The position numbers and the translations under genes were made by a program. From Halobacteriales archaeon YIM A00013 (lineage in GTDB: Archaea > Halobacteriota > Halobacteria > Halobacteriales > Haloarculaceae): a DNA stretch of 64,000 bases. This document shows, piece after piece, positions 1 through 64,000 of the stretch; positions within the stretch are counted from its first letter, which is position 1, and every line of letters starts with the position of its first letter. The stretch lies in the NCBI GenBank assembly GCA_025041195.1, contig JAKCFM010000001.1, positions 186,001 to 250,000 on the forward strand, written 5' to 3'. The notes under the pieces are model-generated. The model was not told where the DNA came from and searched no databases. It saw nothing but the letters and a program-made list of their open reading frames with translations.

Positions 1-1
1 T

Positions 2-817
2 GAGCTTGCCGGCACTGTTGACGAGCTGGTCGCAGCCAGCGACGTGGTCGTTGATGCCTGTCCGTCCGGGATTGGTGCCGAGAACAAATCGCTGTATGCA
101 GAACACGACACGCCTGCGCTCTATCAGGGCGGCGAGGACGCCGATCTCGTTGATGTGAGTTTCAATGCGCGGTCGAACTACGACGCCGCGATCGGCGCGG
201 ACCACGTTCGGGTTGTGTCCTGTAACACGACGGGGCTTTCCCGACTGCTCGCGCCGCTGGAGTCGGCGTATGGCGTTGAAAAGGCGCGCGTGACGCTCGT
301 GCGCCGTGGTGGCGACCCGGGACAGACCGGCCGCGGGCCGATCAACGACATTCTACCGAATCCCGTGACGCTGCCGTCTCACCACGGACCGGATGTCAAC
401 ACGATCTTCCCCGAGCTCGACATCGACACCCTGGGGATGAAAGTGCCGGCCACGCTGATGCACACCCACAGCGTCAACGTCACGCTTGAGACGGTGCCGG
501 ACGAGGCGGACGTGCGGGAGCTTTTGGCGGACGAATCCCGGCTGTTTTGCATCAAGCCGTCGATGGCGATTGATGGCTCGGGCAAGCTAAAGGAGTATGC
601 CCACGACGTGGGGCGTCCGCGTGGCGATCTCTGGGAGAACTGCATCTGGGAGGAGTCGATCAGTATCGAGGGCGACGACCTCTACTGCTTCCAGGCGATC
701 CACCAGGAGAGCGACGTCGTTCCGGAGAACATCGATGCGATCCGTGCGGTCACCGGCGCAGCCGATGCAGACGAGAGCATCGCGCGGACGAACGAAGCGA
801 TGGGAATGGGGTTGTAA
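2..817 (+). CDS. gap: Type II glyceraldehyde-3-phosphate dehydrogenase, C-terminal part
   Basis: This is the end of the archaeal type II phosphorylating GAPDH, which interconverts glyceraldehyde 3-phosphate and 1,3-bisphosphoglycerate in the cytoplasm using NAD(P). The reading frame is already open at base 2, so the N-terminal Rossmann nucleotide-binding region lies outside the window. The visible part holds the nucleophile motif SCNTTGL (about residue 66 of the visible stretch), the upstream DACPSGIG segment and a histidine-rich MHTHSVN stretch, all typical of the archaeal enzyme. In haloarchaea this form usually serves gluconeogenesis, which is family knowledge and not shown here. It ends at a TAA and is followed by a long A+T-rich gap that marks a change in base composition. 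Confidence 0.93.
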
Positions 818-1237
818 GGCCTCAATCGCTGGCCAACTTCTTCTCAGCACGTGCTCGTTTCAGTGATCCACGCTCTAAGATCGTTGATGACGGTTTCTGT
901 GACGTTCCCACCGAAATAGCAAATTAGATCAGAGTAAGCGAAGCCAACAACGAACCTTCCCTAAATTCTCTGTTGCCTTAGTCCATATTCTAATCGGTGG
1001 ATGGAATCCCACAGCCAATCACGAGCGACCAAACGGCGTCAGACCTGCGCTAATGAGTTAATACGAAAAAATTCATAGCGGGCACAATTGCGTGTGACAC
1101 CCCTGCAGTGCACGAGGCCAGCGCATCCCTCGTGCAATTAATCCATGAACCACATGTGGTATAAATCTTATGAACTTATTTTATTAATTTTATATTTTAG
1201 ATGAAACTATTTGCTAAAGGGCTATCACTGACGTTGC
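818..1237. other. A+T-rich intergenic segment with palindromes and an orphan TATA box
   Basis: No convincing gene is seen in these 420 bases. At 1109-1136 there is a perfect 9-base inverted repeat (TGCACGAGG / CCTCGTGCA) with a 10-base loop. At 1149-1160 there is a perfect 12-base palindrome, ACCACATGTGGT, whose last base is also the first base of the TATA-box-like TATAAAT on the + strand (1160-1166). A very short reading frame follows at 1201-1245 (MKLFAKGLSLTLLS) that looks like the beginning of a signal peptide but stops after 14 codons. The segment marks the change from core genes to an A+T-richer accessory stretch. Confidence 0.55.
1149..1166 (+). promoter_or_regulatory. Perfect palindrome abutting a TATA-like box
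   Basis: ACCACATGTGGT reads identically on both strands and shares its final T with TATAAAT. A protein bound here would compete with TBP/TFB assembly, so it has the geometry of a repressor operator. The only + strand frame behind it is the 14-codon 1201-1245 peptide; the next real gene on that side is on the opposite strand. Function is inferred from position only. Confidence 0.4.
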
Positions 1238-1691
1238 TCAGTTGAGGAGCACCGCCGCTAAATGCGGTCGCTGGAGTCTGAATCCAGCCACTGTGTACTG
1301 TGATAGTAGAACTTCTTCACGATGAAGTCTCTCCTCAATGGATTCAATGGGTTGACCCCTGAGCTGGGCCTCAAACGACTCTATCAGATTATCATCAGCG
1401 ATTACCTGCTCAAGGGTTCCACCCTTACTCTCACTAAATTGATATATAATACTATCTTCAAACAGCAGTCGTCCTGTGGTATTTCCGTCTTCTTTGATGA
1501 TCGACCGACCTTGCGGCTGAGGTGGGCGATCAATTAAATTTGGAGGTATTGACTGGTGGAACATGACCCGACACCGACGACACGATACCTCTGTTGTATG
1601 AGGTCCACGCTGTCGGATTCTGAGGGCATCCGTTAGATTAAACGGGTATTCGCAATCCGGGCAGACAAAACCTAGTGGGGGAACTATTCAT
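1238..1691 (-). pseudogene. Small zinc-ribbon protein gene interrupted by a one-base frameshift
   Basis: The main open frame (from 1564 down to 1238) begins in the middle of a protein. Reading upstream in that frame gives CPDC and CRRC motifs, a complete four-cysteine zinc ribbon, but no start codon before a stop. The natural start is the ATG at 1691-1689, which overlaps the TGA of the upstream gene as ATGA and lies one frame away. Removing one base from the run of five Cs (five Gs at 1677-1681 on the given strand) joins the two into a protein of about 150 residues beginning MNSSPLGFVCPDC. The rest is acidic and glutamine/glutamate rich with no recognised domain. Either this is a genuine frameshift (decay or recoding) or a homopolymer sequencing error. 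Function unknown; the neighbours are also small cysteine-pair proteins. Confidence 0.6.
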
Positions 1692-2050
1692 GAAATCTCC
1701 TTCAGGATATCTCCAATTATATACTCAAATTGGTCGTTTCGAAACCACTGCTCGTCTCCGATTGTGGATTTCAGATGTACACCAACTGAACGATTCTCCA
1801 TTGGATCATAAAGCTGATCGATTTTGAGCCCTGCCTTTCTAGCCGGTCCTGGTGTTCTGTTATTGAGGATTGTCCACCTGTACCCTTCAGATCCTTTAAA
1901 TCTATCACCGATCGCATAATTTACAACAGGCATCAACTCCACTGATCCCCAGAGCTGTTTTCCGCAATTTCCACATTCAGCCTCGATTTCAACCACCGAT
2001 TTATCCAACTTGACATCACTAATTCTTTCGGCCTCGTGGTCACAGGTCAT
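1688..2050 (-). CDS. Hypothetical zinc-ribbon-like protein (120 aa)
   Basis: No family is recognised. The N-terminus has a CDH pair followed about 25 residues later by CGNC, a plausible zinc-binding knuckle, and the remainder (RWTILNN, DQLYDP, EQWFRND) is globular and moderately charged without membrane segments. A longer start at 2068 is possible, but the ATG at 2050 is preceded by GGAGG with six bases between, so I use it. That start overlaps the end of the upstream gene (ATGACCTGTGA), and its own stop overlaps the ATG of the following zinc-ribbon gene. The three genes therefore look translationally coupled. The A+T content is higher than in the flanking core genes. Function unknown. Confidence 0.6.
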   Translation of the reverse strand: MTCDHEAERISDVKLDKSVVEIEAECGNCGKQLWGSVELMPVVNYAIGDRFKGSEGYRWTILNNRTPGPARKAGLKIDQLYDPMENRSVGVHLKSTIGDEQWFRNDQFEYIIGDILKEIS

Positions 2051-2279
2051 TGATTGCCTCCTGGTCAATCACGACGATCCAGTTGCAGCCAATACATCGA
2101 AATACCGTGTTTTCGAAATTCCTTGGATTGCCATTAAGGGGGGTCCGACAACCAAAATGAGGGCAAACTGCTGCACCAAATACAGTATCATGGTTTTCAA
2201 CCATCGGGTGGTCAGTTGTAATCGTTCGGCAGCGATGCGCTTCGCTGATTTCTGTTCTGATAGTGTCACTACTCATTGT
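2040..2279 (-). CDS. Hypothetical zinc-ribbon protein (79 aa)
   Basis: First of the three overlapping small genes. The protein contains CPHFGC and, about 20 residues on, CIGC, which together form a four-cysteine zinc ribbon in its C-terminal half. A longer frame reaches 2384 and would add a hydrophobic N-terminus, but its extra residues look like translated promoter DNA, so the ATG at 2279 (MSSDT) is preferred; there is no clear ribosome-binding site for either. It overlaps the next gene by 11 bases. The role is unknown; zinc ribbons of this size in haloarchaea can be nucleic-acid or protein binding, which is only a general expectation. Confidence 0.5.
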   Translation of the reverse strand, partial: TMSSDTIRTEISEAHRCRTITTDHPMVENHDTVFGAAVCPHFGCRTPLNGNPRNFENTVFRCIGCNWIVVIDQEAINDL

Positions 2280-2562
2280 CAAATTCTTCTGGAGGGATGG
2301 CCCGGCATGATCCACCACCAATATGATTGATACCGAGATTAGCATCCAAATTGGCGGATACTGACAAATTATCACACGATTCATTTCGGATTGGTACCGT
2401 CATTCTTGTTTCACTATCCTACACTCGACGGTATAATACAAAAGTATTTCCTAGCAATTCTGAACATTAGAGTATATTTGGCGATATAGTAGAATTTGAG
2501 AAATAACTCTAAATATTCAGTCTACACACAAAATTCTTCAGTGTGGTTGTCATTGTCCCAAT

Positions 2563-3528
2563 ATGGCCACGCCTCCGGAGTATCCGAGTCAAGCCATCAT
2601 CAAGGCTGGGGAGATTACCCAATCCTTCAAACCAAAACGACTAGCCTCATTGGCATTTGTGGAAGACAACACCTTAGAAACACAACGAGAGATAGCAACG
2701 GCTCTTGATTGTTCCCCTCCAACGGTGTCGAATCATCTCAAGATGTACGCCGAGCTTCCGATCCCAATAATCAACCGGTCAGGACCGTCAATTACTCCGG
2801 CGGGTCATCAGCTCATAGGTTATCTAAATGATTACATGGCTGAACTCGGGACAGACTTTGATACTATCGACTGGAAAAACCCCGATGACTTGGCTACGAT
2901 CAATGAGTGTCTAGTTCCCCTCCATAACTCGCGCGGACCATTGCTATCTCTTGTTATCTATTCTATTGGGGTTCGAAATTCAGCTGGAAAAACACTTGAT
3001 CTCTTGCATGCTCCAGAACCTGTACGTATCTCCCCTGTCGTCAACGATGTGAAAAACATCCAACAGAAGAGAGGAGAGACAGCTTCTCGCGAACAAATTC
3101 GGTGGCGTTTAACCAATTTAGAGAACGCCGGATGCATCACAGTTAGCGACAAGACTATCTCAATCACTGATAAAGGGGAAGCCCAGGTTCGGCTTTTCGA
3201 ACATATTCTGGGTCTCCTAGAACATGACAGTGAGGACGGTGACCCATATATTGAATCACAGCCAAATCATGCTGCATCGTCCAATAGCATCTCTATAGAT
3301 GATGGAATCCCAATTAACTTTGAAGTTAAATCTAATGCATCCTTTGTACCAGAGTATCAGCTAGCAGATAATGTGTCCATTGCACTCAAAGAAACAATGA
3401 CCGTGGACGAATTTGTAGAGATAGCGGCTCAACTCCGGAGACAGTACCACGGAAATGAACAAATGCAATTACGGTGGCTTATCCAAGAGCAAGAAAGCGA
3501 ATTGGAAGATCATAAGTTATTAGAATAG
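2563..3528 (+). CDS. Winged-helix transcriptional regulator with two HTH-like regions
   Basis: A 321-residue protein with a helix-turn-helix near residues 45-65 (TQREIATALDCSPPTVSNH is a typical recognition pattern) and a second winged-helix-like region near residues 165-215 (REQIRWRLTNLENAG followed by a short beta wing and ITDKGEAQ). This double arrangement recalls haloarchaeal MarR/PadR-like regulators, though no specific family is identified. The C-terminal third is acidic, with a helical segment rich in Q, R and E. A TATA-like TCTAAATATTC lies about 50 bases upstream. The gene converges on the unknown Tat-signal protein gene, overlapping it by 19 bases tail to tail, so it could regulate neighbours of the A+T-rich segment. 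That link is inference. Confidence 0.7.
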   Translation: MATPPEYPSQAIIKAGEITQSFKPKRLASLAFVEDNTLETQREIATALDCSPPTVSNHLKMYAELPIPIINRSGPSITPAGHQLIGYLNDYMAELGTDFDTIDWKNPDDLATINECLVPLHNSRGPLLSLVIYSIGVRNSAGKTLDLLHAPEPVRISPVVNDVKNIQQKRGETASREQIRWRLTNLENAGCITVSDKTISITDKGEAQVRLFEHILGLLEHDSEDGDPYIESQPNHAASSNSISIDDGIPINFEVKSNASFVPEYQLADNVSIALKETMTVDEFVEIAAQLRRQYHGNEQMQLRWLIQEQESELEDHKLLE

Positions 3529-4997
3529 TTCGTTCGTTCCCGATTAAGAACTTGATACCATCCGTTTCCTTCGCCACCACGCCTGAAATTTCCACGTTTC
3601 CTGAAACCCAGGATCTCTGGATCAGGGATAGAGACTGGTTGAAGTCGGCGTTGAAGCTTTACCGCTCTATGGTAAATCCCATCTTCATTATATCGATGAT
3701 GGGGGTCCATTTTGACAGTCGCCGCAGTAAACAGTGCAGTTGGAGAGAATCGGTCGGATTCAGCAAGTTCTCGAAGATCTCGTGAATAGTTAGATAGATC
3801 TGCAGCTCGTTCAAGTTGATTTACAGTATCAGTAAGTGAAGTTGTAACTTCTTCAGTTTCTTCGATTAAACGCTCAGCTTGATATTGAATATGTTCAGGT
3901 CGATTGTCTTTTGATTCCTTCTCAAGATATCCGAGAACTTCTTGAGTTTCCGCGACGATCGAATTGGGGTTCCAACGTTGACCGTTTAATCCGTGCGTTC
4001 CTGTTAGGAGATTCGGGAATAGAGGGGCGGCTAATCGACCCCCGAGAAGATACCAATCCTCATTCTGTATTCCAGTTGTTTCCTTCGCAATTGTAGTTAT
4101 TTTAGATAATTTTTCATGAATTATATTGGCTCGTTTCCGCGATGGTCTCACAATTTGATGGATTGTGTTACTATTTGATGATACTCTAAGTTTATCCTCA
4201 TCAATGTCGAACTTACTTGCTTGAATAATTTTACTAATACCCTCTTCCTCGCCCTGGCCAAGTACTCCAACAATATTACTATCGGAGTGTCGATCAAGGG
4301 AAGCTCTCACTTCTAAGGCAGCAATATATTGCCCAAATGCGTCCTTATTAAACTGCCTCGGATCTTCAACTCCCTTACTCATCTTTCGGTGATAGGTGGA
4401 TAGCTCTTGACGTTTTTCAAGATTTATTCCCCAGCTGCCGAGTGCAGATCTAAGCGACCGTTGATAATCTCCCCTTGTAAACTTTGAGACGTTATCAAGC
4501 GCAATCTGTGTGGACTCACGATTACGGTGGTCTGGAAGGTTCTTCAACTTCGTTTGATATCGGTGTAGATTCCGTTTCTGAGAGGCAATCGAATAGTGTC
4601 GAGTATAATCAATTTCCTGAATTATCCCCCGCTGAATGAGAGTTTCAGTGATTGACTTCCGTATTTGAACTTCTCGGTTATCGCGTTCTCTCACAGCTTG
4701 CCCTCGTAATCGTTCGAGATCGTAGATGTCAATTAGAATTAATGGGGGGTTAGATTGGTTAAGAAGAGTTGAAAGATGGATAAATAATGTTGTGAAAGCC
4801 AGACCAGGAAGCGTGACGTATGCATTTCTTTTCATAGTTGTATGTCTTCTATCGATACGTTGCTTTTGTCCTCCTTCAGTATTATCGATATATGATTTTG
4901 TCTCTGCGAAAATTGTTCGCCTAAGCTGAGTGATGCTATTTGCACCTATAGTTCCGCCCAAAAAATTTTTGATCAATTCTCTGCGAGTTGATACCAT
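3510..4997 (-). CDS. Unknown-family protein with twin-arginine start (copy A, 495 aa)
   Basis: The protein begins with an adjacent arginine pair at residues 5-6 followed by a short apolar stretch (LIKNFLGGTIGANSI), resembling a weak Tat signal. I recognise no catalytic family. It clearly matches the product of 53214-54689 along its length: a PG-containing apolar segment, DLERLRGQ versus DWDRLRGR, GIIQEIDY versus GLIRCVDY, QRSLRSALG versus QESLRRTLD, the identical LSNYSRDL near residues 410-417, and a C-terminal RG-F-R...WYQ ending. The middle is helical, charged and partly coiled-coil-like. Base composition is much A+T-richer than that of copy B, suggesting separate histories or import. A TATA-like TCTATATTC lies about 30 bases before the ATG. 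Possible roles such as a surface or secreted protein are guesses. Confidence 0.7.
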   Translation of the reverse strand: MVSTRRELIKNFLGGTIGANSITQLRRTIFAETKSYIDNTEGGQKQRIDRRHTTMKRNAYVTLPGLAFTTLFIHLSTLLNQSNPPLILIDIYDLERLRGQAVRERDNREVQIRKSITETLIQRGIIQEIDYTRHYSIASQKRNLHRYQTKLKNLPDHRNRESTQIALDNVSKFTRGDYQRSLRSALGSWGINLEKRQELSTYHRKMSKGVEDPRQFNKDAFGQYIAALEVRASLDRHSDSNIVGVLGQGEEEGISKIIQASKFDIDEDKLRVSSNSNTIHQIVRPSRKRANIIHEKLSKITTIAKETTGIQNEDWYLLGGRLAAPLFPNLLTGTHGLNGQRWNPNSIVAETQEVLGYLEKESKDNRPEHIQYQAERLIEETEEVTTSLTDTVNQLERAADLSNYSRDLRELAESDRFSPTALFTAATVKMDPHHRYNEDGIYHRAVKLQRRLQPVSIPDPEILGFRKRGNFRRGGEGNGWYQVLNRERTNYSNNL

Positions 4998-5060
4998 GGC
5001 AGATTATAGCACAAGAATATAGATAATGATAGCGGTAATCAAAGCAATAAGCAAATGTAT

Positions 5061-5067
5061 TTTATAC
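5061..5067 (+). promoter_or_regulatory. TATA-like box of the methyltransferase gene
   Basis: TTTATAC lies 27-33 bases before the ATG at 5094. That spacing puts transcription initiation almost at the start codon, so the message is probably leaderless, as is common in haloarchaea. Confidence 0.5.
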
Positions 5068-5093
5068 TTTTAGAATAATAATGTAGATGTTCA

Positions 5094-5762
5094 ATGGGAT
5101 CGATTGTTTCAAAAGATATAACTAAATTTTTACAAAGAGTAGGCCCAGATCCAGATAGCGTAATAAAGGACATGGAAACGTATGCTGACGAGAATGACTT
5201 TCCAATCGTTGGTTCAGCTGTGGGCGGATGGCTTTGTCAACTCACACAGCTCAGTGAATCTCGTTCAATATTTGAGTTTGGGTCGGGCTTTGGCTATTCT
5301 GCCTACTGGTTTTCACGCGCTCTTCCCGACAACGGTCAAATCGTACTCACGGACCACGACGCACAAAATCTCAACAAGGCAGAGACGTTTTTCGATCGAA
5401 GCGATTTCGAGGGCAGCGTCCATTTCGAGCACGGCGACGCGATTGAGACGGTCCAACAGTATAGCGGTCCCTTCGACATAGTACTACTCGATAACGAAAA
5501 AGATCGCTACAAAGAGGCATTCGAATCTGTTCGCGAGAAAGTCGCTCCCGGTGGCCTCGTCATCACAGATAACTCAATGATGACGACAATAACGGTTGAC
5601 TTTGAAGAACTACACGCCCTTGTGCGAGGAGAGGACATTGAGACGCACAAAAACACAACAGGGATTGCTGAACTATACGAAGCAATTGGACGTGATCCAG
5701 CTTTCGACACTACTGTACTGCCAATCGGCGATGGTGTAGCTGTTAGCTACAAAAACAGCTGA
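5094..5762 (+). CDS. SAM-dependent O-methyltransferase family protein
   Basis: A 222-residue class I methyltransferase of the caffeoyl-CoA/catechol O-methyltransferase-like group. The SAM-binding glycine motif is FEFGSGFGYSAYW near residues 61-73, followed by the acidic residues of motif II (VLTDHDAQN), motif III (HGDAIET) and motif IV (DIVLLDNEKDRY). The later GGLVITDN stretch matches the usual post-motif strand. The substrate cannot be told from sequence. The N-terminal third is A+T-rich like the upstream accessory segment, whereas the later part matches the core genes. It stands alone, with its own TATA-like box and a downstream hairpin. Confidence 0.85.
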   Translation: MGSIVSKDITKFLQRVGPDPDSVIKDMETYADENDFPIVGSAVGGWLCQLTQLSESRSIFEFGSGFGYSAYWFSRALPDNGQIVLTDHDAQNLNKAETFFDRSDFEGSVHFEHGDAIETVQQYSGPFDIVLLDNEKDRYKEAFESVREKVAPGGLVITDNSMMTTITVDFEELHALVRGEDIETHKNTTGIAELYEAIGRDPAFDTTVLPIGDGVAVSYKNS

Positions 5763-5773
5763 GATCGAGAGCG

Positions 5774-5797
5774 ATTGTCACCGCGATAGGTGGCAAT
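5774..5797 (+). terminator. Hairpin after the methyltransferase gene
   Basis: ATTGTCACC (5774-5782) pairs with GGTGGCAAT (5789-5797) to give a nine-pair stem including one G-U, with a six-base loop, 12 bases after the stop codon. No long T run follows directly, so it may be a transcript-end or stability element rather than a classical terminator. Confidence 0.4.
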
Positions 5798-5930
5798 TCC
5801 AAGTATACCACGTCCGGTGTTCCCACATCTCATATATTTTATCCAAGCAAAATTTATTTTAATTTAATGGGGGCGGTTGAAAGGGTCGCGTTCAGAAGGC
5901 TTTTGATCACACGGAGCTTCAGGTTTAATC

Positions 5931-6317
5931 ATGGGATCGCGCGACCGGGACCCGTTCGACGACATCTTCAACGAGCTCAGTCGGATGATGGACGAGATGA
6001 TGGGTGGCAATTTCGACATGCATGTCGAAAATGGTGACTCAGGCTTTGGGACGGACGTTCACCTCACCACCCAGACCGACGACGACCACGTCTACGTCAT
6101 CGCCGATCTGCCAGGAATTGACAAAGAGGCGATCGACGTGAAATGCGATGGGAAGACGTTGACCATCTCGGCCAGCACGGAGCACCGGGAGTATGAAGAA
6201 CAGCTTCGTCTCCCCGTCTCGGTGGATGAACACGCAGCCAGCGCAACGTTCAACAACAACATCCTGGAGATACAGTTCGAACGCAACGACTCCTCGGCCA
6301 ACATCAACGTGGAATAA
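5931..6317 (+). CDS. Hsp20 / alpha-crystallin family small heat-shock protein
   Basis: A 128-residue protein with an acidic, methionine-rich N-terminus followed by an alpha-crystallin domain (residues about 42-118): VIADLPGIDKEAIDVK is the typical beta-strand start, and LTISAS, LPVSVDE and ILEIQFER follow in the family order. Such proteins hold unfolding proteins and need no ATP. Haloarchaea carry several copies, some linked to gas vesicles, but no gas-vesicle genes lie nearby. The ATG at 5931 is the first good start. It converges on the M29 aminopeptidase gene with only three bases between their stops. Confidence 0.9.
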   Translation: MGSRDRDPFDDIFNELSRMMDEMMGGNFDMHVENGDSGFGTDVHLTTQTDDDHVYVIADLPGIDKEAIDVKCDGKTLTISASTEHREYEEQLRLPVSVDEHAASATFNNNILEIQFERNDSSANINVE

Positions 6318-6320
6318 CGC

Positions 6321-7403
6321 CTACGACAACTGGAACTGTCCGTTTTTGAGCACCGTCTCACCATCAATACTGAGCGATGCATCCGTGCTCATATCCACGA
6401 GCATATCCACGTGGACCGCGCTGTCGTTGCCGTCTTCATCGGCCGGAAGACACGCATCATACGCTCGCCCGAGCGCCAGATGGATCGTCTCGCTCATTTT
6501 CTCATCGAACAGGATGTTATCGGTGAACTGGTCGATTCCGTCGTTCATTCCAATTCCCAGTTCGCCGAGCCGTCGCGCCCCGGGATCAGTTTCTAGAATC
6601 GTCTCAAGCAACTCGACGTTGTCCGCGTCGTAGTCGGTCACCTCGCCGTCCTCGAACGTGAGCTCGACGGTCTCGAACCGCTCGCCGGCGTAGGTCAACG
6701 GCAGATCGAACACGACAGTCCCTTCGGTCGCCGTGGGAGCAGTAAACACCTCCCCTGACGGAAGATTGTGGGAGTCATAGTCCACCGAAGCCGCGCTGTT
6801 GATTGCGGTCCGGTTCGCAATCGAGAGAGTGAGGTCCGTTCCTGCGCCCGTTTGAATGCGGACGGTCTCGCCCGCATCGAGCGCGGATTTGAGCTGTGCC
6901 ATCTCGGAGGCGAGTGCTGCCCAGTCGCGCAGAATGGCGTCGTAAACGAACTCCTGATAGGCTGCAAACGACATCCCGGCCTGTTGGGCGAGCGCCCGCG
7001 TCGGATGGATCGTCGACACCCAGTCGGTGTCGAGCCGCGCTTCTCGAATTGGTGCCCTGGCGGTGGCGTAGGCCTGCTGTGTTGCATCCGTGATATCGCT
7101 GGCCTCGCTGGTGTTCGTCGGTCCGCGGAGACTCAACACCACGTCTGCGTGTTCGTACAGCTGCTGCTCGTATTCGGGCGCAGCAGCGAACTCCTCGTCA
7201 TGCGCACGGAGATACGCTCGGGATATCTCGCTCGATGCGGCGAGTGTGAGCATGTTTGCGCCGCGCTCGCCGAGCTCGTTCGCCACAGCAACCGCCAGCT
7301 CGTGTGCCCCATCGCCAACCAGAACGACAACGTCATCGCCGGCCTCGACGCCTGCGCTCCACTCCGTGAGTATCCGTGCGTGTTCTCGAATTCGCTCGTC
7401 CAT
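6321..7403 (-). CDS. M29 family aminopeptidase
   Basis: A 360-residue metallopeptidase of the thermophilic aminopeptidase (M29, AmpS/AmpT) family, removing N-terminal amino acids in the cytoplasm. The expected metal and active-site motifs are present in order: LPSGEVF near residue 215 supplies a metal-ligand glutamate, GELGIGMN follows near 282, the FDEKMSETIHLALG block carries a glutamate and a histidine near 299-312, and the late HVDMLVDM holds the final ligands. Length matches the family. It has no signal peptide. The gene is single, with its promoter side facing a small Tat-signal gene on the other strand. Confidence 0.92.
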   Translation of the reverse strand: MDERIREHARILTEWSAGVEAGDDVVVLVGDGAHELAVAVANELGERGANMLTLAASSEISRAYLRAHDEEFAAAPEYEQQLYEHADVVLSLRGPTNTSEASDITDATQQAYATARAPIREARLDTDWVSTIHPTRALAQQAGMSFAAYQEFVYDAILRDWAALASEMAQLKSALDAGETVRIQTGAGTDLTLSIANRTAINSAASVDYDSHNLPSGEVFTAPTATEGTVVFDLPLTYAGERFETVELTFEDGEVTDYDADNVELLETILETDPGARRLGELGIGMNDGIDQFTDNILFDEKMSETIHLALGRAYDACLPADEDGNDSAVHVDMLVDMSTDASLSIDGETVLKNGQFQLS

Positions 7404-7523
7404 GACGGTGTGAGCCGATTGCCCGCCCTAACGATTGCGGATCGGACTGCTTGTGCTGGTGTGATGGTCGCGTGATGGCTTGGCAAACGCTGAAGAGGAC
7501 GGCAGCTGATTGGGGGCATTATT

Positions 7524-7811
7524 ATGCGTAACAACTCCACACAAACGGTCTCTCGACGCCGGTTTGGGGCGATTATCGTCGGTGGTGGAACGATTGGCTC
7601 GGGCGCTCGTGACACCATCGCACAGCTGACCGAAACGGAGCCGCCACAGAACAGCTCCACTGGTGGTGATGACGACGCCGTCTCTCCGAATCTCCAGTTG
7701 ATGCTCGTGGCGGTGGTTGCTGGTGTGCTCTCACCGATCGTGCTCGGACTGTTGCTCTGGCGCGGTGGCACCGACACACCGGCAGACGAATCTGATGGGT
7801 CACGACGGTGA
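7524..7811 (+). CDS. Small protein with twin-arginine start and C-terminal membrane segment
   Basis: A 95-residue protein of no known family. Residues 10-25 read SRRRFGAIIVGGGTIG, which fits a Tat signal core, followed by a short acidic low-complexity linker and one strong transmembrane helix (about residues 58-78, LMLVAVVAGVLSPIVLGLLL), ending in an acidic-to-basic tail. The helix near the C-terminus could anchor the exported protein to the membrane. The ATG follows a GGGGGCATTATT leader. ubaA begins 37 bases after its stop on the same strand and may share a transcript. Function unknown. Confidence 0.65.
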   Translation: MRNNSTQTVSRRRFGAIIVGGGTIGSGARDTIAQLTETEPPQNSSTGGDDDAVSPNLQLMLVAVVAGVLSPIVLGLLLWRGGTDTPADESDGSRR

Positions 7812-7848
7812 TCCATCAGTTTATTTCGATGCAAACCAACTGACGGGT

Positions 7849-8685
7849 ATGGTGGCGCTCGATCTCGATGCGACGCAGCTCGACCGGTATTCTCGGCACC
7901 TGATTATGGATGCTGTCGGACCGGAGGGCCAACAACAGCTGCTTGACAGCCGTGTCCTCTGTGTTGGTGCGGGTGGGCTGGGTTCGCCGGCGATCGAGTA
8001 TCTCGCTGCGGCGGGCGTCGGAACGCTGGGGATCGTCGATGATGATGTCGTCGAGCGATCGAATCTTCAGCGCCAGGTCCTTCACACCGAGGCCGACATC
8101 GGCACACCGAAAGTTGAGAGTGCAGCGGCGTTCGTCGAAGCCCAGGCGCCAGATGTGACCGTCGAGCCGATCGAACGGCGACTCACGAAAGCAAACGCCC
8201 ACGAGCTGGTCGCATCGTACGATATCGTCCTCGACGGCTCTGATAACTTCCCAACTCGGTTTCTGCTAAATGACGTCTGCTGGCTCCGTGAGACGCCGCT
8301 CGTTCACGGGGCTGTCCTCAGATTCGAAGGCCAGGTCACGACGATCGATCCACGCGGCGATGGTCCGTGCTATCGCTGTCTGTTCCCGTCCGCACCGCCA
8401 GCTGGCGCCGTTCCCGGCTGTGCAACGGCGGGCGTGCTCGGTGTACTTCCGGGGACCATTGGCTGTTTTCAGGCGACTGAAGTCTGTAAACTCATCATGG
8501 AGATTGGCGATCCACTCGTCGGTCGGCTACTCAGCTACAATGCGTCCGGAATGACGACGGATACGGTGGCGTATGCGGCCAATCCGGACTGTCCAATCTG
8601 TGGAACGAACGGCATTGACTCGATTGCAGGAATAGACTACACGGAGACGTGTTCGATCGACGATCACCGCGCCGGTGGCAGCTGA
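7849..8685 (+). CDS. ubaA: E1-like SAMP/sulfur-carrier activating enzyme (UbaA, MoeB/ThiF family)
   Basis: A 278-residue E1-like enzyme that adenylates the C-terminus of small ubiquitin-like modifiers. In haloarchaea UbaA activates SAMPs for protein conjugation and for sulfur transfer to tRNA and molybdopterin. The ATP-binding motif GAGGLGSPAIEYL lies near residues 42-54. Two zinc cysteine pairs (CYRC and CPIC) flank the probable catalytic Cys191 in PGCATAGVLG. Length is standard. I start at the ATG at 7849 rather than at earlier in-frame codons because homology begins immediately (LDATQLDRYSRH). The 3' end overlaps the oppositely oriented B12-binding-like gene by 22 bases. Confidence 0.93.
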   Translation: MVALDLDATQLDRYSRHLIMDAVGPEGQQQLLDSRVLCVGAGGLGSPAIEYLAAAGVGTLGIVDDDVVERSNLQRQVLHTEADIGTPKVESAAAFVEAQAPDVTVEPIERRLTKANAHELVASYDIVLDGSDNFPTRFLLNDVCWLRETPLVHGAVLRFEGQVTTIDPRGDGPCYRCLFPSAPPAGAVPGCATAGVLGVLPGTIGCFQATEVCKLIMEIGDPLVGRLLSYNASGMTTDTVAYAANPDCPICGTNGIDSIAGIDYTETCSIDDHRAGGS

Positions 8686-9560
8686 TCAAACCCAACCGCG
8701 AGCGCTTCGTCTGGCTCCCCACAGAGCGTTGGATGCAACAGTTTCCCCAGCTGTTCGGCTGTGTCTGCGAGCATGGTTCCAGGGCGATGGAGCAGTTCGT
8801 TGCCGTCCATGGCGTAAACGCGATCGGACTGGACGGCTTGCAGCTGATCGTATCCGTCTCGACTCGTGAGCTCATCTCGGTTGGTGGCCGTTTGCTCGAT
8901 CGAAAAACCACACGGTGCGATGACAAGCACTGCCGGATCCGCGTCGACAATTGCATCGAACGTCCGTGGAATCGACCGCTCGGCCTCGAATGCGGGTACA
9001 CCGCCAGCGATCTCGATCAGTTCGGGCACCCAGTGTCCTGCGGTCATGATCGGTTCGAGCCAGTCGAGCACGGCGACCGTCGGTCTGTCGGTGGCGTCGG
9101 CAGTGGTGGCGTTGATCCGCTCGATCCGCTCGTCGAACGTCTCCTGGACGGTCGCTGCGGTCTCGGTGACGCCAACCGCTTCGCCAATGCGCTGGATGTC
9201 GCTACGAACGTCATCCAGGCTATGGGGATCGGTAGTGAGCACCGAACAGTCTAATCCGAGGGTTTCGACCGCCTCGGTAACGAGTACGCGATCAACGGCA
9301 CAGACATCACAGAGTCCCTGTGTAACGATTAGATCCGGTTCGAGCGCTTCGAGACGGTCGAGATCGATCGCATAGACGCCGCCGTTTCGTTCGGCCTGCA
9401 GCACCTGTCTATCGATCGCGCGGCTTGAGACGGTGGCATCGATCCGGCTCTCGGTTACGGCCGGCGCTGGGTGGTCACACTCGTGGGAGACGCCCACTGG
9501 ATCGACACCAAACGCAGTCACGATGTCGGTCGCGGACGGTAACAGTGTGACAACGCGCAT
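8664..9560 (-). CDS. Cobalamin/iron-type periplasmic-binding-fold protein without signal peptide
   Basis: A 298-residue protein of the BtuF/FecB-like helical-backbone binding family. It begins MRVVTLLPSATDIV, a near-universal start for this group in haloarchaea, and contains TQGLCDVCAV, VLDWLEPIMTAG, WVPELIEIAGG and the late MDGNELLHRPG region typical of the family. Relatives bind vitamin B12 or metal chelates for ABC import. Here I see no signal peptide or lipobox and no ABC permease or ATPase in the neighbourhood, so transport is not shown; a cytoplasmic corrinoid-binding role is equally possible. It overlaps ubaA tail to tail. Confidence 0.82.
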   Translation of the reverse strand: MRVVTLLPSATDIVTAFGVDPVGVSHECDHPAPAVTESRIDATVSSRAIDRQVLQAERNGGVYAIDLDRLEALEPDLIVTQGLCDVCAVDRVLVTEAVETLGLDCSVLTTDPHSLDDVRSDIQRIGEAVGVTETAATVQETFDERIERINATTADATDRPTVAVLDWLEPIMTAGHWVPELIEIAGGVPAFEAERSIPRTFDAIVDADPAVLVIAPCGFSIEQTATNRDELTSRDGYDQLQAVQSDRVYAMDGNELLHRPGTMLADTAEQLGKLLHPTLCGEPDEALAVGFDQLPPAR

Positions 9561-9611
9561 GGTAGTCGTCTAGCCAGTCAGCCTATTGGTCGTTGCGTTC
9601 TACTGGTGCGC

Positions 9612-9962
9612 ATGAAGCGTGTCCTCAAAGCCGGGATCGTCGAGACGTACACTGTGATACGCGTCGCGCTCGATCGGCGGTCACCCCACCAGCTTCGGCT
9701 CGTGGCCATTCTGCTGTTTGTTGGCGGATATCTGCTCTCACCAGTCGATGTTGTTTCGGATTTTCTTCCCGTGCTGGGGCTTGGCGACGATCTGCTGGTT
9801 GGCGTTCTTGCTCGGCGATTTATCTACGGCTCTGCTCCCGCAGAGCTGATCGAAGAACACCGAGCGGTGGCTCGATCGCAGTTTCGACTCGCGGCGATCG
9901 TCGCCGGGCTAGTGGTGGTAGTGTGCGTTGTGATCGTCAGCCGATCGGTTGGACTGGTGTAA
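9612..9962 (+). CDS. DUF1232/YkvA-like membrane protein
   Basis: A 116-residue protein with the short DUF1232 signature around residues 28-65 (hydrophobic helix then LLSPVDVVSDFLPVLG.LDDL-like sequence) and a second hydrophobic helix at the C-terminus (AAIVAGLVVVVCVVIV). Members are small membrane proteins of unknown function. A GTG two codons earlier (9606) could also be the start; the ATG at 9612 is preferred. It lies divergent from the B12-binding-like gene and 44 bases before the next + strand gene. Confidence 0.75.
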   Translation: MKRVLKAGIVETYTVIRVALDRRSPHQLRLVAILLFVGGYLLSPVDVVSDFLPVLGLGDDLLVGVLARRFIYGSAPAELIEEHRAVARSQFRLAAIVAGLVVVVCVVIVSRSVGLV

Positions 9963-10006
9963 CTTCAATCGACAGGATCACCGCAATCGAGCGCAAACCC
10001 CCCACT

Positions 10007-10585
10007 ATGAGTACTGGCTCGTATCGCGTCCTCGAGAGCACTCGCGAGACAGACGAGCTGTTATTGCTCGAAACCGCGGATGCAGACCCTGTCTACGTCA
10101 GCACAACTGGCTACGAGCAACCGCTGGCCTCGACAGTCAAATCGATCGATCCCGGCAATTTACTGTCTGTTTCGTTCGACTGGTCGCAATCACGACCCAG
10201 ATTTGAAACCGTCACCATCGACCGCGAGACGACGTTTACGTTCGTTTCCAACGCGACGAATCTCTTCGAAGCTGCAATCAACTGCTGGGAAACCGCCCGA
10301 GCGAGCGGTGAGCCGATGAACTCATCGCTAACCTACGATACGGATCGAAATCCCAATGGCGTCGTGTATGCGTTTGCCGAACAGGCCGGTGAGCGATCGC
10401 TGTTTGAGGAGTTTCGCGACGGAATCAAGCCGCTCGATCCGCTGCTCGAACCGATCGAGCGCGTTGGCCCGCCGTACGCCCTGTTCTGTCTTGATCCCGC
10501 AGCGTATTCCTGTGTGATCGTCACCATCGCGTTCGATCAGTCGGGGCTGTTTGCGAATACAATGTGTGATACGTACGTCGAATGA
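10007..10585 (+). CDS. Conserved haloarchaeal protein of unknown function (192 aa)
   Basis: The open frame extends further upstream, but the ATG at 10007 (MSTGSYRVLES) gives a sensible acidic haloarchaeal N-terminus, and the extra upstream residues are arginine-rich shadow sequence over the DUF1232 gene. The product is soluble, with alternating beta-like strands (LLLLETADADPVYVS, LLSVSFDW, TTFTFVSNATNLFEAA) and a C-terminal CVIVTIAFDQSG segment. I recall similar conserved proteins only as domains of unknown function. No catalytic motif is evident. It lies between a DUF1232 gene and sepF, on the same strand. Confidence 0.7.
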   Translation: MSTGSYRVLESTRETDELLLLETADADPVYVSTTGYEQPLASTVKSIDPGNLLSVSFDWSQSRPRFETVTIDRETTFTFVSNATNLFEAAINCWETARASGEPMNSSLTYDTDRNPNGVVYAFAEQAGERSLFEEFRDGIKPLDPLLEPIERVGPPYALFCLDPAAYSCVIVTIAFDQSGLFANTMCDTYVE

Positions 10586-10640
10586 GCCGAATAGTCTCCA
10601 CGGCGTAAGAACTATACGCTCACCGGGCGCGCTACGACCT

Positions 10641-11009
10641 ATGGGGTTTATGGATCGATTGCTGAGCGAAGGCGGGGGCCGAAGCCATCAGCACACCGTC
10701 GACGACTACGTCGAGATCGATCTCGACGCACTGGACACGGAGGTTCCAGACGCTGGAACCAACATCCACGTCGCAAAACTCGACAACAAACAGGACGTGA
10801 TCGTCATCAAAGACGCGATCTACGACGGTGACATCGTTATCGCCGATATCACGCGCCACTCGACGAGCGATCGGACAATGGAACACATCACTGATGAACT
10901 GAAACAGGTCGCCAATGAAGTGGGGGGTGATATCGTCCAGAAAGACGACGATCAGCTCATCATCACTCCGAGTGGAATCGGCGTTAGTCGAAAAAAACTG
11001 GGGCGGTGA
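10641..11009 (+). CDS. sepF: Cell division protein SepF
   Basis: A 122-residue archaeal SepF, the membrane anchor of FtsZ in archaea with the FtsZ system. The N-terminal MGFMDRLL is the short amphipathic membrane-targeting helix, followed by a linker and the globular core (about residues 35-120) with IKDAIYDGDIVIADITRH, a conserved haloarchaeal motif, and the C-terminal IITPSGIGVSRKKLG. I chose the ATG at 10641 because that restores the targeting helix at the very start; the frame stays open 30 codons upstream without similarity. ftsZ1 lies about 19 kb away in this window. SepF recruits FtsZ to midcell, as shown in Haloferax. Confidence 0.93.
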   Translation: MGFMDRLLSEGGGRSHQHTVDDYVEIDLDALDTEVPDAGTNIHVAKLDNKQDVIVIKDAIYDGDIVIADITRHSTSDRTMEHITDELKQVANEVGGDIVQKDDDQLIITPSGIGVSRKKLGR

Positions 11010-11044
11010 GCTCGACGGCCCGCTACCACACCGCAACGACGGAA

Positions 11045-11434
11045 TCAGGAGAGATCCGGCTCGTCGCTGTCTTCGACCGACCGCTTCATTGAGTCCCGTC
11101 GACTTTTTGCATCCCGTCCGGTTGCCTCGAGTAGAAAGTCATTTTTCGCGTTCACTGCGTTTTCAGCCGCATCGATATGTCCCTCGGCGATGACTTCCTC
11201 TGCAGGGCGCTCTTTGAATTCAACAGCTAGCTTGTCTTTTTTCCCTGAGTACTCAACGGTGCCGGCAATGATCCGCTCGAAGACGGGGTTTTTTGGCTCG
11301 GCGATCACGAAGAGATCGCTGTTTTTGAACGATTTCGTCCCGGTTATCGGTCCAAAATACTCCTCGACCGTCGACTCCATGTCCGGGATGCGTTCGTCGA
11401 GATGCTCTCCCCGTCGCATCTTGTATTCGCGCAT
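11045..11434 (-). CDS. Conserved haloarchaeal protein (DUF5611-like, 129 aa)
   Basis: The protein starts MREYKMRRGEHLDERIP and continues with a short alpha/beta domain (VEEYFGPITG, SDLFVIAEPKNPVFERI, DKLAVEFKERP) before a charged helical tail. I associate this start with a haloarchaeal domain of unknown function, possibly DUF5611. No enzyme motif, cysteine pair or membrane segment is present. It converges on sepF from the opposite strand with 35 bases between their stops, and has a 37-base gap to the multi-zinc-ribbon gene upstream on the same strand. Confidence 0.75.
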   Translation of the reverse strand: MREYKMRRGEHLDERIPDMESTVEEYFGPITGTKSFKNSDLFVIAEPKNPVFERIIAGTVEYSGKKDKLAVEFKERPAEEVIAEGHIDAAENAVNAKNDFLLEATGRDAKSRRDSMKRSVEDSDEPDLS

Positions 11435-11471
11435 GGAATGATCTTATCGAGAATCGGTTTAGGGTTTCCGT

Positions 11472-12212
11472 TCACCTGGTCGATTCGTTATCGGTTGACA
11501 TCCGCCCTGGCGAAGAGAGATACGTCTCATGACAGTGTGGACAGAGATCGCCGGCTCGAAATGGACTGTCTCGGTTTCTCACGTCGAACGAACAGTGTAC
11601 ACATTCGAGGACGGCGACAGGCTGTGGCGCGGATTCTTCGTCGGGGGTGGTGTCGGTGGGGGCTGTCGGTCCAGTAGTGATGATTTCGCCGTCGTCGGTC
11701 GCGGGACTGATTGGCTCTGCAAGCTGTGTCTCTCCCATGCCTGTCTGACCTGTGGATCCATCGCCCGAGATCGCAATCTCAGCCGGTGTTCCCCGGTCGT
11801 GTGCCCACTGATCATCAGCGGGCGTGGTGTCACTGGAAAGAATGACAGCGTCGTCGTCGGCCGGTGGAGTGGGCTCTTCAGGCTTCGACCAGCCGCCCAC
11901 TGTCGGCTGGTCGGTCTCTCCAGTGGCCGTCTCGTCCACCGTTGTTTCGCTGGTATCGTCGGAGTCGGACGTGGGCGTCGACTGTTCGGTGTCCGCTGGC
12001 ACCGTCGCTGGGTCAGTCGAGGACTCCTCATCCGCCGCACGTGTCTGCGATGTGATTTCTTTTCGTTCTGCGAGGATCCGTTGTTCGCCACAGATCGAGC
12101 AGTCCATGACCCGGCGTCGAACGGTGATAACCTCGTTTCCCCGCCGCTCACGCTCTGTTATGAGTTCCGGCTCCTCGAACCGGTGGCCAAGAACCGAGCA
12201 CTTGAACCCCAT
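11472..12212 (-). CDS. Haloarchaeal protein with terminal zinc ribbons and acidic linker
   Basis: A 246-residue protein with a conserved N-terminus (MGFKCSVLGHRFEEPE, then CSICG near residue 38) and a C-terminal zinc ribbon (CVHC near 209, then CPHC near 229). Between them lies a long low-complexity stretch rich in D, E, S, T and P, typical of disordered haloarchaeal linkers. This pattern is common in proteins annotated only as haloarchaeal conserved. It probably binds zinc at both ends; partners are unknown. The gene is divergent from the small HTH-like gene at 12295, with about 80 bases between starts. Confidence 0.78.
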   Translation of the reverse strand: MGFKCSVLGHRFEEPELITERERRGNEVITVRRRVMDCSICGEQRILAERKEITSQTRAADEESSTDPATVPADTEQSTPTSDSDDTSETTVDETATGETDQPTVGGWSKPEEPTPPADDDAVILSSDTTPADDQWAHDRGTPAEIAISGDGSTGQTGMGETQLAEPISPATDDGEIITTGPTAPTDTTPDEESAPQPVAVLECVHCSFDVRNRDSPFRAGDLCPHCHETYLSSPGRMSTDNESTR

Positions 12213-12294
12213 TGGTGGTATTTGTCACGCTTTATCCATAAATGCTCCCCTCGATTGGGGAACTGGTATAGTGGAACCGTGAGTACGCAATAAC

Positions 12295-12600
12295 ATGCGC
12301 GCGAAGGAGGAGTATCGGAATCGAGACGCGACGGAAGTTTCGATACTTGACGCGCTGGTCGAGCGTTCTGAAGAGGGAATGACAATTTTGGAGCTGCGGA
12401 CCCGTGTTGGTGTCGATATCGACGATCTTGAGGCGGCATTGGCGTCGCTGAACAACGATGCGCTGCTCGAAACGTCCCGAAGGGAAGGGCAGTTGTTGTT
12501 GCGGCCGGCCGACCGGGTGATTCCGGGGGCGCTTGCGGACGAGCCTGGAGACGCATCGCTGATCGATCGCCTTCGTGACCGGCTGTTTGGTGGCCGGTAG
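12295..12600 (+). CDS. Small winged-helix-like haloarchaeal protein (DUF6432-like)
   Basis: A 101-residue protein beginning MRAKEEYRNRDATEVSILDAL, a conserved start I associate with the haloarchaeal DUF6432 group. Residues about 15-70 form a winged-helix-like pattern (VSILDALVERSEEGMTILEL, then VDIDDLEAALASLNNDALL), suggesting DNA or protein binding. A short basic tail ends the protein. A TATA element is not obvious, but the gene is divergent from the zinc-ribbon gene. The YgfZ-type gene follows after 41 bases on the same strand and could be cotranscribed. Confidence 0.78.
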   Translation: MRAKEEYRNRDATEVSILDALVERSEEGMTILELRTRVGVDIDDLEAALASLNNDALLETSRREGQLLLRPADRVIPGALADEPGDASLIDRLRDRLFGGR

Positions 12601-12641
12601 CGACCGGGTGGTTCATTTACACGGCGCGTCGACTGTCGTCC

Positions 12642-13712
12642 ATGAACGGGCTGGAGTCGGTTCACAACGAGTTCGGGGCGACGTTTACAACCGTTGGCCC
12701 ACAGCGCGTCGTCGCCGATTACGGCAAGCCAGCACGGACGCACCGTGCGGTACGCAAGGGCGTTGGCGTCATCGAGCACGCGTTCGATGTCATCGCGGTC
12801 AGTGGCGACGATCGCGTGTCGTTCGTGGATAACGCGGTGACGAATCACGTTCCACGTGACGATGGCACGGGTGTGTACGCACTACTCTGTGATCCTCGGG
12901 GGGCCGTCGAAACCGATTGCTACGTCTTCGTGTCTGACGACCAACTGTTGGTCTTGACGCCGCCCCAACGAACCGAGTGGCTGGTCGAAGAGTGGCGCTC
13001 GAAGGTGTTCATCGACGACGTGACGATTACGCATCGATCGGAGCTGGCCGTGTTCGGCGTCTACGGGGGGACGGCGACGGAAAAAGTCGCCTCCGTGCTC
13101 ACGGGTCCTGGTGCTCCAGCAGAGCCGCTTTCGTTCGTTCGTGGCTCGATGGACGATGTGGGCGTCACTGTCGTAGCCGACGATTACTGCATCGGGGATG
13201 AGGGCTATTTTGTGGTCGCCGATGCATCACGGAGCGAACGACTGTTCGATATCCTCCTCAATATTGGACTGAACGCCGTGCCGTTCGGACGCACCGTCTG
13301 GAATGGGTTGACGCTCGCGGCTGGAACGCCGTTGTTCGAGTCCGAACTCCAGGGTCGGATTCCGAACGTCACCGGCGTTCGAAACGCCATCGATTTCGAG
13401 AAGGGATGTTTCCCGGGCCAGGAAGTGATCGCTCGGGTTGAAAACCGCGGTGAACCGTCACAGACGCTATCTGGCGTGCACCTTCCAGCAACGGTCGCGG
13501 CCGGGACCGAGCTGACACACGAAGGATCGACCGTTGGAACGATCACCAGAACGACAGCAGATCCAGAGTCCGATGGTGCGATCGGGATGGCGCTTGTTGA
13601 CGGTGATTCGCCACCAAATGCCGTCTCTGCTGCTGGAGTCGACGCGACGCTTTCGGCACTCCCGGTTATTGAGCTGCCACATCGTTCGGCTCGCTGTCCA
13701 CGATACGAATAG
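12642..13712 (+). CDS. Folate-binding YgfZ / aminomethyltransferase-like protein
   Basis: A 356-residue protein of the GcvT/YgfZ superfamily. The YgfZ signature KGCFPGQE lies near residue 250, with the conserved cysteine, and the N-terminal half has the GcvT-like fold (VIEHAFDVIAVSGDD...FVDNAVTNHV). YgfZ-type proteins use tetrahydrofolate to help maintain or assemble some iron-sulfur enzymes. True glycine-cleavage T protein is less likely because the signature is of the YgfZ kind and no glycine-cleavage genes are adjacent. Start at ATG 12642 (MNGLESVHNEFG). It converges on the coiled-coil gene. Confidence 0.82.
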   Translation: MNGLESVHNEFGATFTTVGPQRVVADYGKPARTHRAVRKGVGVIEHAFDVIAVSGDDRVSFVDNAVTNHVPRDDGTGVYALLCDPRGAVETDCYVFVSDDQLLVLTPPQRTEWLVEEWRSKVFIDDVTITHRSELAVFGVYGGTATEKVASVLTGPGAPAEPLSFVRGSMDDVGVTVVADDYCIGDEGYFVVADASRSERLFDILLNIGLNAVPFGRTVWNGLTLAAGTPLFESELQGRIPNVTGVRNAIDFEKGCFPGQEVIARVENRGEPSQTLSGVHLPATVAAGTELTHEGSTVGTITRTTADPESDGAIGMALVDGDSPPNAVSAAGVDATLSALPVIELPHRSARCPRYE

Positions 13713-13742
13713 TACGGTAGAAAACTGACTCGAATTGCGTTC

Positions 13743-14633
13743 TTATAAGAGACCTGACTTCTGGAGCTTCATGAGATCCTCGGTGTCGAGGGTCTCGCCT
13801 TCTTTGAACTTCTGGTAGATGTCTTCGGCTTCTGCACGCGCCTCTTCGCGCTTTTGTGCGCGCTCGTCGCGACGCTCTTTTTCCTCTTCTTTGTCCAGCT
13901 CACGGAGGCGTTTCTGGACGCGAACGAAGTCCTCGTGGTGTCGGTCGGCAGACTCCTGGGCCTCGACAAACCGCTCGTGGGCCTCGTCGGCCTCATCACG
14001 GATGTCGTCGGCTTCTCGATAGGCTGCGATCATCTGGTTGTGGTGCTCCTGCGCCTTATCAGCCAGCTCGGTCACCTTCTGGTGGTGGGTTGAGGCCTCC
14101 GATCGAATCTCCTTTGCCTCCTCGCGGAGCTCCTCAATGTCACCGCCCTGGTCCAGCTTTTCCTTGCGGTTCTGGTACTGATCGCGCTTTTCTTCGATCT
14201 TCTCGATGAGTTCGCGCTCGTCCTCCGAGGAGAGCACCTCGGTCTGCTGGCGGAATTCGAGCTGCTCGATCTCCTCTTCGAGCTGGTCGAGACTCTCGCC
14301 GTCATCGAGATCTAGTTCGGATTTGGTCTCGTCGACCTTAGAGAACAGTTCGTTGGCCTCCGCGTTGAGCTCGTTTCGCTGCTGTTTGTGCTCCTGGACC
14401 TGGTTGTTGAGCTCGTCGCGTTTTTCGCGGTGATGCTGGGCCTCATCGACCTTTTCGCGAGTTTTGGCGTTGAGTTCATCACGCGTTGAGGCGCGTTCTG
14501 AGGCCTTCTGATTCAGTTCGTTGCGTCGGTCTCGCAACTGTCCGGCGCGCTTGATCAGTTCGCCTTTGGAGTTGTTCTCGAGTTCGTCGTCGGTGAGGTC
14601 TACGTTCTTGGATTTATCGATTGACTGTGCCAT
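13743..14633 (-). CDS. Long coiled-coil protein, archaeal conserved
   Basis: A 296-residue, almost wholly helical protein: from about residue 20 to 285 it is dense in E, K, R, Q and D with heptad-like spacing (RDRRNELNQ, EKRDELNNQ, QQRNELNAE recur with related spacing). The C-terminus ends in a short FKEGETLDTEDLMKLQKSG motif that I recall as typical of this archaeal family, present in both haloarchaea and methanogens. Some database entries call it a phosphoserine phosphatase, but no HAD motif is visible, so I reject that name. Role unknown; RNA- or ribosome-associated scaffolding is only a guess. Confidence 0.85.
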   Translation of the reverse strand: MAQSIDKSKNVDLTDDELENNSKGELIKRAGQLRDRRNELNQKASERASTRDELNAKTREKVDEAQHHREKRDELNNQVQEHKQQRNELNAEANELFSKVDETKSELDLDDGESLDQLEEEIEQLEFRQQTEVLSSEDERELIEKIEEKRDQYQNRKEKLDQGGDIEELREEAKEIRSEASTHHQKVTELADKAQEHHNQMIAAYREADDIRDEADEAHERFVEAQESADRHHEDFVRVQKRLRELDKEEEKERRDERAQKREEARAEAEDIYQKFKEGETLDTEDLMKLQKSGLL

Positions 14634-14958
14634 AGTTGGTTTGAGTGCTATCCATTACCGCCTCTGGCGATAGCGGGAGCCGGCCGTCTGTAACAACCAT
14701 CGAATAAGCAGTGTTCCGTTTCATTCTGGTCGCCGAACGATGCTCCTCGAAACGCTAGAGGCGTTCTGGTGCTAGAACATACTGACACAACCCACTTAAA
14801 CCTTTCTCCACTGTGAACCGTCGAAACCCCCCTCAACGGGGGGTACACGCCTCGTTAACGGCTAGCACAATTGCGCATCGATACTTAAATTCTTCGAGCC
14901 CGCAGAGAATGGACCGACACCGAACGGGTGAAGAGCGTGAGTCCGCCAGGATATGCTA
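14634..14958. other. Divergent promoter region with a GC-rich hairpin
   Basis: This 325-base gap separates the coiled-coil gene and the DUF371 gene, which diverge. Two TATA-like elements are visible: ACTTAAAC around 14793-14800 and ATACTTAAAT around 14880-14890. No small gene is convincing. A strong G-C hairpin lies at 14826-14844. Which promoter serves which gene cannot be settled by eye. Confidence 0.45.
14826..14844. repeat. Perfect seven-pair G-C hairpin
   Basis: ACCCCCC (14826-14832) and GGGGGGT (14838-14844) form an uninterrupted seven-pair stem with a five-base TCAAC loop. It lies between two divergent genes and between two TATA-like elements, so it may separate the transcripts or act in a leader. 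No T run follows on either strand. Confidence 0.45.
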
Positions 14959-15387
14959 ATGAGCGGAGACGAAACCACGATTGTGATTCAGGCGCAGGGA
15001 CACGAGCACGTTCGTGCAGAGCATGAATCGACGCTTGAGGTAACGACTGATGACTGGCTGACCCCCGCTGGCGACTGCATCGTTGGTGTTGAGGCTGACA
15101 CGACGCTCGCGTCGTTCGACCCGGCGGTTGTTTCTGCCTGTCAGGAGCGTGCAACGGCAATCACTGCGACGCTTGCGGCTGGTGGTCACGAAGACACCGT
15201 CAGCGGCCATGGCCATCCCGAGCTCACGTTCGAAGACGACCGGAGCATGGTGTTGCGCACGAGTGAGTACACTGACGAGCGGACGCTGCTGGTTGGTGCG
15301 GACAAGGCGGCGTCGGATCTGGACCGTGAGCTCATCGCAGCGCTCGCTGATGGTGCCGATCTGACGGTAACAATCACCGTGGCGTAA
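14959..15387 (+). CDS. DUF371 family protein
   Basis: A 142-residue archaeal DUF371 protein. The family pattern is clear: HEHVRAEHESTLEVTTDD, then DWLTPAGDCIVGVEADT with its invariant cysteine, and the GHGHPELTF segment near residue 88 before a small C-terminal domain. The family is found across archaea and has no established function. Two ATGs compete at 14953 and 14959; the AGGA at 14949-14952 sits at better spacing from the second. The endonuclease III gene follows after 31 bases on the same strand. Confidence 0.85.
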   Translation: MSGDETTIVIQAQGHEHVRAEHESTLEVTTDDWLTPAGDCIVGVEADTTLASFDPAVVSACQERATAITATLAAGGHEDTVSGHGHPELTFEDDRSMVLRTSEYTDERTLLVGADKAASDLDRELIAALADGADLTVTITVA

Positions 15388-15418
15388 CGTTTTGTGGTCA
15401 CCCTCCATCGATTCGATC

Positions 15419-16192
15419 ATGCCAACGGAACCGACCGAGAACATCAGCCCCAATGGACAGCACGATACGTTCGCTAGAGCGGCGAATCCAGCCCCTGCTG
15501 AGCGGGTGGTCGACCGGCTTGGCGAGCTATACTGGGAGAAAACGTACGGCGGTCAGGACGCGTTCGTCTGTCTTGTTCGGACGATTCTCAGTCAGAACAC
15601 CACGGATGCGACGAGCCAGCCGGCCCACGACGCGTTGATCGAGCGCTACGAGGATCCCGAACACGATCTCGCGGTCACACTCGCCTCCGCTGATCACGAC
15701 GCCCTCGCCGAGACGATCGCGCCGGCCGGGCTCCAGCACCAGAAGGCAACGTCGATCATCCAGGCTGCCGAGCGAATCAGGGACGAGTTCGACACCGCAG
15801 CCGAATTCGACCGGTTCGTCCGAGACACCTCCACAGCAACGGTCCGCGAAGCCTTACTCGAATTCCACGGCGTCGGTCCGAAAACCGCCGACTGCGTGCT
15901 GTTGTTTGCCGGCGGCCAGACCGGCGTGTTCCCGGTTGATACCCATGTCTACCGGATCTATCGGCGACTCGGTGTCGCGCCGCCAGACGCCGACCACGAA
16001 ACGGTTCGTGCGTCACTCGAAGCCGCGATTCCACCGAAAAAGTGTGGTTTTGGACACACTGCGTCGATTCAGTTCGGTCGCGAGTACTGCACAGCACGCA
16101 AGCCGGTCTGTGTCGATGATCCCTCTGCGTGTCCGCTATCCGATCTCTGTGAGCAGGTTGGCGTCGAAACCGACCGGACTACTTCTCAATAA
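15419..16192 (+). CDS. nth: Endonuclease III (DNA glycosylase/AP lyase)
   Basis: A 257-residue HhH-GPD base-excision glycosylase that removes oxidised pyrimidines and cleaves the abasic site. The helix-hairpin-helix GVGPKTADC contains the catalytic lysine, PVDTHVYRI carries the catalytic aspartate, and the C-terminal four cysteines (CTARKPVC, then two more within 14 residues) form the [4Fe-4S] cluster. The N-terminal acidic extension of about 25 residues is normal for haloarchaea. Start at ATG 15419, the first in-frame start after the DUF371 gene. It overlaps the 3-dehydroquinate synthase II gene tail to tail by 14 bases. Confidence 0.94.
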   Translation: MPTEPTENISPNGQHDTFARAANPAPAERVVDRLGELYWEKTYGGQDAFVCLVRTILSQNTTDATSQPAHDALIERYEDPEHDLAVTLASADHDALAETIAPAGLQHQKATSIIQAAERIRDEFDTAAEFDRFVRDTSTATVREALLEFHGVGPKTADCVLLFAGGQTGVFPVDTHVYRIYRRLGVAPPDADHETVRASLEAAIPPKKCGFGHTASIQFGREYCTARKPVCVDDPSACPLSDLCEQVGVETDRTTSQ

Positions 16193-17369
16193 TTGACTCT
16201 TCGACGGATTCGCCGAAGTGGCGCGCGACCTCCTCGTGATAGACCAGCACCTCATCGCCAACTTCGAGCTCGGTCACTGCTTTGCGCCCCGCACTGGTGG
16301 CCACCTTGATCGTCTCTGCGTTCTGGAGCAGCGTTTCGATCACGTCACCGTTGACCTCCGCCTGGACCCTGAACATTGGTCGGCGTTCGATCTTCACGCG
16401 GCCAACGATCGCTTCGCGAGTGTTTCCGTCGGTGTCCACGACCTGGATTTCGTCGCCACTGCCGAGCTCAGAGAGATATTTCGTCGTTCCGTCGGGCGTT
16501 CGAGCGTAGGCGTGAACGGCACCGGCGTTCACCCGAAACGGGCGCGAGGCCACGTACGGTGAGTCTGCGGTTTCTGCGTGGACGAAAAAGAGGCCACGAC
16601 TCATCGATCCGACGAGCATCCCCTCATCGTGTTCGAAGAGGCTGCCGGTGTCGACACAGACACGGTCGGCAGAGCCAGTCTGTTCGATGTCGGTGACGAC
16701 TGCTGACGTGAGATCGACCGTCTCTCGGCCGATTGACTCCGAGACGGTGACCGTTTCTCGGATCGCGTCGGGGTCGTCGCTGTCGAGCAACACGGCGTCA
16801 GCACCCTGCTCTAAGGTTTCGAACGCCGTTCGTGCTTCCTCGGCAGTCTGCACGCCGGCGATGAGCGTCGTCTCCTCGCCGATCCGGGCGATCAGATTCT
16901 CCAGTGGGATGATCGTCCAGTCCTCACCGATCACGATCGTGTACGCTCCGAGTTCCGCAGCCGATTCGGCGAACGATTCGTACGATTCGCCCAGAATACG
17001 GATGAACGCGCCGTTCGTGTCGGTGTCCTCGCGCTCTAGAAGATTGCAGTCTGCAGAACCGGAGAGTTCGGCGGGAAGATCAAGCGTACCGTCGCCTTCG
17101 CTGTTCTTGCCGGTGATGAGCGCATCAGGTTCGGCGGCCGTTCCGCCGTCCGTGTCGGCTGCTGGTACGGATTCGGACGAGCTGACGTGGACGCTGTCGT
17201 TGCCAAAGGCCGCCACGTTTACCGAGCCGAGCTCACGGACGCGCGCTACGTCCTCGTAATCGACGAGTACCCAGTCGACACCAGCCTCAAGCCCTGTCGT
17301 GATTCGCCTGCGGCGGGCGTCCCAATCACCCACCTCGTCGTCGGCTTTGAGCCAGACTTCTCGAGTCAT
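16179..17369 (-). CDS. 3-dehydroquinate synthase II (archaeal)
   Basis: A 396-residue archaeal type II dehydroquinate synthase, which oxidatively deaminates and cyclises 2-amino-3,7-dideoxy-D-threo-hept-6-ulosonate to 3-dehydroquinate, replacing the bacterial AroB step. Diagnostic parts are the start MTREVWLKADD, the GMLVGSMSRGLFFVHAE segment near residue 255, and RPFRVNAGAVHAY just after. Start at ATG 17369; the longer open frame upstream has no similarity. The partner enzyme (ADH synthase) lies just beyond the HAD gene at 18204-19004, making a complete two-step archaeal entry to the shikimate pathway. Confidence 0.94.
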   Translation of the reverse strand: MTREVWLKADDEVGDWDARRRRITTGLEAGVDWVLVDYEDVARVRELGSVNVAAFGNDSVHVSSSESVPAADTDGGTAAEPDALITGKNSEGDGTLDLPAELSGSADCNLLEREDTDTNGAFIRILGESYESFAESAAELGAYTIVIGEDWTIIPLENLIARIGEETTLIAGVQTAEEARTAFETLEQGADAVLLDSDDPDAIRETVTVSESIGRETVDLTSAVVTDIEQTGSADRVCVDTGSLFEHDEGMLVGSMSRGLFFVHAETADSPYVASRPFRVNAGAVHAYARTPDGTTKYLSELGSGDEIQVVDTDGNTREAIVGRVKIERRPMFRVQAEVNGDVIETLLQNAETIKVATSAGRKAVTELEVGDEVLVYHEEVARHFGESVEESIIEK

Positions 17370-17474
17370 TATCTGTAACTGAACGTGAGACCCCTTGAGT
17401 ATGCTGAAACAGTGTCGTGATACGGACTGACAGGATGCCGTGAGGTTTTTCTCACATCGTACCCATTGCAGTGA

Positions 17475-18164
17475 ATGGACGTCGATACCGTACTGTTCGA
17501 TCTGGATGGGACGCTGTGCACCCATACCGTCTCGCCCGACTGTCAGCTCGCAGAGCTGTTCGACCGGACCGGTGTCGAACCGTTTTTCGATCTTTCAGAC
17601 GTTCACCGGACTGCAGCCAGTATCGATGCTACCTCACGAGCGTCGTTTCAGCGCCAGCTCTACACCCGACTCACGGCCGAGAACGAGAAACCATCAGGTG
17701 TTGCCGATCGGTTGATCGCCGATGAACCCCCGTACGATCCGACGAATGTGGTGTTTCGCGATGGCGCCAGGGAACTGCTTGAAACGGTCGCCGGCTCCCA
17801 TCGAGTCGGGCTCGTCACCAACGGTGACGAACGGACGCAGCGCCAGAAACTCCAGCAGCTCGATATCGTCGATCTGTTCGACACGACGGTGTTTGCGGGC
17901 GGTGACTTGCCGACAAAGCCCGCGACGGACCCGTTCGAGATGGCGCTCGATGGGATCAATACTCCTCCCACCGAGACCGTCCACATTGGCGATTCGCTCT
18001 ATGCCGACGTGGCTGGCGCCCACGCGAGCGGGCTCGAATCGGTGTGGACGCCCCTCGCACAGACCCCACCAGAGTCGCCTGGCGACTACGAGACCACACA
18101 CGGAGTGCAACAGCCAACCGCGGCCGTCAGCGAGCTCGCTGGTGTGCAGTCGTTGCTACAGTGA
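17475..18164 (+). CDS. HAD-superfamily hydrolase
   Basis: A 229-residue haloacid-dehalogenase-type phosphatase. Motif I is FDLDGTL at residues 8-14 (nucleophile aspartate first), motif II is VTNGDE near 116, the lysine of motif III is in TKPATDPF near 153, and motif IV is HIGDSLYADVAGA near 174. A helical cap lies between motifs I and II, as in subfamily I phosphatases such as phosphoglycolate phosphatase. Substrate not predictable. It sits alone on the + strand between the two aromatic-pathway genes on the opposite strand and diverges from dehydroquinate synthase II. Confidence 0.88.
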   Translation: MDVDTVLFDLDGTLCTHTVSPDCQLAELFDRTGVEPFFDLSDVHRTAASIDATSRASFQRQLYTRLTAENEKPSGVADRLIADEPPYDPTNVVFRDGARELLETVAGSHRVGLVTNGDERTQRQKLQQLDIVDLFDTTVFAGGDLPTKPATDPFEMALDGINTPPTETVHIGDSLYADVAGAHASGLESVWTPLAQTPPESPGDYETTHGVQQPTAAVSELAGVQSLLQ

Positions 18165-18203
18165 GTTCGACACGTGAGTGAATGAAGATCGAGCCGTTAG
18201 GTC

Positions 18204-19004
18204 CTACGCTTCGATCGCGAGACCGGCCTTCTCAAGCGCCGTCTCGGCATCGAGATCGTCGTGGACGACGCCGGCGACTGCTCGCGTGATCGCGGCCGGA
18301 TCGTCGTGCTGGAAAATCGTCCGCCCCATCGAGACACCGGCCGCTCCGGCGTCCATTGCGCCACGAACGGCCGCCAGCGACTCGTGGTCCGAATCCGGAG
18401 CCCCGCCCGCGATCACGACGGGCAACGCCGTTGCCGCACAGACCCGCTCAAAGCTGCTCGAATCACCGCTGTAGGCCGTTTTCACCAGATCGGCACCCAG
18501 CTCCTCACCGAGCCGGACGGCGTGGCTCAACGCCGCTGGATCGTGCTCGTCGACGCCCGGTCCGCGGGCGTACGTCATGGCGAGCACCGGAATGCCAAAC
18601 TGTTGGGCCTCCTCGGTAATCGTCGCAAGATCCTCGATCTGTTTTGGTTCGTGGTCGCTCCCCACGTTGATGTGAAGCGAGACGGCATCACAGCCCCGAC
18701 GGATTGCGTCGGTAACGCTGCCGGTGATTCGCTTGTCGTTCGTGTCCGGACCTGACACCGTCGAGCCGTTTAGATGAACGATATACCCCGCACCGTTCGT
18801 GTTGGCGTGAACTCGGGGTGAGATACCCTTCTGTGTCAACACGCTGTCTGCGCCACCGCGCGTGACGGCGTCGATCGTCGATTCGATCGCTTCGAGCCCA
18901 TCGACTGCGCCAAGCGTGATCCCGTGGTCCATCGGGACGATAACGTATCGTCCAGCCGTTCCGATTCGTTCGAGTCGTGCCTGTCTGCCTGTTTCAATAC
19001 CCAT
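18204..19004 (-). CDS. 2-amino-3,7-dideoxy-D-threo-hept-6-ulosonate synthase
   Basis: A 266-residue class I aldolase-like enzyme making the first dedicated precursor of the archaeal shikimate route from an aspartate-semialdehyde and a ketose-derived donor. The family marks are VPMDHGITLG near residue 22, the lysine in DLVKTAYSGD near residue 180 as the Schiff-base site, and VIAGGAPDSD plus AGAAGVSMGRTIFQ at the phosphate-binding end. A fructose-bisphosphate aldolase of the same fold is the main alternative, but the setting next to trpCBA and dehydroquinate synthase II supports this assignment. It follows trpA after 37 bases and is probably the last gene of that operon. Confidence 0.9.
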   Translation of the reverse strand: MGIETGRQARLERIGTAGRYVIVPMDHGITLGAVDGLEAIESTIDAVTRGGADSVLTQKGISPRVHANTNGAGYIVHLNGSTVSGPDTNDKRITGSVTDAIRRGCDAVSLHINVGSDHEPKQIEDLATITEEAQQFGIPVLAMTYARGPGVDEHDPAALSHAVRLGEELGADLVKTAYSGDSSSFERVCAATALPVVIAGGAPDSDHESLAAVRGAMDAGAAGVSMGRTIFQHDDPAAITRAVAGVVHDDLDAETALEKAGLAIEA

Positions 19005-19041
19005 GTTAGTAATCACCAACCCTTCCAAAATGCGATTGCGG

Positions 19042-19863
19042 TCATGGCTGTTGTTGCAGCTTTGTGATAGCCGTTGTAATTTCTCTCGATTTAGCTTCGA
19101 GTCTCTGTGCGACGCTCTCTGGTGATTCGTCTTCGCGATGGCCCTCGCCGATGATCTCAACCAGTGCGCTCCCGACGATCACGCCATCAGCCCCGCTTTC
19201 GACCACGGTGCGGGCGTGCTCGCCCGATGAAATGCCAAAGCCGACGGCAACCGGGAGGTCGATGTCTGAGAGCCGGTCCAGACTCGCAGCCGTCTGCTCG
19301 CTCACGTCGGATCGGGCACCAGTGACGCCGAGTCTCGCCTGGACGTACAGATAGCCCGAACAGAGCGAGACGAGCCGTTCGAGACGGTCGGTCGTCGTCG
19401 TTGGAGCAACGATCGTGATTAGATCGAGTCCGTGACTCTGACACGCGCTGTGCAACGGGCCGGCCTCTTCGGCGGGGAGGTCCGGAACGATGATTCCATC
19501 GAGCCCCGCTGTGGCCGCCCGTTCGACGAACGGTCGTGGGCCGTCGTGCGTTCCGTACTGGTAGATGAGGTTGTAGTAAGTCATACAGACCAGCGGAACC
19601 GTCACGTCGAGTTGCTCGATAAATTCGAAAAATCGAACGGGCGTCATTCCCCCCGCAAGCGACCGGCTGATCGCGTTCTGGATCGTTTTTCCCTCCGCTA
19701 TCGGCTCAGAAAACGGCAAGCCCAGCTCGATCACGGACGCGCCACCCCGCTCTAGCGCTTCGACATACTCGAGTGAGGCTTCAAACGTCGGATCGCCGGC
19801 CGTGAGATAGGGAACAAACGCTGGGCCACTGTCGAACGCGGCAGTGATCGCGCTGTTATGCAT
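19042..19863 (-). CDS. trpA: Tryptophan synthase alpha subunit
   Basis: A 273-residue TIM-barrel enzyme splitting indole-3-glycerol phosphate into indole and glyceraldehyde 3-phosphate; indole is channelled to TrpB. The catalytic glutamate is in [11 protein letters not shown] and the catalytic aspartate in [10 protein letters not shown]; phosphate-binding [10 protein letters not shown] and [10 protein letters not shown] follow. The frame opens nine codons earlier, but the ATG at 19863 has GGAGG five bases upstream and overlaps the trpB stop (ATGCATAA), so I use it. Third gene of trpC-trpB-trpA. Confidence 0.96.
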
Positions 19864-21106
19864 CGGTGCCTCCATCGGCTGGTGGGTCAAACACGTCCAT
19901 ATCTGGTGTTTCGGGGATATTTCGTCGAGTTGATTCTTCGAGTACGGTCTCCAGATCTTTGTCTCCTCGCCCGGAGACGGTGAGAACGATCTGCTCGCCG
20001 AGTTGCGATTCGGACGCCTCTTCTAGCCAGCCCACGGCGTGAGCGGTTTCAAGCGCTGGGATGATTCCCTCCGTTTGTGAGAGTCGGTGGACGCCTGCGA
20101 GTGCCGTTCCATCATCGACGGTGTGTGCACTCACTCGACCGGCGTCGACGAGATGCGCGAGTTCGGGGCCGACGCCGGCATAATCGAGCCCGGCAGAGAC
20201 GCTGTGACTTGCCATGATCTGCCCGTGTTCGTCCTGCAAAACACGTGTTCGCGCGCCGTGGAGCACACCCTCGCTGCCGGTTTGCAGCGTGGCCGAGTTC
20301 GGGGCCACCCCCGCATCGGCGTCGACCGTCAGCGACTCGCCACCGGCCTCAACGGCGTGCAGGGAAACGTCATCGCTTAGAAAGGCGGTGAACGATCCCA
20401 TTGCGTTCGATCCACCGCCCGCACACGCCACCACGCTCGTCGGCAACGATCCCGTCCGATCACGGATCTGTCGACGACTCTCATCTGAAATTACGGACTG
20501 GAACTCTCTGACGAGCTTCGGAAACGGATGCGGCCCGACAACGGAACCGATCACGTAGTGTGTCGTCTCAACGCTCTGGGCCCAATCGCGCATTGCCTCG
20601 CTGATCGCCTCCTTGAGCGTGCAGCGACCGACGTCGACCGGTGTCACCGTCGCGTCGTTGAGTCGCATCCGGAACACGTTCGGCCGCTGTCGGTTCGTGT
20701 CCGTACGGCCCATGTAGATCTCACACGGCATATCAAGATGGGCGGCAGCCATTGCGGTTGCCGTTCCGTGCTGGCCAGCACCGGTTTCGGCGATAATCCG
20801 CTCTTTGCCCATGTATTTTGCGAGCAGCACCTGCCCCAGCGCGTTTGTGAGCTTATGCGCACCCCCATGAACCAGATCCTCTCGTTTGAGATAGACATCC
20901 GTGTCGTATCGCTCCGAGAGTGCGTCGGCACGCTGGAGTGGTGTCGGACGACCGCCGAACGAGCGCATCCGCTCGTGAAACTCGTCCATGAAGCCGTCTG
21001 CGTTTTCGAGCACGTACTGCTCGTAGGCCCCTTTCAATTCCGTCAAGGCGGGCATCAGCGCCTCAGGAACGTACTGCCCGCCGTATCGGCCGAAAGTTCC
21101 GGTCAT
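19856..21106 (-). CDS. trpB: Tryptophan synthase beta subunit
   Basis: A 416-residue PLP enzyme condensing indole with serine. The PLP lysine is in HGGAHKLTN near residue 90, the catalytic glutamate in ETGAGQHG, and the phosphate-binding loop in [12 protein letters not shown]. The classic TrpB1 start [13 protein letters not shown] is present, and I therefore begin at ATG 21106, which overlaps the trpC stop as ATGA. The additional 35 codons upstream lie inside trpC and are dismissed. Its own end overlaps trpA by eight bases. Confidence 0.97.
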
Positions 21107-21873
21107 TGGGTTGGAGTCGTCAGATCCCGCGTAGTCGTCGTCACGTCGCCGTTCATGATCGCCGTCCCGATCAACAGCGCATCTGCGCCAGCTGCTACCA
21201 TACGACGACAATCGGCGGGGGTGCTCATGCCGCTTTCGGCAACCACGAGTCGATCATCAGGAACGGCAGGCGCGAGTCGTTCGAACGTCCCGAGATCGAC
21301 CGTCAGCGACGCCAGATCACGATTATTGATGCCGATGATGGACGCTCCTGCCTCGATTGCTGATCGGAGTTCCTCGCGCGAGTGCACCTCGACGAGCACC
21401 TGAAAGCCACGCTCGCGTGCTGCGGCTACCATCGCTGGCAGATCATTACAAAAGCGTGCGATCAACAACACGAGATCGGCTGCAACGGCATCGAGCTGTG
21501 ACTCACGGAGGATGAAATCCTTCCGCAACACCGGAACTGCAACCGCGTTGCGGACGCGTGTGAGCGTTTCAATCGAGCCACCGAAATGATCCGGCTCGGT
21601 GAGCACAGAGATCGCGGCCGCCCCGCCTGCAACCATTTCCTGTGCCAGCGCCACCGGATCGTCAACACGAGTTCCGTCCGTCGTCGGACTCGTTGGCTTT
21701 ATCTCCGCAATCACCGGCCGCCGGTCGTCACCCAACGCCGCCAGTCGGTCAGGGAACGACCGGGCGTCTACTGACACGCGACCGCCATCTCTCGATCTGG
21801 TGCGCGCGCTGTGGAGAATCGATCGCACCGCTGGTGCAACCGAAGACTCCACAGGCGGTGTTCTATCAACCAT
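21103..21873 (-). CDS. trpC: Indole-3-glycerol phosphate synthase
   Basis: A 256-residue TIM-barrel enzyme converting carboxyphenylaminodeoxyribulose phosphate to indole-3-glycerol phosphate. Key motifs: [10 protein letters not shown] with the catalytic lysine near residue 58, VLRKDFIL with the general-acid lysine, [13 protein letters not shown], and [11 protein letters not shown] followed by ALLIGTAIM at the phosphate site. It is the first gene of the operon trpC-trpB-trpA-ADH synthase; all junctions overlap or are short. A TATA-like element and two TGTAC-type sites lie directly before it. trpD, trpE, trpF and trpG are not in this window unless the pab genes supply one. Confidence 0.96.
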
Positions 21874-21876
21874 TGT

Positions 21877-21907
21877 TGTACGCTAATGAACTCATCTGTA
21901 CATAAGC
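21877..21907 (-). promoter_or_regulatory. trpC promoter with two TGTAC-type sites
   Basis: Directly before trpC there is a palindromic TGTACA (21897-21902) and a related TGTACG (21877-21882), 20 bases apart (two helical turns). The first sits inside a TATA-like CTTATGTA on the coding strand, and the start codon lies 25-30 bases further, so the transcript is likely leaderless. TGTACA is the core of the TRP box bound by the archaeal repressor TrpY in Methanothermobacter; use of a similar factor here is an inference. Confidence 0.45.
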
Positions 21908-21967
21908 CTTGCGTCGTTGGCTCCGATGACCACATCGTTGATGGCGACGATCGCCCTTGGTGAACGT

Positions 21968-22423
21968 ATGGACGCGCCAGGGGAGGCAGGCATTTTCGCA
22001 CGCGAGGCACCAACGCTCGATCGAACCGTGCAGTGTGGAGTCGCTGGCAGCAGGCTGCTTTCGGTCAGCTTTCCAGCGGCGCCCGATGCGTCGGCCAGCG
22101 GCTCACACCAGATTCTCGATCGGATCTGTGAGTACCTGGAGGGCGCGACCGATTCGTTCGACGACGTGACGGTCGGGCTGACCGTTCCGACTGACCAGCG
22201 GGCGGTGCTTGAGGCTACCCGGAAGATTCCATACGGCGAGACGGCCAGTTGCGAGCAGCTCCGCTCGATGGCTGGGCTCGATGAGGATGAGACAGCGACC
22301 GTTCACACGGCGCTGCGTAGTAATCCGATTCCGATCGTGGTGCCGGATCATCGCGTTTCCGACGGACCGAGTGCCGTGCCGTCCGCAGTCGAACGGCGCC
22401 TACGATCGCTCGAAGGCCTGTAA
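21968..22423 (+). CDS. Alkyltransferase-like protein (MGMT/Ogt homologue) lacking the active-site cysteine
   Basis: The product has the O6-alkylguanine-DNA alkyltransferase C-terminal domain: IPYGETASCEQL is the DNA-binding helix entry and NPIPIVVPDHRV matches the active-site strand. In the true enzyme the motif is PCHRV; here codon 22346-22348 is GAT, giving aspartate 127 where the cysteine accepts the alkyl group. The protein therefore cannot work as a classical suicide alkyltransferase. Alkyltransferase-like proteins with tryptophan or alanine at this place flag damage for excision repair; aspartate would be uncommon. Starts at 21917 (TTG) and 21926 are possible, but GGTGA four bases before ATG 21968 decides for a 151-residue form. 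Divergent from trpC. Confidence 0.8.
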   Translation: MDAPGEAGIFAREAPTLDRTVQCGVAGSRLLSVSFPAAPDASASGSHQILDRICEYLEGATDSFDDVTVGLTVPTDQRAVLEATRKIPYGETASCEQLRSMAGLDEDETATVHTALRSNPIPIVVPDHRVSDGPSAVPSAVERRLRSLEGL

Positions 22424-22487
22424 GGCCACGGGCACACACGATTGGGCTCGTTCAGTTCCGTTCAGCTGGCGATTCGAAATGGTTCTC

Positions 22488-22709
22488 TTACGCTACGTCC
22501 AGGAACAGATCCAGAAAGTCGTTGTCCTGGCTGTTATCGATTACAACGTTGTTCGAGTCGTCGATATCAACGCCATCGTTGTCGACACCACAGTTGTCGT
22601 CGTCGTAGGTCACGTCAGTACCACTTGCAGCCGCTGGTGCTGCGCCAGCCCCGGCGAGGAGGCTAACCAGCACGAGTGCGGCCAGTGCAACGTTGAGTAC
22701 TCGTTTCAT
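22488..22709 (-). CDS. Small secreted acidic protein (73 aa)
   Basis: No family recognised. Residues 1-29 form a clear Sec-type signal peptide (MKRVLNVALAALVLVSLLAG, then an AAPAAASG cleavage zone). The remaining 44 or so residues are very rich in Asp and Asn (DDDNCGVDNDGVDIDDSNN) with one cysteine and a hydrophobic end LFLDVA. The acidic D/N repeats resemble cation-binding loops, but no exact EF-hand or RTX pattern is present. The frame stays open upstream, but the signal peptide fixes ATG 22709. A structured leader and TATA element precede it. Confidence 0.62.
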   Translation of the reverse strand: MKRVLNVALAALVLVSLLAGAGAAPAAASGTDVTYDDDNCGVDNDGVDIDDSNNVVIDNSQDNDFLDLFLDVA

Positions 22710-23076
22710 GGGTTCTTTCGGCTGGGCTGTCGCTATCGGGTGACCCCCGCCAGGGTACCCAGATGACGGGTCCACCCCGACGACGTCCCAGTGAAATGGT
22801 CTTCTTGGAGATGTATTATAAACATTACTATTTATTGTAGATATAGATAGAAAATTCACATGTTTCTGAAGGTATCTTTTTCAAACTGGATTATGCTGAT
22901 AGATTGATTGAAACTGCCGAATTCTGCGGATTTACAGGGTTCTCAATTGGAGATGTTCTGATGACATTTCAACTATCCTATCATTTCATCAGTTCGGCGA
23001 ATCGGATGACTGCTCCGCTTGTCCCGGTGTCTGTGCATCCCAAACCCCTTTGTTGGTTGTCCCGTATCTTGGCGTA
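22710..23076. other. A+T-rich divergent intergenic region with a structured leader
   Basis: No gene is convincing in these 367 bases. Toward the left gene there is a TATA-like TTTATAATA on the minus strand (about 22811-22820), which places the transcript start near 22785 and gives a leader of about 75 bases. The leader contains the hairpin described at 22738-22777. The right part, about 22820-22990, is A+T-rich without recognisable motifs. The 5' side of the rhomboid gene has no obvious TATA box. Confidence 0.45.
22738..22777 (-). promoter_or_regulatory. Structured leader before the small secreted protein gene
   Basis: GGGTGACCC (22738-22746) pairs with GGGTCCACCC (22768-22777) to form nine pairs with one bulged C; the loop holds a self-complementary GGGTACCC (22753-22760). 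The element ends 28 bases before the start codon of the 73-residue protein. It could be an mRNA stability or translation-control structure, or a DNA operator. It does not match a riboswitch class I know. Confidence 0.45.
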
Positions 23077-23967
23077 ATGCCGACGTGTGATATCTGTGGG
23101 GAGCAGGTCAGCATGCCCTATCAGTGTCACCACTGTGGTGGCACGTTCTGTGGCAACCACCGGCTTCCCGAGAGCCACGACTGCTCTGGACTGCAAAATT
23201 GGGGTGATCCGGGCGGAGTGTTCGATAGCGGCTTCGACGATAGCGTTGCGGACGAGCAATCCACGCTTGGGTCGCGGTTCTCCGGTCCGAGTGCGATCAT
23301 TGGCTATTTCCGTGGGAATATGTCGATGGTCTTTCTGGCCGCGATGATGATCGTGTTCCTGTTCCAGTTCATACTCTACCCCGCGTTGTCGATTCCTCCC
23401 GGCTCACGGCTGTGGAATATGTCGTTCACGCTCGATTCACAACACCCGGAGTATCTCTGGACGTGGATCACCTCGATTTTCTCTCACGGCGGTATCTACC
23501 ACATCTTCGCCAACGGCCTGGTGTTGTTCTTTTTCGGTCCGCTCGTCGAGCGCAAGCTTGGCTCGCGGGATTTCACGCTGCTGTTTCTGGGCAGCGGGCT
23601 CGCGGCCGGGCTCGCGCAGCTACTGCTCAGTTACGCAACCGGTGACCCGGCGTTCTTGCTCGGTGCCAGTGGCGCGATCATGGCCGTCATGGGCGTTCTC
23701 ACGGTGTTGAATCCGGATCTCAAGGTGTTGTTGTACTTCTTCATTCCCGTCCCGATCTGGCTGCTCACGGTCGGCTATGCGGCGCTGTCGGTGCTCGGCA
23801 TGCTTTCCGGATTCCAGGGTGGCGTTGCACACGGTGCACATCTTGCCGGGCTCATCATCGGGCTCATCTACGGAAAACACGAGAAGAACAAGGGCGTCAG
23901 CGCGCCGGGCGAGCTGCAGTTCGGACGACGGCGCGGACCGGGTGGTCCCGGTCGGGGTCGGTTCTGA
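23077..23967 (+). CDS. Rhomboid intramembrane serine protease with N-terminal AN1-type zinc finger
   Basis: A 296-residue protein. Residues about 4-40 carry an AN1-like zinc finger (CDICG, CHHC, FCGNHRLPESHDC), followed by a short acidic linker and a rhomboid domain with about six transmembrane helices from residue 85 onward. The catalytic serine is in GASGAIMAVMG and the histidine in AHGAHLAGLIIG, with the usual HIFANGLVLFFFG helix before. Rhomboids cleave membrane proteins within the bilayer; the AN1 finger may recognise substrates or ubiquitin-like modifiers. Start at ATG 23077, immediately before the zinc finger. A basic glycine/arginine-rich tail ends it. The nfi gene follows three bases after the stop. 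Confidence 0.92.
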   Translation: MPTCDICGEQVSMPYQCHHCGGTFCGNHRLPESHDCSGLQNWGDPGGVFDSGFDDSVADEQSTLGSRFSGPSAIIGYFRGNMSMVFLAAMMIVFLFQFILYPALSIPPGSRLWNMSFTLDSQHPEYLWTWITSIFSHGGIYHIFANGLVLFFFGPLVERKLGSRDFTLLFLGSGLAAGLAQLLLSYATGDPAFLLGASGAIMAVMGVLTVLNPDLKVLLYFFIPVPIWLLTVGYAALSVLGMLSGFQGGVAHGAHLAGLIIGLIYGKHEKNKGVSAPGELQFGRRRGPGGPGRGRF

Positions 23968-23970
23968 ACG

Positions 23971-24714
23971 GTGCAGCTCGACGACCAGTTCCGACCGGAT
24001 CCTGCGCTGGACCGCGAGGCAAAGCTCGCCCTCCAGGCGGAGATCGCAGACGCTGCGACGTTCGATGATCGGCTGTCGTTCGATCACAAAACTATCGGCA
24101 CGGGAGTTGATGAGCCGCTCATCGCTGGTGTGGATCAGTCGTTCCCCGACGATCGAGTGGTGAGCGCGATCGTCGTCCTCCGCGGTGATACCGTCGTCGA
24201 ACGAACGTATTCGGTCACCGAGCAGTCGTTTCCGTACGTCCCCGGACTGCTGTCGTTTCGCGAAGGCGGGCCGATCGTCTCCGCGCTCGAAACGCTTGCG
24301 ACCACGCCCGATCTTCTCGTGTTCGACGGCAGCGGCCGCATCCATTATCGAGAGGCTGGCCTGGCCGTTCATCTCGGTGTGGCGTACGATCTACCGGCCA
24401 TTGGCGTCGCCAAATCGCTGCTCTGTGGAACGACCGACCGATCTACTGATAGCCTCGACGCCGGCGAGAGCGTCCCGATCAGGGCCAACGACGAGATGAG
24501 CTCCCCTGACGGGACCGTCGTCGGACATGCACTCCAGACGCGCCAGTACGAAAACAACCACCGGATCAATCCGGTGTACGTCAGCCCCGGCCACCGGCTG
24601 TCGGCGGTCACTGCCACGGAAATCATCGATCGGTGTGGCGGTGAGCATAAGCTTCCCGAGCCGACCCGGCTGGCGGATCGATACGCCGATCGCGCAAAAG
24701 AGTTGGAAATTTAA
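23971..24714 (+). CDS. nfi: Endonuclease V
   Basis: A 247-residue endonuclease V, cleaving DNA or RNA near deaminated adenine (inosine). The first catalytic aspartate is in AGVDQSF near residue 54, the glutamate comes within VPGLLSFREG near 90, the second aspartate in LLVFDGSGRIHYREAGLA, and the PAIGVAKSLLCG segment follows. Start is GTG 23971, three bases after the rhomboid stop, a typical haloarchaeal arrangement for a cotranscribed gene. Length is at the family norm with a modest C-terminal extension. Confidence 0.93.
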   Translation: MQLDDQFRPDPALDREAKLALQAEIADAATFDDRLSFDHKTIGTGVDEPLIAGVDQSFPDDRVVSAIVVLRGDTVVERTYSVTEQSFPYVPGLLSFREGGPIVSALETLATTPDLLVFDGSGRIHYREAGLAVHLGVAYDLPAIGVAKSLLCGTTDRSTDSLDAGESVPIRANDEMSSPDGTVVGHALQTRQYENNHRINPVYVSPGHRLSAVTATEIIDRCGGEHKLPEPTRLADRYADRAKELEI

Positions 24715-24730
24715 TAATTGCAATCGAAAA

Positions 24731-24766
24731 ACGTAGGGTACGTAGGACTCCAGTGTGAGCACACTG
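24731..24766 (+). promoter_or_regulatory. Operator-like repeats before the SDR gene
   Basis: Two direct copies of ACGTAGG (24731-24737 and 24740-24746) are followed by a perfect inverted repeat CAGTGTG-AG-CACACTG (24751-24766) ending one base before the ATG. A TATA-like TTTAATAATTG lies at about 24709-24719. The arrangement suggests regulated expression of the SDR gene; the binding protein is unknown. Confidence 0.45.
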
Positions 24767-24767
24767 T

Positions 24768-25589
24768 ATGGCAAAGACGGTGTTACTGACGGGCTGTTCG
24801 TCCGGTGTTGGGAAAGCGACTGCGAGTGCGTTTTTGGAAGATGGCTGGACCGTGTTCGCGACGGCCAGGGATCCGGCTGATATCGAAGCGCTTGGAGAGG
24901 CCGGCTGTCGGACGCTGGCGCTGGATGTGACGGATGACGACTCGATCGACGCAGCCGTCGAGACGGTGTTCGACGCGGTCGAAACGCTGGACTGTCTCGT
25001 CAACAACGCAGGGTACGGGCAGTTCGGGCCGATTGAAGACGTCCCAGTTGAGGAGGTACAAGCGCAGTTCGACGTGAACGTCTACGGCCCCCACCGGCTG
25101 TTGCGGGCGGTGTTGCCGACGTTGCGCGAGCAAGAGTCAGGCACGATCATCAATGTTTCAAGCGTCGCTGGACGGGTTTCCCCGCCAGGGATGGGTACGT
25201 ACTCGGCCTCGAAGTTCGCCCTGGAGGCGATGAGTGACGCGCTTCGATCGGAGCTTGCGCCGCTTGGCGTGGACGTTGCGCTCGTCGAACCGGGGCCGGT
25301 GGCCACCAACTTCGCGGATCGAGCGGACGACGAGTTGGCACAGCTCGAACGCACTGACGACTACGACACGGTCTACACCTTTTACGAAGACACCTCGCTG
25401 TTCGGTGGCCAGTCACCCGTGGCTGTCTCCCCTGATATGGTCGCAGAAACGATACTTGAGGCCGGCGTCTCGCCGAATCCGAACGCCAGATATCCGGTCG
25501 GTCCGATCGCCTCAACGCTGCTCAAAGCGCGATTTCTCCCCGACAGCGCCCGGGACTGGCTGTTTACGCAGCTGCTGCGGTTGCTGTGA
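24768..25589 (+). CDS. Short-chain dehydrogenase/reductase family protein
   Basis: A 273-residue classical SDR. The cofactor motif TGCSSGVGKAT starts at residue 8, NNAGYGQFG at about 88 is the central strand signature, serine lies in VSSVAGR, and YSASKFA supplies the catalytic tyrosine and lysine. PGPVATNF follows as usual. The C-terminal part is extended in the retinol-dehydrogenase-like style. Cofactor preference: the TARD segment after the second strand suggests NADP(H). Substrate unknown. It is preceded by operator-like repeats and followed by the convergent ArsA-type ATPase gene with six bases between the stops. Confidence 0.9.
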   Translation: MAKTVLLTGCSSGVGKATASAFLEDGWTVFATARDPADIEALGEAGCRTLALDVTDDDSIDAAVETVFDAVETLDCLVNNAGYGQFGPIEDVPVEEVQAQFDVNVYGPHRLLRAVLPTLREQESGTIINVSSVAGRVSPPGMGTYSASKFALEAMSDALRSELAPLGVDVALVEPGPVATNFADRADDELAQLERTDDYDTVYTFYEDTSLFGGQSPVAVSPDMVAETILEAGVSPNPNARYPVGPIASTLLKARFLPDSARDWLFTQLLRLL

Positions 25590-25595
25590 GCCAGT

Positions 25596-26669
25596 TTACG
25601 TGAGACAGGCCGCGACGAGCCGGAGCATCGCCGGCCCGCGCACTTCCGAGCCAAACAGCGGCACCCGCTTGATCGACCGACCACGGAACACGTCTTGCGC
25701 CCGCTGGAGCGCCTCCTGCTGGCTCTCCCAGCGGTGTTTACAGAACTCACAGGACTCAACGTCCGGGGTGACAACCTGGTCGGGATCGATTTCGGTGAGC
25801 TGGTCGGCAGACTCAGTCACCCGGTTGACGATCAGCGTCCCCGTGGCGATTCCGAACTCGTTCAGTCGATCGAGCAGTCGTTCGGACTCCAGAATGCTCA
25901 GCTGTTCGGGCACCATCACCACGCGAAACTCCGTCCGTCCCGGGTCGCGAAGCACGGTGCGGAGGTGTTCGATCCGCTCGCTGAACGTTTCGAGCTGACT
26001 CGTCGTCTCGTCGGTGCCAGCACCGAACGGGCCGGGCATCGAGCCCAGCATACCACGCATTCGCTCGCGGAACGAGAGCAGCCGACCCATCATTGAGTCC
26101 ATGATGTCCGGCAGCTCCAGCAATCGAAGGGTGTGTCCCGTTGGGGCGGTATCAACGATGACGCGATCGAAGCGTGGGTCGTCGAAGTATTCGAGCAACA
26201 GCTGCAACGCGGCGGTTTCGTCGCCGCCAGGCACGGTCCCCCCACTGCTGGCTGCTGGTCCCCCTTCGAATGGGGCGTCAATGCCGTCGAAGCCATCGAA
26301 GCCCAGTCCGTCAGCGTCGAACTCGTCGAACAGGTCGTTCATCTCTGTTACGTCGGCGTTCATCGATGCCGGATCGATTTCGACGCCGTAGAGTGGATGG
26401 GCATCGCTGATCCGCGCGGGCTCGTCCGGCACCGGTAGCTGTAAGATATCAGACAGCGAGTGTGCTGGATCGGTCGACACGATCAGTGTCGGGGTGCCGT
26501 CGTTGGCGCTGGCAAGCGCGGTCGCAGCGGCGCACGTCGTTTTCCCGACGCCACCTTTCCCACCGTAGAGAACGAATTCTGGCGCATCGACGCCGGACGG
26601 CTCGGCGATCTCCGTCGCAACGTCGATAGTTTCGATGGAATCGACCGGTTCAACCTCGATGTCGCTCAT
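25596..26669 (-). CDS. ArsA/Get3-type ATPase
   Basis: A 357-residue P-loop ATPase of the ArsA/Get3 family. GGKGGVGKTT is the deviant Walker A motif, STDPAHSLSD the switch I motif with the catalytic aspartate, and VDTAPTGHTLRLLELP the switch II/A-loop region. A CEFC pair late in the protein could bind zinc across a dimer, as in Get3. In archaea such proteins may target tail-anchored membrane proteins; no arsenic genes are nearby, favouring that role over arsenite export. A glycine/serine-rich insert near residues 140-160 is disordered-looking. The start at ATG 26669 (MSDIEVE) is chosen over an in-frame ATG eight codons earlier. Confidence 0.9.
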   Translation of the reverse strand: MSDIEVEPVDSIETIDVATEIAEPSGVDAPEFVLYGGKGGVGKTTCAAATALASANDGTPTLIVSTDPAHSLSDILQLPVPDEPARISDAHPLYGVEIDPASMNADVTEMNDLFDEFDADGLGFDGFDGIDAPFEGGPAASSGGTVPGGDETAALQLLLEYFDDPRFDRVIVDTAPTGHTLRLLELPDIMDSMMGRLLSFRERMRGMLGSMPGPFGAGTDETTSQLETFSERIEHLRTVLRDPGRTEFRVVMVPEQLSILESERLLDRLNEFGIATGTLIVNRVTESADQLTEIDPDQVVTPDVESCEFCKHRWESQQEALQRAQDVFRGRSIKRVPLFGSEVRGPAMLRLVAACLT

Positions 26670-26790
26670 ACAGGTGGTTTTCCCGCGAGTCATGTGTACC
26701 CGTCGATCTATCGGTCACCAGAGCCGTTTGCTGGCCGAGACGGACTGTGCCACGCCAGGGTACAAGTCGGTTGCACTCCAGAGCAACTGT

Positions 26791-27324
26791 ATGGCAACGA
26801 CCGACGCTGACATTGAGCACGCGGTCGGGACGGCGCTTCGAGAGACAAACACCACCGTAGCAGTGGCAGAATCGGCCACTGGTGGGCTGCTTGGCTCGCT
26901 ACTCACCAACGTTTCCGGTTCGAGCGACTATTTCGATCGGGGGGTTATCACCTACTCCTACGGCGCAAAGCGTAAGCTGCTCGGCATCGCCCGTGAGCAT
27001 CTCGACAGCCACGGGGCTGTCAGCGAACCGGTCGCAAAGCAGATGGCCAGGGCGGTTCGTGACACTGCTGGGACCACCTGGGGCGTCAGCACGACCGGCA
27101 TTGCCGGCCCCGAAGGTGGGTCGAGTGAATCCTCCGTTGGCACCGTCTACATCGGCGTTGCGTACGCTGGCCCGTGGGGGTCGAACCGATCGAACGCAAC
27201 GGTTGAGCGCTACGAGTTCTCGGAGCTAGACTCTCGGATCGAACGCAAAGAGCAGTTCGCCAGACAAGCGCTTGAAGATCTCTACGAGCGGATCGAGGCC
27301 GAGCGCGAGGAAACAAGCGACTGA
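26791..27324 (+). CDS. CinA C-terminal domain protein (nicotinamide-nucleotide amidase family)
   Basis: A 177-residue stand-alone CinA_C domain, which in bacteria (PncC) deamidates nicotinamide mononucleotide. Typical motifs are VAVAESATGGLLGSLLTNV, FDRGVITYSYGAKRKLLG and the STTGIAGPEGGS segment with a glycine-rich turn. There is no N-terminal MoaB-like domain. The acidic tail RIEAEREETSD is haloarchaeal. Start at ATG 26791 (MATTDADIE), where homology starts. It is divergent from the ArsA-type gene with 121 bases between, and the next small zinc protein gene follows after seven bases. Confidence 0.9.
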   Translation: MATTDADIEHAVGTALRETNTTVAVAESATGGLLGSLLTNVSGSSDYFDRGVITYSYGAKRKLLGIAREHLDSHGAVSEPVAKQMARAVRDTAGTTWGVSTTGIAGPEGGSSESSVGTVYIGVAYAGPWGSNRSNATVERYEFSELDSRIERKEQFARQALEDLYERIEAEREETSD

Positions 27325-27331
27325 GGTACAG

Positions 27332-27523
27332 ATGACTGTCGATCCAGAGCAATCGTGTGCGTTCTGTGGGGCGCGCGTGATCGACCACGATCCGATCAGC
27401 GTTCGTTCTCATCCGCCAGCGACCGACGAGCCGGCGTTCTACTGCAACTACGCCTGTCTGTCGGCACGGATCGAGAAGGAGGGACTCCATCTCGGCGATG
27501 CGTGTGCGTGGAAACCCGAATAA
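27332..27523 (+). CDS. Small zinc-finger protein (63 aa)
   Basis: A 63-residue protein with two cysteine pairs: CAFCG at residues 9-13 and YCNYAC near 37-42, fitting a treble-clef or TRASH-like zinc finger, plus one further cysteine near the end. Such small zinc proteins are widespread in haloarchaea; no individual function is known. It begins seven bases after the CinA-domain gene and is probably cotranscribed with it. Its stop codon TAA is the start of a 12-base repeat described separately. Confidence 0.72.
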   Translation: MTVDPEQSCAFCGARVIDHDPISVRSHPPATDEPAFYCNYACLSARIEKEGLHLGDACAWKPE

Positions 27524-27555
27524 TGGAAACAAATCAAGGAGAGTAATGGAAACAA
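27521..27555 (+). repeat. Two direct copies of TAATGGAAACAA
   Basis: TAATGGAAACAA occurs at 27521-27532, where the TAA is the stop of the small zinc protein, and again at 27544-27555, 23 bases apart, just before the next small membrane protein gene. It may be a small duplication or a two-site binding element. Confidence 0.45.
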
Positions 27556-27583
27556 TTTATGTGTAAAGTGGGTAGCCTAAGAT

Positions 27584-27835
27584 ATGAAACCCAGCGATAT
27601 TTATCATGTATTAAATACGATAATGAGCGCTCTGTTGGTTATCATTGCCTTGAATGAATCGAATGGACTGTTATTCGCATTGATTTTTGGCGGTGCAGTG
27701 GTGACCACCGTCGGTTCACTTTATCTTTTGTTTAACGATTCTGGAAATGAAATATATATTACGCCGATAAAACTCCGTATACAGGCCGTTGGGGTGCTGC
27801 TTCTCGCCTGTGGCGTCGGACTCACGTTCCTGTGA
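27584..27835 (+). CDS. Small membrane protein (83 aa), function unknown
   Basis: An 83-residue protein consisting mainly of three hydrophobic helices (about residues 10-25, 28-48 and 65-83) separated by short loops with a DSGNE turn. It has no conserved catalytic residues that I can see and no homologous family that I recognise. The base composition is lower in G+C than its neighbours. It stands between the small zinc protein gene and the YdjM-like gene on the same strand, with 60- and 53-base gaps. The duplicated 12-base element lies upstream. Confidence 0.55.
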   Translation: MKPSDIYHVLNTIMSALLVIIALNESNGLLFALIFGGAVVTTVGSLYLLFNDSGNEIYITPIKLRIQAVGVLLLACGVGLTFL

Positions 27836-27888
27836 CGGACGCGTCGAACGGCAAACGCTAACTGCAGTGACCCGGAACCAATCTGACA

Positions 27889-28353
27889 ATGAATAAGGAT
27901 GGGCACGTACTCAACGGGTTGTTGTTCGGCATTGGCGTTGGCTTCTTGCTGGACCCATCAGGAAAGGAGACGACGATCATCTCGATCATCGAGGTGACGA
28001 TCCCCGTGACGCTTGGCGCGCTGGTTCCCGACATCGACACGGAGTTCGGCCGTCACCGAAAGACGCTGCACAATCTCCCAGTGTTAGGGCTGTTCATTGC
28101 GTTTCCATACGTGTTCGGGAATCTCCACTACGTCTGGCTTGGGGTGTTGACACATTACATTCTCGACATCGTTGGTAGCAAGCGTGGCATTGCGCTGTTT
28201 TATCCCTACACGCAGGAGTATGGCTTTCCGACCGGCGTCGCGACGAAAAACAGCTACACGAACGTAGTCACGCTGGCGATAACAGCCGGCGAGCTTGTCG
28301 TCGTGTTCGCGGTGGTGCAGGCACTCGCTCGCTACGGACTGCCGGTCGCCTAA
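27889..28353 (+). CDS. YdjM-family (metal-dependent hydrolase-like) membrane protein
   Basis: A 154-residue membrane protein matching the YdjM/DUF457 group. The family pattern appears: an early GHVLNGL histidine motif, LVPDIDTEFGRHRKTLHN with acidic and histidine residues near residue 50, and the THYILD motif near residue 90. These residues could bind a metal at the membrane. About four hydrophobic helices are seen. The name hydrolase is a database habit; activity is not established. It overlaps the PHP gene on the other strand by four bases. Confidence 0.85.
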   Translation: MNKDGHVLNGLLFGIGVGFLLDPSGKETTIISIIEVTIPVTLGALVPDIDTEFGRHRKTLHNLPVLGLFIAFPYVFGNLHYVWLGVLTHYILDIVGSKRGIALFYPYTQEYGFPTGVATKNSYTNVVTLAITAGELVVVFAVVQALARYGLPVA

Positions 28354-29117
28354 ACGACGCGAACGTCCTCGAAGCGACCCTCGTAGGCGATGTGACCCGG
28401 ATGCGTCGGTTCGGTTCCAGAAAGGAGCTTGCGGTCGATCTTCCCCCAGCTGTTCTCATAGCCCAGATGTGCAAATTCCGCCAGACAGCGAAGATCGTGC
28501 TCAACACCGGAGCGATGGAGCACGCGCCGGTCGGCGAAACTTTTGAGCGCGCGAACGAGATCATCGGTCGTCTCGATCGGTTGCTCGAACGCCGTCCAGG
28601 CCTCGCCGATCGTCCCTGGAAGATGTGCATACGATGAGGTAAATCCGGGGAGGCCGGTCTCGCGGGCGATCGCCTGGGCGCGCTCGTTGTGCATCGATCG
28701 GTGTTTCGGATTGTACGTCTCGACGGCATGCACTGGATAGCGTCTGATGTCGGCGATCTCCAGTCCAACCGTCAGAAACTCCGGATGGGGTGCGAGAATC
28801 GCTGCGTTCTGGCGCTTGCACTCCTCGATCGCTCCCGAGAGCGTGATGAAATCCGGAACCGGTTCGTCAAGCCCGACCGCGAGCACGTGCTTGCGGTCGT
28901 GCCAGGTGCCGGTGAACAGCTCGCGAGCGGGGAACACCGTGAACTCGTCGTCCGAGTACGCCCGCGCACGCTGCGTGATGGTATCGAGCCGCACAAAATG
29001 GGGCGCATAGACGAGCCCGTCCAGCCCGCGCGCTTTCGCTCGCTCGACGACTGCGTCGGTGAGAATCTTCACGTGCATGTCGATGCGAGTCTCAGTCGCG
29101 TCCCCGGCTGTCGTCAC
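28350..29117 (-). CDS. PHP-domain (metal-dependent phosphoesterase-like) protein
   Basis: A 255-residue PHP-domain protein, in the group related to histidinol phosphatase and to the PHP exonuclease of polymerases. RIDMHVKIL is motif I, with D-x-H replaced at the second site of the usual D-x-H-x-H by lysine; LVYAPHF is motif II; APHPEF and SYAHLPG give further histidines. I prefer the GTG at 29117 because the ATG inside RIDMH would remove the motif I aspartate. Substrate unknown. Downstream of the spt5 gene on the same strand after 64 bases, converging on the YdjM-like gene. Confidence 0.8.
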   Translation of the reverse strand: MTTAGDATETRIDMHVKILTDAVVERAKARGLDGLVYAPHFVRLDTITQRARAYSDDEFTVFPARELFTGTWHDRKHVLAVGLDEPVPDFITLSGAIEECKRQNAAILAPHPEFLTVGLEIADIRRYPVHAVETYNPKHRSMHNERAQAIARETGLPGFTSSYAHLPGTIGEAWTAFEQPIETTDDLVRALKSFADRRVLHRSGVEHDLRCLAEFAHLGYENSWGKIDRKLLSGTEPTHPGHIAYEGRFEDVRVV

Positions 29118-29181
29118 AGCTGACGGTACTCGGAGTCGATAGAAAACGATGACGCTTGGCGCTCAGCCCGTTTGGTAGCAG

Positions 29182-29619
29182 CTATCGGTCTTCGCTGTCG
29201 AGGACGCGGATCTGATCGCCACGCACCGTCACTGGGATCGGCACTGTCGCCTCGTACAGTTCGACTGTCACCTGGTCTTTGCCCTCGTCGATTCGCTGGA
29301 CCTGTGCCTTCTCGCCTTTGAACGGCCCGGCGATCAGCTCGACGATGTCACCCTCTGCAATGCCCTCAACGTCAGGCTTTGGCGAGAGAAAATGCTCAAC
29401 CTCGGCAATCGACGACTCGCCCTGAACGAGTCCGCGAGCGTGTGGAATCTCATCGAGAATCCGCTCGAAAACGCTCGCATCGTCGGCCTCGACCATCACG
29501 TAGCTCGTGAGTGAATCCGGTGCGAGCGCTGCGTGCACGGACTCTTCTTCGCGATTAATGATCATGTCGGCGACGGTTCGCTCCTGGCTTGCAGTGGTCT
29601 TGACGGCGTAGACCGACAT
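29182..29619 (-). CDS. spt5: Transcription elongation factor Spt5 (archaeal NusG)
   Basis: A 145-residue archaeal Spt5, binding the RNA polymerase clamp as a processivity factor, and possibly coupling to ribosomes. The NGN domain occupies residues 1-85 (MSVYAVKTTASQERTVADM is the standard start), and a single KOW domain about 90-140 (EGDIVELIAGPFKGEKAQV). Its ATG shares a base with the stop of secE (TGATG), so the pair is translationally coupled. The order ftsZ1-secE-spt5 is conserved in haloarchaea. Confidence 0.96.
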   Translation of the reverse strand: MSVYAVKTTASQERTVADMIINREEESVHAALAPDSLTSYVMVEADDASVFERILDEIPHARGLVQGESSIAEVEHFLSPKPDVEGIAEGDIVELIAGPFKGEKAQVQRIDEGKDQVTVELYEATVPIPVTVRGDQIRVLDSEDR

Positions 29620-29792
29620 CAGACGCCACCCACGAAGAAGCCCATGACGGTGAAGATGAGAAAGCCGAGCAGTCCAACCAGCACAATGCCCGCACCAGCG
29701 ACGAGCGACACCTGGCCAAACTCCTGCTGAGAGGGAGTGCTCGCCAGTTTGAGCACCCGAATGTACGAGCTGAGTTCTGTCGGGATATCCAT
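29619..29792 (-). CDS. secE: Protein translocase subunit SecE (Sec61 gamma)
   Basis: A 57-residue single-pass membrane subunit that clamps the SecY channel. It begins MDIPTELSSYIRVLKLASTP, has the amphipathic region with PSQQEF, then one transmembrane helix (LVAGAGIVLVGLLGFLIFTVMG). I start at ATG 29792; the longer open frame carries a shadow sequence. The stop codon overlaps the spt5 ATG by one base. Confidence 0.96.
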   Translation of the reverse strand: MDIPTELSSYIRVLKLASTPSQQEFGQVSLVAGAGIVLVGLLGFLIFTVMGFFVGGV

Positions 29793-29885
29793 AGCGCCTC
29801 TTGACGTGGCGTGTTTTTCACTCTTTCTTTCGAGCAGTCGCCCACCGACCGATCTCCCGCACGACGCGCCCAACAACGGACGGGA

Positions 29886-31061
29886 TTAGTCGATAAAATC
29901 GATCGATTCAGCGGTGGATGACCGCGTTCGAGCCTCCTTGTCGGCTTCGCTCCGACCGTAGATCTGTGGGGATTCGACGCCGGTGACGACGACCATCGTC
30001 TCCATCCGGTTTTCGAACGTCGGATCGACCGACGCCCCCCAGATGATTCGTGCGTCCTGATCGATCCGCTCGTAGATCTCCTCAACGACGCCTTCTGCCT
30101 CTTCGATCGACATTCCGGGCCCACCAACGACGTTGATGAGCGCGCTGTTAGCGTTGGAAAACTCAACATCGAGCAACGGCGATCGCAGTGCCGACCGGAT
30201 CGAATCCCGGGCTTTATTGTCCGATTCGGAATCGCCGAGGCCGATCATCGCCACGCCGCCGTTCTCCATGATCGCCTTGACATCAGCAAAGTCCACGTTC
30301 ACCAGTCCGGGCTTTGTGATCAGCTCGGTCATTCCCTTCACCGAGCGCATCAACACGCGATCACAGATTTTGAACGCGTCCTGGAGCGGGAGATTCGGCG
30401 CATAATCCAACAACCGATCGTTGGGAATCACGATGACCGTGTCGGCGACCGAGCGGAGCCGTTCCAGCCCAGCATCGGCGTTCGACCGGCGCCGTTTCCC
30501 TTCTGCGGTGAACGGAATCGTGACAACTGCGATCGTGAGCGCACCCGCTTCCTGGGCCGCTTCGGCGACAACCGGCGCAGAACCGGTGCCGGTGCCACCA
30601 CCGAGGCCGGCCGTGATAAACACCATATCGGAGCTCCCGATCGCGGCGTCGATGTCGTCTCGGTTTTCGAGTGCTGCTTGCTCACCAATCTGTGGGACCG
30701 AACCAGCACCGCGTCCGCCCGTCTGTTTGCGACCAATGAGAATCTTCGAATCCGCAGTGACCTGCTTTGCGAGATGCTGAGCGTCCGTGTTGGTGGCAAT
30801 CAGCTCCGCGCCGTGGATCCCTTCCTGGGCCATTCGCGTCACTGTGTTCCCGCCCGCTCCACCACACCCAAACACTGCGATGTTCGTTTCGAGCTCTTTG
30901 ACGATATCTGCGAGCTCGTCATCGGTCATCGTGCCGGACGTCGAAACCGTGGCATCCTCGGCCGTCGTGGTTCCATTGGCCTGGGGGTGCTCGACGCCCC
31001 CGCCGCCGCCGTCAGGGTCGCCCTCGGCCTCGTTGATCGCGTCCTCGATGATCGAGTCCAT
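29886..31061 (-). CDS. ftsZ1: Cell division protein FtsZ1
   Basis: A 391-residue tubulin homologue, which assembles the division ring at midcell with FtsZ2 and SepF in haloarchaea. [10 protein letters not shown] and the tubulin signature [10 protein letters not shown] bind GTP; the T7 loop NVDFADVK holds the catalytic aspartate. The first 60 residues are a disordered acidic/glycine-rich extension (a run of five glycines near residue 19) usual for haloarchaeal FtsZ1. The setting next to secE-spt5 identifies FtsZ1. Start at ATG 31061 ([14 protein letters not shown]), conserved among relatives. Upstream dtdA is in the same direction. Confidence 0.96.
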
Positions 31062-31092
31062 GCGTGCGTTGGATTTCAGCAACGCTGGATAA

Positions 31093-32427
31093 CTATCTTT
31101 CGCCACTGGTATGACGTGTGTCAGACAAACATACTGAGGAAAACATATGCGTCTGTCGTTCGCGAACGTCGTCCGGGTTGATAGTTTCACCATCGAGGTC
31201 GATGGCGTGACCGTTCGCGAGGCGACCAAACGCCGGTCCATCGGGAACGCCCAGTTCACGGGCGCGTTCCGGGAGGAACGCAGTACGGTGGACGATCAGT
31301 CGATCGTCGTCGCGTTCGACGGCGTCGTATTTACGTTGTAAGAGTTTGGTAACCAGATCCATAAGATCGTTTCGGTCGACCGCCTCGTCGGTCACGACGA
31401 GTTTGCCCGCCGTCGCCCCATTGTCCGTGGTTGTTAACGCCACCGAATGCGCCGCAAGCTCCGTTCGGAGCTGTTCGCGGTCGATGCCGTTCAGTTCGGC
31501 CAGTAGCTGTTCGGGGATCTCAAATTCGGTGAGCGATGATGGATTAGAAACGGCTGCTGCTCGCTGGCCGAGCCGGAGTCCGTTGTCGATGGCACAGACC
31601 GTCGATTCGAGCCGTTCGACGAGAGAACGTTCGACGCCGTCGGTTTCTCTGAGCCAAGTTTCGCTCACCACGCGATAGCCCAGCGACTCGATCACAGATT
31701 GGAGCGCCGGCTCGTCGTCGAGCACGGCACACGAGGCGTTCGACTGAACGAACAGCTCGTCGATCACGTCGACGTTCGAGTGGGGGTCGCCCATCGCTGC
31801 AAGCGCCCAGTCGACCGCGATGTGTCCGACGGCCCAGTCAGTTTCACGGACGATTCGTTCGAATCGTGGCACGTAGTGGCCGCCGCCGAATCCGACAATG
31901 GCGCGATCGGTGTCCGGCTCGACGCCGCGGAGGTCGAGAATTGCGCTGGCGACCGCGCGAGCGCCTGCTGGGTCATCCCATTGGTCGGGCCCGCTACCGA
32001 GCTCGACGAAGATGGCGGGCGTTGAAAGCTCGGACGGCCCGTGGTGGGTGCCTTCGAGTCCCGTGTCGTACGGTGCTGGTGCGTGCCGGTCCAGCGCCCC
32101 GAGCGCGGCAGCGATCGCGTTTGGACTTGTGCGTGCGAGCGAACCGTCTGTCCCGCCGTACTCGGCCGGCCCGAGATTTCCCGTGGGATGGACGCTCAAC
32201 AGCGGCCCAGTCTCTCCACGGTGGCGAGAGGCGAACACGAGCAGATCGCAGTCCGGAAACTCGCTGTCTACGCCATCGAGCTCGATATGCAACGAATCGA
32301 ACTCGCGCATCACTGCGCCGTCAGTTCGGACGCCGCCATCGATCGGCTCGAACGCCGCGAGCGACCGGAGAGCGTCGCCAATCAGAACGCTCGCGGGATC
32401 CGCTTTGCTGATGACGATTCCTATCAC
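31093..32427 (-). CDS. dtdA: D-aminoacyl-tRNA deacylase (archaeal DtdA/GEK1 type)
   Basis: A 444-residue zinc-dependent enzyme that removes D-amino acids wrongly attached to tRNA. Family marks: [13 protein letters not shown] at the start, [21 protein letters not shown] with the conserved His and Arg around residues 65-80, [17 protein letters not shown], and [12 protein letters not shown] near 185. I use the GTG at 32427, where similarity begins, rather than an upstream ATG. The C-terminal 18 residues after the usual domain look like a read-through extension. The gene is divergent from the cation exchanger with a perfect palindrome between them. Confidence 0.92.
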
Positions 32428-32478
32428 ATCGGCCCTCGGCGAGCGGACGGCTAAAACGCTCCGGCTCACCAAAAGTTG

Positions 32479-32492
32479 ACCGACCGGTCGGT
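32479..32492. promoter_or_regulatory. Perfect 14-base palindrome ACCGACCGGTCGGT
   Basis: The palindrome lies between divergent dtdA and the cation exchanger gene, 41 bases before the exchanger ATG, and its last T leads into TAAATAG (TATA-like). This resembles operators of TetR-type repressors, which often have the form ACCGnnnnCGGT. No TetR gene is in the window, so the regulator would be elsewhere. Confidence 0.5.
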
Positions 32493-32532
32493 AAATAGCA
32501 CGGCTTAACTGGAACAGGACGATAGCCGAGAT

Positions 32533-33693
32533 ATGGTTGTCTCAAGCGCGATCGCGTCGGTCGCGCTGGTGAGTTCGACGACAGCGGTTCGGGCTGTCCT
32601 GCTCGCTGGTGCATTCGTGCTGTTGTTGTTCGGCGCAGAGTTGTTCACGAACGGGGTGGAGTGGTTAGGCTACCGCCTCGGATTGGGATCGAGCGCGACA
32701 GGATCGATACTCGCAGCGGTTGGCACGGCGCTTCCAGAGACGATGATTCCGGTGATAGCGATCGTGAGCGCGCATCTCGCGCACGATACGTCCGGCCGCG
32801 CAGAAAGCATCGGTGTTGGTGCGATTTTGGGCGCGCCGTTTTTGCTCGCGACGATCGCCACGTTTCTGATCGGCGTGAGCGTCTGGTGGTTTCGGGACCG
32901 GCGCGACCACGGCGATCGGTTTGTCATCAATCGGGCGGCCACCAGCCGTGATCTTCGATTTTTCCTGTTGGGCTACGGGCTGGCCGTTCTCGCCGCGTTC
33001 GTTCATGTGCCGCTGATGGCAGACGCGATCGCCGTTGTGCTGGTGGGACTGTACGGGGTGTATCTCTACCGCTCGCTTGCTGCCGATGAGTTCGTTGAGG
33101 AGGAGTCCGATCTCGACGAGCTCCTCGTTGGCAGGCTCATCGACGCTCGGAGTGAGACCGACTCGAATCATGGGGCCGATCCAGGCCTGGGAATCGTCGC
33201 GCTCCAGACGGCGATCGCACTGGCGTTCATCATCGGGGGCGCGGATCTGTTCGTCTCCGAAATCGAGTTTTTCTCAACGCAGGTGTTACACATTCCTGGC
33301 GCCGTTCTTTCACTGCTGTTGGCACCGCTTGCCACCGAACTGCCCGAGAAGTTCAACAGCATTCTCTGGATATCACAGGATAAAGACACGCTTGCACTGG
33401 GGAACATCACCGGCGCGATGGCGTTCCAGGGGACGCTCCCGGTGACCCTCGGTATCCTCTTTACGCCCTGGGATCTGTCGATCCGCTGGGGGACGACGGG
33501 CTTTCTGAACGCCACGTCGGCAGTGCTTGCGATCGTGAGCGGGCTCGTGCTCTATCTCCGGGTTCGAAAGCTCTCTGGAGCGCGAATGCGCCCGGCGCCG
33601 TTTCTGATCGGTGGGGGATTCTATCTCCTGTTTATCGCCATCACGCTGTATCACGTTCTCGTGCTTGGAGTCGCGACCGTACCAGGCCACTGA
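32533..33693 (+). CDS. Sodium/calcium exchanger family (CaCA) membrane protein
   Basis: A 386-residue membrane protein with about ten transmembrane helices in two homologous halves. The alpha repeats are visible: [20 protein letters not shown] near residue 57 and [17 protein letters not shown] near residue 260, each with the essential glutamate after a proline turn. A soluble acidic loop near residues 180-215 separates the halves. Ion specificity (Ca, Na, K or H) cannot be told from sequence. A TATA-like element lies in the palindromic region upstream. aroE starts 25 bases after the stop. Confidence 0.9.
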
Positions 33694-33718
33694 TACTGAC
33701 TGCTTCACAAACCGTACC

Positions 33719-34510
33719 ATGGACGTGTACGGACTGCTCGGCAATCCAGTCGAGCACTCGCTCTCACCGCCGCTCCACGAACGAGCCTATGAACTGTGCG
33801 GTCTCGACGCACGCTATGTCACCTTCGAGGTTGCGCACGGACAACTCGAAGCAGCAGTTGAAGGCGCACGCGCGCTCGGCATCAACGGACTCAATGTGAC
33901 AATCCCGTTCAAACGCGATGTCTGTGCGTTCGTCGACCTCGACCCGCTCGCCGAACGGATTGGCTCCGTCAACACGATCGATCTCAACGCAAACGTCGGC
34001 TACAACACGGATGCGATCGGGGCAGTGCGTGCGCTCAGCGCTCACGGTGTCGATCTCGACGGCACAGCGGTTGTCGTTGGTGCTGGTGGCGCGGGCCGGG
34101 CGATCGCCTTTGGCCTCGCAGACGAGGGCATGCGGGTCAGGATCGCCAATCGGACGACCGAGCGCGCCACGAACCTTGCTGGGGCGGTCCCGGGTGCCGA
34201 TGGGCATGGTCTCGATGCACTCCCCGAACTGCTCGAAGACGCGTCAGTGCTCGTCAACGCGACGAGTGTCGGCATGGATGAAGATGCAACGCCAGTGCCA
34301 CAAGGCGCGCTCACGTCGGATCTCGCCGTCCTCGATGCGGTGTACTCCCCGATACAAACACGCCTGCTCACCGAGGCAGCAGCCGTCGGCGCACAAACCG
34401 TCGATGGCGCCTGGATGCTGTTGTACCAGGGCTGTGCGGCGTTTGAACAATGGACGGGGAACGACGCACCTGTCGACGCAATGAACGAAGCCCTTCGCGA
34501 ACAGTTGTAG
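33719..34510 (+). CDS. aroE: Shikimate dehydrogenase
   Basis: A 263-residue NADP-dependent enzyme reducing 3-dehydroshikimate to shikimate. The substrate-binding SLSPPLH appears at residue 14-20, the catalytic lysine in [10 protein letters not shown] near 65, and GAGGAGRAI near 120 binds NADP; NRTTERA after it fits NADP preference. [11 protein letters not shown] ends the catalytic domain. Start is ATG 33719 with [14 protein letters not shown], the standard N-terminus. It completes the shikimate-pathway genes seen in this window together with the precursor enzymes at 16-19 kb. Confidence 0.95.
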
Positions 34511-34573
34511 ATTAAGTATCAAACCGATCTAATCTGGTGCGTATTTAAGTACTGTGACTCACTATCACCGTCC

Positions 34574-35326
34574 ATGAACCTGCTCAAGAAGATCAAATCG
34601 ATCCTCAACGTGGACGAGCGAGGATCTAGTAGCGAAAATGACACAAATGACGTTTCCATTCCATCCGTTGGGGCCGACGAAGACGGGGCGGAGTCGACGA
34701 ACGGCGCCGATGGTTCGTCGAGTACAAACGGTTCATCGGACGGCGATGGGCTCGTAGAGGTCGAAGAAGCGGAATCTTCCGGGGCTGCTACGGGTGAAGG
34801 TGTCGAGAAATCCGCAGCGGAGACGCCGGTCGATTCGTCGGATGCCGGTGGCGGCGGCGCCCAGTTGACAACGGAAACGCAGTCATCCTCATCGGTCTCA
34901 ACGACGGAGAACGGAACCCGAGCAACGGTAGGAGCGACCGACTCGGCGAGTGCCGCCGACAATGGCGGGGTGCAGACGGAAACGACTGAAACTGCGGCTG
35001 ACACGAACGGGACGCAGACGGAATCGGCTGAAACGGCAACCGAAACGAACGGGATGCAGACGGAATCGGCTGAAACGGCAACCGAAACGAACGGGACGCA
35101 GACGAACGCAACGGATGCAACGGCCCAAAGCGATGGACCGTCCGCGTCGAGCGAGCCAGTCGATACGATCAAGGGCGTTGGTTCGACGTACGCACAGCGA
35201 CTCGAATCGGCCGGCATCGAGACCGTCGACACGCTCGCGGCGGCTGACGCCGAGTCGCTTGCCGAGGAGACTGACATCTCACCCAAACGGCTTGAGCGCT
35301 GGATCGGGCGCGCACAACACCGTTGA
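34574..35326 (+). CDS. Protein with N-terminal helix, disordered repeat linker and C-terminal HhH domain
   Basis: A 250-residue protein. MNLLKKIKSILNVDE could form an amphipathic helix. Residues about 16-190 are a low-complexity acidic S/T/E/D/G/A stretch with three tandem 14-codon repeats (34973-35098). Residues about 195-250 are a helix-hairpin-helix domain (IKGVGSTYAQRLESAGIET, then the SLAEETDISPKRLERWIGRA half) of the kind found in topoisomerases and repair proteins, usually binding DNA backbone. The linker may be flexible between the two ends. No enzymatic domain. It precedes pabB by 42 bases; cotranscription is possible. Confidence 0.82.
   Translation: MNLLKKIKSILNVDERGSSSENDTNDVSIPSVGADEDGAESTNGADGSSSTNGSSDGDGLVEVEEAESSGAATGEGVEKSAAETPVDSSDAGGGGAQLTTETQSSSSVSTTENGTRATVGATDSASAADNGGVQTETTETAADTNGTQTESAETATETNGMQTESAETATETNGTQTNATDATAQSDGPSASSEPVDTIKGVGSTYAQRLESAGIETVDTLAAADAESLAEETDISPKRLERWIGRAQHR
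34973..35098 (+). repeat. Three tandem 42-base repeats in the HhH protein gene
   Basis: Copies begin at 34973, 35015 and 35057, each encoding a 14-residue unit of the form QTE-TAETA-ETNG-(T/M). Copies 2 and 3 differ at a single position (ATG versus ACG in the final codon), while copy 1 is more diverged; a partial fourth copy starts at 35099. The identity of copies 2 and 3 suggests recent duplication or gene conversion. Confidence 0.8.
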
Positions 35327-35368
35327 ACTTTCGCAAGAGGAATATCGACGCAGCGATTGGAACTGGTG

Positions 35369-36805
35369 ATGAGCACCGTCGTGACCGACCGTGAGACGTA
35401 CCGTCAGCTCGCCCGTCCGGGCGTCCGCGTCCCGGTTGAACGGCGGCTGACAGTAACGGATCCGTTCGTCGCGTATCAACGCGCCAGAGAGGAAACCGGC
35501 GGCGTCTTTCTCGAAACGACGGGTGGACAGAACGGATGGGGCTACTTCGCCACCGACCCCGAGGAATGGCTCACCGTCGACAATGGAGAATCTGGTGCGC
35601 TCGACCAACTCCTCGACCGACTTTCTCAGGAGACGCTCGTTCGCGGCGACTGTGACGTTCCGTATCCGTGCGGTGCGTTCGGCTGGCTGTCGTACGACAT
35701 CGCCCGGGACCTCGAATCGCTCCCGGAGACGACGACCAACGAGCGAGCGTTGCCACGGCTTGAGATTGGGATCTATCCGTGCGTCGCAGCCTGGAAGGCG
35801 ACGGATGATGATGCGATAACCCTCCGACTTACGGCGTGTCCGCACATTAGCGATGGAGCGTCAGTGGATGCGGCCTACGATCGGGCTGTTGCGATGACGG
35901 CCCGTCTCGAATCGGCAATCACCAACGGCGACCCATCGCATTCGGCCCCACCGGCGACGAGCGAGGCGTCGTTCACGAGCGAATGCGGCCGAGGAGCGTT
36001 CATTGAGCGTGTTGAGCGCGTGAAGGAGTCGATTCGAGACGGCAACACGTTCCAGGCGAACATCTCACAGCGGCTCAGGGGTCCGGCGTCGGTGCATCCA
36101 GTCGCTGCATACGAATCGCTCCGGCGGGTCAATCCGGCGCCCTACTCGGGACTGCTTGAGTTTCCGAGCTGTGATCTCGTCAGCGCCAGTCCTGAGCTGT
36201 TGCTTGAACGAGATGGCGACCGTCTCCGGACCGAACCAATCGCCGGCACCCGTCCCCGAGGGGAGACGCCTGAGGAGGACGAACGACTCGCAGAAACGCT
36301 TACCACCGATGACAAAGAGCGAGCCGAACACGCGATGCTGGTTGATCTCGAACGCAACGATCTCGGCAAGGTTAGCGAATACGGTTCCGTGGAGGTCACG
36401 GATTACCGTCGGATTGATCGCTACTCGGAAGTGATGCATCTCGTCTCAGAAGTCGAAGGGACGCTCAGAGCGGACTGCGATCTCGCCGATGCGATCGCGG
36501 CTGTGTTTCCCGGCGGCACGATTACCGGCGCTCCAAAACCAGAGACGATGGCGATCATCGACGAGGTGGAACGCTCACAGCGCGGTCCGTACACCGGGAG
36601 CATGGGCATTTTCGGCTTCGATGACCGAGCGACGCTCAACATCGTGATTCGAACGCTCGTTCGATCCGGGTCGACGTACACGCTCCGTGTCGGAGCCGGA
36701 ATCGTCCACGACTCCGTTCCCGACCAAGAGTACGAGGAGACGCTTGCAAAAGGAAAAGCACTGCTGAGAGCGCTTGAACTCGTCGCGAAACCGTCCAACA
36801 AATGA
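35369..36805 (+). CDS. pabB: Aminodeoxychorismate synthase component I (anthranilate synthase I family)
   Basis: A 478-residue chorismate-utilising enzyme. [22 protein letters not shown] and [11 protein letters not shown] are the family motifs in the C-terminal half. The PIAGT form with alanine is like TrpE; E. coli PabB has a lysine there, so anthranilate synthase cannot be ruled out by motif. The tight linkage to pabA and an ADC-lyase-like gene favours p-aminobenzoate formation. Start at ATG 35369 with [12 protein letters not shown]; an ATG four codons earlier is possible. Its stop overlaps pabA as ATGA. Confidence 0.88.
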
Positions 36806-37416
36806 CTACGGAGAACATTCTCGTCATCGATAACTACGACTCGTTCGCGTACAATCTCGTTCAGTACGTTGGCGAGGCCATCAGCCCCTATGAGGACGTT
36901 TCGGTGGTCGTTCGTCGCAATGACGCGGTTGATGTGGCCGGAATCGAACGGCTGGATCCGGCCGCCATCGTGGTGTCACCCGGCCCGGGGAAGCCTTCGT
37001 CGGCAGGCGTCTCAGTGGCGGTGTTTGCCGACTGTTCGTATCCGACGCTTGGGGTGTGCCTCGGCCATCAGGCACTCTGTGTTGGGGCCGGTGGGACGGT
37101 GAACCATGCACCCGCTGTGGTGCACGGCAAGCCCTCAACGATCACTCACGACGGCCGCGGCATCTTCGAAGGCTGCCCGCAGGAGTTATCTGTCGGCCGA
37201 TACCACTCGCTGGCGGTGACCGAATCGCTGCCATCAGCCCTGATCGAGACGGCAACAACGACGGACGAACAAATCGTCATGGGTGTGCGACACCGGGATC
37301 GACCCCACGTCGGCGTCCAGTTCCATCCCGAGAGCATTCTAACGCCAGAGGGATATCAGCTAATCGAAACGTTCTGTGATCGCGCACTCGCGGATGCACC
37401 ATGTTCATTCACGTAA
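36802..37416 (+). CDS. pabA: Glutamine amidotransferase subunit (PabA/TrpG type)
   Basis: A 204-residue class I glutamine amidotransferase supplying ammonia to the component I protein. The nucleophile cysteine is in [10 protein letters not shown] near residue 88, the histidine and glutamate in [11 protein letters not shown] near 174, and the start [18 protein letters not shown] is the family's oxyanion-strand region. TrpG and PabA are hard to tell apart; linkage decides for PabA here, though one protein may serve both pathways. Overlaps pabB by four bases and the lyase by 16. Confidence 0.92.
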
Positions 37417-38273
37417 ACGGGGAGCTCTGTCCGGAGTCAGAGGCAACCGTTAGCGTCCGTGATCGTGGTTTTCGGTACGGTGACGGCGTCTTTGAAACGC
37501 TGCGGGCCTATGGGGGCTCGATTTTTGAATACGAGGCCCATCGAGATCGGCTCCACCGGAGCGCGAGCGATCTTGGAATGGCAGAGGCGATTCCAGCGGA
37601 TCTGGCCGAACGAATCGACGACACGCTCGTGAAAAACGAACGTGAGGACGCCTACGTTCGAGTGTCAATCACCCGCGGCGTCCAGCCAGGCAAGCTCACG
37701 CCCCGCCCAGCAACCGATCCGACGATCGTCGTCGAATGTGCCCCGCTGAACCGCGGTGGCGTTGCGGGCTCGCCTGTCTGGGAGGGGCCGGCCGTCGTCC
37801 AGTCCGTCCAGACCCGCCGTGTTCCAGACAGCGCCCAGCCGGTTGGAGCAAAAACGCACAACTATCTCGATGGCATCCTGGCCCGCCTCGAAGTTGCCCA
37901 GGCAGCGACCGAGGATTATCAGGCGGATGAGGCGTTATTGCGCGCCACGGATGGAACGGTTGCCGAGGGCGCAACGAGCAACTGCTTTTTCGTCGATGAT
38001 GGGACGCTCAAAACGCCCGCTGAAGGAACGATTCTCCCGGGCATCACGAGAGCGGTCGTCCTTGAACTCGCCCGCACGGAGGCATTTCCCGTGGAAACGG
38101 GTCGGTACACGCTGGAGGACGTTCGTTCGGCCGATGAAGCGTTCTTGACGAACACGACCTGGGAGCTCCGTCCCATCGAATCGCTGGATGGCATCGCGAT
38201 CGGTGGCGGGCCGATCACGGCATTGCTCACTCGTCTGTTCGACGAACGGGTCGAACGGCTCTACGACGACTGA
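37401..38273 (+). CDS. pabC: Class IV aminotransferase / aminodeoxychorismate lyase-like protein
   Basis: A 290-residue PLP fold-type IV protein. [15 protein letters not shown] and VRDRGFRYGDGVFETLR are family starts, the PLP lysine is in GAKTHNYLDGILARL near residue 150, and the EGATSNCFFV strand and LPGITRAVVL turn bind phosphate. Branched-chain aminotransferase and D-amino acid transaminase share this fold, but the pabB-pabA-pabC order and lengths point to aminodeoxychorismate lyase, giving p-aminobenzoate for pterin cofactors. Starts inside pabA (16-base overlap). Converges on the saccharopine-dehydrogenase-like gene with a 13-base overlap. Confidence 0.88.
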   Translation: MFIHVNGELCPESEATVSVRDRGFRYGDGVFETLRAYGGSIFEYEAHRDRLHRSASDLGMAEAIPADLAERIDDTLVKNEREDAYVRVSITRGVQPGKLTPRPATDPTIVVECAPLNRGGVAGSPVWEGPAVVQSVQTRRVPDSAQPVGAKTHNYLDGILARLEVAQAATEDYQADEALLRATDGTVAEGATSNCFFVDDGTLKTPAEGTILPGITRAVVLELARTEAFPVETGRYTLEDVRSADEAFLTNTTWELRPIESLDGIAIGGGPITALLTRLFDERVERLYDD

Positions 38274-39328
38274 GTTGGCTTCATCGCATCTCGACGGACG
38301 ACGCCGTCGAACGAGAGCACAAACTCCGGGCCAAACGCGTTCGCTGGCGTCTGGTAGCCGACTGGCACGTCACCCGCAAGCGTTCGTTTTGCACACTCGA
38401 CGGCAGTTTTAGCGGTGAGCGCGTAGCCGTTCGGTGTTTTGAGCCTGGCGACCCGTTCGGTGGTCCCGTCGGTGACGCGCCCCCAGAGCCGTGTGACGCC
38501 CGATTCAAGTTCGTCCTCACTCGGTCCCGACACCGTCCGTCGGAGTACTGATTCGAGCGTTTGTTTCACTGGTGGAGAGTCAAGCAGTGGTGTCAGTCGG
38601 CCAGCGAGCGAGAGTGCGCGGATTACTGCCGGCGGGAGTGCCATGTAAAACTCGACCGATTCGATGCCCGTCGTTCGGTAGGCCGTGGAGACGTCACCCC
38701 ATGGAATCGTGACGGCCGCCCGATCGCCCTCGCCAAAGTCAATCGTTTGACGGCTGTACGCAGGACCGACCGATTTGAGCGAGCCGCCTTCGCGAATCAT
38801 GCCTCCACCAGCCAGCCCGTCGAGGGTTGACAGCGCCGTCCCTATTGTTGGCGAACCGAGCGAGTCGAATCCGAGCTGGAGCGACGTGGGATCATCAAGC
38901 GCGCCGGCTAGATGGGCCCCCAGACAGTCGGATGGAACGACATCGAACCCAACCCCCGGTAACAGCGTCACGCCGGCGGCCGCCGCCGCTTCGTCTTTCT
39001 CTGCGATCGCTTCGAAGACGCTGATCTCACCGGTGATGTCGAGATAATCAGTTTCGGTTTCCAGACAGGCGTCAACGATGGGCTCGTAGGTGGCTTCAAA
39101 CGGGCCAGCGCAGTTGAGCACACAATCTATCGATTCTAGTTGGCGAGCGACAATAGCTGCGTGTGTGGTCTCAAACACACGGTGTTCGAGACCGAGCTCG
39201 TTGGCCTGTGTTTCTACCTTCGAGACGTTGCGTCCTGCGATCACCGGCTCCAAACCGCGTTCGATCGCTTCTTCGACGATCAGCCGACCAGTGTAGCCGT
39301 ACGAGCCGTAAACGAGAACTGTTTCCAT
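38261..39328 (-). CDS. Saccharopine dehydrogenase-like / trans-acting enoyl reductase family protein
   Basis: A 355-residue Rossmann-fold protein. METVLVYGSYGYTGRLIVEEA is the NAD(P)-binding start, and VIAGRN follows strand two in the way seen in saccharopine-dehydrogenase-like proteins. The CAGPF motif near residue 75 and DYLDITGE near 93 are diagnostic of the group. In bacteria such proteins act as enoyl reductases in lipid synthesis; in haloarchaea a role in isoprenoid or other reductions is conceivable but unproven. Ends with KPTQSS. No operon partner on its strand. Confidence 0.85.
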   Translation of the reverse strand: METVLVYGSYGYTGRLIVEEAIERGLEPVIAGRNVSKVETQANELGLEHRVFETTHAAIVARQLESIDCVLNCAGPFEATYEPIVDACLETETDYLDITGEISVFEAIAEKDEAAAAAGVTLLPGVGFDVVPSDCLGAHLAGALDDPTSLQLGFDSLGSPTIGTALSTLDGLAGGGMIREGGSLKSVGPAYSRQTIDFGEGDRAAVTIPWGDVSTAYRTTGIESVEFYMALPPAVIRALSLAGRLTPLLDSPPVKQTLESVLRRTVSGPSEDELESGVTRLWGRVTDGTTERVARLKTPNGYALTAKTAVECAKRTLAGDVPVGYQTPANAFGPEFVLSFDGVVRRDAMKPTQSS

Positions 39329-39434
39329 TGATGAAACTGTCGCTGCTCATCGAGTAAATAATTGCGGGCGAACGAAATTTCTATACACACTGTGGGCCAC
39401 GAAATTGATTACGCTCCCAGCACTACGTGCAGTC

Positions 39435-39590
39435 ATGCCAAAAACCGTTGAAGCAAAATGCACGAACACGGAGTGCACACTCGATATGATGGAACTGCAT
39501 TACACCTACGAGATGCCAGACGAAACGACCGTCAACGACTTCGTCTGTCCGTACTGTGAGTCCGCAACGCTCGAAGAGCTGGTTGTGTAA
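39435..39590 (+). CDS. Very small zinc-finger protein (51 aa)
   Basis: A 51-residue acidic protein beginning MPKTVEAKCTNTEC, with a second cysteine pair CPYC near residue 38, forming a four-cysteine ribbon. The end EELVV is typical. Similar tiny zinc proteins are conserved in haloarchaea but uncharacterised. The open frame runs upstream, but the start at ATG 39435 fits the conserved N-terminus. It is single and 45 bases before the Hsp20-like gene. Confidence 0.78.
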   Translation: MPKTVEAKCTNTECTLDMMELHYTYEMPDETTVNDFVCPYCESATLEELVV

Positions 39591-39635
39591 GATCGAACCC
39601 AAACGACTTCCTCATTCGATGATGTATATTCAATT

Positions 39636-40049
39636 ATGTTTCAGGAGTACGTGACGGCGGCCGGACGAGCGATGGTCGATACGCTGGGGCGCACTGCAAG
39701 CCGGCTCCAAGCTCGACGACCGCTGGCGGTTGATCTCCTCGAAAGCGAGGATGCGTTTCTCGCCATCTTCGATGCGCCAGGCGCCTCGTCAGATTCGGTG
39801 GGCGTCGAGTACGAGAACGCAACGATCACGGTGACGGTCCATCGCTCACGTGAGACCCCTGGCGAGGTGCGTTTTGGCGGCCGACCACTGGCCCAATCCC
39901 GGTCCGTGCAGTTGCCAACGAGTGCAGTGGATTTCGACGGTGCATCGGCTACCCTGTCTGGAAACGGGACGCTCCACGTTCAGATTCCGAAAACAGAGGC
40001 CGGATTCGACGAGCCGATTCGGATCGATCCGACTGCGGGCGACGACTAG
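39636..40049 (+). CDS. Divergent Hsp20/alpha-crystallin-like protein
   Basis: A 137-residue protein with an N-terminal helix (VTAAGRAMVDTLGRTAS) and an alpha-crystallin-like beta domain from about residue 40 (FLAIFDAPGASSDSVGVEYENATITVTVH, then QLPTSAVDFDGASATLSGNGTLHVQIPK). The last strand has L-x-V/I-x-I/L-type spacing like the crystallin core. It lacks a C-terminal IXI tail. Such halo-specific proteins could be holdases. Its stop overlaps the convergent DUF gene by four bases. Confidence 0.75.
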   Translation: MFQEYVTAAGRAMVDTLGRTASRLQARRPLAVDLLESEDAFLAIFDAPGASSDSVGVEYENATITVTVHRSRETPGEVRFGGRPLAQSRSVQLPTSAVDFDGASATLSGNGTLHVQIPKTEAGFDEPIRIDPTAGDD

Positions 40050-40852
40050 GCAAGCGTCGCAGCCGCGGGATGACAGATTACCTCCGTCACGCCACTCGCT
40101 CGGAGCGATTCGATTCGCTCGGCCACAGCGTTTCGGTCGCCGGCAATGCCAAACTGGTTTGTGGCAGTTCGCAAGATCGATCGCGCCTCGCCAGTCGCAG
40201 TGCTGTCGGTGTTATACGGCCGATCGAGGGCGCGTAGTGCCGCACGAACGGGCTTTCGTCTGGCCACGTACTCACCCAGCGCATCGAGCACCACATCGTC
40301 GTCATCCGAGAGAACGGTTGGCGCATACACCGCAATCGGGGCGTCGTACCCAGCACTCCGGAGCGCGCGTACCGTCGGGGCAGTGGATTTTGAGAGGAGT
40401 TCGTACTGGACGCCGCCGATCGCCATGGCAATCCGTTCGACGCTCTCAGTTCCGATCCAGGATCTGTGGGTCGAACTGTCGGCCGCGACGGCATCACGGA
40501 GTCGTGGGGCGATTGCCCGCGCTGTTTCCGTGGAATCGAGATACGCCGGATGCCCGGCGACAACGACCCGGCCAATATGCGACGGCAACTCCTCGACGAT
40601 CGAATGATCACCCAGCGGGTCGAAGCCATCGGCACGGACGGGTGTCGTCAGAAACACCTCGTGGTGCTGGGCAAGCGCGTCAAGCACGGCGCGCTCTGGA
40701 ACGTGTTCATGGCCCTCAAAATCGATCACCAGCCGATCAACATCGAACGAGCGATCGGTGAGTGCTGGAAGCTCGGTGGCGGTCGGTTTGAGTGCCAGCC
40801 CGTCACAGGGAATGTCTGCAACGGTTGAGAGTTGCTTACGCTGTTGTGCCAT
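40046..40852 (-). CDS. Conserved haloarchaeal luciferase-like-fold protein (DUF7388-like)
   Basis: A 268-residue acidic protein; the C-terminal NQFGIAGDRNAVAERIESL followed by RASGVTEVICHPAA looks like the end of flavin/F420-dependent luciferase-type barrels, where this segment reads GTPEEVAERL...GVDEV. The rest (LVIDFEGHEHVPERAVLDALA) has a beta-alpha repeating pattern. The flavin-binding residues cannot be confirmed, and the protein is shorter than true luciferases, so a catalytic role is unproven. Start at ATG 40852. Family name from memory and tentative. Confidence 0.62.
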   Translation of the reverse strand: MAQQRKQLSTVADIPCDGLALKPTATELPALTDRSFDVDRLVIDFEGHEHVPERAVLDALAQHHEVFLTTPVRADGFDPLGDHSIVEELPSHIGRVVVAGHPAYLDSTETARAIAPRLRDAVAADSSTHRSWIGTESVERIAMAIGGVQYELLSKSTAPTVRALRSAGYDAPIAVYAPTVLSDDDDVVLDALGEYVARRKPVRAALRALDRPYNTDSTATGEARSILRTATNQFGIAGDRNAVAERIESLRASGVTEVICHPAAATLA

Positions 40853-40953
40853 CGATGAACACTGTCAGGCCGTTGTCGATCACGTTGGCGACCATGTGAC
40901 CGATCAGTCGGCCGGGCTCAAAGCAATGGCGCCTGCGGCAGGTGTTTCGTCGC

Positions 40954-41553
40954 TCAGACTGGAAAGTCAGCGTCTGGATCGACCTGGCGGTCGGGCGTCT
41001 CGGGGACGGTCCAGTCGGTGACTAACTCCAGAAACTGGACGAGCATGCGGGCCGTTGCACCCCAGACGGTGTAACCATTGACACGGAAGTAATGGAGTCG
41101 GATCTCGCCCTCGGCCGGATGGTCGCGCAGTTCGGATTCGTAGTTTGTTGGATCGGTGAGTGCCCCAATCGAGAGGGGGACAATCTCGGCGACTTCTCGC
41201 TCGTCCGGTTGGTAGGTTCGGTCGGGGACCCTCGCGACAACCGGACAAATAGCATACTGCGTGACGGTCTGAATACAGTCGAGTTGCCCAAGCACGGTCG
41301 CCTCCGAGCGAACGAGTCCGATCTCCTCGTGGGCCTCACGGAGCGCTGTCGCGGTCAGATCCTGGTCAAACGGCTCGACACCACCGCCTGGAAAACTCAT
41401 CTGGCCAGGATGCTCCTTGAGATACGCAGCCCGTTTTGTAAACACCAGTTTGGGACCCACAGCAGCGTCAATAACTGGGACGAGAACTGCGGCGTCCCGC
41501 CCGGCTGAACAGAGGGGGACTGGATCGTGATCGGAGACCCGTGACAGATCCAT
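40954..41553 (-). CDS. NUDIX hydrolase (CoA pyrophosphatase-like)
   Basis: A 199-residue NUDIX enzyme. The signature HPGQMSFPGGGVEP plus REAHEEIGL (near residues 46-80) includes the LKEHPGQ and FPGG elements of the CoA-pyrophosphatase subgroup, which hydrolyses CoA to adenosine 3',5'-bisphosphate and phosphopantetheine. Two ATGs are close; the one at 41553 (MDLSRV) is used. The C-terminal part includes the conserved WGATARMLVQFLEL region of this group. Same strand as the downstream neighbour at 41617, with the promoter in between. Confidence 0.88.
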   Translation of the reverse strand: MDLSRVSDHDPVPLCSAGRDAAVLVPVIDAAVGPKLVFTKRAAYLKEHPGQMSFPGGGVEPFDQDLTATALREAHEEIGLVRSEATVLGQLDCIQTVTQYAICPVVARVPDRTYQPDEREVAEIVPLSIGALTDPTNYESELRDHPAEGEIRLHYFRVNGYTVWGATARMLVQFLELVTDWTVPETPDRQVDPDADFPV

Positions 41554-41616
41554 ACACAAACCACTCGCCGGACGGATATATTTCCCGCGGTCACGGCCAT
41601 CGGCGTTCGCCCGTGC

Positions 41617-42072
41617 TCACACGCTCTGTGTCGGCTCTGGAAGGAGTGATCGGACCTCCTCAAGGTCGACGGCCGTCCAGGTTTCGAGATCGTAGCTCAC
41701 ATCGAGCAGTCGCCGAATTGCCTCCTGATCGTCAGCTGCAACCGCCTGTGCGGTTTCCTGTCGAAACCGCCGCTCGACGGCGTTGCCGATCGTATCACGG
41801 TCCACGGCTCGCTGCTCGATCTGTAGAATGTGTGGAAGGTCTACCGCGTCAGCTGGAAGCGTCGGAAACGCCGTCGGGCCGACGACGAGCAGGTCGTCGG
41901 TTCGCACGAGGTGATACGTTGCGATGGCGTCCTCGACGATCGACGCCGGTGGTGGGGCAACACCAGCTTTGAATGCAAGCTCTTCGGTTGCCTGGTGTAG
42001 CTCCGCGTCGGTGAGCGCCCCAAACAGGTCGACGATTCCGGCCAGTTCGTCGGGCGTGAGCTCGAACGTCAT
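41617..42072 (-). CDS. Conserved haloarchaeal protein (DUF7109-like, 151 aa)
   Basis: A 151-residue soluble, mostly helical protein beginning MTFELTPDELAGIVDLFGAL, with YHLVRTDDLLVVGPTAFPTLP in the middle and an acidic C-terminus. It is conserved in haloarchaea to my recollection, possibly as DUF7109, with no known function. No metal or catalytic motif. It lies between the NUDIX and MFS genes, all on the minus strand with gaps of about 60 bases. Confidence 0.72.
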   Translation of the reverse strand: MTFELTPDELAGIVDLFGALTDAELHQATEELAFKAGVAPPPASIVEDAIATYHLVRTDDLLVVGPTAFPTLPADAVDLPHILQIEQRAVDRDTIGNAVERRFRQETAQAVAADDQEAIRRLLDVSYDLETWTAVDLEEVRSLLPEPTQSV

Positions 42073-42136
42073 CAGTCGGCTCAGTGATTCGTGCTACGAA
42101 CGCATAAGCTACCGCGTACCAGATATCAGGAACCAG

Positions 42137-43321
42137 CTACTGGCCGACTGGTGCGCCAACGCCTGGGAACCGTCCGGTGGCGTACAGCCCCGTCGCGCCA
42201 CACATGACGAACAGTATAACGCCAGCTAGTCCGAGTAACACCGTATCGAACGCCACACCAGAGCTGAGGAGCGAGCCAATGACGGAGCTGCCTGGTGCCT
42301 GAGCGATCATCATCCCGCCGCTGTAGACGGCATACGCACTGGCGCGATGTTCGTCAGGGAGCGATGAGAGCATGAACGTATCAACTGTCGGGAAGAGCCC
42401 ATGGATGACGTAGCCCATCACGAATGAGATGAGAAACAGCGGAACGTAGCCAGTTGTGTGGGTTAACACGACCAGACAGCCGGCAAACAATCCACAGATA
42501 CCGAGCATGAGCGGACCGTTCGGGAGCCGCTCGGCGAGATAGCCCGTGATAACGAACGCTGGAATGCCAGCGCCGAACAGCACCGTTAACAGTCCCTGAG
42601 CAGCCGACTGAGAAATCGCCTTCGTGGTGACGAGATAGGTGACGTAAAAATTGAACAACCCGTTCCAGACGAAGCTCGTGACGCCAACGATCACGACGGC
42701 GACGAGGATGAGCCGCCACTGGTTGCGAGCCGCTCCCAAAAAATCACGGTCATCGCCGCCCGCTTGCGGGAGCTCCGTTCGGAGCGTTGCCAAAACCAGC
42801 ACGATCGTCGTCACCACACCAACGACAGCGAGCAACAGGAATGTGACCCGCCAGGAGCCAGCGAACAGCATCAGCGCGATCGCCGGTGGTGCGACGACCG
42901 CGGCGAACTGGCTCGCCATCCCGTGGATTCCGATCATGTCTCCGACTCGGTCGGGAAACAGCTCCGTGATCAGCGGATTCGCGGCGGTGAAATACGCCCC
43001 ACTGGAGATCCCCAGACAGAGTGCCGCCACCATCAACACCTCGATCGTTCCTGCGGTGGCTGCAAACAGTGCTGAGCCACTCAACACGCCGCCGGAAAGC
43101 AACACGATCGTGTGCCGGTCGACGCGCGTGAGCAGATAGCCGACCGGAATCCGCGGGATGGCGCTGCCAAACCAGACGAGCGTCGCCAGCAGGCCAACCG
43201 CTGCATCCGTGACGCCAAACGTCGCTTTCAGTGGCTCAAGTAGCGGGGAGAAGACGACTCTCCCGAAATTTACCAGAAAGACGAGCGAACAGAGTGAGCC
43301 GAACAGCTGACGACGTGACAC
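42137..43321 (-). CDS. Major facilitator superfamily transporter
   Basis: A 394-residue membrane protein with twelve predicted helices and a cytoplasmic loop near the middle. The loop 2-3 motif appears as GSAIPRIPVGYLLTRVDRH, a variant of the canonical G-x-L-a-D-r-x-G-r-k-x-x motif. Substrate unknown; the sequence is nearest in style to nitrate/nitrite- or drug-type MFS proteins of haloarchaea, but I cannot assign it. The N-terminus MSRRQLFGSL fits the first helix start. Same strand as its neighbours; probably an independent unit. Confidence 0.9.
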   Translation of the reverse strand: MSRRQLFGSLCSLVFLVNFGRVVFSPLLEPLKATFGVTDAAVGLLATLVWFGSAIPRIPVGYLLTRVDRHTIVLLSGGVLSGSALFAATAGTIEVLMVAALCLGISSGAYFTAANPLITELFPDRVGDMIGIHGMASQFAAVVAPPAIALMLFAGSWRVTFLLLAVVGVVTTIVLVLATLRTELPQAGGDDRDFLGAARNQWRLILVAVVIVGVTSFVWNGLFNFYVTYLVTTKAISQSAAQGLLTVLFGAGIPAFVITGYLAERLPNGPLMLGICGLFAGCLVVLTHTTGYVPLFLISFVMGYVIHGLFPTVDTFMLSSLPDEHRASAYAVYSGGMMIAQAPGSSVIGSLLSSGVAFDTVLLGLAGVILFVMCGATGLYATGRFPGVGAPVGQ

Positions 43322-43395
43322 AGCAGTGCTCCGTGGCCAGTCCCATCAACTCTTTTGGATCCGCTCTAAGAATGTGTGAAAGTAGCGTGCTAGGC

Positions 43396-44484
43396 TCACT
43401 CGAACGTCTCGTCGAACGCGGTTGCTCCCATTGGCTCGAAGCGCCCGGCATCAATCGCGTCGGTGGCGTGAGCGACTGATTTCGTCCCGATGAGCGCGCT
43501 CGTAACGCCGGGGGCGCTGCGAGCGAAGTTGATCGCTCGTTTGGCCGCGGTATCCCCAGCGAGCCGTGCGTCCACGGCGTCGGGAATGGCCCCCGCTTCG
43601 GTGAGCGCTCCCTGCTGGAGCGAGGCGCTGGTGAACACCGACAGCCCGGCGTCGTGCGCAAAGCGAAGCGCGCTTTTCGGTCCCTCGGGTGATCCATGCG
43701 CGGCCACGGTGAACGCGTCGGCCATCTGCACGTTGAACGGCAACTGAATCGCGCGGAAATGTGTTGCAGTGCTGTCAGCAGCTCGCGCTGCCCGTCGGGC
43801 CCTGTCGACGACGGTCGACACGGAGAGATACGACTCATGCGTTGGTGGGACGCGGAAACAGTCCCAGGAGGCGATTCCGTAGTGGCGGATATCACCGTTT
43901 TGTGCCCGCTGTTCGAGTTGCGTAAACGTCGCCTCAAGCTGGTCGTAGACCGCGTCAGCAGATTTCGATTGCAACTGCGTCTCCGGATTGTGGACGTAGT
44001 AGCAATCGATCGTTTCGAGCCCAAGATTCTCCAGCGAGCGATCGAGCTGATCGTCGATAAACGATGGCTGGATACAGTTGCCTCGAACCAGCTCGTCCGG
44101 ATCGATCAGACCTGGATCGAAATACTCGCGCTCGATGAAACCGTGTGGATCCTCGGGCCGTGTGCGATCAAACGGCACGAAGCCGCCTTTCGTTGCCACG
44201 AGGACGCTTTCCCGGTCAGTCTGGCACGCATCGAGTGCCGACGCTACCGCTCGTTCGCTGCGCTGGTGTCGGTAGGTGATCGCGGTGTCGATGACGTTGC
44301 ACCCCCCGTCAATGGCGGTCGTGATCGCCTCGCGGTAGGCATCATCCACCGCGTCGGTTGGTTCGCCGAGATACGTACCGATGCCGACCGAGGAGACGAT
44401 GCTCTCGCCAAACCGTCGGAAGTAGGTTCGCGCAAATTCGTCGTGGTCGTCACGATACGCCCAGGTTTCGCGTTTTCTTGCCAT
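43396..44484 (-). CDS. Aldo/keto reductase
   Basis: A 362-residue TIM-barrel NADP oxidoreductase. Catalytic residues are seen in order: the aspartate in VIDTAITYRHQ near residue 66 with tyrosine, the lysine in VATKGGFV, and the histidine in YYVHNPETQ near 170. The C-terminus carries the cofactor-binding IGTKSVAHATDAIDAG. The N-terminal extension MARKRETWAYRDDHDEFARTYF is typical for haloarchaeal members. Its stop precedes the next gene's start region in the same direction: the epimerase-like gene ends two bases upstream of this ATG, so the two are probably cotranscribed. Confidence 0.92.
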   Translation of the reverse strand: MARKRETWAYRDDHDEFARTYFRRFGESIVSSVGIGTYLGEPTDAVDDAYREAITTAIDGGCNVIDTAITYRHQRSERAVASALDACQTDRESVLVATKGGFVPFDRTRPEDPHGFIEREYFDPGLIDPDELVRGNCIQPSFIDDQLDRSLENLGLETIDCYYVHNPETQLQSKSADAVYDQLEATFTQLEQRAQNGDIRHYGIASWDCFRVPPTHESYLSVSTVVDRARRAARAADSTATHFRAIQLPFNVQMADAFTVAAHGSPEGPKSALRFAHDAGLSVFTSASLQQGALTEAGAIPDAVDARLAGDTAAKRAINFARSAPGVTSALIGTKSVAHATDAIDAGRFEPMGATAFDETFE

Positions 44485-44486
44485 GG

Positions 44487-45359
44487 TTACTGCTCCTCAA
44501 TCGCTCTGCGATAGCCCGACCGAAAGGTTGGATGAACGAACTCGTAGCCAGCGGTGCGGAGCCAGTCGTTTGAGCACCGCTTTGCGGTGGTGAGCCGTCG
44601 CTTTGCCGGCACGGAGAGATCGCCCTGCGCAAGCCGGTCGGCTTTCGTCTGGAGCGGTGGCGTTGCAGTATCACACTCGGCTGCGAGCCAGCGGGCCAGC
44701 GTCCATTTCTCGACCGGTTCGTCGTCAACAGCAAGCACGGTGTCGACATCCGGATCCGTTTCAAGTAGCCATCTGAGGATGCCAGCCGCATCGTCACGGT
44801 GGAGCATGTTCAGTATCCCGGCCGTGACCGGACCGCTCTGGTAGCGCTCCAGTCGGTACCGGCCTGGCCCGTAGAGCCCAGCAAAACGAACGACGGTGCC
44901 GTCGATGCCGTGTGCCTCCGCCGTCTCGCGAGCAATCCGTTCTGCGGTCGCGAGAATCTCTGTTTTTTCTGTTGTTGGCTCGATCGGGGTTTCTTCGGTG
45001 ACCCAGTCGCCGCCGTGGTCGCCGTAGACGCTCGTCGAACTCGTATAGATCAGGCGCTCGGGTGATTGCTCGCGGTCGGCAAACGATTCGATCACGGTTT
45101 GGAGGCCCTCTACGTACGCCCGTCTTGCGGCCTCACCGCTTCGTCCGCCCGCGCTCACCGCAAAAACGATCGTATCGACGTCAGGAATCGCTTCGAGCGA
45201 CTCTGCATCAGTCACGTCCGCCTGGATCGGTGTTGCGCCTGCATCCTCAATCGCCGCAGCTCCCTCGGCCGATCGTCGAACGCCGTACACCGTGGTGTCA
45301 TCGAGCGTTTCACAGAGCGCCAGCCCGACGTAGCCACAGCCGAGCACCGCGACGGTCAT
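44487..45359 (-). CDS. NAD-dependent epimerase/dehydratase-like protein (YeeZ type)
   Basis: A 290-residue extended-SDR protein. The cofactor motif VLGCGYVGLALCE starts at residue 5. YTSSTSVYGDHGG near residue 104 gives the catalytic serine/tyrosine region, but the lysine of the YxxxK motif is not obvious, as in the YeeZ group. VVRFAGLYGPGRYR is a further family mark. Substrate unknown. It overlaps the downstream end of the DUF5791-like gene by four bases and is two bases from the aldo/keto reductase, forming a three-gene run. Confidence 0.87.
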   Translation of the reverse strand: MTVAVLGCGYVGLALCETLDDTTVYGVRRSAEGAAAIEDAGATPIQADVTDAESLEAIPDVDTIVFAVSAGGRSGEAARRAYVEGLQTVIESFADREQSPERLIYTSSTSVYGDHGGDWVTEETPIEPTTEKTEILATAERIARETAEAHGIDGTVVRFAGLYGPGRYRLERYQSGPVTAGILNMLHRDDAAGILRWLLETDPDVDTVLAVDDEPVEKWTLARWLAAECDTATPPLQTKADRLAQGDLSVPAKRRLTTAKRCSNDWLRTAGYEFVHPTFRSGYRRAIEEQ

Positions 45360-45781
45360 CGTTTGTGCGCCTCGATCGTCGATAACAACAGCGCGAATTC
45401 GCCGAGCGTCATTGGCGCTCGGCCCTCGATTTTCTGTTGAATTGCTCGTGCTTCGATGCGGTCGTTGATCTCGCCTTCGAGCGTGTCGACATCGAGCACG
45501 GCCATCGTCATTCCGAGCAACAGGGCATCCCTCGCTTCGATCACCACGGTCTCACTGTCTGGCGCGCCGTTTGAGAGCGCGTAGATCGCCCCCGCTTCAT
45601 CGAGATCGATCTCGGCTTCGCCGCTCGTGATCGCCTCCAACCGCTCGGCATCGATCGCCGTTGTGTCGGTAACTACCGACGGACCAACGTCTTCAACGAT
45701 CGCAGCAAGCCGTTCGACGTAGCGATCGCGGAGCGTTTCGGGGGGCAAGCTGGCTGGCTCCTCGACGAGCGTCTGTAACAT
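45356..45781 (-). CDS. Conserved haloarchaeal protein (DUF5791-like, 141 aa)
   Basis: A 141-residue helical protein beginning MLQTLVEEPASLPPETLRDRYVE, with SLPPETLR and LLLGMTMAVLDVD as conserved-looking parts and ending TLGEFALLLSTIEAHKR. I associate it with the haloarchaeal DUF5791 group. No catalytic motif. It overlaps the start of the epimerase-like gene by four bases and heads the three-gene run. The stop-damaged ArsR-type gene ends 22 bases upstream. Confidence 0.75.
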   Translation of the reverse strand: MLQTLVEEPASLPPETLRDRYVERLAAIVEDVGPSVVTDTTAIDAERLEAITSGEAEIDLDEAGAIYALSNGAPDSETVVIEARDALLLGMTMAVLDVDTLEGEINDRIEARAIQQKIEGRAPMTLGEFALLLSTIEAHKR

Positions 45782-45802
45782 ACTACTGCGTAGTTGCGCT
45801 CG

Positions 45803-46704
45803 CTACAAGTGTGGCTCGCTCTCTATGATAGTGAACGTCTCATCAAGCACCAGCTCAAGGCGATCGCCGTCGAGGTCGATCCACACGTCGATCACCAGTG
45901 GCTCGGTTGATCGAATCGCCGCGTGTGGTTTGAAGGGTCACGAGAGCTCCCACAACGGCGTTGTGGTGCTGTCAATCCCGTGTTCGTGGTGGAACGAAAT
46001 GACAGGTGCTGATCCAAGCACCAGTCCCCCCACGACTGAGGAATACGTCGTGGCACACCGCTCACACGTCAGTTTGACCGGAAGCAGATCGACAAACGCG
46101 TCGGGAATGGCCGCACGATCCACCAGGGATCTGCTGATGGGGCCGTCACAGCGCCAGCAAAAGCCGTTGCTCACGTGTTCGTGTGTTGAACGAGCCCAGC
46201 GCTCAAACGTTGCTGGCAGATCGTCGTGGCTGGTTCGTTCGATGAGCGCCGGTGGGACGCCCGCCGAGACGAGTGGATACGCACACTGTTACACGCTACC
46301 GAGAGCTGCTCGGATTCATACTGCAGTTCGAGCTGGGTGTCACAGCGCACACAGCTGGCCGCGAGGACCTGCGACTCGACCGTCAGATCTCGGGTGAACG
46401 TTCCCGATGCACACGCGCCAATAATCCGGTTGCCAGCGTAGCTGAGGGTGTAACCGGTCGTCCCCTGCACTGATTCCTTTCGCACGAATGTGCCCACGAG
46501 CTCACCGAGATGATAGTTGAACCGCCCAGAATCCGCCACCCCCGTGTGTGCGCGGAGTTCAGAAAACGCACATGGGTCGTCCCGATCGAACAAGGCCAGC
46601 AGAATCTGCACGCGCGTCTCATCTGCAAGCAGCGAAAACGCATCGCGAACGGCCACCGGATCGAAGCGTTTCTCGTGGGTCACTTCCAACCGTTCACGGC
46701 ACAC
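45803..46704 (-). pseudogene. ArsR-type winged-helix regulator, broken by a frameshift and a stop
   Basis: The N-terminal wHTH is intact (FSLLADETRVQILLALFDRDD, then FNYHLGELVGTFVRKES), followed by the first half of a zinc motif (CVRC). After VACN at about 46290 the frame is wrong: the matching CAYPLVSAGVPPALIE sequence, DLPATFERW, and CWRC continue one frame away, so one base is missing near 46281-46292. In the corrected frame a TGA occurs at 45940-45938 after PLWELS, and the sequence beyond it still reads as the expected C-terminal strand region (EPLVIDVWIDLDGD, stop at 45803). Two separate lesions argue for decay of a roughly 300-residue haloarchaeal regulator rather than a single read error. 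Confidence 0.72.
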
Positions 46705-46720
46705 AGCAAAAATCTGTCGC

Positions 46721-48064
46721 TCAGACGAGACTTGCGCCGTCGAACGCGCTCCGGTCGTACTCGACGTCCATCAGATCGAGAAGCGTCGGCGCGATGTCGA
46801 ACAGATCGACGCCGTCAATGTGCGCCGACGGATCATCGACGAACAGACAGGCGTTCTCGAAACTGTGCATGCCGTTGCGCGGCCCGTGGTCGAACACGTC
46901 CGTGTCGTCTTTGAATCCGGATTTCAGATCGAAGCCGTGGTTCGGAATGACAGTGAGATCCGGGGCGATTGCGTCGTGCTCGCCACGGAATGCGTCCTCA
47001 TTTTTCACGATCCGCTGGGCAACTGGCTCCCCGTCGGGGCCTTCGAGTCCCTCGATCAACTCTCTGAGCTCCTCACGAGTTGCCTCGTACTCGGACTCTG
47101 GAACGGATCCACGCGGCTCACGCCCTTCAAGATTGATGTAGAATCGGCCGGGAATGAGCGAGTACGCACGGGTGTCGTCCGAAATGTCGCCAAGCTCGCT
47201 GTGATCGTCGCCGTCGAAGTCCAACCAGCCCTCCTCGCGGAGCCACGTGTTACAATGAACCTCCCAGTCTTCGCTGGTGAAGCCGTGGTCGCTGGCCACC
47301 ACAAGCGTCGTGTCGTCGTCGAGCTGCTCGCGAAGTTTTCCGATGTACTCATCGACCTTCTTGTAGAAAGAGAGGAACTCGTCGTGGTTCTCGCCGTTCT
47401 CCTCGTAATCCTTAAAGAGGAAATGGTTGACGCGGTCGGTGGTCATGAACACGCCAAAGAACAGATCCCAGTCATTCTCGGCGAGATACTGACTGAACGC
47501 CTCATACCGGGCGTCAAGCGTCTCGTGGGCATCAGCCATGAACTCGGATTTGTCGTCCTGGTGGCCGAGCTTGGCGTTCACGTCGATGCGATAGTCGAGC
47601 GAATCGAGCGAAGACCCGAGCGCGTCGGGATAGGACGCCTTCTCAACGTCTGGTGAGAGAAAGCCCGACACCATCCGCTGGACGTTTCGCTGTGGCGGGA
47701 ACGTCACGGGAACGTTCATCACCGTCGCGTCACGGCCGGCATCGGTCACGCGGTCCCAGACACGCGTCGCCTGCACGTCCCGACCCATTGGAACGTAGGT
47801 GTCGTACGAGCCGACTTCTCGGTCCTGAAAGCCGTACACACCCGTCTCGCCGGGATTAACGCCGGTCGTCAGCGATGGCCAACAGGCGCTCGATTCCGGG
47901 GGCACGATGCTGTCGATCGCCCCGCCTGAACCGGCGGCCTCGATCGCGTTCAAATTCTCGAATACGTCCGGATTGTCCGCAACGAGGCTGTACGGCACGC
48001 CGTCGATCCCGATAAAGGCCACGCGCGGTCCGTCGTCACCTCGGAGTCGGTCGAACAGTCCCAT
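46721..48064 (-). CDS. Alkaline-phosphatase-superfamily phosphodiesterase/nucleotide pyrophosphatase
   Basis: A 447-residue enzyme of the type I phosphodiesterase/nucleotide pyrophosphatase group. FIGIDGVPYSLV holds the first metal aspartate; the nucleophile serine/threonine lies in ACWPSLTTGVNPGETG; later ligands lie in DRVNHFLF, VVASDHGFTSE and HGPRNGMHS. No signal peptide. Start at ATG 48064 (MGLFDRLRGDDG). The substrate is unknown; relatives act on nucleotides, phosphonates, lipids or sulfates. The hairpins behind ppa lie in the gap upstream. Confidence 0.9.
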   Translation of the reverse strand: MGLFDRLRGDDGPRVAFIGIDGVPYSLVADNPDVFENLNAIEAAGSGGAIDSIVPPESSACWPSLTTGVNPGETGVYGFQDREVGSYDTYVPMGRDVQATRVWDRVTDAGRDATVMNVPVTFPPQRNVQRMVSGFLSPDVEKASYPDALGSSLDSLDYRIDVNAKLGHQDDKSEFMADAHETLDARYEAFSQYLAENDWDLFFGVFMTTDRVNHFLFKDYEENGENHDEFLSFYKKVDEYIGKLREQLDDDTTLVVASDHGFTSEDWEVHCNTWLREEGWLDFDGDDHSELGDISDDTRAYSLIPGRFYINLEGREPRGSVPESEYEATREELRELIEGLEGPDGEPVAQRIVKNEDAFRGEHDAIAPDLTVIPNHGFDLKSGFKDDTDVFDHGPRNGMHSFENACLFVDDPSAHIDGVDLFDIAPTLLDLMDVEYDRSAFDGASLV

Positions 48065-48270
48065 ACCGCCGACTGCGCGAGCGATACACAAGAACCTTCT
48101 TTTCGACGCCGATTACCCCCGTTTGTGCTCACTGTCACCCGCTTCGTCGCCACGCTCGCCCTTCCTGTTCTCGGGCACGACTGTCAAGTGGTCGATGCCG
48201 ATTGGACACGCCTGTGCCATACTATACGAATACGGTTCCAGTGAAGAAATAATTACCCATGCTCATAATG

Positions 48271-48311
48271 CATCACGGTGGCGCTCGTGATGTTTCGCGG
48301 GCATGCCCGCG
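48271..48311 (-). terminator. Two tandem hairpins behind the pyrophosphatase gene
   Basis: Immediately after the ppa stop on its strand there is a perfect 16-base palindrome (48296-48311, CGCGGGCATGCCCGCG, six-pair stem with CATG loop), then a second inverted repeat CATCACG/CGTGATG (48271-48277, 48286-48292) with an eight-base loop. No T run is attached. They may protect or end the ppa transcript. Confidence 0.45.
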
Positions 48312-48318
48312 TAGACGA

Positions 48319-48852
48319 TCAGTTGAATTTTTCGTCGTAGAGCTCCTGTGCGTGCTCGATCGCGTCAAACGCCGCGGCTTTGTCCTCCCAGCCGAGCGTT
48401 TCGACTTCTTTGCCGGCTTCGAGGTTCTTGTACGTCGTGAAGAACTCGTCAATCTCGTCCTGTTGTTGCTGTGGGATGTCCTCGAGATCCTGGATGTGAT
48501 CGAATCGTGGATCCTCTTCAGGGACGGCGATCACCTTATCGTCCTGTTCGCCGTCGTCGTCCATCCGCATCAACGCGACCGGTCTGGCTTCGATTACACA
48601 GCCAGGGAACGTTGCGTCTTCGACGAGGACGAGCACGTCGAAGGGATCTTCGTCGTCGTAGTATGACTGCGGGATGAATCCGTAGTCCGATGGGTAGTGG
48701 ACGTTGCTGTGGAGCACGCGATCGAGCACGACGCCTGGCACGTCCTTGTCGTACTCGTATTTGTTGCGTTCTCCCTTCAGACACTCGATAACGGCATAGA
48801 TCGTCTCCGGCGGATTTGGTCCAGTTTCGAGATCCTCCCAAAGGTTTGTCAT
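48319..48852 (-). CDS. ppa: Inorganic pyrophosphatase (family I)
   Basis: A 177-residue soluble enzyme hydrolysing pyrophosphate. The signature DEDPFDVLVLVED, the upstream YPSDYGFIPQSYY and KYEYDKDVPG-type loop give the metal-binding aspartates and phosphate-binding lysines in the usual order. ATG at 48852 (MTNLWEDLETG) is chosen over one three codons earlier because it matches the conserved start. The protein is acidic with a YDEKFN end. Hairpins follow the stop. Confidence 0.95.
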   Translation of the reverse strand: MTNLWEDLETGPNPPETIYAVIECLKGERNKYEYDKDVPGVVLDRVLHSNVHYPSDYGFIPQSYYDDEDPFDVLVLVEDATFPGCVIEARPVALMRMDDDGEQDDKVIAVPEEDPRFDHIQDLEDIPQQQQDEIDEFFTTYKNLEAGKEVETLGWEDKAAAFDAIEHAQELYDEKFN

Positions 48853-49040
48853 CGACGACACTGCGGGTGATGGCCAAAAGTTTCTTTCGACATCCAGCCT
48901 GCTGGCTACAATTTTTCAATCAAACAAAACATCAGGAACAAAACAATATCATTTTATAATGCCATGTATGAATGGCAATTTATAGAAGCAAATCGCATGA
49001 CGTGACGCAGCTATCAAAATAATCACTTGATGGTTGAAAA

Positions 49041-49048
49041 GTTTTAAA
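49041..49048 (+). promoter_or_regulatory. TATA-like box of the PadR gene
   Basis: TTTTAAAT-like sequence lies 26-33 bases before the ATG at 49074, within a clearly A+T-rich gap. A six-base inverted repeat TGCCAT/ATGGCA (48960-48977) about 100 bases upstream might be an operator. The spacing predicts a nearly leaderless transcript. Confidence 0.5.
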
Positions 49049-49073
49049 TAGAGTGGTGACATTTGTATAGGTC

Positions 49074-49439
49074 ATGTCAGAGGCACAGTCAGTCTCCGGC
49101 GTATCGCGCATCGAACGCGACCTCACCGCGTTCCAGCAGAACATCCTGGTCATCCTCTCGGAGGATGCCCGCTACGGCCTGGCGATCAAACGAGAGCTAG
49201 AGCAGTACTACGGGTCGGAGGTCAATCACGGTCGACTCTACCCCAACCTCGATGATCTGGTGGAGATGGGGCTGGTCGAAAAGAGCGAACTCGATAAACG
49301 GACCAATCAGTACGCACTGACCGATGAGGGACACGACGCTGTCATCGATCAGTTGTCGTGGATCTTCTCGCGATTTGCAACGAACAAGAGCCGTGCCGAC
49401 GAGATTCGGGCACTCGTCGAGTCGGCTCAGCAGCACTGA
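49074..49439 (+). CDS. PadR family transcriptional regulator
   Basis: A 121-residue winged-helix protein. FQQNILVILSEDARYGLAI begins the HTH, VNHGRLYPNLDDLVEMGLVEK is the recognition helix and wing, typical of haloarchaeal PadR members, and the C-terminal helix ending VESAQQH could dimerise. PadR proteins repress nearby stress, membrane or detox genes, usually their own. No obvious target is adjacent. The gene has its own TATA-like box and is convergent with the next gene on the other strand. Confidence 0.92.
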   Translation: MSEAQSVSGVSRIERDLTAFQQNILVILSEDARYGLAIKRELEQYYGSEVNHGRLYPNLDDLVEMGLVEKSELDKRTNQYALTDEGHDAVIDQLSWIFSRFATNKSRADEIRALVESAQQH

Positions 49440-49451
49440 CCGATATCGCGC

Positions 49452-49970
49452 TCACTGTCGGGCACAGTCGAGCGCGATCCTGATCGATTTCTCAACGACT
49501 GTTCTCTGAGCGTCGCTTGGCCAAGCGTTGCGTGGATAGTACTCCGTGAGAAACTCCTGTGTGTGCGTGTCGGAGCTCTCCGCGATCGTGACGCCATAAT
49601 GATTCGAGCAGAAATCGGCGAACGCCCTGACGTTTTCGCCGTGGAGCGGCCCCCACTCGTCAGTCACCTGCTCGACCACCTCGCGGTTGCGAGCATCGAT
49701 GGGTTCCCAGTCAGCGTTTGAGGTGAGCAGCGGCCGTTCGATTGCCCGATCGGTGTCATCGATCCGGTCGATTTCGACCGTCCCATCGACGATCCAGTCG
49801 TCAGGATAGCAGACGAGCGTGTCGTCCGCATCGCGCTCTCGTGCGACGTAGTCGTGTTTGGCAAGCAACGCCTCCCGTCGTTCACGGGCGGCGGCTGCCA
49901 CCTCGTCAGTGCCATCGCGTGCAACGCGCGTGAGCCGAGTGACCTCCTCGATCGTCTCCTCAGGAATCAT
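49452..49970 (-). CDS. Conserved haloarchaeal protein next to rnhA (172 aa)
   Basis: A 172-residue acidic soluble protein starting MIPEETIEEVTRLTRVARDGTDE, with a DTLVCYPDDWIVDG segment and FCSNHYGVTIAE near residue 123, ending DCARQ. I recall it only as a conserved haloarchaeal protein found beside ribonuclease HI; the DUF number is uncertain. It starts inside the end of rnhA (11-base overlap), so it is very likely translated from the same transcript. No catalytic motif identified. Confidence 0.75.
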   Translation of the reverse strand: MIPEETIEEVTRLTRVARDGTDEVAAAARERREALLAKHDYVARERDADDTLVCYPDDWIVDGTVEIDRIDDTDRAIERPLLTSNADWEPIDARNREVVEQVTDEWGPLHGENVRAFADFCSNHYGVTIAESSDTHTQEFLTEYYPRNAWPSDAQRTVVEKSIRIALDCARQ

Positions 49971-50556
49971 TGTCGAACGCGTCGTTGGCGAGGCTATCGG
50001 CCCGTTCGTTCACTTCCCGAGGGACGTGCTGAAGCGACCAGCTATCGACCGAAGCAAGCAGTTCACGAACGCGAACCCGACGCTCTTTCAGCCCCGGATC
50101 GTTCGTGTTCCAGGCGCCAGTCACCTGCTTGACGATCAGCTCTGAATCGCCGCGGATCTCAAGCTGGTCGAAGCCGTAGTCGATTGCTACTTCGATTGCA
50201 CGGATCAGCGCTTCGTACTCCGCCCGGTTGTTCGTTGTTTCACCGATTGTTTCACCCCCCTCGGTGACGATCCCGCCGTCGGTGACGATCACCCAGCCGA
50301 TCGCTGCAGGCCCCGGATTGTTCCGCGCGGCGCCATCGAAATAGACGTGTGCGCGGCCGCCGTACTCACCAAGGAGCCCAACCAGGCGATCCACGTCCTG
50401 TCCCTGAATAAGAACCTTGTCGTCGTAGGCGACAGCCGTCGCGTTCTCGGTGGTGACTCGCCAGCGTTCGTGGTCGGTGTTTCCCGACGAAACGTCGAAT
50501 CCGGCGGCAACGAGCTCCGCTTTCGCCTCATCCGGGTCACACTCGATGACTGGCAT
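49960..50556 (-). CDS. rnhA: Ribonuclease HI (archaeal)
   Basis: A 198-residue RNase HI degrading the RNA of RNA-DNA hybrids. Catalytic residues appear as the aspartate in VYFDGAARNNPGP near residue 75, glutamate in NNRAEYEAL near 112, aspartate in IRGDSELIVKQV and the last one in NERADSLAND. An N-terminal domain of about 65 residues precedes it, as in haloarchaea. Start at ATG 50556 (MPVIECDPDEAK); the longer frame to 50625 is not supported by similarity. Overlaps the downstream gene by 11 bases. Confidence 0.94.
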   Translation of the reverse strand: MPVIECDPDEAKAELVAAGFDVSSGNTDHERWRVTTENATAVAYDDKVLIQGQDVDRLVGLLGEYGGRAHVYFDGAARNNPGPAAIGWVIVTDGGIVTEGGETIGETTNNRAEYEALIRAIEVAIDYGFDQLEIRGDSELIVKQVTGAWNTNDPGLKERRVRVRELLASVDSWSLQHVPREVNERADSLANDAFDNDS

Positions 50557-50724
50557 ATCAATCGCTCGCCCGTGCGCTGATAAGTGCGTTCCGGTCGATT
50601 CGCCACAAACACGTGGATTGCTCACAGGATGCGTTCGTGATCACTTTCGGGCACCGAAAATGCGGCAGATTACTCCAGGTTACGGAAGTCCTAAATATGC
50701 TCACCGAGGTAGTATAAAAATGCG

Positions 50725-51681
50725 ATGACACGGTCCACCCGTACGCGGGAGCGCGAGCAGGAAACGGAAAATGAAACGGAAAGCACGCGAGAATGTCCCG
50801 AATGCGGGTCCGACCAACTGATAAAGAGTTCGGATCGTGGTGAACTCATTTGTGACGACTGTGGGCTCGTCATTGAGGAGGAGAAAATCGATCCTGGTCC
50901 GGAGTGGCGAGCGTTCAACCACCAGGAACGCCAGCAAAAATCCCGTGTCGGTGCACCGACCACGCAGACGATGCACGACAAGGGGTTGACGACGACGATC
51001 GACTGGAAGGATAAAGATGCCTACGGGCGGTCGATCTCCTCGAAAAAGCGGAGCCAGATGCACCGACTGCGCAAATGGCAAGAGCGCATTCGTACGAAAG
51101 ACGCTGGGGAACGCAATCTCCAGTTTGCCCTGTCCGAGATCGATCGGATGGCCAGCGCACTGGGCGTTCCCCGGTCAGTGCGTGAGGTGGCGTCAGTGAT
51201 CTATCGTCGCGCGTTGAATGACGATCTGATTCGCGGGCGATCGATCGAGGGGGTGGCCACGTCTGCGCTGTACGCCGCCTGTCGGAAAGAGGGAATCCCA
51301 CGGAGTCTCGAGGAAATATCGGAGGTGTCGCGGGTCGAACGCAAGGAGATTGGCCGTACGTACCGATACATCTCACAGGAACTCGCACTGGAGATGGAGC
51401 CGGTCGATCCCAAAAAGTACGTCCCCCGATTTTGTTCGGAGCTTGACCTTTCAGAAGAGGTCAAAGCCAAAGCCAACGAGATAATCACCACAACCGCAGA
51501 AGAGGGCCTGTTGTCGGGAAAATCGCCGACAGGGTATGCGGCGGCAGCAATCTATGCCGCGTCGCTGCTCTGTAACGAAAAGAAAACGCAGCGGGAGGTC
51601 GCAGATGTCGCACAGGTAACCGAGGTTACCATCCGCAATCGCTACCAGGAGCAGATCGAGGCGATGGGCATTCATAGCTGA
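50725..51681 (+). CDS. tfb: Transcription initiation factor IIB
   Basis: A 318-residue archaeal TFB, which with TBP recruits RNA polymerase to TATA promoters. The N-terminal zinc ribbon CPECG...CDDCG occupies residues about 24-46, then the B-reader/linker ([13 protein letters not shown]), then two cyclin-like repeats (about 125-210 and 220-315). The end has the recognition helix [12 protein letters not shown]. Haloarchaea carry several TFBs; this paralogue cannot be named. A TATA-like CTAAATATG lies about 30 bases upstream. Divergent from rnhA. Confidence 0.96.
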
Positions 51682-51758
51682 GACTGGGTACGGTTTCGGA
51701 TCTCGTTCTCCCCGCTTTTGCTCAAGGTTAAAATCTGTCGAGTACCTTCACTACACCA

Positions 51759-53012
51759 ATGAATCTCGAGGAGTTCATCGACGACTTCGAGCGCGACGAG
51801 GAGGCACAGCGCCGTCGTCTCGCCGCAGAGAAGTCATACGCGATCACTGAACATCTCGAGGACGTCGAAGACAGACTCGAGGCGACGTTGCAGGGCGATT
51901 CGCTCTTTGGCTCGACTGCGCCTGACATTTTCGTCGGTCGCTCTGGCTATCCCTCGGTTTCTGCGGGCGTGCTTTCGCCGGTCGATCCGGACACCGATGC
52001 CAGTCGCTACGTCACCAGCAGCGACTGGTACGAGCGTGGGCTGTCAATCGATTCGGTGTTTCAGGCCCGATCCGGGCTGTTGAACGCGAACCAGCCGACG
52101 AACGTCCACGTCGCTGACGCCTGGAATGGGTTCACCGGCGTTCGGCGCGAGGTGGCTATTGCAGATCGGCCGGTCGACGTTGAGGTGGAGCTCGCGAATC
52201 GGCCAACGGTCGATCTCTCGGTTGATTCAATCGCCTCGCCGAGCGGTCCGCGGGCGACGGCTGATGACGCCCAGCTCGCGGAGAACCCCCACGTTCCCCG
52301 TGCGGTCGAAAAGACGCTCTCGGACGACGATTGGCGGGCCACGGGAGCGATGACGTATCTGTACAACCGAGGATTTGACGTCTACGAGATCAACACGATT
52401 CTTTCGGCGGGGGCACTGGGCCAGACGAGCCAGCGCAAGCTCGTTCCCACCCGGTGGTCGATCACTGCGGTGGACGATACGGTTTCGCAGTATCTCCGCG
52501 GGACGATTCGGAACGCCGGCTCGATCGATCAAACCGAGGTGCGCTACGCCGAGTTTCTTGGCAACCAGTTCTGGGTGATTCTCACGCCAGGGCGCTGGGA
52601 ATTCGAGCTGGTGGAGATGAAAGCCCCGCAGAGCGTCTGGAACCCGCGCGGTGGTGACCACTGGATTGGGAGCGACCACGAGTCATTCGAGGGCCGGACG
52701 GAGTACGTTGACGAGACCGCTGGGGCATACTACGCCGCCAGACTCGGCGTTCTTGAGGCGCTTGCAGAACGAGACCGACAGGCGACCGCGCTCGTGTTGC
52801 GCAACGTGACCGATGCGTACTGGGGCCCGGTTGGCGTCTGGTTGATCCGCGAAACCGTTCGTGATGCCGTCTCGAACGATCCGGCGATGGCGGAGTCGTT
52901 CCACGGTGCGATCGAACGGATCACGAAGGAACTCCCGATCAGCCATGACAGACTCCAGCGTCACTCGGTGTTGACGGCCGGTCGACAGACGACGCTCTCG
53001 GCGTTCGATTAG
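51759..53012 (+). CDS. nreA: DNA repair protein NreA
   Basis: A 417-residue archaeal NreA protein, linked to repair of mitomycin-C-type DNA damage through PCNA in Haloferax. Family parts are FVGRSGYPSVSAGVLSP near residue 60, the NVHVADAWNGFTGVRREVAI region, and the late HWIGSDHESFEGRTEY block. The C-terminus RQTTLSAFD contains a PCNA-interacting peptide (Q-x-x-L-x-x-F). It stands alone after tfb, with a 200-base A+T-richer gap before the unknown Tat-signal gene. Confidence 0.93.
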   Translation: MNLEEFIDDFERDEEAQRRRLAAEKSYAITEHLEDVEDRLEATLQGDSLFGSTAPDIFVGRSGYPSVSAGVLSPVDPDTDASRYVTSSDWYERGLSIDSVFQARSGLLNANQPTNVHVADAWNGFTGVRREVAIADRPVDVEVELANRPTVDLSVDSIASPSGPRATADDAQLAENPHVPRAVEKTLSDDDWRATGAMTYLYNRGFDVYEINTILSAGALGQTSQRKLVPTRWSITAVDDTVSQYLRGTIRNAGSIDQTEVRYAEFLGNQFWVILTPGRWEFELVEMKAPQSVWNPRGGDHWIGSDHESFEGRTEYVDETAGAYYAARLGVLEALAERDRQATALVLRNVTDAYWGPVGVWLIRETVRDAVSNDPAMAESFHGAIERITKELPISHDRLQRHSVLTAGRQTTLSAFD

Positions 53013-53213
53013 TGAAACACTGAGAGTATCGCCACGGTTGGTGACATAGCTTGTACTAGTTTCAACTAGGATCACTTCGAGATTCACCGACAAACCTATC
53101 CGAGTAGAGTGTGGTACTAGATACCATGATAGCAATCTGTAGCCAGCAGTTCTCCATTGAACCGTGTATAACTACCAACAAAACTAACAGAAAACCCGAC
53201 CCAATTCCGTCCC

Positions 53214-54689
53214 ATGACACAGACACGTAGATCGATACTCGCACATTTCGCTGGAGCTATCGCTGGAGCTTCCGTTATTGGAACGTCAGGAGGCGTATCG
53301 TCCCGAGGAACTAAATCCTATCAAAATGAAGTGGGTGTCTATGATAGTATGACTATCCGACACACATCAGCTCCCGACATGTATCTCGCCCCGCCTGGTT
53401 TCTCGCTCACTTCCTTTATTATGAATGTCCCACAGCTGCAGTGGGAAACTGGAACAACGCCGGTCGTAATAGATCGATACGACTGGGATCGACTCCGTGG
53501 TCGCATCGTGACACGGCTACAGGGTGATATCGACTCACCACACCAATCGCACTCCCAGCGGCTGGGACTGATGCTGACGCAACTTCGACAGCAGGGATTG
53601 ATACGGTGTGTCGATTATCGGGAATATTATCCACAGTCGATTCAACGACGGAATATCGCGCAGATCCGTGCGGTCCTTTCGTCACTCGACACCCATGAAA
53701 AACAGCAAGCGGCAGTTGCTGCTGCAAAGGGATACGGTCGTTATGGCTTTGGCTCGTATCAGGAGTCTCTTCGGCGCACCTTGGACAATCTCGACCAGTA
53801 TCTAGATAGTCGAAAACGAATCTCGAAAGAGGCAGATCGGCTCTCTCGGGGGGTTGGTGACGAGGACCTGTGGCTCGAACGGGTGATGAATCAGCACATG
53901 GCTGCGCTGTCTGTCCGCCAGTCGCTCGAACGCAAACGAGGTGTGACTATCAGCTGTCTCGGTCAAAACGAAATTGCGGCCGTGGCGTCGCTGATCGACG
54001 ATCCTCCATCGAAGCAGTTACCGCCAACGCTCCGAGACATAGATGGCACTCTGACGGACACCGCCGTGGAGTTCGACATCGATGACACCACAAAGCACCG
54101 GGAGGTTGCCGATCAGATCAGCAAGATTGCTCAGGAGATTGTTGGAATTGATAACGACCATTGGTTCGTGTTTGGGCCGCGGTTGGCGATGGTCGAAAGC
54201 GGAGACACCTACACTCGTGCCAGATCGTACATTAGATTTGGATCGGCAGAATCGATCGCTTCTGAGGCCGAACAACTTCTTTCGCGTCTCAACGATCGGC
54301 GTGAGGAAAACAGGTCAGCCGAGTTTATCAATCACGAGGCAGAGTGGCTCGCAGAGCAGAACCAACTGGATCCAATCGAGCGACGCCACATTGTGAACCA
54401 ACTCCGTGCGGAGACGCGGCTTTCAAACTACTCCCGAGACCTCAAGGCCCTTGGAAGCGAATACTCCGACGGAGCGAAAGCTGTAGTAGAAAGCGTAGTG
54501 ATGGATCCAGTGAATAATTACGTGTCGAATGATATCTTCAAAGAGACCATAGACCTCCTCCGAACCCTGGAACCAACAACGATGACTGACGAGCAACTCG
54601 AATCTTTCCTCTACAGGGGTTCGTTTCGGGTCGGCTACGACGACTGGGACTGGTATCAGGATCCACAGCGACAACCGTCTATCTCGTAG
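53214..54689 (+). CDS. Unknown-family protein with twin-arginine start (copy B, 491 aa)
   Basis: Second copy of the unknown family seen at 3510-4997, about 48 kb away and on the other strand. Residues 4-22 (TRRSILAHFAGAIAGASVI) are a good Tat-type signal, with twin arginine at 5-6. Shared blocks with copy A: an apolar PG segment near residue 60, DRYDWDRLRG near 90, QGLIRCVDYREYY near 125, SYQESLRRTL near 180, then IDNDHWFVFG, LSNYSRDL and the closing YRGSFRVG...DWYQ. No enzyme motif is recognised; the middle contains R/E-rich helices. Base composition is intermediate, lower in G+C than nreA. Neighbours are unrelated core genes, so function cannot be read from context. Confidence 0.75.
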   Translation: MTQTRRSILAHFAGAIAGASVIGTSGGVSSRGTKSYQNEVGVYDSMTIRHTSAPDMYLAPPGFSLTSFIMNVPQLQWETGTTPVVIDRYDWDRLRGRIVTRLQGDIDSPHQSHSQRLGLMLTQLRQQGLIRCVDYREYYPQSIQRRNIAQIRAVLSSLDTHEKQQAAVAAAKGYGRYGFGSYQESLRRTLDNLDQYLDSRKRISKEADRLSRGVGDEDLWLERVMNQHMAALSVRQSLERKRGVTISCLGQNEIAAVASLIDDPPSKQLPPTLRDIDGTLTDTAVEFDIDDTTKHREVADQISKIAQEIVGIDNDHWFVFGPRLAMVESGDTYTRARSYIRFGSAESIASEAEQLLSRLNDRREENRSAEFINHEAEWLAEQNQLDPIERRHIVNQLRAETRLSNYSRDLKALGSEYSDGAKAVVESVVMDPVNNYVSNDIFKETIDLLRTLEPTTMTDEQLESFLYRGSFRVGYDDWDWYQDPQRQPSIS

Positions 54690-54820
54690 CTGGGGGCACT
54701 AAGTTTCGGAAACTGGGGTTCTATTGTCATTGGTCACCTCCAGTTCGAGTGTGAGATTGAGCACTGTGTCTCTGAAATCGATCCGGTGATTCAGCAAGAA
54801 GTCTCTACAATGGTTTCGAC

Positions 54821-55108
54821 CTACTCTTCGGCCGTGAGAACGGGCCCGTCGCCGATCACCGAACGAATGGCGTCGGTGAGATCCTGTTCGCGTGGGAAGT
54901 ACGTCTCGTCGATGTCGGCGAGCACGTCGGCGAGGTCCTGTGGGCCATCGGCAGTTCGGATCGCCGAATCGCCCTCGCGGCGAACGACCTCGCTTTTTGG
55001 AATACCGTAGTGGAGTCGTGACGTGATCCGGGCAAGCGGTGCCCCTTCCACTGGTGGCCCCCCGCCGAGCTCGACGGCCGGTTCGGACTCCTCGTCAGTG
55101 TCAGCCAT
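54821..55108 (-). CDS. Conserved haloarchaeal protein (DUF5789-like, 95 aa)
   Basis: A 95-residue acidic protein: an acidic N-terminus, PVEGAPLARITSRLHYGIPKSEVV near residue 20-43, then TADGPQDLADVLADIDETYFP. This arrangement fits the haloarchaeal DUF5789 family; its function is unknown, and a regulatory or RNA-related role has not been shown. It diverges from the DUF5788-like gene with 85 bases between starts. A gap of 131 bases separates its stop from the Tat-signal copy B. Confidence 0.8.
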   Translation of the reverse strand: MADTDEESEPAVELGGGPPVEGAPLARITSRLHYGIPKSEVVRREGDSAIRTADGPQDLADVLADIDETYFPREQDLTDAIRSVIGDGPVLTAEE

Positions 55109-55193
55109 GTCGGTATCTCCGGCCGGTTTACGATTAATACTGTCGGTTCAGCCGTGCGGTGTTCCTATTGTGTCCGAGATCCTACGCGGATGT

Positions 55194-55631
55194 ATGGAAC
55201 CGTTCGAGCGAAAGCAACTTCTCGAGCGTATCGATCGCGACGGCGCCACCGTCGGCCGGCAGATCCCGGCCGAAATCGACGTGCAGGGCGAAACCGTCGA
55301 ACTGCGATCGTTCGTGTTCGAGACCAAGCGCCTGGCCACCATTCCCAGCGAACGCCGCGAACGCATCGAGACGCTGAAAGTTGCGCTGCGCCGCGAGCGA
55401 ACCGAACGCGTCGAGCGCATCGAAACCGAGGCCCTCGATTTTGAAACTGCAGACCAGCTCGCAGACAGCGTGATCGGTATCGATCGTGCGCTGTCGGCGC
55501 TTTCACAGCTCGGGCCCGTCGATCTTGCGGCCGAAATCGCGGCCAAAGAAGCCGCGGATTCGAAACGGTGGCAACAGTTCCTCAAGCAGGCGCTCGGAAA
55601 GGATGACACCACCACGCGAGGCCGGAGATGA
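55194..55631 (+). CDS. Conserved haloarchaeal protein (DUF5788-like, 145 aa)
   Basis: A 145-residue highly charged, helical protein beginning MEPFERKQLLERIDRDGATVG. The middle RLATIPSERRERIETLKVALRRERTER is strongly arginine/glutamate rich, and QLGPVDLAAEIAAKEAAD follows. I associate it with the DUF5788 group of haloarchaea. ATG 55194 is preferred over earlier in-frame starts that lie in the divergent promoter. Its stop overlaps the polX start by four bases, a consistent pairing in related genomes as far as I recall. Confidence 0.8.
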   Translation: MEPFERKQLLERIDRDGATVGRQIPAEIDVQGETVELRSFVFETKRLATIPSERRERIETLKVALRRERTERVERIETEALDFETADQLADSVIGIDRALSALSQLGPVDLAAEIAAKEAADSKRWQQFLKQALGKDDTTTRGRR

Positions 55632-57376
55632 CGAGCAGCAACGACGAACTCGCGAGCCTGTTCGAAGAGCTCGCCGACCGCCTTGACGCCCAGGACGTGG
55701 CCTACAAACCGACGGCGTACCGTCGAGCAGCGGAAAACATTCGTGAGTTTCCCGACACCGTCGCTGCGCTGGCCGAAACCGATGGCGTCGAGGCCGTCCA
55801 ACAGATCGATCGCGTGGGCGAAGCTATAGCGGAGAAGATCGTCGAATACGTTGAAACCGGCGAAATCGAGGAACTCGATGCCCAGCGCGAAGCGTTGCCC
55901 GTGGACATTGCCGGGCTCACTAGCGTCGAGGGTGTTGGCCCGAAATCCGTGGGAACGCTGTATTCGGCGCTTGGCATCGAAACGCTCGCTGATCTCGAAA
56001 CCGCGGCCGAAGACGGACAGATCCAGACGGTCTCCGGATTTGGCCAGAAAACTGAGGCAAATATCCTTGAGAACATCGAGTTTGCAAAACGCGCCCAACA
56101 GCGACAGCTCCTGGGCGAAGCGCTCCCGATTGCGACCGATCTCATGGCCCATCTCGATGGGATTGGGGCCGTTGGGCGGTGTGAAACGGCGGGCTCGCTC
56201 CGCCGGTGGCGTGAAACCATCGGTGATGTGGACGTCTTGATCGCAAGCGACGAGCCAGCCGCGGTGATCGACGCCGTCGAATCCTGGCCTGCCGTCGAGA
56301 GCATCATTGAGGCCGGCAGCCAGAAAGCAAGCGTTCGAACGGCGGGCGTTCGTGTTGACTGTCGCGTGGTCGATCCGGCGGAGTTCGGTGCGGCGCTCCA
56401 GTATTTCACGGGGAGCAAAGAACACAACGTGCAGCTGCGCAATCACGCGATCGATCGCGGGCTGAAGGTGAACGAGTACGGCGTTTTCGACGTCTCCGCG
56501 ATTGACGACCCCGACGATGGCCAGCGAGTCGGCGAACGAATCGCCGGAAGCGCTGAACCTGATGTCTATAACGCACTGGGGCTGTCCTACGTGGAACCTG
56601 AGCTCCGTGAGGGCCGGGGCGAGATTGAAGCCGCAGCGGCTGGGGAGCTTCCGAATCTGCTCACGCTCGACGATATCCGTGGCGACCTTCATATCCACAC
56701 CACCAGCTCCGACGGAACGGAATCGATCGAATCGATGGTTGCAGCCGCCACAGAACGTGGCTACGACTATCTCTCCATCACCGATCACGCAACCGGCCCT
56801 GGCATGGTCGGTGGCGTGGGGCTGACTGATGACGAACTCGAGTCACAGCTCGCCACGATTCACGAACTCGATGACGATGCGGCTATCACCGTCTTTGCCG
56901 GCGTGGAGGCAAACATTCACGCAGACGGCGAAATCTCCGTCGGTGATGAATTGCTCGAACAGCTTGATTGTGTTGTTGGCTCACCACACGCGGCGCTTGA
57001 CGGTGATGGCACTGACCGACTGCTTGCGGCCGTGAACAATCCGCTTGTCGACGTGATCGGCCATCCAACCGGCCGGCTGCTCGGACAGCGCTCCGGGCTT
57101 GACATCGATAGCTCTACGCTTGCCACTGCGGCGGCCGATACCGACACCGCACTTGAGGTCAATGCGAATCCGCGCCGCCTCGACCTCGATGGCAGTCGCG
57201 TCCAGGCCGCAATCGACGCCGGTGCGACCATCGCCATCAACACCGACGCACACCGCTCGGAACGCTTCGACTACGTCAACTACGGCGTGCACACCGCCCG
57301 CCGTGGCTGGGCACAGTCTGATGACGTGCTCAACTGCCAGCCCGTCGACGCGGTCCGGGCGTTTTTCGATCGATGA
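55628..57376 (+). CDS. polX: DNA polymerase X with PHP domain
   Basis: A 582-residue family X polymerase. N-terminal HhH domains occupy roughly residues 1-180 (VEGVGPKSVGTLYSAL); the nucleotidyltransferase motif is GSLRRWRETIGDVDVL near 196-211 with both catalytic aspartates in DVDVL; the polymerase domain continues to about 330. The C-terminal PHP domain begins DLHIHTTSSDGT near 355 and has SITDHATG, GVEANIHADG, GSPHAAL, DVIGHPTG, and NTDAHR, so its metal site looks complete, suggesting 3'-5' exonuclease or phosphatase activity. Fits gap filling in base excision repair. Overlaps both neighbours by four bases. Confidence 0.96.
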   Translation: MTSSNDELASLFEELADRLDAQDVAYKPTAYRRAAENIREFPDTVAALAETDGVEAVQQIDRVGEAIAEKIVEYVETGEIEELDAQREALPVDIAGLTSVEGVGPKSVGTLYSALGIETLADLETAAEDGQIQTVSGFGQKTEANILENIEFAKRAQQRQLLGEALPIATDLMAHLDGIGAVGRCETAGSLRRWRETIGDVDVLIASDEPAAVIDAVESWPAVESIIEAGSQKASVRTAGVRVDCRVVDPAEFGAALQYFTGSKEHNVQLRNHAIDRGLKVNEYGVFDVSAIDDPDDGQRVGERIAGSAEPDVYNALGLSYVEPELREGRGEIEAAAAGELPNLLTLDDIRGDLHIHTTSSDGTESIESMVAAATERGYDYLSITDHATGPGMVGGVGLTDDELESQLATIHELDDDAAITVFAGVEANIHADGEISVGDELLEQLDCVVGSPHAALDGDGTDRLLAAVNNPLVDVIGHPTGRLLGQRSGLDIDSSTLATAAADTDTALEVNANPRRLDLDGSRVQAAIDAGATIAINTDAHRSERFDYVNYGVHTARRGWAQSDDVLNCQPVDAVRAFFDR

Positions 57377-57810
57377 GCAACGAGCGACTCCTTCTCGATG
57401 TGATGTGTGGCGATCTTCGAAGCTATCTCCGAATGTGTGGTCACGACACCGTCTATGCCCTTGATCGAGGAATCGAAGCCGATGATCGCATTCGATCGAT
57501 CGCACGGGCAGAACACCGAACGCTGATCACCCGGGATCGACGGCTGGCAGAGCGCGTCTCCGATGCAATTTTTCTCACCGCAACTGAGACCTCCGACCAG
57601 CTACGAACGCTACGGTGTTCGGGGATCGAGCTTGCGATGTCGGACCCAGAACGCTGTGGACGCTGCAACGGACCCCTTGATCGGGCCACGCCCCCACAGG
57701 CAGACTCCATTCCTGCGGACAAACCCGTCTGGCAGTGTTCTGTCTGTGGACAGCTCTTCTGGAAGGGATCTCACTGGGAGCGAGTACGGGAAACGCTCGA
57801 TTCACTGTGA
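57373..57810 (+). CDS. Mut7-C RNase domain (PIN-like) protein with zinc ribbon
   Basis: A 145-residue protein: the Mut7-C domain (about residues 4-85) with LLLDVMCGDLRSYLRMCGHDT and the later LITRDRRLAERV, holding acidic residues typical of PIN-like nucleases, then a C-terminal zinc ribbon (CGRCNG near 95 and CSVCGQLFWKGSHWERV). The WKGSHW closing motif is characteristic. Family members probably cleave RNA. It overlaps polX by four bases and ends the DUF5788-polX-Mut7-C run. Confidence 0.9.
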   Translation: MSNERLLLDVMCGDLRSYLRMCGHDTVYALDRGIEADDRIRSIARAEHRTLITRDRRLAERVSDAIFLTATETSDQLRTLRCSGIELAMSDPERCGRCNGPLDRATPPQADSIPADKPVWQCSVCGQLFWKGSHWERVRETLDSL

Positions 57811-58060
57811 TGAGTGCCGGCGAAACTAGAAACGGAACTGTCGTATCAGACTGCGAAATTTAAAATAGTAGTTCTATTGGCATTACTCCCATGTGTGAAC
57901 CATTCGTATCACGGACACCACTCGTGAAAGCGACAAACCGGTAGGTAGGGCGCATATTTGATCTACATTGGAATTACCGTAAGTATCAGTATATCACATT
58001 ACAAACCTATAATAAAACTTCGAAAATCTATTTTAGGAATGTGACAGTACTCCAATTCGG
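57811..58060. other. A+T-rich gap before the Tat serine protease gene
   Basis: About 250 bases of low G+C with several TATA-like stretches (around 57857-57866 and 58013-58034). No gene or clear palindrome was found. The stretch ATAAAACTT near 58012-58020 lies about 45 bases before the protease start codon and may be its promoter. Confidence 0.35.
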
Positions 58061-59206
58061 ATGACGGAAGATGACCATGGCCGTCCGGCAACCGACAGGG
58101 TACACAACGAGCTGTCACCGGGGATGAGTCGCCGCCGCCTGCTGTCCTCGCTCACCGGGCTTGGATTCTCGCAGGTGACTGCCCAGTTTTTGACACAGGA
58201 CGATCTTGCGGGGGCCGCATCGGACCAGGTGCCGATCGTATGTGGCATTCACCGTGACGATCAAAATTCGGCGTACGATACGCACACTCGAAACGTTCCA
58301 GCGGACTGGTACAACGACTATCGCCACGCGACGACGGTGAAAGAGAATCTCGAACCGAAGCTATCGAAACAGTCCGGGGTCGTGAGCGTTGGCGTAGAGC
58401 CTGGCGAGCTCGGTGGGGATAACTCCCGGCTCGTCGTTCGGATGGCAGAGTCGAAGATCAACCGAATGATGGGTAACGTGCCGACGGAGATAGAGGGCGT
58501 CGAAGTCGACGTCGAATCGGTCTCTGGCTACCGCCGACTCGGCTGTCGCAATGATCTCCGGAACTGGTCGTCCTCGCGGCGGACGATCCACGGCGGCTAT
58601 GAGGTACAGGGCAACGCCTCCGCACCGATCGGAACGACCGGCGCAGCCGCGTTCAAGAACGGCCAACGCTATCTCGCCACCTGCCAGCACATTTTCAGCG
58701 GCAAGAACGTTTCGGGTGCCACATTAAAACATCCGAACGGGACACCGCTCGGCACAGTGAAGATGAATCGTTGTATGGAAGATTATGCGATGGTGAAGCT
58801 CAACGCCGACTATCGCGTTGACCGGTCGATTCGACACTCCGGATTCAACGGCATAACCGGCCATTTCACCTACGATGGGCTCGGTCGGCTCAAAAGCCAG
58901 GGCGCACGGACACAAAAGGTCGGTCGAACGACCTGCCGGACGAGCTTTGCGAAAATTCAGACGACCGCAGAAACGATCTACACGGCCCCTGGCTGTGTCC
59001 CAAAGCCGTACTCAGTGTTTCACAAGGATGATTCCGGTGGGAGCGACCTCAAGCGAGGAGACAGCGGCTCGATCAGCTTTCACCAGTCGCCGAACAATTC
59101 AAACAAGTGTTGGCTCGTGAGCTTCATCAACTACGAGGACAGCAACACGAACGACGTGTTCGGCATCGGCATGTATCGGCTGAACGACTTTGGGTTTGGC
59201 TTCTAG
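58061..59206 (+). CDS. Tat-exported trypsin-like serine protease
   Basis: A 381-residue protein. MSRRRLLSSLTGLGFSQ near residues 22-38 is a Tat signal, so it is probably exported folded. A propeptide-like region follows to about residue 180. The chymotrypsin-fold domain contains His210 in ATCQHIF, Asp241 in MEDYAMVKL and Ser335 in KRGDSGSIS, a complete triad in the correct order and spacing. Several cysteines (near 61, 158, 209, 239) may form disulfides. Substrate unknown. It converges on the CPBP protease gene with a four-base overlap. Confidence 0.85.
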   Translation: MTEDDHGRPATDRVHNELSPGMSRRRLLSSLTGLGFSQVTAQFLTQDDLAGAASDQVPIVCGIHRDDQNSAYDTHTRNVPADWYNDYRHATTVKENLEPKLSKQSGVVSVGVEPGELGGDNSRLVVRMAESKINRMMGNVPTEIEGVEVDVESVSGYRRLGCRNDLRNWSSSRRTIHGGYEVQGNASAPIGTTGAAAFKNGQRYLATCQHIFSGKNVSGATLKHPNGTPLGTVKMNRCMEDYAMVKLNADYRVDRSIRHSGFNGITGHFTYDGLGRLKSQGARTQKVGRTTCRTSFAKIQTTAETIYTAPGCVPKPYSVFHKDDSGGSDLKRGDSGSISFHQSPNNSNKCWLVSFINYEDSNTNDVFGIGMYRLNDFGFGF

Positions 59207-59937
59207 ATGGCACTCGTGTGCCGTCCGATCAGGCGTTCGATTCGGTCAGTACAGAGGAATTCGAGCGCGTTGACGAGATAATGGGCGACCACAACCGCGA
59301 GGAGGCTGTTCGAGATGATGAACACGACGGCGAGTGCAAATCCAAGCACGCCAGTGACGAGCACGCCGAGACGGCCCTGTACGCCGTGACCTACCGCGAA
59401 CACCACTGAGGAGCCACCCGCAAACAGCCAGGGTGATACGCCCGTCCCGAAACTCGTTACCCCAATCAGAATGGCTCGAAACAGGAGCTCTTCGAAGACG
59501 GCGATGATGGGCAAGACGCCCACCAGGAGCAACACCCACGAGCGACTGGAGTCGGGTGTGAGCTGCTCGCGAAGCCTGCCGTCGAAATCAATGCCACTGG
59601 CCTTTGCCCCGATCGAACCGGCAAGGTTGAACAGATACAGTATCAGGCCCGCACCGATGCCAACGTGTAGCCCTGCGAGTCCAACGCTCGTCTGATTCGA
59701 GAGCTCAACACCGAGCGCAACTGGCGGTATCGACGTGATCCAGATCGCGATCACGAGCACTGTCGCGAACAGCCCCTGTGAGATCGCCACGTTCGCCAGC
59801 AACACCGCCGTCGATTCGGTGGCGACTGACGCACGCTCTGTGCTGTCGGTGATGGCTCCAGAAGAAAGTCGGGCAAGAACGAGTAACAACACGAGGACAA
59901 CGCCGGCGATTGCGAAGAACGTCGTCCAGTCTGGCAC
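59203..59937 (-). CDS. CPBP family intramembrane metalloprotease
   Basis: A 244-residue polytopic membrane protein of the Rce1/CPBP family. The catalytic motif EELLFRAILIG near residue 148, histidine in FAVGHGVQG near 185 and the later HYLVNALEF motif are all present. Relatives trim prenylated proteins or bacteriocins, or act as scaffolds. GTG 59937 is the start, one base after the lonB stop, and the codon follows directly in frame with MPDWTTF homology. Probably cotranscribed with lonB. Confidence 0.88.
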   Translation of the reverse strand: MPDWTTFFAIAGVVLVLLLVLARLSSGAITDSTERASVATESTAVLLANVAISQGLFATVLVIAIWITSIPPVALGVELSNQTSVGLAGLHVGIGAGLILYLFNLAGSIGAKASGIDFDGRLREQLTPDSSRSWVLLLVGVLPIIAVFEELLFRAILIGVTSFGTGVSPWLFAGGSSVVFAVGHGVQGRLGVLVTGVLGFALAVVFIISNSLLAVVVAHYLVNALEFLCTDRIERLIGRHTSAI

Positions 59938-59938
59938 G

Positions 59939-61966
59939 TTACTGCGGGCTTGGGCTGCTTGGGCCGGTTGCAGAGCCTGACTCAAGTGCCTGCCCGGTGA
60001 TCGATTTGAGGCGATCGACGAGCGAATCCTTCTCGGGCTCGCCAGCAAGCGCAATGTCAAGCACTTCGCTGATGTGCGTGACCGGAATGATCTCGATCTG
60101 ATCTTTGAACTCGTCTTCGATCATCACGTCCTGCTCGTTGGCAGCCGGAATGATCACCGTGGAAATGCCGGATTTTGCCGCCGCCTCGATCTTGTGCGTC
60201 ACGCCACCCACTGGCAGCACGTCGCCACGAACCGACAGCGATCCCGTCATTGCAACCGACTGATCCACAGGGATCTCCTCAAGCGCGCTGATAACGGCCG
60301 TTGCCATCGTCACGCTCGCTGAATCCCCGTCAACACCCTCGTAGGACTGGACGTACTGGATGTGCACGTCCTTCTTTGAGATGTCCTCGTCGGAGAACTT
60401 CTTGATGATCGCCGAGACGTTCTGGACCGCTTCCTGCGCAATCTCTTTGAGGTTACCAGTGGCGATCACTTCGCCAGGACCCTGTGATGGGGCGATCTCT
60501 GCCATCACTGGGAGCAGGATACCGGAGTCCTCACCCATCACGGCGAGCCCGTTCACACGGCCGCTCACGTCGCCCTGTGAGACCGTCATGTCGTAATCCT
60601 TGCGGCGATCGATGTAGTCGTCAGCGAGTTGCTGTTCGATCGACCGTGACCGACCTTTTGCCTGCAGGACGTGATCGCGAGTGGTGATCTCTTCGCCGCT
60701 TGCGCGGGCGATGTCGCCAGCCACACGGACCAGTCCACCGAGCGTCCGGAGCTCTAGCGTGAGGTGGCCTTTCCGACCGGCCTGACGGCGAGCCTCCAGC
60801 ACCATCTCTTTGGCCGCTTCGCGGCTGAAGTGTGGGAGTCGGCCGTCGCGCTGGACTTCCTGGGCGATGAACCGAACGTACTTCCGGCGCATCGATGGGG
60901 AGTCCTGAATGGTGTCGTCCATGTACACCTCATAGCCGTATCCCTTGATCCGGTTGCGCAGTGCCGGATGCATGTTCTCCATCGCATCCAGATTCCCGGC
61001 CGCAACCATAATGAAGTCAGTCGGAACGGCTTCGGTCTGCACCATCGCCCCCGAAGAGCGCTCGGACTGACCAGTAATCGAGAACTCACCCTCCTGAATC
61101 GCCGTCATCAGCTTTTGCTGTGAGCGAATGTCGAGGGTGTTGATCTCGTCGACGAACAGAACGCCTTTGTTGGATTTATGAATCGCTCCCGGTTCGACAC
61201 GATCGTGGCTAGGCGTCTCCATGCCGCCCGACTGGAACGGATCGTGTCGAACGTCGCCGAGCAGTGCACCAGCGTGGGCGCCAGTGGCGTCCTCGAACGG
61301 TGCCGTCTGCTTGTCTGCGTTGTTCACCAGGAGGTTCGGAATCACCGCCTCATTCCCGCGGTTGGTGTAGCGGAAGAAGATATAGACCGCTATAGCCGCG
61401 ATGACGCCGAGCAGAACCTGTCCACGAATGATCGCAAAGCCAAGCACCACGATAACCAGAATCCACATCAAAAACGACCGCATCTGGTTGTGTTTTCTGG
61501 CCTCTTCTTTGTGGGCGTCGATGATCTGCTCTCCTTTGCCCGCAGGAACCGTCCGGATTTTCGGCTCGTTGCCGTCGTCCGGATTGTGATACACGAGGAT
61601 GTCTTGAAGCTCTTCCCGCGGCAGCAGCTGACTCATCGCCTTTGCGAGCATCGACTTACCCGTCCCGGGCGAGCCGATCATCATCACGTGGCGACGCTGC
61701 TTGGCTGCTTTCAAGACGATATCGCGGGCGCGATCCTGGCCGATAACCTGATCGACGAGTCGGTCTGGAACCTCAATGTCGGCGGTCGTTTCGATGGTTA
61801 ATCCACCGAGAAGATCCTCCGTCGACCCCTCATCGATCTGATCGTCGTCGATCTGCTCCTGACCGAGTTCCTTTACCACCTCGGCGGAGCTGTCTCCCGA
61901 TGGAGACAGCCTCTCGTCTGTCTCCTGTTGTTCCGGGAGCGCCTCATCTTGATTGTTGTCGCTCAT
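59939..61966 (-). CDS. lonB: Membrane-anchored ATP-dependent protease LonB
   Basis: A 675-residue archaeal LonB. The AAA+ module has Walker A GSPGTGKSM with Lys104; an insert at about residues 165-205 carries two transmembrane helices (MRSFLMWILVIVVLGFAII, then LLGVIAAIAVYIFF), which anchor it to the membrane; Walker B is VLFVDEINTL. The protease domain has Ser549 in GDSASVTMA and Lys592 in THKIEAAAK, the catalytic dyad. An acidic disordered N-terminus and an S/P-rich C-terminus are extra. It degrades damaged and regulatory membrane proteins, and in Haloferax controls carotenoid levels. A TATA-like GTATATC lies upstream. Confidence 0.97.
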   Translation of the reverse strand: MSDNNQDEALPEQQETDERLSPSGDSSAEVVKELGQEQIDDDQIDEGSTEDLLGGLTIETTADIEVPDRLVDQVIGQDRARDIVLKAAKQRRHVMMIGSPGTGKSMLAKAMSQLLPREELQDILVYHNPDDGNEPKIRTVPAGKGEQIIDAHKEEARKHNQMRSFLMWILVIVVLGFAIIRGQVLLGVIAAIAVYIFFRYTNRGNEAVIPNLLVNNADKQTAPFEDATGAHAGALLGDVRHDPFQSGGMETPSHDRVEPGAIHKSNKGVLFVDEINTLDIRSQQKLMTAIQEGEFSITGQSERSSGAMVQTEAVPTDFIMVAAGNLDAMENMHPALRNRIKGYGYEVYMDDTIQDSPSMRRKYVRFIAQEVQRDGRLPHFSREAAKEMVLEARRQAGRKGHLTLELRTLGGLVRVAGDIARASGEEITTRDHVLQAKGRSRSIEQQLADDYIDRRKDYDMTVSQGDVSGRVNGLAVMGEDSGILLPVMAEIAPSQGPGEVIATGNLKEIAQEAVQNVSAIIKKFSDEDISKKDVHIQYVQSYEGVDGDSASVTMATAVISALEEIPVDQSVAMTGSLSVRGDVLPVGGVTHKIEAAAKSGISTVIIPAANEQDVMIEDEFKDQIEIIPVTHISEVLDIALAGEPEKDSLVDRLKSITGQALESGSATGPSSPSPQ

Positions 61967-62130
61967 AGAACCGTGCTCTCAACGTATACGACGAGATGTT
62001 TACTGATATACTTTCTCCCCTTGGGACGGAACCCTCAGTAAAAAATCGCCAGCAAGCAGCTGTTATGACAGTAATTATATCTGAACGTGCGGATCACTGT
62101 TCTTAATAAGGAACCGGCGAAGATCTATGC

Positions 62131-62646
62131 ATGCGTGGATTCTTCATCGGACGGTTCCAGCCGTTTCACGCTGGCCATCAGTCGCTCGTCGAAACGATAG
62201 CGACGGAGGTGGACGAACTGGTGCTGGGCATCGGGAGCGCTGACCAGTCACACACGCGTCACGATCCGTTCACCCCGGGTGAGCGGATCATGATGATCAC
62301 CAAATCACTCGAACCACTCGATTTGACGACATATGCTGTGCCGATAGAGGATTTAAATCGGAATGCGGTGTGGGTGAGTCACGTCCAGAGCATGACGCCT
62401 GAGTTTGACGTAGCCTACTCAAACAATCCACTGGTGGTGCGACTGTTCAAAGAGGCTGGCGTCGAGGTCCGCTCGACGCCGATGATTCGCCGTGAGAAGT
62501 TCGAGGGATCGGCCGTTCGTGAGCGGATGAGTCGCGGTGAACGCTGGGAGCATCTCGTTCCGGATCCAGCGGTTGGTGTCATCGAAGAGATCGGTGGCGT
62601 CGAACGGCTCCAGCAGGTGAGCGACTCCGATTCGAACGGCCGATGA
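62131..62646 (+). CDS. nadM: Nicotinamide-nucleotide adenylyltransferase
   Basis: A 171-residue archaeal NMN adenylyltransferase forming NAD from NMN and ATP. GFFIGRFQPFHAGHQ carries the nucleotidylyl-transferase HxGH-type motif; SADQSHTRHDPFTPGER and the late RREKFEGSAVRERM with the ISSTxxR-like motif are also present. TTCTTAATAA (62101-62110) is a TATA-like box about 30 bases upstream. The next gene overlaps it by four bases and is cotranscribed. Confidence 0.96.
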   Translation: MRGFFIGRFQPFHAGHQSLVETIATEVDELVLGIGSADQSHTRHDPFTPGERIMMITKSLEPLDLTTYAVPIEDLNRNAVWVSHVQSMTPEFDVAYSNNPLVVRLFKEAGVEVRSTPMIRREKFEGSAVRERMSRGERWEHLVPDPAVGVIEEIGGVERLQQVSDSDSNGR

Positions 62647-63404
62647 TCACGCTCGCCTCGGATTTTGGTGCCCGGTATCCGGCGGCAATGCGTGGGGTGA
62701 TCGCACGGATGACAACGAGTCGAATCATCGATATAACGCACGATTTCCCCCGACAGGACGTTCGCACGGCGGCGTTCTGGCTCAAGCAGCTGCTCGTGAC
62801 GTTTCCGCCGTCGGTTCATTGCGCGGTTGTCGATCCCGGTGTTGGAACGGATCGAGCGGCGCTGGTGATCCGGGCCGGTGAGCACGCGCTCGTCGGGCCG
62901 GACAACGGACTGTTGCTTCCAGCGGCGCGAGCGCTCGGGGATACGATCGAGCCGTTCAAATGGGCGATTGAGGACCCAGACAGCGCAACCTTCCACGGAA
63001 GAGACGTGTTCGCGCCGGCTGCAGCACGCATCGATACCGTTGGTGTTTCCGCGATCGAGGAACTCGAACCGGTCAGCCCAGTCGATTCAGTCGTCGACTA
63101 TCAGTTTCCCGAACCGACGATCGATGACGGCCGAGCCAGCGGTGAGATCCTCATCGTGGACCGTTTTGGCAACGCCGTGACGAACGTTTCTGGGGAGACC
63201 GTTCCGATCGCTCCCGGGAGTTCGCTCCGGGTGAACGACCAGTCCGTGCCGTTCGAACGGTCATACGCACACTGTCCGCGAGAAACGTCGCTAGTGACGG
63301 TTGGAAGTCATGGCAACCTCGAACTCGCGGTGAATCAGGGGCGCGGAGACGAGGCGTTCGGCGTCGAACCGACGACGCCGGTCACAATAGAGTGGACCGC
63401 GTAA
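62643..63404 (+). CDS. SAM hydrolase / SAM hydroxide adenosyltransferase family protein
   Basis: A 253-residue DUF62 family protein, hydrolysing S-adenosylmethionine to adenosine and methionine in archaea. The conserved start is ITLASDFGARYPAAMRGV, then ITHDFPRQDVRTAAFWL, AVVDPGVGTDR near residue 60 and LVGPDNGLLLPA; the FHGRDVFAPAAARI and VDRFGNAVTN blocks form the C-terminal barrel. Starts at the ATG inside the nadM stop (ATGA). Cotranscription with nadM is conserved in haloarchaea to my recollection and may link NAD and methionine metabolism. Confidence 0.92.
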   Translation: MITLASDFGARYPAAMRGVIARMTTSRIIDITHDFPRQDVRTAAFWLKQLLVTFPPSVHCAVVDPGVGTDRAALVIRAGEHALVGPDNGLLLPAARALGDTIEPFKWAIEDPDSATFHGRDVFAPAAARIDTVGVSAIEELEPVSPVDSVVDYQFPEPTIDDGRASGEILIVDRFGNAVTNVSGETVPIAPGSSLRVNDQSVPFERSYAHCPRETSLVTVGSHGNLELAVNQGRGDEAFGVEPTTPVTIEWTA

Positions 63405-63413
63405 TCGGCGTCG

Positions 63414-64000
63414 TTAGCTTGCCGAGATCACGTCGTCAATACGCGTGATCATCGTTGCGGCTTCGGTGGCGCTCTCGATCGCTTCGCGTTTGACGGCTGC
63501 TGGATCGAGCACGCCGGCCTCAAGCGGGTCAGTCACACGGCCATTCTGGCCCTCGACGATGATGCCAGCAATGCCGTTGCTGTCGTGGGTCGAGCGGAGT
63601 TCGACGAGCGCGTCGATCGGATCCATTCCGGCGTTCGTCGCGAGCGTCCGTGGGAGCACATCCAGGGCGTCGGCGAACGCCTCGACGGCGAGCTGTTTCC
63701 GACCGGTAACTGAGGCTGCTTCCTGACGAATCGCGTCGGCGATGGCGATCTCGATCGCACCGGCACCGGCGACGACACCGCCATTCTCGATAGCGGCAGT
63801 GACGACATCGAGGCCGTCGTTGAGTGCGCGCTCAAGTTCGTCAGTGAAGTGGTCCGTACCACCACGGACGAAGACAGTCACTGCCTCGGCGTTGGAACCG
63901 CCCTCGATGAACGCGAGTTCGTCTTCGCCAAACTTCTCGACGCGGACACGGTCTGCGCTGCCGAAGTCGTCGGCTTCGAGATCGTCGATCGTCCCGACGA
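63414..64000 (-). CDS. Thermosome (group II chaperonin) subunit, C-terminal part
   Basis: The C-terminal 195 codons or so of a group II chaperonin subunit; the 5' end is outside the window. TVFVRGGTDHFTDELERAL, GGVVAGAGAIEIAIADA and the equatorial block NAGMDPIDALVELR with GVLDPAAVKREAIESATEAATMI are all typical. The protein stops directly after ITRIDDVISAS, without the glycine/methionine-rich tail that ends many haloarchaeal thermosome subunits, as in the third subunit of Haloferax (Cct3). Folds proteins in an ATP-driven double ring. Convergent with the SAM hydrolase gene, nine bases apart. Confidence 0.95.
   Translation of the reverse strand, partial: VGTIDDLEADDFGSADRVRVEKFGEDELAFIEGGSNAEAVTVFVRGGTDHFTDELERALNDGLDVVTAAIENGGVVAGAGAIEIAIADAIRQEAASVTGRKQLAVEAFADALDVLPRTLATNAGMDPIDALVELRSTHDSNGIAGIIVEGQNGRVTDPLEAGVLDPAAVKREAIESATEAATMITRIDDVISAS

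Follow-up and report, generated by a model that had tools for sequence, protein, structure and literature searches.

The haloarchaeal protein family c0 and its co-evolving winged-helix partner

What is the role of a protein of about 490 residues that resembles no characterised family, begins with a twin-arginine motif, and is encoded twice within a short stretch of a haloarchaeal genome? The question is raised by the window analyzed here, 64,000 nucleotides of contig JAKCFM010000001.1 of Halobacteriales archaeon YIM A00013 (positions 186,001 to 250,000), which holds two such genes, copy A and copy B of a family that we call c0. The initial annotation took them for a family of two members and a candidate surface or secreted system. 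This reading overlooked a 12-copy expansion, a paired regulator, insertions, and the concentration of the family in one genus.

An undescribed family concentrated in one genus

Copy A (3510 to 4997, minus strand) was delimited by its open reading frame and translation, the family alignment, and the Tat-type motif. Its 495-amino-acid product starts at an ATG with MVSTRR, Arg5-Arg6 being the twin-arginine start already read at residues 5-6, and consists of a twin-arginine leader (residues 1 to about 50) and a core of ~440 amino acids. Copy B (53214 to 54689, plus strand, 491 amino acids) has a typical twin-arginine leader and lacks an adjacent copy of c1, the partner gene described below. The block-wise kinship proposed for the two proteins was recovered by BLASTP, with 29% identity and an E of 3e-53 in an alignment spanning almost all of their length, and both contain an identical LSNYSRDL; hence, their likeness is not due to chance. 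The A+T-rich setting of copy A was also correctly recognized, since its segment has 42-44% G+C versus about 57-61% across most of the window (the gene itself has 41.9% G+C and a GC3 of 0.325); copy B is likewise A+T-rich.

No recognised domain had been noted in either protein, and profile searches found no credible match to a characterised family. Pfam gave no credible match for 29 members and none for copies A and B, for which NCBIfam was likewise negative or at chance level; searches with these two copies and one leaderless member were negative or at chance level in PHROGs and gave chance-level scores at most in PADLOC, and nothing convincing emerged when the PDB was searched with a profile. 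Homologs in viruses and phages were looked for and not found. A match of two members to PF25215 (HVO_B0008_C) was rejected, as in the one inspected it covers only the leader.

The genome from which the window derives (3.73 Mb in 3 contigs) carries 12 copies of c0 rather than two (7 of them on the largest contig, the other 5 on one of 256 kb), and these share no more than about 28-41% identity with copy A. Among the 146 genomes of the taxonomic family, c0 was found in this genus only, in 6 out of 7 genomes with 0 to 12 copies each. When 391 genomes of the class were searched with a profile, G335 and G332 were added, and a plasmid search added Haladaptatus halobius and Haloplanus sp. GDY1, the copy of the latter corresponding in place to that of G332; outside the genus, therefore, copies are rare and partly plasmid borne. 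Within the genus, G041 lacks c0, which is thus dispensable and not universal there. G041 and G040 have PIN matches at identical C1 coordinates and are probably nearly the same strain; of the two, only G040 carries c0, in a contig of 427 kb.

Between orthologs, c0 has a dN/dS of 0.06-0.14, indicating purifying selection; broken remnants are found in G044 and G042. In G044, short remnants lie close to intact copies (L032 and L033), one of them within a HAD-like reading frame. In most copies checked, in-frame stops appearing in the search tables turned out to be the gene's own stop codon, where the match ends, and were discarded as signs of decay, while the copy at L021/L051 looks truly broken.

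Both window copies are lineage-specific insertions. Copy A belongs to an insert of ~4.9 kb (about 907 to 5849) whose flanks are about 380 bp apart in Actinarchaeum halophilum YIM 93972, a sister genome to that of the window and a member of the same genus, and are also close in G044 and G043. The insert of copy B (53026 to 54819, ~1.8 kb) contains that gene alone; its flanks are joined in YIM 93972 and lie 95 bp apart in G044 and 124 bp in G043. Since the sister genomes share the empty state, we infer insertion rather than loss. Inspection of the ends of the copy B insert revealed neither terminal inverted repeats nor a target duplication. Altogether, c0 is an undescribed haloarchaeal protein family, mobile and concentrated in one genus. 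Streptomyces-like hyphae and spores, with little known of their regulation, have been reported for A. halophilum YIM 93972 (PMC10067837). Transitional mutants of this strain have a mutation upstream of ORF_1717; an S-layer anchor by which to place the ORF numbers relative to the c0 cassettes was sought and not found.

Linkage to a winged-helix regulator

Examination of 26 c0 neighborhoods showed a sole near-constant partner, c1, present in 23 of them. In the window, c1 (2563 to 3528, plus strand) is convergent with copy A, the 3' ends overlapping by 19 bp. Weak HTH matches and an alignment of 22 c1 proteins show two winged-helix segments, making c1 a tandem winged-helix regulator. At leadered loci c1 is convergent with c0 (tail-to-tail), the 3' ends often abutting or overlapping by a few bases, and in the leaderless clade it belongs to the same cluster, usually at a non-adjacent position. 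Outside the genus, the two genes are immediate convergent neighbors in Haladaptatus and G335 and share one cluster in Haloplanus. Hardly any genome without c0 has a full-length c1.

The two proteins have also diverged together. Pairwise c0 and c1 distances are correlated over 24 loci (r 0.85), over the 21 loci left when orthologue duplicates are removed (r 0.69), and within the leadered group (r 0.82, 14 loci), a correlation that none of 5000 permutations reached in any of the three sets (0/5000 each); c0 and TFB distances, in contrast, are uncorrelated (r -0.16, 12 loci). Linkage and co-evolution are thus properties of c0 and c1, and because of them we take the two genes as a unit. TFB genes, PadR-type regulators, and small Cys-rich proteins are recurrent neighbors too, at fewer loci than c1. 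TFB was considered as a core part and rejected, as it lies beside 16 of the 26 loci, yet its distances track neither c0 nor c1. Near copy B, the TFB gene was also rejected as part of the cassette, being, like the PadR gene there, an ordinary host gene that is syntenic in the sister genomes.

The remaining genes of the copy A insert are accessory. Three encode small proteins on the minus strand that have no Pfam match: c9 (2040 to 2384; Cys-rich, zinc-ribbon-like; in 5 of 26 loci), c4 (1688 to 2068; Cys-containing; in 8 of 26), and c5 (1238 to 1564; in 8 of 26, with longer homologs containing Cys pairs). An O-methyltransferase-like gene (5094 to 5762, plus strand; Methyltransf_3, E 1.3e-20) adjoins copy A, and a homolog adjoins c0 in L049 too. 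Beside several copies there are genes for an O-methyltransferase, an SDR, a Nudix protein, a 5'-nucleotidase, a type 2 isopentenyl-diphosphate (IPP) isomerase, or an aspartoacylase-like protein; they vary between loci, and many of the 26 loci have none.

Some neighbors deserve mention in their own right. The type 2 IPP isomerase gene directly adjoins a leaderless c0 in two genomes (L041, 6414-7475, and L055, 8961-10022; E 2.6e-119 in L055). A protein of ~484 amino acids, c6, adjoins a larger c1 in leaderless cassettes (L040, 12522-14066; L041, 4492-5946; and L049, L050, L054, and L055); it has no Pfam match and keeps an HExxH motif (HEREH/HEHEH), being possibly a metalloprotease paired with the regulator. 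A 640-amino-acid protein beside c0 in L055 (5445-7367) weakly resembles defence proteins of the metallo-beta-lactamase type (best E 5.5e-8). Finally, the window contains at 58061-59206 a 381-amino-acid reading frame with a Tat-type start (MSRRRLL) and no Pfam match, whose GDSGS and His-containing motif resemble those of trypsin-type serine proteases.

Promoter-like elements lie ahead of both genes. That of copy A, CGCTATCATTATC (5022 to 5034, minus strand), is at -37 from the leader ATG and differs by 3 mismatches from MRACAANATTAWC; that of copy B, CAACAAAACTAAC (53176 to 53188, plus strand), is at -38; and that of c1, CACAAAATTCTTC (2527 to 2539, plus strand), spotted by eye among c1 upstream sequences, is at -36. 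With up to 3 mismatches allowed, 13 of 25 c0 genes have the c0 element near position -38 relative to the leader ATG, versus a mean of 2.6 and a maximum of 7 in shuffles, a test that is somewhat generous because the pattern was drawn from the tested sequences themselves. The kept distance favors transcripts that include the leader. Two further proposals were rejected. A genome-wide regulon of the c0 element found no backing in the counts at up to 1 mismatch (93 versus 97 in the control; the only two perfect matches in the genome are both c0 promoters), and a cassette-specific match of c0 and c1 promoters was not significant, own pairs being no more alike (2989 of 20000 permutations).

Leader peptide, candidate internal start, and export

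A strict Tat-type motif is present in 16 of 32 c0 members, both window copies included, versus 8 of 282 neighboring proteins. The uncharged stretch that follows is weakly hydrophobic in copy A (15 residues, mean hydropathy 0.62) and more clearly so in copy B (24 residues, 1.58). The leader is absent from one clade of 10 members; hence, the Tat signal is not family-wide. As judged from the family tree, the leader appears to be ancestral and to have been lost once, in that clade; the tally on the tree is three changes, to be read knowing that the Haladaptatus leader lies outside the start used and that one YIM 93972 copy has a TGA in its leader.

An in-frame ATG just before the core, Met55 of copy A (4833 to 4835, minus strand), is a candidate second start. 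Of 22 leadered members, 16 have a Met 8-10 residues ahead of the core proline, the background frequency being 2.3% per residue (binomial P 8e-15, a value that ignores shared ancestry), and the leaderless members begin at the position of this Met in the family alignment. RefSeq places the start of one YIM 93972 plasmid copy at the internal Met and that of another at the leader. In the copy with the TGA (L059, 10036-10050), the stop falls within the twin-arginine leader (MRQT*RSL), with the core and the promoter-like element intact, so that nature has provided a test case for the internal start. Synonymous divergence in the leader is low (dS 0.06 and 0.24 versus 0.44-0.46); as proof of an internal start this was rejected, because other genes show a similar 5' dip and the signal is thus uninformative. 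From the position of the conserved Met, we infer that a short second product may be made.

The explanation that we tentatively consider best is that c0 and c1 form a mobile regulator-partner pair or switch, possibly with exported and cytosolic forms of c0. In this scheme, c1 would control both genes by way of the atypical promoter-like elements that precede each of them by about 37 bp, and c0 would be its cognate partner, which senses or acts and thereby sets the activity of c1. Leadered members would be made as a long, Tat-exported form from the leader start and a short cytosolic form from the internal Met, and the leaderless clade would make the cytosolic form only. The pair would travel by way of plasmids and islands, in many cases together with accessory genes that vary, and in this genus it would have multiplied into parallel, diverged switches.

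It is rather unlikely, in our view, that c0 is simply a Tat-dependent exported or surface protein and c1 its dedicated transcription regulator. The frequency of the Tat-type motif, its apparently ancestral state, and the promoter-like element at a kept distance from the leader ATG all agree with such a role, and both window copies do resemble haloarchaeal Tat substrates in having (S/T)RR followed by an uncharged stretch. Unlike such substrates, c0 has a clade that lacks the leader, conserves an internal start, and is not acidic, which is unusual among haloarchaeal proteins (pI 9.6 in copy A). The hydrophobic stretch of copy A is weak, and none of the 26 neighborhoods has an envelope or secretion gene as a recurrent neighbor, the partner being a DNA-binding regulator instead. 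Of the export reading first proposed, the twin-arginine-type leader on both window copies stands, but the surface or secreted system is not supported as stated; it is possible without being the best-supported reading. Export of c0 is partly supported by the predicted leader, an export tag found in most copies but not essential to the family.

Alternative roles and known systems

In a conflict or addiction module, an unlikely identity for the pair, c0 would be harmful or protective and held in check by c1, which would explain the spread on plasmids and islands. The patchy distribution (0-12 copies, several on plasmids), the clean insertions, the remnants in G044 and G042, and the A+T-rich genes are in line with such a module, and toxin-antitoxin systems are likewise two-gene mobile units with a DNA-binding member. 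However, c0 and c1 are convergent rather than co-directional, c0 is large (about 440-500 amino acids), and no defence or toxin-antitoxin model matched above chance (in PADLOC, c0 and c1 scored no better than E 0.009). Furthermore, copy B has survived with no c1 beside it, and old orthologous pairs are under strong constraint. Even if the pair were a conflict module, it would represent an undescribed family on haloarchaeal plasmids and islands.

The regulator-partner reading could be extended to a new haloarchaeal signalling system in which a single gene gives exported and cytosolic forms of its protein from two in-frame starts, every copy is tuned to a winged-helix regulator of its own, and about a dozen switches operate in parallel, a proposal that we regard as quite improbable. 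If it were true, signalling switches would have multiplied in relatives of hypha- and spore-forming archaea.

More improbable still would be that c0 is an enzyme making or modifying a small molecule, perhaps a signal, through an N-terminal Asp cluster, with c1 responding to the product. The initial annotation had suggested structure prediction as a means of naming the family; it gave a Rossmann-like N-terminal model, but no significant fold match that names it. The full-length model had a pLDDT of 37, and copy A from Met55 (208 residues, 54-261), modelled with two relatives, reached a pLDDT of 63 and a pTM of 0.57, with a Rossmann-like alpha/beta arrangement. In this model and the alignment, the invariant D90 and D93 and the near-invariant D130 (with Y131) are near predicted strand ends, which speaks for this reading. 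Fold searches with the pLDDT 63 model gave nothing below E 0.17, the weak matches including PIN domains, cyclodipeptide synthases (CDPS), and TyrRS. The CDPS matches spanned the whole length of the N-terminal domain (E 0.2-0.9, TM-score 0.24-0.31), and tailoring-type enzymes lie near some c0 copies. Unlike in CDPS, the nucleophile position is not conserved, the Ser expected after Pro-Gly being Ala in copy A, and membership was rejected, as PF16715 matched none of 29 c0 members at E 0.1 (it had no match in the window's genome either, in a weak search whose controls gave none). A PIN nuclease was also rejected: the SMG6 PIN domain resembles c0 over 85 columns (Foldseek probability 0.77), with an Asp at a strand end, but hhalign against 18 haloarchaeal PIN proteins gave a probability of 0.34% and left the Asp region unaligned. 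The enzyme genes beside several copies would suit an enzymatic role, yet they differ between loci and are lacking at many, and a secreted leader is ill suited to a tRNA-dependent enzyme.

That c0 is the mobilising protein of a small element, a new transposase-like family, is very improbable: it would account for the copy B insert of 1.8 kb, a single gene whose flanks are joined in the sister genome, and there are 12 dispersed copies and a chance-level PHROG transposase match for copy B (E 0.015), but the copy B junctions show no visible terminal inverted repeat or target duplication, the copies are highly diverged from copy A, and neither co-evolution with c1 nor a leader peptide is expected of a transposase.

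We therefore return to the mobile regulator-partner pair as the preferred, if tentative, explanation. Against it stand copy B, which is alone and has no c1 next to it; the promoters, which are no more alike within a pair and for which a wider regulon was sought and not found; the generic nature of the low leader dS; the absence of c0 from G041; and the weakness of the fold model. A large family of co-evolving regulator-partner pairs, concentrated in one genus and lacking known relatives, provides a concrete set of genes to test in a genus for which hyphae and spores are reported, and the conserved internal start would allow dual localisation to be tested in an archaeal protein.

Multi-copy developmental cassettes that combine a DNA-binding regulator with a partner are known from Streptomyces, in the WhiJ/BldB/AbaA type. 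The likeness, which claims neither a sequence relation nor a developmental role for c0 and c1, lies in many diverged, small regulator-plus-partner cassettes in hypha- and spore-forming organisms. The haloarchaeal pair differs in its convergent arrangement and in a partner of about 490 amino acids that often carries a Tat leader.
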